DNA of 8,252 nt from positions 1 through 8,252 of the forward strand of contig JALOPK010000137.1 in NCBI GenBank assembly GCA_025453925.1. The letters are read 5' to 3'. How positions within the stretch are numbered: position 1 is the first letter of the stretch; each line of letters begins with the position of its first letter. Shown here in pieces: positions 1 to 8,252 of the stretch. Origin of the DNA: Candidatus Eiseniibacteriota bacterium. Lineage in GTDB: Bacteria; JAFGKV01. The notes beneath the pieces are model-generated. The model was given only the letters and a program-made list of their open reading frames with translations, ran no database searches and was not told where the DNA came from. The position numbers were made by a program, and so were the translations under genes.

Positions 1-1
1 C

Positions 2-562
2 CGTCCAGGCGTGGGCGAACTGGCGCCCATCACCGTGGCGAACACGGCCCCTCCAACTCTGGTCAGTTACTATCCCAACTACCAGAGCAGGGCGTGGGAG
101 TGCGTCTACCTCGATCCGAAGGAGAGCCCGGGAGTCAGAAGCCTCGAGGCCGCAATTGCACGGCTGGCGGCCCTGTGTCGGTCACAGGGCCGGAGGGCCG
201 GTGTGCTCTACTTCCCCATCAAGCAGACTATCCATCCGCCCAGTCCGGATGACCAGGAGCCGTGGGTGGCGTTCCTGAAGCGAACTCTTCCTTGGATCGA
301 ACCGGAAGGGTGGGACCGGGAGAAGATCGTGACGGCCGGTAGATTACTCCTGGAGGGCGACCGAAGGCTGGAGGCCCACCTCGCATCGGTGTGTGATTCA
401 CTCGGGGTCTTGTTCCACTCGACTATCCCCGCCCTCGAGCGTGAGGTCCAGACCTCCCGCAGCCTGACCTACTACCGGTTCGACACCCACTGGAACTCCC
501 GCGGCAACGCGGCCGTGGGAAGAGATGTTGCCGCATGGATCGACAGCATCTGGGAAGGCTGA
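2..562 (+). CDS. SGNH/AlgX-like hydrolase or O-acetyltransferase, C-terminal part (5' end outside window)
   Basis: This is probably the C-terminal part of an SGNH-superfamily protein of the AlgX/AlgJ/DltD-like type. Such enzymes de-acetylate or O-acetylate cell-surface polysaccharides in the periplasm. The frame is open from base 2, so the GTG at 11 is probably internal and the true start lies upstream. Counting from that GTG (183 residues), two blocks fit the family. A hydrophobic strand ending in Pro-x-Lys lies around residues 64-71 (VLYFPIK). The catalytic-type motif is FDTHWNSRG at 157-165, where D158 and H160 would be the Asp/His of the SGNH triad, followed by an amphipathic C-terminal helix. 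The nucleophile Ser block expected near the N-terminus is not visible and should lie off the window edge. The gene converges on the minus-strand block, so it is a separate transcription unit. Family assignment is moderately sure; substrate is unknown. Confidence 0.72.
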   Translation, partial: RPGVGELAPITVANTAPPTLVSYYPNYQSRAWECVYLDPKESPGVRSLEAAIARLAALCRSQGRRAGVLYFPIKQTIHPPSPDDQEPWVAFLKRTLPWIEPEGWDREKIVTAGRLLLEGDRRLEAHLASVCDSLGVLFHSTIPALEREVQTSRSLTYYRFDTHWNSRGNAAVGRDVAAWIDSIWEG

Positions 563-753
563 CCCGGAGTACTCCCTCGTTCCTGTCTACCGCTTGGGGC
601 ATTCCCACGGCACCCGAGGGCATGGCCTCAGTGGTGACTCGCTGGGCTTCCTCGTGCCCGGGCTACTCGGGCTACTACCCGCAGGGTGATCTCTCTCCTG
701 ACCCTCCCGCGGCGGCGAGGCCTCGGCCGGCGACCGCGGGCCGGCGGGGGCGC
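563..753. other. Convergent intergenic region
   Basis: This 191-nt gap separates the plus-strand SGNH-like gene from the minus-strand secreted-protein gene. I see no gene-like frame in it. It holds a tandem 9-bp direct repeat (CGGGCTACT twice, 659-676) and a GC-rich hairpin at 721-750. A transcription end is expected here from both sides. Confidence 0.6.
721..750. terminator. Candidate GC-rich hairpin between convergent genes
   Basis: GCCGGC at 726-731 and GCCGGC at 740-745 form a perfect 6-bp stem with an 8-nt loop. One G/G mismatch outside this is followed by four more possible pairs (CCTC with GGGG, one of them a wobble). It starts 4 nt past the stop codon of the minus-strand secreted-protein gene. 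There is no T-run on either strand, so it is not a classic intrinsic terminator; its role is inferred from position. Confidence 0.35.
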
Positions 754-3510
754 CTATCGGAGGATGATCAGCTCGCGGGGCGCCGCGGCGCCGGCTCGGC
801 ACACGTAGCTTCCCGCCGGCAGGGCCGACATGTCCATGACCACGCGGCTCAGCGAGGAGGCGCCGACAAGTAGAGCCGACGCCACCTCCCTCCCCGCGGC
901 GTCGTACATTCGGAAGGGCACCGAGTGGGCCCCAGTGGGAGACCAGAAGGTCACTGTTGCCTTGTCGCGAACGGGGTTGGGATGCATCCCCAGCCGCGCC
1001 ACACGCACCAGGGGAGTCTCCGCATCGGGGGAGTCGACGATTCCCCGCATCCAGGCCAGACAGCGTGACAGCAGCACATGCCGCGGCATGAAGCCCTGGG
1101 GCTGACTGGGTAGCCCGACACCCTCCAGGCCGAATCCGAGCAGAATGCGCCGGCCGCCGCCACCCTCGAATCTGATTCCCGCGACCTGCCCGGGCCCGTA
1201 TGACACGAACGTGAACTGCTCGACCCCAGGCGCTGATCCGGGGATCAGGATATCCTGCGAGCGCTGATTGTTGGCAGAGCCGAAGCCCGCGGTGCCGATG
1301 TGCGCGTAGGTCGCATTGAACGGATCCTCGGGGTCCAGATCGAGGATGTGATCAAAGCTGTTGCCGCCGAACGTGACGGGGAACATGTCGGCGAAGAACG
1401 GCTCCGTCGCGCCATACTCCACGGCGTTCTGCCCGCTGAGCAGCACGAGACCGCCACCGCCGCAGAAGGCCCGAAGGGTATCCTGCTCGGCCGGCTCCAG
1501 CGAGTTCTCCGCGGCCTCTCCGGTCAGCCAGATGACGGGCACCGACGGGAACTCGATAAGGTCCGAAGCCGCGGGAACACCGGCCGTCCACCGGTCCCAC
1601 CGCCGCGCCTCCAGCGCGAGGGAATCGCACGAGTCAAGGATGTAGCCCTCGATATCATCGCCATCGTCATCGTCCACCAGAACCACGTCGGCGATCCGGT
1701 CGAACACGATGAGCTCCTCCACCGACGTGCTGCCGACCGTGAGCGTCTCGGTCAGTTCGGGATATGGCAGCCTGGGGAGCACGCTGAGGGCGTACGAACC
1801 TCCCGGCAGGTCGAGGCGCCAACTGCCGTCGGCGGGGTCGGCCCATGTGGAGTCGTAGGGAGCGGGCAGTTGCCCGTCGCCCAGGTAGGCCGCCGCAACG
1901 TGACCCGGGATCGACCCGCCGGTGAGTGCCGAGAGCAGCCTTCCCTGCACACTCACCACGGGCAGAACATCGACGCTCAGCGACAGCGTGTCGTTCAGTG
2001 CGTTCACATCGCCCGTGCAGATGCTCGAGGCCTCCACATCGTGCGCCCCCGCTGCCGCGAGCGGCCAGACTGTTTCCACCGCAACGTTTTCTCCCTGCCC
2101 CACCGGGCCTGACCAGGCGACGGCGAGCTGGGCCCCGGCGGGGTCGACCAGCGCAACCGTCATGTGCGCATCACTCTGAGGGTTCCGGCCGAAGTTGGCG
2201 AACGTGCACTGCACGAGGAGCGAGTCACCGGCATGGAACGGCGGGCGGACCGCCTCGACCGAGAGCCGGAGTACGCCGACGTCCGTGTCGGGAAGATAGG
2301 CGCTGAGATTGTGCACGCCCATGAGCCACAGATAGGTGGACACCCATGTCATGTCTTCCGTTGGCGGATCCTGCGTGGTTGCCATGATGCCGCCATCATC
2401 GTCGGTGTCGTAGGAAAGGAGCGTGTCGGTCAACGCCTGGAAGTTGGCCCCGTATTGGCCGTTGTCGCTCAGCACATACATCGCGTGGTGGGCGTTGGCA
2501 TACGCCACGTTCCAGGAGTTGTCCCAATCGTAGCCGTCATCGGGAGCATTGCGCCACGGCTGAAAGGTGTCCACCAGGGGGCCGTATTCCTCAATCCAGG
2601 CGGTCCCCTGCTGCGGATCGGCGCGGAACTCTGAAGTGCAGACGCCCCACACCGCCGTTCCCGACGACATCGCCCACCGTTCTTCGCTCAACCTCGTCTG
2701 AGGATCGGCCTCGATCCACTCCCTCACCCGAGCGCCCATCCCGGCCGCGGTGTCCATCAGAGCGGCGCTCCCGACGGCCTCGCCGTAGAGATAGAGGTTC
2801 CCGGCCATCCACCCGGTGACGAACGGATTGATCCAGCGGGAGGATCCGGGAGCCGAGAAGGACATCGGATGCGCGACCATGTAGGCGGCGCAGGTGTCCG
2901 CATAGGCGGCGTGTGAAGCGTCCCCGTAGGCATCCTGGTAGGACGTCGTTGCCCAGAGACCCCAGGCGCAGTTGTGGTTGCGGTAGTAATCGTCCCCGGG
3001 ATCGCCTTCCTCCCGCCAGGCCGGGTAGCGCCAGCAGTAGCTCCATGCCCGCCGGATGTTCTCCCCGTAGCTCATCGTGTCGCCGAAGACCTGTGCGTAC
3101 TTGCTCCACGCAATGATGGCCTCAAGTGTATTGTCGGTCTGGATGACATCCGCCAACTCGCCTGCCTCGGCTTCGATCATGCCGCCGAAGTCCGGGCTTC
3201 CGGCGTCGTCTTCCTGCCATGCCTGGAGGAACGCGGCGATCTGACGGAGTTCGAAGAAGTAGTTGTAGTTCGTGGCGAACGCGTAGTCGCGCCCGCTCGG
3301 GCGGGCAATGGCGACGGACTGATTCACGTCCTCGCTCGGGCGGTAGCCCATGTCGCGGCCGCCCCTCAGCGACCATTCCAAGGGCGGAGTGGCGCCCGCT
3401 CCGCCGGGGTACGCGACCAGCAACGCGGCAAGGCCCGCGGCGCAGGCCCCGATGGACGCACGACGCAGAGCATTCATGTCGAGACTGATTCCGCCAGCGT
3501 GAGTGGGCAT
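754..3510 (-). CDS. Large secreted multidomain protein with C-terminal FlgD-Ig/T9SS-type sorting domain
   Basis: The 918-residue product looks exported; no enzymatic function can be assigned. Residues 1-40 are a signal peptide (Arg pair at 16-17, hydrophobic core 18-34, likely cleavage after Ala-Gly-Ala at 38-40). Residues about 45-405 are Trp/Tyr-rich and helical, with a YDTDDDGGI block at 367-375, resembling an alpha/alpha-toroid domain of the glycoside-hydrolase or cyclase kind. Residues about 410-515 look like a CARDB adhesion domain, about 519-603 like a carboxypeptidase-regulatory-like beta domain. Residues 608-825 open with VVLVDDDDGDD and contain a GGGGLVLLSGQ block (684-694), as in GATase/ThuA-like modules of secreted proteins. 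Residues 838-918 (GMHPNPVRDKATVTF, then MYDAAGREV, ending RELIILR) match FlgD-Ig/T9SS type A sorting tails. The ATG at 3510 is chosen because AGGAGGGAG lies just upstream; the ATG at 3477 has only a weak site. The likely role is a surface or extracellular binding or degradative protein. Confidence 0.85.
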   Translation of the reverse strand: MPTHAGGISLDMNALRRASIGACAAGLAALLVAYPGGAGATPPLEWSLRGGRDMGYRPSEDVNQSVAIARPSGRDYAFATNYNYFFELRQIAAFLQAWQEDDAGSPDFGGMIEAEAGELADVIQTDNTLEAIIAWSKYAQVFGDTMSYGENIRRAWSYCWRYPAWREEGDPGDDYYRNHNCAWGLWATTSYQDAYGDASHAAYADTCAAYMVAHPMSFSAPGSSRWINPFVTGWMAGNLYLYGEAVGSAALMDTAAGMGARVREWIEADPQTRLSEERWAMSSGTAVWGVCTSEFRADPQQGTAWIEEYGPLVDTFQPWRNAPDDGYDWDNSWNVAYANAHHAMYVLSDNGQYGANFQALTDTLLSYDTDDDGGIMATTQDPPTEDMTWVSTYLWLMGVHNLSAYLPDTDVGVLRLSVEAVRPPFHAGDSLLVQCTFANFGRNPQSDAHMTVALVDPAGAQLAVAWSGPVGQGENVAVETVWPLAAAGAHDVEASSICTGDVNALNDTLSLSVDVLPVVSVQGRLLSALTGGSIPGHVAAAYLGDGQLPAPYDSTWADPADGSWRLDLPGGSYALSVLPRLPYPELTETLTVGSTSVEELIVFDRIADVVLVDDDDGDDIEGYILDSCDSLALEARRWDRWTAGVPAASDLIEFPSVPVIWLTGEAAENSLEPAEQDTLRAFCGGGGLVLLSGQNAVEYGATEPFFADMFPVTFGGNSFDHILDLDPEDPFNATYAHIGTAGFGSANNQRSQDILIPGSAPGVEQFTFVSYGPGQVAGIRFEGGGGRRILLGFGLEGVGLPSQPQGFMPRHVLLSRCLAWMRGIVDSPDAETPLVRVARLGMHPNPVRDKATVTFWSPTGAHSVPFRMYDAAGREVASALLVGASSLSRVVMDMSALPAGSYVCRAGAAAPRELIILR

Positions 3511-3516
3511 GATTCA

Positions 3517-3525
3517 CTCCCTCCT
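3517..3525 (-). promoter_or_regulatory. Strong ribosome binding site of the secreted-protein gene
   Basis: On the minus strand the sequence reads AGGAGGGAG, with AGGAGG ending 9 nt before the ATG at 3510. It decides the start in favour of 3510 over the in-frame ATG at 3477, giving the signal peptide a longer polar n-region. Confidence 0.75.
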
Positions 3526-3580
3526 GAGCCGCTCGCCGGACGTGCCGGCAGACCTCTTGCCTGTGACTCTTGCCGCCGTG

Positions 3581-3614
3581 GGCGTCGGGCCCGGCACCTG
3601 CCGCGACCGACGCC
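3581..3614 (-). terminator. Two-tier hairpin after the band 7 gene
   Basis: GGCGTCGG (3581-3588) and CCGACGCC (3607-3614) pair perfectly over 8 bp. Inside, CGGC and GCCG around an ACCT loop add a 4-bp inner stem, separated by a small internal loop. In the minus-strand direction it begins 8 nt after the band 7 stop codon. No T-run follows, so it could be a Rho-dependent or processing hairpin rather than an intrinsic terminator. Confidence 0.45.
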
Positions 3615-3622
3615 AGGGCCGC

Positions 3623-4435
3623 TTACTGTCCAAGGATCAGCGGAAGCCCGTCCTTCCCCGCACCGACGACCACGATCTTGGTGTTCGGGCTGGCCGCCAA
3701 CTCCTTGGTGGCCTCTATGCCCTTCCAGCGCAGGATCAACTCATTGAGTCCCTTGTTCACGATCGTCTGGTAGTCGGCGATACCCTGGGCCTCGATCCGC
3801 TTCCGGTCAGCCTCCTGCCGCTCCTTGTCCAGGACGAACCGCATCTGCTCTGCCTGTTGTTCGGCTTCCAGCTTCCGCTCGATGGCGGTCGCCAGAATGG
3901 CGGGAAGCGTGATGCTCCGTAGGAGGAGGTTCTCCGCGCGAATGCCGCGTTCCTGAAGCTGGGGTATAAGGATGGTTTTGATCTGGCTGGCGATGGTGTC
4001 CCGGGCAGAGGTGTACAGCGCCTTGGCGTCGTATCCGGAGGTGACGCCCCGCACGGTGGACCGAAGCAGGGGCTCCACGACAACATCGACGTAGCCAGGG
4101 CCGATGGTCTTGTAGACCACCGGAGCCTGTTCCGCCTCGAGGCCGTAGAGGAGGGAAACATCGATCTTGACGACCAGCCCCTCTTTGGACGGCACGTCCA
4201 GCACCTCCTTGGCCTCCTGTGTCCGGATCGAGAGCTTGTGGATCTTCGCCAAGGGGTTGATCAGGTGCAGGCCCGCGGGCACCGGCGACGACGATATCGT
4301 GCCAAAGAGGTCTTTCACTCCCACGTGGCCAGCCGGCACGACCACGAGGCCCCTGAACAGCACCGTGCCAACTATCACCACGATCACCCAGAGCAGTGCG
4401 CCCCTGAAAGCCAGTCTCGGTCCGTACTGTGTCAT
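3623..4435 (-). CDS. Prohibitin/band 7 (SPFH) family membrane protein
   Basis: The 270-residue product is a typical prohibitin-family protein, which assembles into large rings or microdomain scaffolds in the inner membrane and in known cases (HflK/HflC, mitochondrial prohibitins) binds and restrains membrane proteases. A short cytoplasmic N-terminus is followed by one hydrophobic anchor (about residues 12-32). The SPFH domain follows (about 30-180): VVVPAGHVGVKDLFGTI, then PAGLHLINPLAKI, are family hallmarks. A charged coiled-coil stretch covers about 180-218 (IERKLEAEQQAEQ onward), and the tail KIVVVGAGKDGLPLIL is characteristic of bacterial prohibitin homologues. Length is normal for the family. 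The start at 4435 has AAAGGA 7 nt upstream. It lies 85 nt downstream of the zinc-ribbon gene on the same strand. Family is near certain; the partner protease is not shown by the sequence. Confidence 0.93.
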   Translation of the reverse strand: MTQYGPRLAFRGALLWVIVVIVGTVLFRGLVVVPAGHVGVKDLFGTISSSPVPAGLHLINPLAKIHKLSIRTQEAKEVLDVPSKEGLVVKIDVSLLYGLEAEQAPVVYKTIGPGYVDVVVEPLLRSTVRGVTSGYDAKALYTSARDTIASQIKTILIPQLQERGIRAENLLLRSITLPAILATAIERKLEAEQQAEQMRFVLDKERQEADRKRIEAQGIADYQTIVNKGLNELILRWKGIEATKELAASPNTKIVVVGAGKDGLPLILGQ

Positions 4436-4442
4436 GATGGTT

Positions 4443-4448
4443 TCCTTT
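4443..4448 (-). promoter_or_regulatory. Ribosome binding site of the band 7 gene
   Basis: The minus strand reads AAAGGA 7 nt before the ATG at 4435, a good Shine-Dalgarno site that supports this start. Confidence 0.6.
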
Positions 4449-4455
4449 CAGTGAT

Positions 4456-4471
4456 CCCCCATCCAAGGGGG
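4456..4471 (-). other. Short G/C hairpin upstream of the band 7 gene
   Basis: CCCCC (4456-4460) and GGGGG (4467-4471) flank a 6-nt spacer, giving a 5-bp stem in the 85-nt gap between the zinc-ribbon gene and the band 7 gene. It sits 20 nt before the band 7 start codon. No T-run follows. It may be a weak stop or stabilising element for the upstream transcript; a role is not established. Confidence 0.3.
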
Positions 4472-4520
4472 CAAGTGAGATGCCGTCACAGGCGTACTCC
4501 ACCCGGCGGCTTCAAACTCA

Positions 4521-5072
4521 TCAGGGACGTTCCGGCGTAGGTGGAGCATGCGGTGTTGCCAGACCCGTGCGCTCCAACCAACGCGCCATCCTGTCGACCA
4601 ATTCCGGATCGGCTCCCCCTCCGCTGACGGCGTGGGGCGCGAGAGCTGCCCCGCCTACGGCGTACATCAGCGACACGGCGAGGCCACCGACCGCCAGAAA
4701 CACGGCAACCGCCATCCCTCCGAAAGCGGCGACTCCGAGTGCGAGGCCGCCGATGGCCACGATGCCCGCGCTCACCCCTCCGAAGGTCAATCCTCCCAGC
4801 GCAACACCCCCCAACGCGACGACGCCGACGGCAACACTCCCGATGGCGAGGATGCCCCGCGCCACCCTCACGCGACCCGTCAGCGGATCGAGACCCTGCG
4901 CGACGTGAACCAGCGGCCACCCGAAGACCGAGGCCCTTGACCGGTACTCCAGACCAAACTCCGCCCCGGTACGCAAACGGGTGTCTCCCCCAGCAGAAAC
5001 GGCGGCTCCGCAGGAGGGGCAGCGGATTGCACTGTCGGGCATCATCGTCGAACAGACGGAGCAGGCTCTCAT
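4521..5072 (-). CDS. Zinc-ribbon protein with hydrophobic glycine pentad repeats
   Basis: The 183-residue protein has no function I can name. Residues 4-21 form a zinc ribbon, Cys-x2-Cys-x10-Cys-x2-Cys (C4, C7, C18, C21). Residues 43-72 carry the conserved-looking segment YRSRASVFGWPLVHVAQG followed by LDPLTGRVRVARG, which I have seen preceding such repeats in environmental proteins, though I recall no family name. Residues 73-144 are a repeat of G-x-h-A-h pentads with no charged residue. The tail (145-183) is soluble and helical (DPELVDRMARWLER). Starts possible are ATG 5072 and TTG 5093; I prefer the ATG, which places the zinc ribbon at the very N-terminus, although no Shine-Dalgarno site is visible. 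It follows pmbA by 64 nt. The repeat region could be a membrane-inserted segment or a beta-solenoid; see the repeat entry. That this is a real gene is well supported by the Cys pattern and repeat. Confidence 0.85.
   Translation of the reverse strand: MRACSVCSTMMPDSAIRCPSCGAAVSAGGDTRLRTGAEFGLEYRSRASVFGWPLVHVAQGLDPLTGRVRVARGILAIGSVAVGVVALGGVALGGLTFGGVSAGIVAIGGLALGVAAFGGMAVAVFLAVGGLAVSLMYAVGGAALAPHAVSGGGADPELVDRMARWLERTGLATPHAPPTPERP
4641..4856 (-). repeat. Protein-level pentad repeat, about 14 units of 15 nt
   Basis: Codons 73-144 of the zinc-ribbon gene encode pentads of the form G-x-(V/L/I)-A-(hydrophobic). Gly falls exactly every five residues at 73, 78, 83, 88, 93, 98, 103, 108, 113 and 118. 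After two single-residue insertions the pattern resumes at 129 and 140. The DNA units differ in wobble positions, so the repeat is kept at protein level rather than being a recent tandem duplication. Confidence 0.8.
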
Positions 5073-5140
5073 GCTTGGAGACCGGGAAGACAAGGCCCAA
5101 CGCCGGCCTGGGCACGGAAGCAGCGCGGCTCCGCCCTCAT
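5069..5140 (-). CDS. Possible 23-codon bridging ORF between pmbA and the zinc-ribbon gene
   Basis: An ATG at 5140 overlaps the pmbA stop as ATGA (5137-5140). The frame runs 23 codons and ends in a TGA that overlaps the ATG of the zinc-ribbon gene, again as ATGA (5069-5072). The peptide begins MRAEPRCFRAQAG. There is no strong Shine-Dalgarno site before either ATG, so a translational relay by termination-reinitiation is conceivable. The peptide itself has no recognisable motif and the arrangement may be chance; treat it as a candidate coupling element rather than a functional peptide. Confidence 0.25.
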   Translation of the reverse strand: MRAEPRCFRAQAGVGPCLPGLQA

Positions 5141-6510
5141 GTTCCCGACACCGCCATCTCGGCGATCCGGAAGGTCGGCGTGGCGATGGTTCCCGTCACC
5201 CGCAGGTCATTGCCGACCATGTCCACGGCGGCCAGCATCTCACGGATCGTTCCCGCGACGGTGATCCCCCGCACGGGGTGTGCGCGCGCACCCTTCTCGA
5301 TCCAGATGCCCATGGCGGCGGAGGAGAAAACGTCGTTGGCGGGCGAGAGGTTGAGCCACCAACCGGAGAGGTTCGTGACCAGAAGGCCTCGATCCGTCGC
5401 CGCGATGATCGCCTCGGGATCGAGGCTCCCGGGTTCCATGAGCAGGTTCGAGATCCCCACCTCGGGCGCCGCGGCATAAGAATCCCGAACCGCGTGTCCC
5501 CCCGGCTCGACACCGAGCTTCGATGCGCTCACCCGGTCGCTGAGGTACCCGTTGAGGATACCCTTGCCCACCAAGACCTGATCACGGGTGGGAGTCCCTT
5601 CGGCATCGAATGAACGGTGGTCGGGGCCGCGGAGGTCGTGAGGCAGATCGCTGATGGTCACGAGCGGCGAGGCGACGGCGGATCCGACTCGACCCGCGAG
5701 ATACGATCGCTGGAGCACCACCTGGTCGGCGCGAAGCGCCTGCGTCAGCCAGACCATCAACGTCCACCCCATCCAAGGCGGGAAGATCACCGGCACCCTG
5801 CACGACGGGACCTGGCGCGCGCCGAGGAGCATCGCGGCACGCTCACCCGCGGTGGTGCCCACCCAGGCAGGCTCGGGGAGCCTGCTTCTCGCGGGGACCC
5901 CGACGTAGCACGATCCGGTGGTCTGCTGGCCATCCCGTTCGGCAATGGCTTCTGCTTCGATGGTGATACCGCAAAACGGCTCCGCGAGGGCCAATCCGCG
6001 AGAGTTGGCGAACGCGACGAAAGCGTCGCGCTGGGTCCATTTGACGGACACCGGTTCGGTGACCCCCGGCACCGATGCCATGTTTCGCTCCACCTCCACG
6101 AGCCAGGAGGCCTTCTCGCCCAGCGGCTGACGCGCCAGCTCCGGGTCCTGGGGCGCGTGGGCCTTCACTGAAACCAAAGGAGCGAGACTGAGCGGGTCGG
6201 CGGCGGGGGGAACGCTTCGCGCGATCTCGATGGCCTTTGCCGCCAAGCCCTTCAGTGCCGCGGGTGACAGATCAGTGGTGTGCACCAACGCCTGGCGGCG
6301 GTCGAGCTGCACCCTGAGACCAAGCCCCCTGGTCAGGGCCTGCTGCAGGTGTTCGACCGTTCCACGGCGCACTTCGAGCTGCAGTTCCGAAGCCGTGCGC
6401 GCGTACGCATCAGAGGCATCTGCGCCCGCCGAGCGAGCCGCTTCCACGGCGCGGGAAGCTGCCTCCGCCGCCGGCTGGCTGTCGTGGAGACGGGGAGATG
6501 CGCCGGTCAT
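5137..6510 (-). CDS. pmbA: PmbA/TldE, non-catalytic partner of the TldD/E metallopeptidase
   Basis: The 457-residue product is the TldE/PmbA subunit. In E. coli it forms a heterodimer with TldD that clips unfolded peptides, matures microcin B17 and degrades the antitoxin CcdA. The fold's segments are in order: an N-terminal domain (residues 1-110, EVRRGTVEHLQQALTRGLGLRV at 46-67), a central strand-rich part, VPVIFPPWMGWTL at 239-251 where TldD has its zinc helix, then RSFDAEGTP (299-307), GILNGYLSDRVSASKLG (317-333), and GITVAGTIREM to the end. No HExxxH is present, as expected for TldE. The ATG at 6510 is chosen over the upstream in-frame start at 6606 because it overlaps the tldD stop as ATGA and has GGGAGGT 5 nt upstream. 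The chosen N-terminus (MTGASPRLHDSQ) has no Tat or Sec signal, and neither does the longer alternative, unlike its TldD partner. Confidence 0.93.
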   Translation of the reverse strand: MTGASPRLHDSQPAAEAASRAVEAARSAGADASDAYARTASELQLEVRRGTVEHLQQALTRGLGLRVQLDRRQALVHTTDLSPAALKGLAAKAIEIARSVPPAADPLSLAPLVSVKAHAPQDPELARQPLGEKASWLVEVERNMASVPGVTEPVSVKWTQRDAFVAFANSRGLALAEPFCGITIEAEAIAERDGQQTTGSCYVGVPARSRLPEPAWVGTTAGERAAMLLGARQVPSCRVPVIFPPWMGWTLMVWLTQALRADQVVLQRSYLAGRVGSAVASPLVTISDLPHDLRGPDHRSFDAEGTPTRDQVLVGKGILNGYLSDRVSASKLGVEPGGHAVRDSYAAAPEVGISNLLMEPGSLDPEAIIAATDRGLLVTNLSGWWLNLSPANDVFSSAAMGIWIEKGARAHPVRGITVAGTIREMLAAVDMVGNDLRVTGTIATPTFRIAEMAVSGT

Positions 6511-6522
6511 GCCGTACCTCCC
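6507..6522 (-). promoter_or_regulatory. tldD/pmbA translational coupling site (ATGA overlap plus ribosome binding site)
   Basis: The tldD TGA and the pmbA ATG share ATGA at 6507-6510. The Shine-Dalgarno GGGAGGT (6516-6522, minus strand) lies inside the last tldD codons, 5 nt before the ATG. This arrangement favours equal synthesis of the two subunits. Confidence 0.8.
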
Positions 6523-8003
6523 ACAGTCATGCGGGAGATCCGCAGGGTCGGGCATGCGCTGGTCACCGGCGCCGACTGATCGCTTTTGCCGCATGTCCCC
6601 GGCCACGATGCGAAATCGGTCCCGACGCGATCGATCCGCTCCAGCACCTCGACACCGGATCCCACGAGACTGGCGCCTCGGAGCGGGGCGCCGATCGAGC
6701 CGTTCTCGATGAGATACGCCTCCATCAAACCGAACGTAAACTGACCGCTGGCGGTGTCCACTTCACCGCCGCCGAAGGCCACCGCATAGATCCCGCGGGC
6801 GGTGTCTTTGATGATGTCGGCCGGGTCGTCCGCGCCGGGAGCGAGAAACGTGTTGCTCATCCGGACCAGGGGGGGAAATCTGAACGACTCGCGGCGTCCG
6901 TTGCCGGTGGACACGCACCCCATCGCCCGGGCCGACCGCCGGTCGTGGAGGTAGCCCACCAGTCCTCCCCGCTCCACCAGGAGGGTCCGCTCGGCAGGCG
7001 TCCCTTCATCGTCCACATTGAAACTCCCGCGTTCGCCCGCCAGGGTGCCGTCATCGTAGATGGTGACCAGATCGGACGCTACCCGCTGGCCGACCCGGCC
7101 GGCGAACACCGAGGCATTCCTCATTACTGCGTCTGCTTCGAGCCCATGGCCGATGGCCTCGTGAAACAGCACGCCACCGCCTGCGGCCACCACCACCGGC
7201 ATCTCGCCTGAGGGCGCGGGGACCGCGTCCAGCATTCGGACCGCCTGGGCCGCGGCCGCGGAGCCGATGCGCTCCGGGGTATCCACTTCGAACACTTCCA
7301 TTCCGGCCCTGCGTGAAGTCCGGCTCAGACCCTCCGCGTTGCTCCCGTCGCGCACAGCGGTGACAGTCGCCCTGACCGAAACCATGGGGAGCACATCACG
7401 CAGGAGCTCTCCGGTGGATGTTGCGATCAGAATATGCTGCACCTCGTCGTGATAGCTGACGACCACCTGTTGCACGGCACCATCAACCGCCCTGGCCGCA
7501 CGGTCGATCCGTTCCACCAACGCCACCTTGTCTCGGATCGGTGCTTCCTCCAAATGCTCGCGCATCGGAATCCGGGATGGAATCCGCTGGAGGATCACCC
7601 CGGCCGGAACGGCGATAGTGCCCTCCGCCAGGGATGCGGCGACGTCCGCGATCGGTGCAAGTTCGCCGGCATCCAGGGTTTCCGCGTATCCGTACCCGGT
7701 CTTCTCACCGTGGAGAGTGCGAACCCCTCCCCCCTGCGTGAGACCATACTCCAAAGCCCGGATCTCGCTGGAGGCCATGGTAATCCGTGTCACCGAGCGC
7801 GACTCCATGAACACATCGGCATACCAGCCGCCCCGGGCGAGCGCGCGTGTGAGCAGCGGCATCAGTGACTCCCCGTCCGGAAACGCGGGATCCACGTGGA
7901 CGGGATCCGCCCATACCCTGACCAGCCCGCTCATGGGAAGGGCAAGGGCCGCGGCGGAACTTCCTTTCAGAAATGTTCGACGAGAAATGGCTCGGGTGAG
8001 CAT
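6507..8003 (-). CDS. tldD: TldD zinc metallopeptidase with twin-arginine signal peptide
   Basis: The 498-residue product is the catalytic subunit of the TldD/E peptidase. The zinc site is intact: H281-E282 and H286 in LFHEAIGHGLEAD, plus C471 in GTCGKSDQSAP, matching the His-His-Cys ligand set known for E. coli TldD. Other family blocks are present: DDGTLAGERGSFNVDDEGTP (317-336), GLVGYLHDRRSA (347-358), RFPPLVRMSNTFLAPG (375-390), and the closing LRISRMTVGG. The N-terminus is unusual for the well-studied cytoplasmic enzymes: SRRTFLKG at 7-14 is a near-perfect Tat motif, followed by a hydrophobic Ala/Leu stretch (15-29) and a plausible cleavage site after V-W-A at residue 32. The ATG at 8003 is chosen over the upstream in-frame start at 8240 because GAGGAG lies 6 nt before it and it places the Tat motif at the N-terminus. 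It leads the minus-strand gene block and overlaps pmbA. Confidence 0.95.
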   Translation of the reverse strand: MLTRAISRRTFLKGSSAAALALPMSGLVRVWADPVHVDPAFPDGESLMPLLTRALARGGWYADVFMESRSVTRITMASSEIRALEYGLTQGGGVRTLHGEKTGYGYAETLDAGELAPIADVAASLAEGTIAVPAGVILQRIPSRIPMREHLEEAPIRDKVALVERIDRAARAVDGAVQQVVVSYHDEVQHILIATSTGELLRDVLPMVSVRATVTAVRDGSNAEGLSRTSRRAGMEVFEVDTPERIGSAAAAQAVRMLDAVPAPSGEMPVVVAAGGGVLFHEAIGHGLEADAVMRNASVFAGRVGQRVASDLVTIYDDGTLAGERGSFNVDDEGTPAERTLLVERGGLVGYLHDRRSARAMGCVSTGNGRRESFRFPPLVRMSNTFLAPGADDPADIIKDTARGIYAVAFGGGEVDTASGQFTFGLMEAYLIENGSIGAPLRGASLVGSGVEVLERIDRVGTDFASWPGTCGKSDQSAPVTSACPTLRISRMTVGGTA

Positions 8004-8009
8004 GAAGGA

Positions 8010-8015
8010 CTCCTC
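8010..8015 (-). promoter_or_regulatory. Ribosome binding site of tldD
   Basis: The minus strand reads GAGGAG 6 nt before the ATG at 8003. It fixes the start that gives the Tat signal peptide. Confidence 0.75.
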
Positions 8016-8020
8016 GTTCT

Positions 8021-8035
8021 GCGGCCCGCGGCCGC
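8021..8035 (-). other. Inverted repeat next to the tldD ribosome binding site
   Basis: GCGGCC (8021-8026) and GGCCGC (8030-8035) form a 6-bp all-G/C stem with a 3-nt loop, ending 5 nt upstream of the Shine-Dalgarno hexamer. It could keep the site in a defined structure in the mRNA; in such GC-rich DNA it could also be chance. Confidence 0.3.
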
Positions 8036-8070
8036 CCGGAACCCGAAGCACGATCGTCTCCGCAAGATGC

Positions 8071-8084
8071 GTCCCATATGGGAC
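8071..8084. promoter_or_regulatory. Perfect 14-bp palindrome upstream of tldD, candidate operator
   Basis: GTCCCATATGGGAC is fully self-complementary and lies about 68 bp upstream of the tldD start. Its A/T centre stands out in GC-rich surroundings. The length and perfect dyad symmetry fit a dimeric repressor or activator site, though no regulator gene is visible in the window. Confidence 0.4.
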
Positions 8085-8109
8085 AACCGCAAGGCCCTGC
8101 GGCGCGATT

Positions 8110-8132
8110 GGCAGGGCGGAACGCCCCTTGCC
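8110..8132. other. Bulged inverted repeat in the tldD upstream region
   Basis: GGCA+GGGCG (8110-8118), a GAA loop, then CGCCC, a CT bulge and TGCC (to 8132) form a nine-pair bulged hairpin. It may mark the end of an upstream transcript or be part of the tldD leader; there is no T-run. Confidence 0.3.
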
Positions 8133-8252
8133 CCGTTGGAGCGGTGTCAACCGCGACTGTGCCCCCTGTGCGAGTGACTTCAGGCACGATACGATCAGCC
8201 TCCCCCGTCGCCTCACGACGCTCCAACCCCGTCCGTGCACCAGACCCTTGCC

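Follow-up and report, generated by a model that had tools for sequence, protein, structure and literature searches.

A twin-arginine signal on TldD and none on its PmbA partner: probable export of a zinc peptidase pair with a single tag

The window, i.e. the whole 8,252 nucleotide stretch analysed here (contig JALOPK010000137.1 of a Candidatus Eiseniibacteriota bacterium), carries a tldD gene whose product begins with a twin-arginine translocation (Tat) signal and, directly downstream, a pmbA gene whose product carries no export signal. This split arrangement recurs in many lineages of bacteria. The best reading, with a probability of roughly 0.77 in our estimation, is that TldD and PmbA assemble in the cytoplasm as a zinc heterodimer, leave the cell together by the Tat pathway and trim peptides outside the cytoplasm. 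Features of the two genes are shown in Table 1.

Table 1. Features of the tldD/pmbA pair, in window positions
Feature	Position	Strand	Evidence or remark
tldD gene (498 aa; zinc metallopeptidase subunit, Tat signal at the N-terminus)	6507..8003	-	Pfam, NCBIfam, PDB, AF2, Foldseek; start ATG at 8003, stop TGA at 6507-6509
tldD ribosome-binding site GAGGAG	8010..8015	-	sequence; 6-nt spacer to ATG
Tat signal peptide (residues 1-32), with V-W-A ahead of the predicted cleavage	7908..8003	-	TIGR01409, low-pLDDT tail, conserved R-R-x-F
Twin-arginine motif S-R-R-T-F-L-K, residues 7-13	7965..7985	-	sequence, alignments
Hydrophobic h-region, residues 15-28	7920..7961	-	sequence; maximum 11-residue Kyte-Doolittle 1.83
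HEAIGH zinc motif (H281, E282, H286)	7146..7163	-	invariant; equals E. coli H262/E263/H267 (PMC5810440)
C471, third metal ligand	6591..6593	-	invariant; equals E. coli C454
ATGA stop/start overlap of tldD and pmbA, translational coupling	6507..6510	-	sequence
pmbA ribosome-binding site GGGAGG	6517..6522	-	sequence
pmbA/tldE gene, 457 aa, without export signal, non-catalytic partner (no HExxxH)	5137..6510	-	Pfam, PDB, signal scans; start ATG at 6510, within the ATGA overlap with tldD; gene end at 5137

The window TldD matches Pfam PF01523, PF19290 and PF19289, all over cut-off. Its best NCBIfam match is PRK10735 with 364 bits, which is below the equivalog cut-off of 513, and the protein is therefore classed only as a member of the TldD-type family and not as the E. 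coli equivalog. Sequence alignment with E. coli TldD (PDB 5nj5) gives an E-value = 3.5e-99. The AF2 model has a mean pLDDT of 91.8 and displays a low-pLDDT tail at approximately residues 1–40 ahead of a confident fold. A Foldseek comparison of the model with E. coli TldD gives an E-value = 9e-59, and the 5nj5 match shows a TM of 0.9 over the whole fold. Thus, as modelled, the tag is a flexible extension that precedes an intact TldD fold. Residues H281, E282, H286 and C471 are invariant in an alignment of 43 sequences; E. coli TldD has the metal ligands H262, H267 and C454 and the catalytic glutamate E263 (PMC5810440). A first-pass annotation of this DNA had described a complete zinc site (H281, H286, C471) and a tldD start set by GAGGAG, and both stand.

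The N-terminus of TldD is MLTRAISRRTFLKGSSAAALALPMSGLVRVWA followed by DP, with the predicted cleavage between the two. An N-terminal S/T-R-R-x-F-L-K sequence, an h-region and a cleavage site, as in Tat substrates, are all present. The NCBIfam Tat signal model TIGR01409 (cut-off 16.7) gives the whole protein 20.1 bits and the isolated N-terminus 25.6, while Pfam TAT_signal scores 19.1, slightly below its cut-off of 22.7. Signal calls here and below are based on HMMs, hydrophobicity scans and conservation. The TldD orthologue of G002, which belongs to the same family but a different genus, is 60% identical; it keeps SRRSFLKG in an otherwise different leader, and the PmbA beside it is untagged as well. 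Across 17 homologues R8, R9 and F11 never vary, although the rest of the signal has diverged. The twin-arginine signal thus does not appear to be due to chance. The source genome encodes TatC (G000:C226) and TatA (G000:C18). The earlier assignment of a Tat signal, for which a predictor run and a check for tatA/tatC had been proposed, is borne out by the TIGR01409 match and by the presence of both genes.

PmbA also matches PF01523, PF19290 and PF19289 over cut-off, and aligns with E. coli PmbA (PDB 5nj5_B) with an E-value = 3.7e-36. A scan of the sequence for the HExxxH motif gave no match. No export signal is found whether the protein is read from ATG 6510 or from GTG 6606, in agreement with the first-pass annotation, which placed the pmbA start at the ATGA overlap and saw no signal in either N-terminus. 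A Band_7/SPFH membrane protein (window 3623-4435) and a zinc-ribbon protein (window 4521-5093) are encoded beyond pmbA, likewise on the minus strand. Also on the minus strand, at window 754-3510, is a protein of 918 aa, predicted to be secreted, whose C-terminus weakly matches a T9SS-type sorting domain (Por_Secre_tail, below cut-off).

A three-sequence TldD profile was used to survey first 145 and then 386 genomes spread across the bacterial domain, many of them fragmented; 37 named loci were added, as were seven genomes from a single tagged phylum. Around G104 and G132, searches at phylum level yielded few genomes. A Tat signal is present on 17 of the 154 distinct TldD cores, and the 17 come mostly from different families across the domain (window, G002, G104, a WOR-3 genome (L014), G153, G037, G145, G148, G149, G150, G338, G057, G081, G047, G093, G252 and G060). 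The R-R-x-F motif is invariant in all 17 and TIGR01409 matches 13 of them. In the other cores, approximately 137, the Tat heuristic gave only two matches, both of them read-through upstream of a plausible start. Apparent Tat signals on the TldD of L177 and L044 and on the PmbA of L129 and L058 were rejected, the RR being either upstream of a plausible start or running into helix 1. G283 and G298, which gave low-position alignments, turned out to be untagged.

A same-strand PmbA is found downstream of every Tat-tagged TldD, directly so in 16 cases; in G057 a gap of ~0.4 kb separates the two genes. None of the 17 PmbA partners shows a Tat or Sec signal, which is the outcome of the survey that had been proposed for PmbA proteins beside tagged TldDs. 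The longest non-polar run within the first 40 residues of these partner PmbAs is 8, versus 10–15 in the six Tat leaders measured. TldD and PmbA distances co-vary in the Tat pairs (Mantel r = 0.85). In G149 the PmbA beside the tagged TldD is split over two open frames (L122 5519-6145 and 4788-5639), by a frameshift or an assembly error. TatC was found in 15 of the 15 other tagged genomes searched, the WOR-3 genome being left out, but TatC is common anyway. G148, G149 and G150 have two TatC genes each. Open reading frame listings around the 17 loci show no obvious common neighbour gene and no obvious RiPP precursor from which a substrate could be named.

An adjacent PmbA is present for 16 of 17 tagged TldDs versus 55 of 134 others (Fisher p = 3e-5 on raw counts), an excess that is not significant once relatedness is controlled, as there are too few independent pairs. 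On the best TldD tree the Tat label needs 8 changes, or a smaller number when the count is limited to supported branches, and so the tag, judged from the tree, is one that was gained or lost several times. Untagged TldDs also occur inside tagged groups. Together with the changing label, this suggests that export is not essential to the TldD fold.

Two controls within the superfamily favour piggyback export. The first is a distant subfamily with predicted Sec export, of which the window genome itself encodes a TldD/PmbA-like pair (C408). The Sec pathway threads unfolded chains, whereas the Tat pathway moves folded complexes. A signal is then predicted on each chain in the Sec case and one signal is enough in the Tat case, and this is the pattern observed: Sec-like signals are found on both subunits in six of six Sec-type two-gene pairs (G000, G132, G117, G392, G393, G398), a small sample with four of the six from one group. 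In addition, L150 (G071:C52:1-2973, minus strand) displays a Sec-type TldD-like and PmbA-like sequence fused in one open frame with only one Sec-like signal in front; the frame is truncated at the end of the contig. Lone Sec-tagged TldD-like proteins with no detected adjacent partner are found in several genomes.

The second control consists of five genomes (G047, G060, G093, G338 and G148, the last only 84% complete) in which the search for PF19289 proteins found just two, the Tat-tagged TldD and its PmbA. A PmbA kept inside these cells would face no cytoplasmic TldD to bind. The window genome, by comparison, shows 12 PF19289 stretches, corresponding to six or seven TldD/PmbA-type loci, with a Tat tag only on the window pair.

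For the window pair we infer heterodimerisation, actual co-export, signal cleavage and a substrate role, in the following order. With their genes coupled, TldD and PmbA would be synthesised next to each other; still in the cytoplasm, they would fold, take up zinc and join as a hollow heterodimer. The flexible Tat signal of TldD would then carry the whole dimer through TatABC, with PmbA crossing as a hitchhiker that needs no signal of its own, and the signal would be cleaved between V-W-A and D. Beyond the inner membrane the dimer would act as a metallopeptidase with a closed chamber, open only to unfolded N-termini of peptides, and its most likely task would be to trim or scavenge peptides that have been exported. 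This substrate role, with entry through the same narrow channel, is drawn from the structure of the E. coli enzyme and is the weakest and least certain step of the proposal. That TldD would be exported as an assembled dimer is suggested by E. coli, where TldD is proteolytic only together with TldE, and by the precedent of HybOC and PaoABC, in which the untagged subunit leaves with the tagged one and the tagged one may await its partners (PMC5810440; PMC4273604). Hitchhiker export by Tat is an experimentally established mode (PMC4273604; PMC10924467). The one-tag design in 17 genomes of many unrelated lineages also points to both halves probably being exported as one folded unit.

A variant that keeps co-export, and whose likelihood overlaps with that of the reading above, has the Tat signal stay on as an anchor, either uncleaved or lipidated, that keeps the dimer attached to the inner membrane on its outer face instead of releasing it. 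The G093 TldD (L090) has a lipobox-like LPGC after the Tat h-region and may be a Tat lipoprotein, and several tagged signals have no clear A-x-A. However, several others do have A-x-A and the window TldD has V-W-A ahead of D, and the anchor appears the less probable form, with perhaps a minority chance of being correct.

The possibility that TldD alone is exported, acting outside as a homodimer or with some other partner while PmbA has a role of its own in the cytoplasm, appears unlikely. The lone Sec-tagged TldD-like proteins agree with it, as does the active TldD homodimer reported from Sulfolobus (discussed in PMC5810440). PmbA homodimers are known in other species (3tv9, 1vl4), which counts against co-export in that PmbA may then stay in the cytoplasm. 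But in E. coli TldD without its partner is inactive, and the TldD homodimer is too unstable for purification (PMC5810440), and export of TldD alone accounts poorly for the PmbA gene kept beside each tagged TldD and for the five genomes where PmbA would be left without a cytoplasmic TldD. That the Tat-like N-terminus is unused, decayed or coincidental, the pair being cytoplasmic like E. coli TldD/E, is very improbable: the Pfam model falls short of its gathering score and close untagged relatives exist, but a textbook RRxFLK with h-region and AxA-like site stands behind a strong ribosome-binding site, TIGR01409 is over cut-off, the R-R-F residues persist across 17 otherwise diverged signals, and Tat genes are present.

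Export of the preassembled dimer by Tat hitchhiking thus appears to be the preferred reading for the window pair. The first-pass annotation had inferred such joint export, and those of its proposed checks that were run all agree with it. It is also reasonably likely, with somewhat less confidence, that the tagged pairs form a cross-phylum class of extracytoplasmic, non-redox TldD/E peptidases that leave by Tat hitchhiking once assembled as zinc heterodimers, with more than one origin and the tag always on the catalytic TldD, in contrast to Sec relatives that need two tags. If so, a zinc peptidase with one tag in unrelated lineages would make Tat hitchhiking a general answer to the export of preassembled heterodimers, and a protease family regarded as cytoplasmic would sit outside the cell membrane in many bacteria, with a changed range of possible substrates. 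One tag with Tat and two tags with Sec within one superfamily offers a simple comparative test of folded versus unfolded export.

By common understanding, the TldD of E. coli works in the cytoplasm and has no export signal. The window pair resembles the E. coli TldD/TldE (PmbA) microcin-processing metalloprotease (5nj5) in its three domains, in a zinc site of HExxxH and Cys that is confined to TldD and in the non-catalytic partner, but differs in the Tat tag and in having adjacent, translationally coupled genes. The Sec-exported TldD/PmbA-like pairs (G000:C408, G132:C4) share the superfamily, predicted export and a two-gene arrangement with the window pair, but carry a Sec signal on each subunit, or are fused, and are far in sequence from TldD proper. 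With Tat hitchhikers such as hydrogenase-2 HybOC, PaoABC and the formate dehydrogenases, the window pair shares one tagged subunit and an untagged partner encoded alongside; for HybOC and PaoABC, cytoplasmic assembly precedes export (PMC4273604). These hitchhikers are redox enzymes, bear Ni-Fe, Fe-S or Mo cofactors and have proofreading chaperones, whereas the window pair is a zinc peptidase, and no proofreading chaperone gene of the hitchhiker type was recognised near it. To our knowledge, the characterised hitchhiker exports are all cofactor-bearing redox enzymes. A search of partial coverage, confined to the literature, gave no paper dealing with a Tat signal on either TldD or PmbA; TldD and twin-arginine are found together in one environmental genomics paper, where the terms occur only two and one times. 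TldD/E and Tat hitchhiking are each known already, and Tat hitchhiking of a non-redox TldD/E pair would be a new variant.
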